DNA of 10,188 nucleotides, taken from Thermoproteota archaeon (lineage in GTDB: Archaea > Thermoproteota > Bathyarchaeia > Bathyarchaeales > Bathycorpusculaceae). The stretch is taken from NCBI GenBank assembly GCA_012511995.1, contig JAAZFA010000142.1, positions 1-10,188 on the forward strand. The letters run 5' to 3'. The notes under the pieces are model-generated. The model searched no databases. It had not been told where the DNA came from and saw only the letters and a list, made by a program, of their open reading frames with translations. This document shows positions 1 to 10,188 of this stretch, in pieces (within the stretch, counting starts at the first letter, position 1; every line of letters starts with the position of its first letter). The position numbers and the translations under genes were made by a program.

Positions 1-12
1 TATTTTCGTCTC

Positions 13-29
13 AAAAATGTACTAAAAAA
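13..29 (-). terminator. T-tracts after flpA
   Basis: Reading the minus strand past the fibrillarin stop, a pyrimidine-rich stretch leads into T6 (24-29) and then T5 (13-17), with no hairpin. This is the usual form of an archaeal transcript end, consistent with flpA being the last gene of the nop5 operon. The window ends right after, so a gene beyond cannot be excluded. Confidence 0.4.
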
Positions 30-51
30 GAATACAAATGAAGAGGAGTCA

Positions 52-750
52 TTAAATTTTTTGGGCTACAATCATTGCATGTGCTTTATCGTACGGGTCT
101 AACTCTACGATTTCCGTTACATCATAAACCCTCTTCTTTAACACACGTGCCTCATGTTGGTAGACGTCCTGAGGCGCCATGGTCACATCGATGCTCTGTG
201 ACTTACAAGCTAACATAACCCATCCATTCGGCTTTAAAAACACATCCGCATTATCTGCCAATAACTTCGCTTGCTCAGGTTGTGCAACATCACAATAGAC
301 AACATCTACTTTACCGGAGATGAACATCGCATAGTGTTCAGGCATACGAGCATCTTCCAACATAGGCGTAATATTAGACCTATACGCTGCAACATTATTA
401 ACTAAGTCTCGAAGTGATCGCTGTGCAAATTCAACACAGTAAACATGACCTGTTTCTCCAACTATGTCTGAAACATGACTGGGAGTGGTTCCTGATGCAG
501 CACCCAAATAGAGAACCTTTGATCCTGGTTCAATAGGCACAGTTTGCAAGCCCTTTATGATTGCGCCAGCTAATTTACTACGAAAAGCATCCCAAACCCT
601 GTACTCCACACCTTTAAATTTCACGAGACGCTCCCCATAGAATTTAAGGCTAGGCGTCAAATTCTTTGTGCCCAACCGTTTAGCGCCATCTTCAAGGACT
701 ACGTTGTAGATTTCTTTAAAGGTTGGATGTTGTTTAACTCTCAGACCCAC
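52..750 (-). CDS. flpA: Fibrillarin-like rRNA/tRNA 2'-O-methyltransferase
   Basis: This is the SAM-dependent methyltransferase of the archaeal C/D-box sRNP, which acts with Nop5, L7Ae and a guide RNA to 2'-O-methylate rRNA and tRNA. From a GTG at 748-750 it gives 232 residues, the usual archaeal length. Residues 1-57 form the small N-terminal domain. The SAM-binding loop LGAASGTTPSH is at 82-92, the acidic VYCVEFA strand at 103-109, and DVVYCDVAQP at 149-158. The K-D-K-H tetrad known for fibrillarins is present as K59, D154, K183 and H224. The frame stays open for 97 more codons upstream, with an ATG near 1041. That extension lies wholly inside the nop5 tail and does not resemble fibrillarin, so I chose the GTG where homology begins (GLRVKQHPTFKEIY). 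A second GTG at 778-780 would add 10 residues. The start overlaps the nop5 stop by 17 bases, implying translational coupling. Family certain; exact start moderately sure. Confidence 0.96.
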   Translation of the reverse strand: MGLRVKQHPTFKEIYNVVLEDGAKRLGTKNLTPSLKFYGERLVKFKGVEYRVWDAFRSKLAGAIIKGLQTVPIEPGSKVLYLGAASGTTPSHVSDIVGETGHVYCVEFAQRSLRDLVNNVAAYRSNITPMLEDARMPEHYAMFISGKVDVVYCDVAQPEQAKLLADNADVFLKPNGWVMLACKSQSIDVTMAPQDVYQHEARVLKKRVYDVTEIVELDPYDKAHAMIVAQKI

Positions 751-2173
751 GTTTTTCTTGTCCCCGGTTTTGACTGCCACCGCTTCCTCCGCGTCTATCG
801 CGTCTGTCTCTTTGACCGCCAAAGCGCTTTCCGCCACCATGTCTAGGTCGATTGTTACGGTCCTTAAATCCACTGCCTTCACGGCGTGGAGAACGCTCAC
901 CTTTACCGAAACGGCGTCCATCGCCTTCGCGTCGTTGACCGCCCTCTCTGTAACTAAATCCGCCTTCCCTTCGGTCGAAACTATCTCGTTTCTCTTTGGG
1001 TTTAGGCTCCTTAGGCGGCGGGGGCTCTTTATATTTCTCACGGATCTCTTCGATACGTTTGGTAATGTTTTCTTTTAATTCATCACCGATGAAGTGACCA
1101 CCACCAAACGCATCAGCACGTGCAGCAATGGCAAGTTTACCTGCGATGGCGCGTGCAATCTTTCCTCGTTGCCACCTCTTTGCATCGTGTAGAAGTGTAT
1201 GTTGAAATATTAATCCATGTTTAGGCGGACGAGCTCCAGTTTTTAATGACCGAAAAAGCGCTTTTTCGGCTCCTAAAACTTGAATCGTACTTGCAGGCCT
1301 CATTGCCAGATTCTGTAAACTACCTGCAATAGATATCATACGTGCACCAAGAAGTGATCCAGCGACCGCCCGAACGTTAGGCGCTACTTCTTCCATAGTT
1401 CTATCCATATAATCCTCCATACTCTTACGTAGTTCATAGAAAGCCAATACATCTTTAGCTAACTGTTGAATCTGCAACAAATCAGTACCGGCGATATCTG
1501 CACCCATCGAAGACTCGGCTGCTTTTACTACTAGTTGTGTACGTTCTTTAGGTATGTTTTCTGCCTCTAAACGTTCAAAAGTAAACTCATCGCGGTCTCC
1601 CAATTTAACTACCAATCGAGCATAAGTCTCATGTTTCTCGATTAACCTATCAAGTTCTGGAAAGTAAACACCATACCATTCACGTAATCTGCCCATGAAG
1701 AGATTAACAGTTTGATCAAGACTATCCAGCGTTTGTATGCTTTGTGAAATAATAAGGTCGCGTTTACCTGTTGCGCCTTTGATGCGTAACTTGGATAGTT
1801 CCATGCTGACATTACGGTTCCAAATGTCGAGTTCCTGTTGATTTTCTGTAAAGCCTGATTGTAAGGCGACTTCACTCATGCGGGAACTATGCACCGCCGA
1901 ATCAGCCGGTGTAGCAACTTCAACGTTTACTTTGAGTCTCCGTTGGGCTTCTTCGGCTAATTTACCATTTGAGAACACAAAGGTATCATAACCTACGTTA
2001 ACAAGTAATGTAACTAAAGATGTGATTTGATCTGAGAGTTTACCCGATTCAGTGCGAAGCAGGCTTTTTGCTGCTGCCTGAGGTTTCTTTGGAAAAAGAG
2101 CCTTCTCTATTAAGCTATTTTTCTGGTCGAATGCTGCTACACCGAAAGGGAACTGTACTATGAAAGCTTTCAT
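734..2173 (-). CDS. nop5: Nop5 (Nop56/58-like) C/D-box sRNP scaffold protein with Arg/Gly-rich tail
   Basis: This is the scaffold of the archaeal C/D-box methylation complex. Its N-terminal domain binds fibrillarin, its coiled coil dimerises, and its Nop domain binds L7Ae-guide RNA. The protein has 479 residues from an ATG. Residues 1-105 match the N-terminal fold (MKAFIVQFPFGVAAF). Residues 110-260 are the helical coiled-coil part. The Nop-domain signature runs from 265 to 320, with PNV, GSLLGARMISIAGSL, PASTIQVLGAEKALF and PPKHG. After KHG a basic helix region continues to about 380. The last ~98 residues are low-complexity: a Pro/Lys/Glu stretch (EPPPPKEPKPKEK), then about 80 residues rich in Arg, Gly, Asp and Glu (RREGG, REGG, RRFG, RRGG). 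Archaeal Nop5 proteins commonly end in a charged tail, but this one is long and resembles the Gly-Arg domain that eukaryotes carry on fibrillarin. flpA follows with overlap, as is common in archaea. Confidence 0.96.
   Translation of the reverse strand: MKAFIVQFPFGVAAFDQKNSLIEKALFPKKPQAAAKSLLRTESGKLSDQITSLVTLLVNVGYDTFVFSNGKLAEEAQRRLKVNVEVATPADSAVHSSRMSEVALQSGFTENQQELDIWNRNVSMELSKLRIKGATGKRDLIISQSIQTLDSLDQTVNLFMGRLREWYGVYFPELDRLIEKHETYARLVVKLGDRDEFTFERLEAENIPKERTQLVVKAAESSMGADIAGTDLLQIQQLAKDVLAFYELRKSMEDYMDRTMEEVAPNVRAVAGSLLGARMISIAGSLQNLAMRPASTIQVLGAEKALFRSLKTGARPPKHGLIFQHTLLHDAKRWQRGKIARAIAGKLAIAARADAFGGGHFIGDELKENITKRIEEIREKYKEPPPPKEPKPKEKRDSFDRREGGFSYREGGQRREGDGRRFGKGERSPRREGSGFKDRNNRPRHGGGKRFGGQRDRRDRRGGSGGSQNRGQEKRGSES
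1250..1269. repeat. Perfect 20-base palindrome inside nop5
   Basis: The arm CCGAAAAAGC is followed directly by its exact reverse complement GCTTTTTCGG, with no loop or mismatch. It lies in codons for A-E-K-A-L-F-R of the Nop-domain signature, which is among the most conserved parts of the protein. Part of the symmetry is therefore forced by the amino-acid sequence. A function as a DNA site or RNA hairpin is unproven. Confidence 0.6.
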
Positions 2174-2214
2174 TTCTTTTGCCCCAATAAACTAAGTATT
2201 GTCCACACTATGGG

Positions 2215-2228
2215 TTAATAAATAAATT
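2215..2228 (-). promoter_or_regulatory. Probable TATA element of the nop5-flpA operon
   Basis: On the minus strand this AT-only stretch (AATTTATTTATTAA) is centred about 49 bases before the nop5 ATG. That would place the transcript start near 2197 and give a leader of about two dozen bases. No convincing Shine-Dalgarno sequence precedes the ATG. The assignment rests on composition and spacing only. The TATATAAG at 2296-2303 is a competing candidate with a longer leader. Confidence 0.35.
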
Positions 2229-2295
2229 GTTTATGTCTATAAAGTCACACGTACAGTTTGAATATTCATAATAAGCAAGCATCTGTTTCTCTAAC

Positions 2296-2303
2296 TATAT
2301 AAG
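2296..2303. promoter_or_regulatory. Strong TATA-like octamer in the gap between the histidine kinase gene and nop5
   Basis: The sequence reads TATATAAG on the plus strand and CTTATATA on the minus strand, both close to an archaeal TATA box. On the minus strand it could drive nop5 with a leader of roughly 95 bases. On the plus strand it would start a transcript near 2325 heading antisense into the histidine kinase gene. The 205-base gap (2174-2378) contains no ORF of note, no tRNA, and no C or D box motif that I could find. Confidence 0.3.
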
Positions 2304-2378
2304 AGGCAGAGCAAAACAAGATAGAAGTCAAAAGACTAATGGAATAGCTTGACAATAATGTGAACCGCAGGTTAGGAT

Positions 2379-3740
2379 CTACGTTTTGCGATTATCGTTT
2401 ATACCCTTTTCATTTAGAGTTATTATGAATTTTGTTCCCTTCCCAGTTTCACTCTCAAAAGTTAGTGATCCACCCAAGGCTTCTACAAGTCGCTTAACCA
2501 CCGGTAAACCTAATCCTTGACCTTTTGCCTTAGTTGTCAATAATGGCGTAAAAAGTCGAGACTTGACTTCTTCTGGGATACCATTACCAGTGTCGCTGAC
2601 TTCAATGACTACCCTTTGATCTGTTTTGTATGCGACCACTCGTAAGATTCCACCATCAGGCATAGCTTGGATTCCGTTGTTAACTAGGTTTGTGAGTGCA
2701 CGTCGGATGAGGGTTGGGTCAGTCTTTACTTTAGGATAACCCTGAACATCAACGTGTAAAGTTATCCAATCAGGAACTCGAACAGTTTGGAAAGTACTTG
2801 TAACTAACTTTGCTAAATCAGTCTCCTTAATATCAGGCTTTATGGGTCTAGCAAAATCTTGCAGGTCAGACACTATTTTACTGATATAATCTGATTGTTC
2901 CTCAATAAACTCTATACTCTCTAATGCCGGAGCCTTTACTTCTTGAGGCATAGGGCTTTCCACAATAGATTGCCTAGCAATGTAGACTTCACTAGTAATT
3001 GCCTGCAATGGATTGCGTATATCATGACCTATCATCCCGGCGGTCTGCCCGATAGCTGCTAAACGGTCGATTTCTTTACGCTCTTGGGATACTTTATGCA
3101 TATGCCATCGGTAAGAGCGTATTTGCAGACTACTTAACGCGCCAACCAAGTTGGCGAAGGCTAAACTAAATAAAGCAGTAACAAGTCCAGGCTCCATAAA
3201 CCCATGAAAAGTAAATGCAATTATAACTACTTCACCTAAACTAAAAACTATTGATGGAATCACTTGAAAAATAAACCGTGTTGGCATAACCAAATAGAAA
3301 ATAACCACAGCCATATCTATAACGATTATATGAGGTACAAAATTTTCGGGGCGCGTCAAATTAACTAACAGTACCCCTATTACCAAAGAAAGCATGTAGA
3401 AAAAAATCGCTCTATCATAAGCAGAATGATTAGGCACGTTTTTAAGGTACCTTAAAATAAAGACAGAAAAAGCGACAAGTACAATCCTAAGTATTATTAA
3501 ACCAACCAAAATAGGTGACGTACCTAAAAACTGGTAATCACCGATAACAAACAAAGCAACAATTAAAGCTAAAATAAAAATGAATGGTCTTGCTTCTGAG
3601 ATATCAGAATCAAGATAATATTTTCTATATTCAGGGTCTGCATCCGCTGAAGTAGCCCGCCAAGCAGTCTTGAATCTACCTTTTAAGTGTCTAAACAAAG
3701 TAATTAAATCTCTACCTCTGATTAATTCGTTTTCCTCCAA
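2379..3740 (-). CDS. Membrane-bound sensor histidine kinase, six transmembrane helices
   Basis: An integral-membrane sensor kinase of 453 residues. About 50 N-terminal soluble residues are followed by six hydrophobic segments, near 52-67, 76-97, 110-127, 136-152, 155-177 and 184-204. No extracytoplasmic sensor domain of any size lies between them, so the stimulus is probably sensed within the membrane. A linker helix leads to the HisKA domain, with the H-box GHDIRNPLQ and phospho-acceptor His239. The HATPase domain has an N-box (NLVNNGIQAMPDGG, 351-364), G1 (VSDTGNGIPEEV, 381-392), an F-box (LFTPLLTTKAKGQGLGL, 396-412) and G2 around 406-412. All kinase motifs look intact. No response regulator is adjacent, so the partner is elsewhere. 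The start is uncertain: the first usable codon is TTG at 3738-3740, directly overlapped by a GGAGG, and no ATG or GTG exists in frame upstream before a stop. The ClC gene lies 90 bases upstream on the same strand. Confidence 0.9.
   Translation of the reverse strand: MEENELIRGRDLITLFRHLKGRFKTAWRATSADADPEYRKYYLDSDISEARPFIFILALIVALFVIGDYQFLGTSPILVGLIILRIVLVAFSVFILRYLKNVPNHSAYDRAIFFYMLSLVIGVLLVNLTRPENFVPHIIVIDMAVVIFYLVMPTRFIFQVIPSIVFSLGEVVIIAFTFHGFMEPGLVTALFSLAFANLVGALSSLQIRSYRWHMHKVSQERKEIDRLAAIGQTAGMIGHDIRNPLQAITSEVYIARQSIVESPMPQEVKAPALESIEFIEEQSDYISKIVSDLQDFARPIKPDIKETDLAKLVTSTFQTVRVPDWITLHVDVQGYPKVKTDPTLIRRALTNLVNNGIQAMPDGGILRVVAYKTDQRVVIEVSDTGNGIPEEVKSRLFTPLLTTKAKGQGLGLPVVKRLVEALGGSLTFESETGKGTKFIITLNEKGINDNRKT
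3734..3738 (-). promoter_or_regulatory. Shine-Dalgarno-like GGAGG overlapping the proposed TTG start of the histidine kinase
   Basis: On the minus strand the reading is TTGGAGGAAAAC. The GGAGG starts at the last base of the TTG instead of 5-10 bases before a start. The only in-frame codon at a plausible distance behind it is ATC (3720-3722). The next TTG (codon 15) is about 35 bases away, too far for this site to serve. Either the TTG is read on a leaderless mRNA, or a rare start codon is used, or the GGAGG is chance. Confidence 0.35.
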
Positions 3741-3830
3741 AATAAAGCAAATTTGTTTTTTAGGTAAATATCATGTTACAATATTACTTTTTGTAGATTA
3801 ATCAATTTCGAATAAAGTATCTTTAAAATA

Positions 3831-5519
3831 CTATGATGGACTTTTTGGTTCAACCAACTCTAAAATTTTCTTTATCACATCAATTACCGAAATAACACCG
3901 ATAATCTGTGAAGTGTCATCTACAACATAAACGTCGTCTTCTTGATTATCCATCATACTTTCTGCTATAGTATTCAAGCGTGTATTATGTTTAATAATAA
4001 TGGGTTGTCTCATAATTTTTTCAGGAAGTTCTAACTCGTGATTCCCCACATCAAGGTAACCAAGGTTTTCTAAACTCACCATACCTATAATATAATTGGA
4101 TTCATCGATAACAGGCATAACTCGAAGGTCCTGTTCCTTAAAAGTTTGCAAGGCATCCTTAACAGTGGTTCCTTTACGTAATACGAAGGGGCTTTCGGTC
4201 ATGATTTCAGATGCTGTAATCTGTTTTAGGGCATCAGGAGCTACTTTTAATCCTCTAAGATAGAACCGTTTCAGAGCTAAGGCTTCATTCTTGAGTCTTG
4301 TACGGGGTTGGAGAGGATAAAAAGAATGGTTTCCAGAGAGGACAAAACTAATACCGCTTGCTAGAAGAGCAGGGATAGCAAATAGGCCACCTAACGTTTC
4401 AACGACGAATGCAGCGGGAGTTAAGAGCATTTTATGTGTTCCTGCAAGTAAAGCGGCCATACCTACGGCAATAAACATTATAGACAAATTCACATTGAAG
4501 ACTAAAGAGAAGATATAACCTAAACCGGCGCCTATTACGATAGTGGGAAAAAATAATCCACCGCTTCCACCCCAATTTAGCGTAGTTGTGGTGATGATGG
4601 TTTTTAATAAAATTACCGCGATGAGAACGGTTATACTGAAACTCGCCCCACTAATAAGAGCACTGACGAAGTGCAGACCTACTCCGATAGAATAAATTGA
4701 AATTAACCCTGATAATGCAACTGAACTGGCACATAACACAACTACTGCGGTGTCACCGTACTTTTCTCTTAACTTTACGCCATATTCACTCATTTTATCA
4801 AAAGTTTTTGTGAAGAACACGGAGTACAGACCACAGATTGAACCAAGCAATAACGACAATCCAATAATGTCTAACGTAAGTGGAGTTGACGCTATAGTGC
4901 CAAAAATAGGTTCAGCGCCTAGCACTGCTACAGACAACAAGTATGCAGGTATCGACGCAACGATAGCTTCAATAAAGGTTTCACGGTCTAAGTCGTTTTT
5001 ATAAGGTATTTCGAGAGCAAATAGGATGCCCGTGAGCGGTGTTCTAAAGGTAGCCGCTAAACCCGCAGCTGCACCTGCAACAAAGATTCTTCTCCTCAAA
5101 TCATGCTTAACTTTAAAACGTTTAGTTAAAGCTGAAGCAACACCACCGCCGGCAAGCAAACTTGGACCCTCAGGTCCAGCACTACCGCCAAAACCGATGG
5201 TTAACATACCTGCGACAGATTTTACAAAGGTGTCCCGAAAGTTAACTTCACCGTTTGTTAGATGATAGGCTTCTAATACAGTATGGGTTCCTGAACCAGT
5301 TGTTTTAGTTTTAGCCAAACGTTTTACTAGAAAATATGGTAGACCAATTGCTGCAAAAGACAGGGGAATGATAGTGAAGACCGAGAAACTCGATGCAGAC
5401 CATGTTATTTGCCAGAGTTCGGTGTAGACAATATAGAGACCGATAGCTAATGCTGCAGCAAGCAATCCGGTAATGCCAACGAACACATAGTAAGTGATAT
5501 TGTCGCTAAATCTGCTCAT
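3831..5519 (-). CDS. ClC-family chloride channel/antiporter with C-terminal CBS pair
   Basis: A ClC anion transport protein of 562 residues that works as a dimer in the cytoplasmic membrane. Residues 1-425 form the helical ClC body. The first anion-site loop is GSGTHTV (75-81). The second is GSAGPEGP (112-119), with the gating glutamate at E117. FRTPLTGILFALEIPY (158-173) follows, then GGLFFP (320-325, the GxFxP motif). A tyrosine (Y401) in NHSFYPLQPRTR sits near the position of the inner-gate tyrosine. Two CBS domains (about 434-490 and 500-555) form a cytoplasmic module that binds adenine nucleotides in related proteins. Aligned by eye to the E. coli ClC-ec1 antiporter, the inner proton glutamate (E203) is replaced by Ile171, while the preceding Glu (E170) is kept. 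Proton coupling may therefore be altered, and I cannot say whether this is a channel or an antiporter. The start is an ATG with a TATA box about 31 bases upstream. Confidence 0.93.
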   Translation of the reverse strand: MSRFSDNITYYVFVGITGLLAAALAIGLYIVYTELWQITWSASSFSVFTIIPLSFAAIGLPYFLVKRLAKTKTTGSGTHTVLEAYHLTNGEVNFRDTFVKSVAGMLTIGFGGSAGPEGPSLLAGGGVASALTKRFKVKHDLRRRIFVAGAAAGLAATFRTPLTGILFALEIPYKNDLDRETFIEAIVASIPAYLLSVAVLGAEPIFGTIASTPLTLDIIGLSLLLGSICGLYSVFFTKTFDKMSEYGVKLREKYGDTAVVVLCASSVALSGLISIYSIGVGLHFVSALISGASFSITVLIAVILLKTIITTTTLNWGGSGGLFFPTIVIGAGLGYIFSLVFNVNLSIMFIAVGMAALLAGTHKMLLTPAAFVVETLGGLFAIPALLASGISFVLSGNHSFYPLQPRTRLKNEALALKRFYLRGLKVAPDALKQITASEIMTESPFVLRKGTTVKDALQTFKEQDLRVMPVIDESNYIIGMVSLENLGYLDVGNHELELPEKIMRQPIIIKHNTRLNTIAESMMDNQEDDVYVVDDTSQIIGVISVIDVIKKILELVEPKSPS

Positions 5520-5545
5520 TTATGGGTTGCATCAATATTCCTTAT

Positions 5546-5554
5546 GTTATAAAC
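5546..5554 (-). promoter_or_regulatory. TATA box for the ClC gene
   Basis: The minus-strand reading is GTTTATAAC, centred about 31 bases before the ClC ATG. Archaeal TATA boxes sit about 25 bases before the transcript start, so the mRNA would begin within a few bases of the ATG and be nearly leaderless. This agrees with the lack of a Shine-Dalgarno sequence in front of that ATG. The histidine kinase may be read from the same promoter. Confidence 0.5.
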
Positions 5555-5683
5555 ATATTGAAGTTTTTTTAAAGTAGCTCAAAAAGTTAATAGAACAGCC
5601 TATAGATTTAATGCATCTAGGGATGGAAAAACATATCCAAATACACACCACATAATGAAAGCGACAAAACCGTTATTGTAGGG

Positions 5684-6532
5684 TTGATACAAACTATTGT
5701 TTCAGAAGACATAGCAGATAACATGGAAAAAACAGAAAGAAAAATCATAGAAGCTGCGCAGAAAGGCGCACAAATAATCTGCTTACAAGAACTTTATCGT
5801 TCAAGATATTTTCCTCAAGAGCAAAACCTCGACGTATCAAAACTTACCGAAACCATTCTAGGTGACTCAACTAAAGCATTCTCCGCAATAGCTGCAAAGT
5901 TTAATGTGGTAATTATTGTGCCGATTTTTGAAAAGAATGAAAATGGTAAAACCTACAATACTGCAGTTATAATCGACGCAGACGGTTCAATTGCTGGGGT
6001 ATACCGCAAAACCCATATTCCTTTTGATCCATACTTTTACGAAAAAAATTACTTTGCACCTGGAGAACAAGGGTATCAAGTTTACAATACTGCTTATGCC
6101 CGCATTGGAGTCTTGATATGTTATGATCAATGGTTCCCTGAACCTGCACGTATCAACGCGTTGCAAGGCGCAGATATTGTTTTCTACCCAACCGCTATTG
6201 GCTACATTAAAGGGCATACTTCAGCAGATGACGATTGGCATGATGCATGGAAAACCGTTCAGCGGGCTCATGCAATCGCAAATGGGATTCACGTAGCTGC
6301 AATAAATCGTGTAGGTCAAGAAGGGTTGCTAGAATTCTGGGGAGGCAGTTTCGTATGCGACTCGTTTGGCAAAGTAATTGCAGAAGCCAGCATAACAAAC
6401 GAGGAAGTAGTCGTAGCTGAACTCGACTTATCACATAATGAATGTATTAAAGAAGGATGGGGTTTTCTACGCAACCGACGCCCCGATACCTACAACTTAT
6501 TGACCAAAAATGTGGAGGAGGATAAACAATGA
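5684..6532 (+). CDS. aguB: N-carbamoylputrescine amidohydrolase (nitrilase superfamily); 5' end apparently frameshifted
   Basis: Hydrolyses N-carbamoylputrescine to putrescine, CO2 and ammonia in the cytoplasm, the step after agmatine deiminase. The nitrilase-fold Glu-Lys-Cys triad is clear. In the 282-residue product from the TTG at 5684 it comprises E36 (CLQELYRSRYF), K109 (YRKTHIPFDP, then YEKNYFAPGE) and C146 (IGVLICYDQWFPEPAR). RAHAIANGIHVAAINRVG and FWGGSFVCDSFG are also typical of AguB. The TTG start cuts off the first beta strand. The same frame encodes KTVIVG just upstream, but no ATG, GTG or TTG precedes it before a stop at 5618-5620. An ATG at 5655 lies one frame off. Adding one A to the A-run at 5666-5669 would give MKATKTVIVGLIQ and a normal 292-residue protein. 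A sequence error, a real lesion, or reinitiation after the short ORF 5655-5681 could explain this. The stop overlaps the aguA start (ATGA). Function sure; N-terminus not. Confidence 0.9.
   Translation: MIQTIVSEDIADNMEKTERKIIEAAQKGAQIICLQELYRSRYFPQEQNLDVSKLTETILGDSTKAFSAIAAKFNVVIIVPIFEKNENGKTYNTAVIIDADGSIAGVYRKTHIPFDPYFYEKNYFAPGEQGYQVYNTAYARIGVLICYDQWFPEPARINALQGADIVFYPTAIGYIKGHTSADDDWHDAWKTVQRAHAIANGIHVAAINRVGQEGLLEFWGGSFVCDSFGKVIAEASITNEEVVVAELDLSHNECIKEGWGFLRNRRPDTYNLLTKNVEEDKQ
6514..6521 (+). promoter_or_regulatory. Shine-Dalgarno sequence for aguA
   Basis: GGAGGAGG ends seven bases before the aguA ATG at 6529, inside the last codons of aguB. It is the clearest Shine-Dalgarno site in the window. 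It fits the expectation that internal operon genes are read from a ribosome binding site while first genes here have short or no leaders. It fixes the aguA start. Confidence 0.75.
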
Positions 6533-7575
6533 ACACAGCAAAAGTTTGCCGTGAAACTGGTTTTATTATGCCAGCGGAATGGGAGTCTCATGAAGCAATT
6601 TGGCTTGCATGGCCATATGACCCCACAACCTTCCCTGACCGAATTCCAAAAGTAGAAGCAACATATGTCCAAATCATCAAAGAAATTCATGAAAACGAAG
6701 TAGTTAACCTCTTTGTAATTGATGGGTCCACAAAAAAGAAAGTTCTCACCATGCTCAACGATGCAAGCATCAACTTAGACCGTGTAAACATTTGGGTCTA
6801 TGATTATGCTGATGTCTGGTTCCGTGACTATGGGCCTATATTCGTTAAGAACCCACAGCATGAATTAGTCATGATTCATTGGGACTTCAACAGTTGGGGT
6901 GACAAATATGAAACCCTCCTAAAAGACAAAGAAATCCCCGAAGTCATAAACAGGGAATTAAAACTAACTTGCTTTAAACCGGGCATAGTATTAGAGGGGG
7001 GGTCAATTGATGTGAATGGGAAAGGAACGCTTCTCACGACTGAACAATGTTTGTTAAACAGTAACCGCAACCCAGACCTTAAAAAAATAGGTATTGAACA
7101 ATATTTAAAAGATTACTTAGGGGTCACCCACATTATATGGTTAAAACGTGGTATCTTAGGAGACGATACTGATGGTCACATCGATGATCTTGCACGCTTT
7201 GTAAACCCAACCACTGTAGTTTGCGCATTTGAAGATAATTCAGAGGATGCTGATTACGATGCCTTAAAAGAAAACTATGATTTGCTTGTCGATTCAGTCG
7301 ATCAAGATGGTGAGCCATTGAAAATCGTAAAGTTGCCAATGCCAAAAGTGGAAAGCGACGATGGTTTCCGGTTGCCTGCAAGTTATACTAACTTCTATAT
7401 AGGAAATTCTAAAGTGCTTGTTCCGGTCTTTGATCACCCCAACGACGAAAGAGCGTTGGCAATTCTACAGGAATTGTTTCCTACCAGAAAAGTCGTCGGC
7501 ATATGCTGTAAAGATCTCGTTTATGGTTTTGGGACAATCCATTGCATTAGTCAGCAACAACCCATTTCTGTCTAA
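6529..7575 (+). CDS. aguA: Agmatine deiminase (agmatine iminohydrolase)
   Basis: Converts agmatine to N-carbamoylputrescine and ammonia in the cytoplasm, feeding the AguB encoded just upstream. The 348-residue length is normal for the peptidyl-arginine-deiminase-like family. It opens with FIMPAEWESHEAIWLAWP (12-29), the usual N-terminal signature. Further motifs are DYADVWFRDYGPIF (92-105), WDFNSWGDKY (118-127), LEGGSID (155-161), DTDGHIDDLARF (213-224) and GFGTIHCISQQ (333-343). By family knowledge the nucleophile is the cysteine in the last motif (C339), with H217 and acidic residues in the other motifs completing the site. All are present, so the enzyme looks active. The ATGA overlap with aguB and the strong Shine-Dalgarno site indicate one transcript and coupled translation. 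In an archaeon agmatine comes from arginine decarboxylation, so this pair gives a route from arginine to putrescine without urea. No decarboxylase gene is in the window. Confidence 0.95.
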   Translation: MNTAKVCRETGFIMPAEWESHEAIWLAWPYDPTTFPDRIPKVEATYVQIIKEIHENEVVNLFVIDGSTKKKVLTMLNDASINLDRVNIWVYDYADVWFRDYGPIFVKNPQHELVMIHWDFNSWGDKYETLLKDKEIPEVINRELKLTCFKPGIVLEGGSIDVNGKGTLLTTEQCLLNSNRNPDLKKIGIEQYLKDYLGVTHIIWLKRGILGDDTDGHIDDLARFVNPTTVVCAFEDNSEDADYDALKENYDLLVDSVDQDGEPLKIVKLPMPKVESDDGFRLPASYTNFYIGNSKVLVPVFDHPNDERALAILQELFPTRKVVGICCKDLVYGFGTIHCISQQQPISV

Positions 7576-7593
7576 GGGTAGACCACTCAATAC

Positions 7594-7605
7594 TTTTTTC
7601 CCTTT
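7594..7605 (+). terminator. T-tract terminator after aguA
   Basis: A run of six T, then CCC and three more T, lies about 19 bases after the aguA stop codon without a stable hairpin before it. Archaeal RNA polymerase ends transcription at such T-tracts. The next gene has its own TATA box 40 bases further on, which fits the end of a transcript here. Confidence 0.45.
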
Positions 7606-7644
7606 AGTTACCTTTAAAGTCTCCAATGGAATTATAGGTAGGGC

Positions 7645-7653
7645 ATTATATAA
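7645..7653 (+). promoter_or_regulatory. TATA box for the HTH-ATP-cone-NrdD-like gene
   Basis: ATTATATAA is centred 30 bases before the ATG at 7679. This predicts a transcript start only a few bases upstream of the ATG, so a leaderless or near-leaderless mRNA. The GAGGGG directly before the ATG is too close to work as a normal Shine-Dalgarno site. Just upstream, CCTTTA occurs twice with a 10-base period (7601-7606 and 7611-7616), and CTTTAAAG (7612-7619) is a short palindrome. These are possible but weak operator candidates for autoregulation. Confidence 0.5.
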
Positions 7654-7678
7654 CCAGGAATAACGAGTGTAGAGGGGT

Positions 7679-9895
7679 ATGGCTAGGAAACAACCGCAAC
7701 GAAGCCGCGGAGTTAAAGTGTTAAAAGCTGTTTCATCACCCCTTAGGCTACAAATCCTAAACTTACTTTTCGATAAAAATGCTCTCGCCTATACTGAACT
7801 CATGACAGAGTTAAAGATGAATCCAAGTCGGGATGCGGGTCGGTTCGCTTACCATCTTAAGTTTATGCTAAAGGCAGGCTTAGTTGAAGCTGATGTTGAA
7901 ACAAAAAAATATTTTCTTACAGACTTAGGCAAGATGGTGCTAGATGTTGCTGACCGGGTTGAAAAGAAAGCAGTAAAATCAAATAGTATGCTTGTTCGAA
8001 CATCACATTCAACCTTTGAAGAGTTTGACGTAAACAAAATAACTAACTCACTTATCAAAGAAGGTAAAGTTCCAGCGGATTTAGCTCAAAAAACTGCCAA
8101 GGAAACTGAAAAACGTCTTGTCAAATCAAAAACTAGATATATTACTGCACCACTTATTCGCGAACTTGCTAATAGTATCCTAGTTGAAAAAGGCTATGAA
8201 GAATATCGCCATAAATTGACTCGTGTTGGCATGCCAATACATGAAGTAAACGCCCTTATAGAATCCAAAGAAGCAATTTCTGATTCAAATCAAATTATCA
8301 ATAAAGCAGGTCAAGTTGTGCTATCCGAATACACGCTACTAAACATTTTTCCTAGAGACATCGCCGATGCACATTTATCAGGTGCGATCTATATTGATGG
8401 TTTAGGAACTTGGGTATTGAAACCCACCGAAGTCTTCCATGACTTGTGTTATTTCTATCAATATGGTATTAAACCGGGAAATCCCAAACAAGTCTACATA
8501 CACCCTCCACAAGACTTTAAATCTGCGCTTTCAATCATCTTTAACATATTACTGCATAGCAGCAGAGAGACTTATCTAACACAGACTTTCAAGTGTTTTA
8601 ACGTATTCATCGCACCATTTGTAAAGATAAACGAAGCGTCAGAAATTAAAGAAAATCTTCGACTCTTCATTTTAAATCTTAATCAACATATAGATGCAAC
8701 GCTGGGAATTGAACTCGTATTCTCCAAATCAGTAGCTGAGAAAACAGCTATTGGTCCAATGGGTAAAGTGTGTGGTAAATACGGTGACTACCTAAAAGAA
8801 AGTCAATTGGTCGCTTCTCTGATACTGGAGATTTTACGTGAAGAATGTGCCCTTAAACCGTTGTTAAATCCAAAATTTGTTTTGAGAATTAACAAGGAAA
8901 CCTTGAGCAACGAAAAAGCATTATCTATACTCAAAAATGCTCACGACATAGCCTCAAAGTGTGGACTGCTTTATTTTGCAAATCTAACTAAAATAGAAAA
9001 CGAAAATTCAGCGCTTTCCTCGTCAGGAATTAAATTATCCACGGACATAACCGGTGAATGGGAAACGGATACTTTACGCAATGGCTGCCTTGGATGCGTC
9101 ACCATTAACTTGCCTAGAATAGCACTCGAATGTGAAAAAGACAAGAACAAATTCATCGGACTAACAAAAGAACGTTTTGAATTAGCTGCTAGGGCATTGA
9201 GTATTAAAAGCAACGCATTAAAGCAGTTTGGGAAAACTTCTGTACCTTTTTTGATGCAAAAAAATAGCGGTGATACTTATTTCCGATTAGAAAACTGTTC
9301 CAGAATAATCAATTTTGCAGGACTTCTTGAAGCTGTGGAAATACAGACTGAAAAACCAATTAATTCGGAAGAAGGCCATAGATTTATCGAAGAAATTATT
9401 GATAGTCTACTGTTATTTAAGCAAAAGATTTGTAGGAGATACGGGAAACGTCTTTATCCAGCTATAATTAGTAACCGGAACGCTGCAGAACGCTTAGCGC
9501 AATTAGATATTGAGAAGTATGGGGTTGCTAAAATAAAATTTTTGGGTACAAGAGACAAACCGTACTATTCTACCTTAAGACGAATTCAAATAAAACTAGC
9601 CCAACCGCTTGTAGCACCACCAGGTACTGTTGAAATGACTAAAACTCTTAAGGGTTTAAACGTAGGTGGCAGTTTGGATGTCTTCGAGTTGGACGGTGAT
9701 GGATTTACACCTGAAACGTTGCTAGATTTTACAATGCGGGTCATTGAAAATCAAGCTAGCGAATTCTTTACATACAACCGTACAATCAGCTATTGTAGTA
9801 ACTGTAACCAGAATTGGGTTGGAACTACCCATAAATGTCCTTCATGTAGTTCTATGAGTGGATTAACGACATTTGACAGGTTTTCATCAACTTAA
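7679..9895 (+). CDS. ArsR-like HTH / ATP-cone / anaerobic ribonucleotide reductase (NrdD)-like fusion, probably a pseudoenzyme regulator
   Basis: A 738-residue protein of three parts. Residues 15-95 are a winged helix of ArsR type (SSPLRLQILNLL, then YHLKFMLKAGLVE and YFLTDLGK). Residues 105-195 are an ATP-cone (STFEEFDVNKITNSLIKEG ... YITAPLIRELANSIL). Residues 200-738 resemble class III reductase: FPRDIADAHLSGAIYIDGL (224-242), CLGCVTINLPRIA (470-482), KRLYPAIISNR (590-600) and a zinc-ribbon C-x2-C-x10-C-x2-C at 706-723. Active NrdD ends in an R-V-x-G-Y glycyl-radical site after the ribbon; here the chain ends GLTTFDRFSST. The cysteine segment that normally precedes the VTINLPR motif seems replaced by SSSGIKL (447-453), and the usual H-I-H-D-L reads YIDGL. 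No nrdG activase is in the window. I infer a transcription factor that binds deoxynucleotides or ATP, analogous to NrdR, and not a working reductase. An alternative is an unusual active reductase whose motifs I cannot align by eye. Confidence 0.85.
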   Translation: MARKQPQRSRGVKVLKAVSSPLRLQILNLLFDKNALAYTELMTELKMNPSRDAGRFAYHLKFMLKAGLVEADVETKKYFLTDLGKMVLDVADRVEKKAVKSNSMLVRTSHSTFEEFDVNKITNSLIKEGKVPADLAQKTAKETEKRLVKSKTRYITAPLIRELANSILVEKGYEEYRHKLTRVGMPIHEVNALIESKEAISDSNQIINKAGQVVLSEYTLLNIFPRDIADAHLSGAIYIDGLGTWVLKPTEVFHDLCYFYQYGIKPGNPKQVYIHPPQDFKSALSIIFNILLHSSRETYLTQTFKCFNVFIAPFVKINEASEIKENLRLFILNLNQHIDATLGIELVFSKSVAEKTAIGPMGKVCGKYGDYLKESQLVASLILEILREECALKPLLNPKFVLRINKETLSNEKALSILKNAHDIASKCGLLYFANLTKIENENSALSSSGIKLSTDITGEWETDTLRNGCLGCVTINLPRIALECEKDKNKFIGLTKERFELAARALSIKSNALKQFGKTSVPFLMQKNSGDTYFRLENCSRIINFAGLLEAVEIQTEKPINSEEGHRFIEEIIDSLLLFKQKICRRYGKRLYPAIISNRNAAERLAQLDIEKYGVAKIKFLGTRDKPYYSTLRRIQIKLAQPLVAPPGTVEMTKTLKGLNVGGSLDVFELDGDGFTPETLLDFTMRVIENQASEFFTYNRTISYCSNCNQNWVGTTHKCPSCSSMSGLTTFDRFSST

Positions 9896-10188
<293 letters not shown>

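Follow-up and report, generated by a model that had tools for sequence, protein, structure and literature searches.

What does an archaeal protein do that joins a winged helix and an ATP-cone to the body of a ribonucleotide reductase (RNR), when the catalytic residues of that body are gone? The question is raised by an ATG-initiated open reading frame listed for the window, a 10,188-nt stretch of a bathyarchaeial genome (contig JAAZFA010000142.1). We refer to proteins that combine a helix-turn-helix, a cone and an NrdD-like part as HCN. A sequence-only reading had described the window protein as a transcription factor derived from a reductase, and our computational analysis partly supports this interpretation. 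HCN is probably a nucleotide-sensing transcription regulator of RNR genes, and its ancestor a class III RNR to which a winged helix was added and in which catalysis was lost. Searches of titles and abstracts in the openly licensed PMC literature found neither a description of a protein with these three parts nor a treatment of how archaea match RNR expression to dNTP levels without NrdR.

Domain architecture of HCN

All three parts are recognised by Pfam above the curated cut-offs (Table 1). HTH_5 (PF01022) covers residues 20-70 (E 6e-7, 29.7 bits against a cut-off of 22) and DUF7347 residues 14-88, a domain prediction that agrees with the DNA-binding-type head proposed before. The ATP-cone (PF03477, E 4e-7) and NRDD (E 1e-61) follow. 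The N-terminal domain resembles the HlyU structure 4k2e (Foldseek E 9e-3), and the predicted structure of the body retains the overall NrdD fold. Of the NCBIfam models, the NrdD model TIGR02487 scores 221.5 bits, under its cut-off of 326, and the ArsR metalloregulator model NF033788 also stays under its cut-off. TIGR00244, which describes NrdR (zinc ribbon and ATP-cone), is absent from the NCBIfam matches of window HCN; it is over its cut-off on a separate nrdR gene of the same genome. A frame-broken or chimeric reading frame can be ruled out, as the best 120 relatives are 67-74 % identical across 99-100 % of the length, barring one near-copy.

Table 1 Features of the HCN locus in the window
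Feature	Position	Strand	Basis
Promoter element conserved among HCN genes; its core is TTTAAAG here and TTTAAAC in the majority of relatives that carry it; candidate autoregulatory site or plain core promoter	7603..7641	+	upstream alignment
HCN gene, winged helix + ATP-cone + catalytically dead NrdD body	7679..9895	+	738 aa
ArsR-type winged helix (HTH_5 / DUF7347), residues 14-92	7718..7954	+	Pfam
ATP-cone, residues 104-176	7988..8206	+	Pfam
NrdD-like body, residues 207-727	8297..9859	+	Pfam NRDD
YIDG (238-241) replacing the substrate-phosphate HxHD motif	8390..8401	+	alignment
E251 at the position of the NrdD first-strand catalytic cysteine	8429..8431	+	Cys 0/351 HCN vs 20/20 NrdD
SSSG (447-450) at the thiyl-radical cysteine loop of NrdD	9017..9028	+	alignment
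Zinc ribbon C706-C709-C720-C723, no glycyl-radical loop after it	9794..9847	+	alignment
pyrB 3' part (aspartate carbamoyltransferase), convergent, conserved neighbour	9896..10186	-	homology

Major differences from the nearest known systems can be observed. With class III anaerobic NrdD, HCN shares the fold, the ATP-cone, the zinc ribbon and sequence homology, but it lacks the first-strand cysteine, HxHD and the NxN flap and has the winged helix in addition; the window protein has neither the loop cysteine nor the glycyl-radical loop. With NrdR it shares an ATP-cone joined to a DNA-binding domain and a gene found with RNR genes, whereas the DNA-binding domain is a winged helix instead of a zinc ribbon and is accompanied by a dead NrdD body of 500 residues. 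Only the N-terminal domain is common to HCN and the ArsR/HlyU-type winged-helix regulators. The ATP-cone itself was reportedly named in a paper of 2000. In PRTase-type PurR and in catalytically dead viral R1 proteins, an enzyme fold is kept for a new role after catalysis was lost. These involve other folds or partners, and none among them is known to join an ATP-cone to a helix-turn-helix.

Loss of the catalytic residues

According to one report (PMC11226230), NrdD binds the substrate phosphates by HxHD and closes the active site with the NxN flap; P. copri NrdD has its radical cysteine at 416, a second cysteine at 171 and its radical glycine at 711. In window HCN the first-strand cysteine, HxHD, the NxN flap, the thiyl loop cysteine and R-V-x-G-Y are all gone, as expected for the dead body that had been proposed, and the protein ends in GLTTFDRFSST. 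Sequence alignment places no cysteine in the thiyl loop columns. D456 aligns with residue 299 of T4 NrdD, and an ungapped count back from it sets the T4 radical cysteine, which we take to be C290, opposite S447. C470 and C473, named earlier as possible radical cysteines, both lie inside a predicted strand (468-477) beyond the SSSG loop, and C473 is not conserved across the aligned HCN.

The same pattern was found when 351 HCN rows (346 distinct) were compared with 20 NrdD rows (18 distinct). The first-strand cysteine and the NxN flap are each present in 0/351 HCN and 20/20 NrdD. Where NLPR could be placed (344/351 HCN, 19/20 NrdD), CC stands ahead of it in 0/344 against 19/19. R-x-x-G-Y occurs in a single HCN, at the extreme end of the protein (1/351, L046), and in 19/20 NrdD. 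The zinc cysteines are kept in 224-225 of the 351 HCN and 16-20 of the 20 NrdD. Since hundreds of relatives share these losses, the dead-reductase pattern of window HCN is confirmed as real and not due to chance.

Remnants of the radical site persist in parts of the family. A cysteine somewhere in the loop columns is found in 115/351 HCN and in the thiyl column proper in 2/351; the radical column holds glycine in 19/351. The 120 relatives of a Verstraetearchaeota-type HCN, which we treat as deep members, keep this glycine in 58/120, yet R-x-x-G-Y in 0/120; the first-strand cysteine is present in 0/120, a thiyl-column cysteine in 4/120, and CC[R/A/S] within residues 300-520 in 1/120. Some soil HCN (L041, L043, L045, L049, L050) combine a loop cysteine with the radical-column glycine, without the first-strand cysteine or the NxN flap. 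We read the glycine-bearing forms as probable intermediates.

Constraint on the head and the cone

The distribution of conserved positions is inverted relative to an enzyme. In an alignment of 60 HCN, 19 of the 20 invariant columns fall within residues 1-186, among them R23, L27, G54, F56, H59 and L60 of the winged helix. The cone is intact, and its residues R107, E128, R161 and T/S156 are kept in 350/351 HCN. We compared two groups having both HCN and NrdD, with 10-15 pairs each. Mean pairwise identity of HCN is 0.70/0.74 in the winged helix, 0.80/0.81 in the cone and 0.58/0.53 in the body; for the adjacent NrdD it is 0.72/0.74 in the cone and 0.81/0.81 in the body. Selection thus acts on the sensor and the DNA-binding head of HCN, and the former catalytic body is loosest.

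Shortened HCN of 535-636 aa occur at L020, L021, L022 and L024, with the helix-turn-helix and the cone kept; the NRDD match is under the cut-off in L020 and partial in L024. One genome (G006) encodes HCN twice, on contigs C13 and C16; one form is long and the other short (L025, L024).

Distribution and naming

A profile of the helix-turn-helix and cone gave at least 120 matches of at least 180 bits in at least 119 of 200 Thermoproteota genomes. Source names include Bathyarchaeota, Hecatellales and Verstraetearchaeota/Methanomethylicales, and HCN is also found on proteins of MAGs labelled as Asgard (Odinarchaeota, Freyarchaeota, Lokiarchaeia, Promethearchaeota; by label, with binning as deposited). 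The protein had been taken for the invention of one archaeal lineage; this spread instead indicates a family that extends over Thermoproteota and includes Asgard-labelled proteins, and rules out a private oddity of Bathyarchaeia. One locus filed under Candidatus Njordarchaeum (L042) has 68 % identity to the query head and a pyrB neighbour as in Bathyarchaeia, and its assignment is possibly a binning error. In a tree of 32 HCN and 20 NrdD rows, with several long branches and the root not fixed, the two lie on opposite sides of a 100/100 branch.

Where database names are given, they are ArsR family regulator, helix-turn-helix protein or (anaerobic) ribonucleoside-triphosphate reductase, in line with the earlier suspicion that relatives are annotated as reductases. 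The functionally named relatives of ammonia-oxidiser HCN all carry the last label. A protein without the catalytic residues that is labelled as a reductase misleads inferences on anaerobic metabolism, and a regulatory reading of HCN would correct these names. In one genome, 78 % complete, an HCN match stands without a separate full RNR among the matches listed (G169); we read this apparent lack as incompleteness of the genome.

Linkage to ribonucleotide reductase genes

An unselected set was obtained by scanning the contigs of genomes, so that loci were not picked by their neighbours; of its 80 loci, the 69 that had 700 nt or more of downstream sequence were kept (11 dropped). Within 2 kb downstream, 15/69 have an RNR gene on the same strand and 0/69 one on the opposite strand; upstream the count is 0/69. 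The other 54 have a convergent pyrB (27) or neither (27). When all loci are pooled (12/153 dropped for less than 700 nt downstream), an adjacent RNR is found in 44/141 and convergent pyrB without RNR in 60/141; the former count is inflated, because at least 24 loci were fetched after their neighbours were known (L180-L199 with NrdJ nearby, L014-L017 as tandem matches). By source, the adjacent RNR counts are 0/9 (L005-L013), 9/20 (picked, L014-L033), 0/23 (window genus) and 20/20 (picked ammonia-oxidising archaea, AOA). Loci are not all independent: L030 and L108 are the same gene, and L032 and L037 are near copies.

By best BLAST reference, five kinds of RNR follow HCN: the class II enzyme NrdJ with a cone, NrdJ without a cone, an NrdD after a glutaredoxin gene, a second archaeal NrdD, and an NrdD of the window-genome type. 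NrdD is adjacent in 8 of 22 hand-picked genomes. At L059 and L060 (Hecatellales) NrdJ starts 1.5 and 1.0 kb downstream, so an intervening gene is possible there. In the tree, HCN of L068 groups with L030/L084 and that of L089 with L099, despite the different RNRs behind them. This suggests that HCN remained in place as the reductase behind it was replaced.

AmoA turned up in 30 genomes, from two families, and in 0/16 others tested. In 29 of the 30 AmoA-positive genomes HCN and a PF02867 gene share a strand and are at most 5 kb apart; the exception (G082) has the latter on a different contig. In the 23 AOA loci that were read the gap from HCN to nrdJ is 67-435 nt. One-sided linkage is seen for the HCN family and not for the window genus, and the strongest evidence for a role in RNR regulation comes from loci outside the window.

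The window genome and NrdR

No RNR gene lies between HCN and pyrB in the window genome, and HCN has no RNR behind it in the window family. Its intact reductase, which the earlier reading had suggested looking for, is encoded on another contig (C36) as an nrdR-nrdD-nrdG set whose NrdD has MCCRL, HIHDL and RVVGYL; HCN is not the sole reductase-like gene. NrdR is over the cut-off in 14/14 sampled genomes of the window family and in 0/186 others, where 19 further genomes have sub-cut-off matches of at most 27.5 bits. Within the window genus (32 genomes), HCN is found in 32, once as two pieces inside one open frame (G221), and NrdR in 31. Archaeal NrdR is described as rare in two reports (PMC9110341, PMC12176259).

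The half-site pair TAGTGK-N12-19-RCACTA is found at 30/30 nrdR promoters of the genus (spacing N16/17) and at 0/30 HCN promoters, which rules out NrdR-type boxes as a feature common to HCN. Paired NrdR boxes are given as 15-16 bp apart in PMC12051234, and the spacing at the nrdR promoters appears compatible with this. The genus keeps both regulators, with different DNA ahead of each. The proposal of an origin separate from NrdR is supported. Ahead of the nrdR promoter (L138-L167) a second conserved stretch, about GTnTATTTTTCAyGG, was observed, and TTTAAAC stands 115-120 nt before nrdR in 4/30 loci.

Promoter elements

TTTAAAC is present upstream of 56/94 Bathyarchaeia HCN (4/98 loci dropped), against 9/453 other ORFs, a control rate that is lowered because operon-internal genes are included; mononucleotide shuffles gave 1.8/94. 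Three of the nine control ORFs point away from HCN and have the same intergenic region upstream. The aligned core consists of AA, TTTAAAC and an A/T-rich start about 20 nt further, resembling an archaeal BRE, TATA box and initiator. The element may be a lead for autoregulation, not proof of it.

The longer form YTWAGTTTAAACTC was searched in 11 window-genus genomes, mostly picked for HCN promoters carrying a form of it. Of 12 sites, nine fall at HCN promoters, in as many genomes; the remaining three are unshared singletons, and one of these precedes an ORF that looks like GMP synthase on visual inspection. A reversed-pattern control gave 4. No site of this longer form shared by HCN and other promoters was found in these genomes. 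In ammonia oxidisers, 23 loci, L180-L199, L018 and L019 among them, were compared; the degenerate GTAnCGGTGT precedes nrdJ in 20/23 and HCN in 0/23, so it is not a site common to both. In the nrdJ alignment it stands upstream of a TATA-like box.

Possible function of HCN

HCN sometimes lies directly ahead of the gene of a real enzyme, which suggests that it is probably a switch sensing nucleotide levels. The NrdD-like body would hold an HCN dimer, and the ATP-cone would read ATP versus dATP. A change in the cone would alter the grip of the paired winged helices on the HCN promoter and, where an RNR follows, on the RNR gene. By analogy with NrdR, it is most likely the dATP-loaded form that would repress. 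The sequence-only reading had also assigned sensing to the relic substrate pocket; this is not supported for the active site, where no NxN flap, HxHD or first-strand cysteine is left.

Several observations speak against a regulator of RNR genes. Most unselected loci (54/69) are without an RNR within 2 kb downstream, and NrdR coexists with HCN in the window genus. The promoter element looks like BRE, TATA and initiator, is missing in 38/94 and was compared with a lowered control rate, and its longer form has no other shared site. Loop cysteines (115/351) and radical-column glycines (19/351, and 58/120 deep members) also persist.

HCN could instead be a non-catalytic subunit that binds a reductase and tunes its activity through the cone, using the winged helix for protein or minor DNA contacts. 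The retained RNR fold and the co-linear genes fit this. A single protein interface would not readily follow five kinds of RNR, though, and conservation is higher in the winged helix than in the body; we regard a subunit as unlikely. Alternatively, HCN might control the transcription of pyrimidine synthesis genes (pyrB/pyrI) or some other pathway and not RNR. In favour, loci without an RNR have convergent pyrB as their most frequent neighbour (60/141 of all, 27/69 of unselected loci), and HCN is present in 32/32 window-genus genomes with an adjacent RNR in 0/23 eligible newly fetched loci. However, a convergent pyrB has its promoter at a distance, pyrB comes after the RNR at loci that have the two (L014, L015, L068, L081, L109, with the RNR between HCN and pyrB), and the AOA loci L018, L019 and L023 consist of HCN and nrdJ without a pyrB match. 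Such a role is quite improbable, though less so in the window family. A surviving reductase or other glycyl-radical enzyme with a different cysteine and an incidental winged helix would suit the retained fold, the glycines and the loop cysteines, but is highly improbable given the residues missing in 351/351, the window protein without loop cysteine or glycyl-radical loop, and NrdG2, the only activase family covered, over its cut-off in 0/30 AmoA-positive HCN genomes against 6/6 Bathyarchaeia among the matches listed (where all 36 have sub-cut-off matches).

Most likely, then, HCN is a cone-controlled regulator of RNR transcription that acts like NrdR but is built differently. If so, the ATP-cone proteins would comprise a third kind, in addition to RNRs and NrdR. 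We lean slightly towards a wider scenario in which this regulator, derived from a dead reductase, is ancestral to the Thermoproteota-Asgard side and stays while the reductase behind it swaps between class III and class II. In one family of Bathyarchaeia NrdR, perhaps of bacterial origin, would have been added beside it. In ammonia-oxidising archaea the regulator would control the supply of DNA precursors.

Other genes of the window

Just upstream of HCN, a carbon-nitrogen hydrolase gene (5684-6532) and an agmatine-deiminase-like gene (PAD_porph, 6529-7575) overlap by four bases and form a possible agmatine-to-putrescine pair. On the minus strand, a tandem histidine kinase and a chloride channel with CBS domains occupy 2379-3740 and 3831-5519. 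The fibrillarin (52-1041) and Nop5/56 (734-2173) ORFs, also on the minus strand (52-2173), overlap by about 300 bases as listed; the GTG start of fibrillarin is probably placed too far upstream, because the Pfam domain starts at residue 102.
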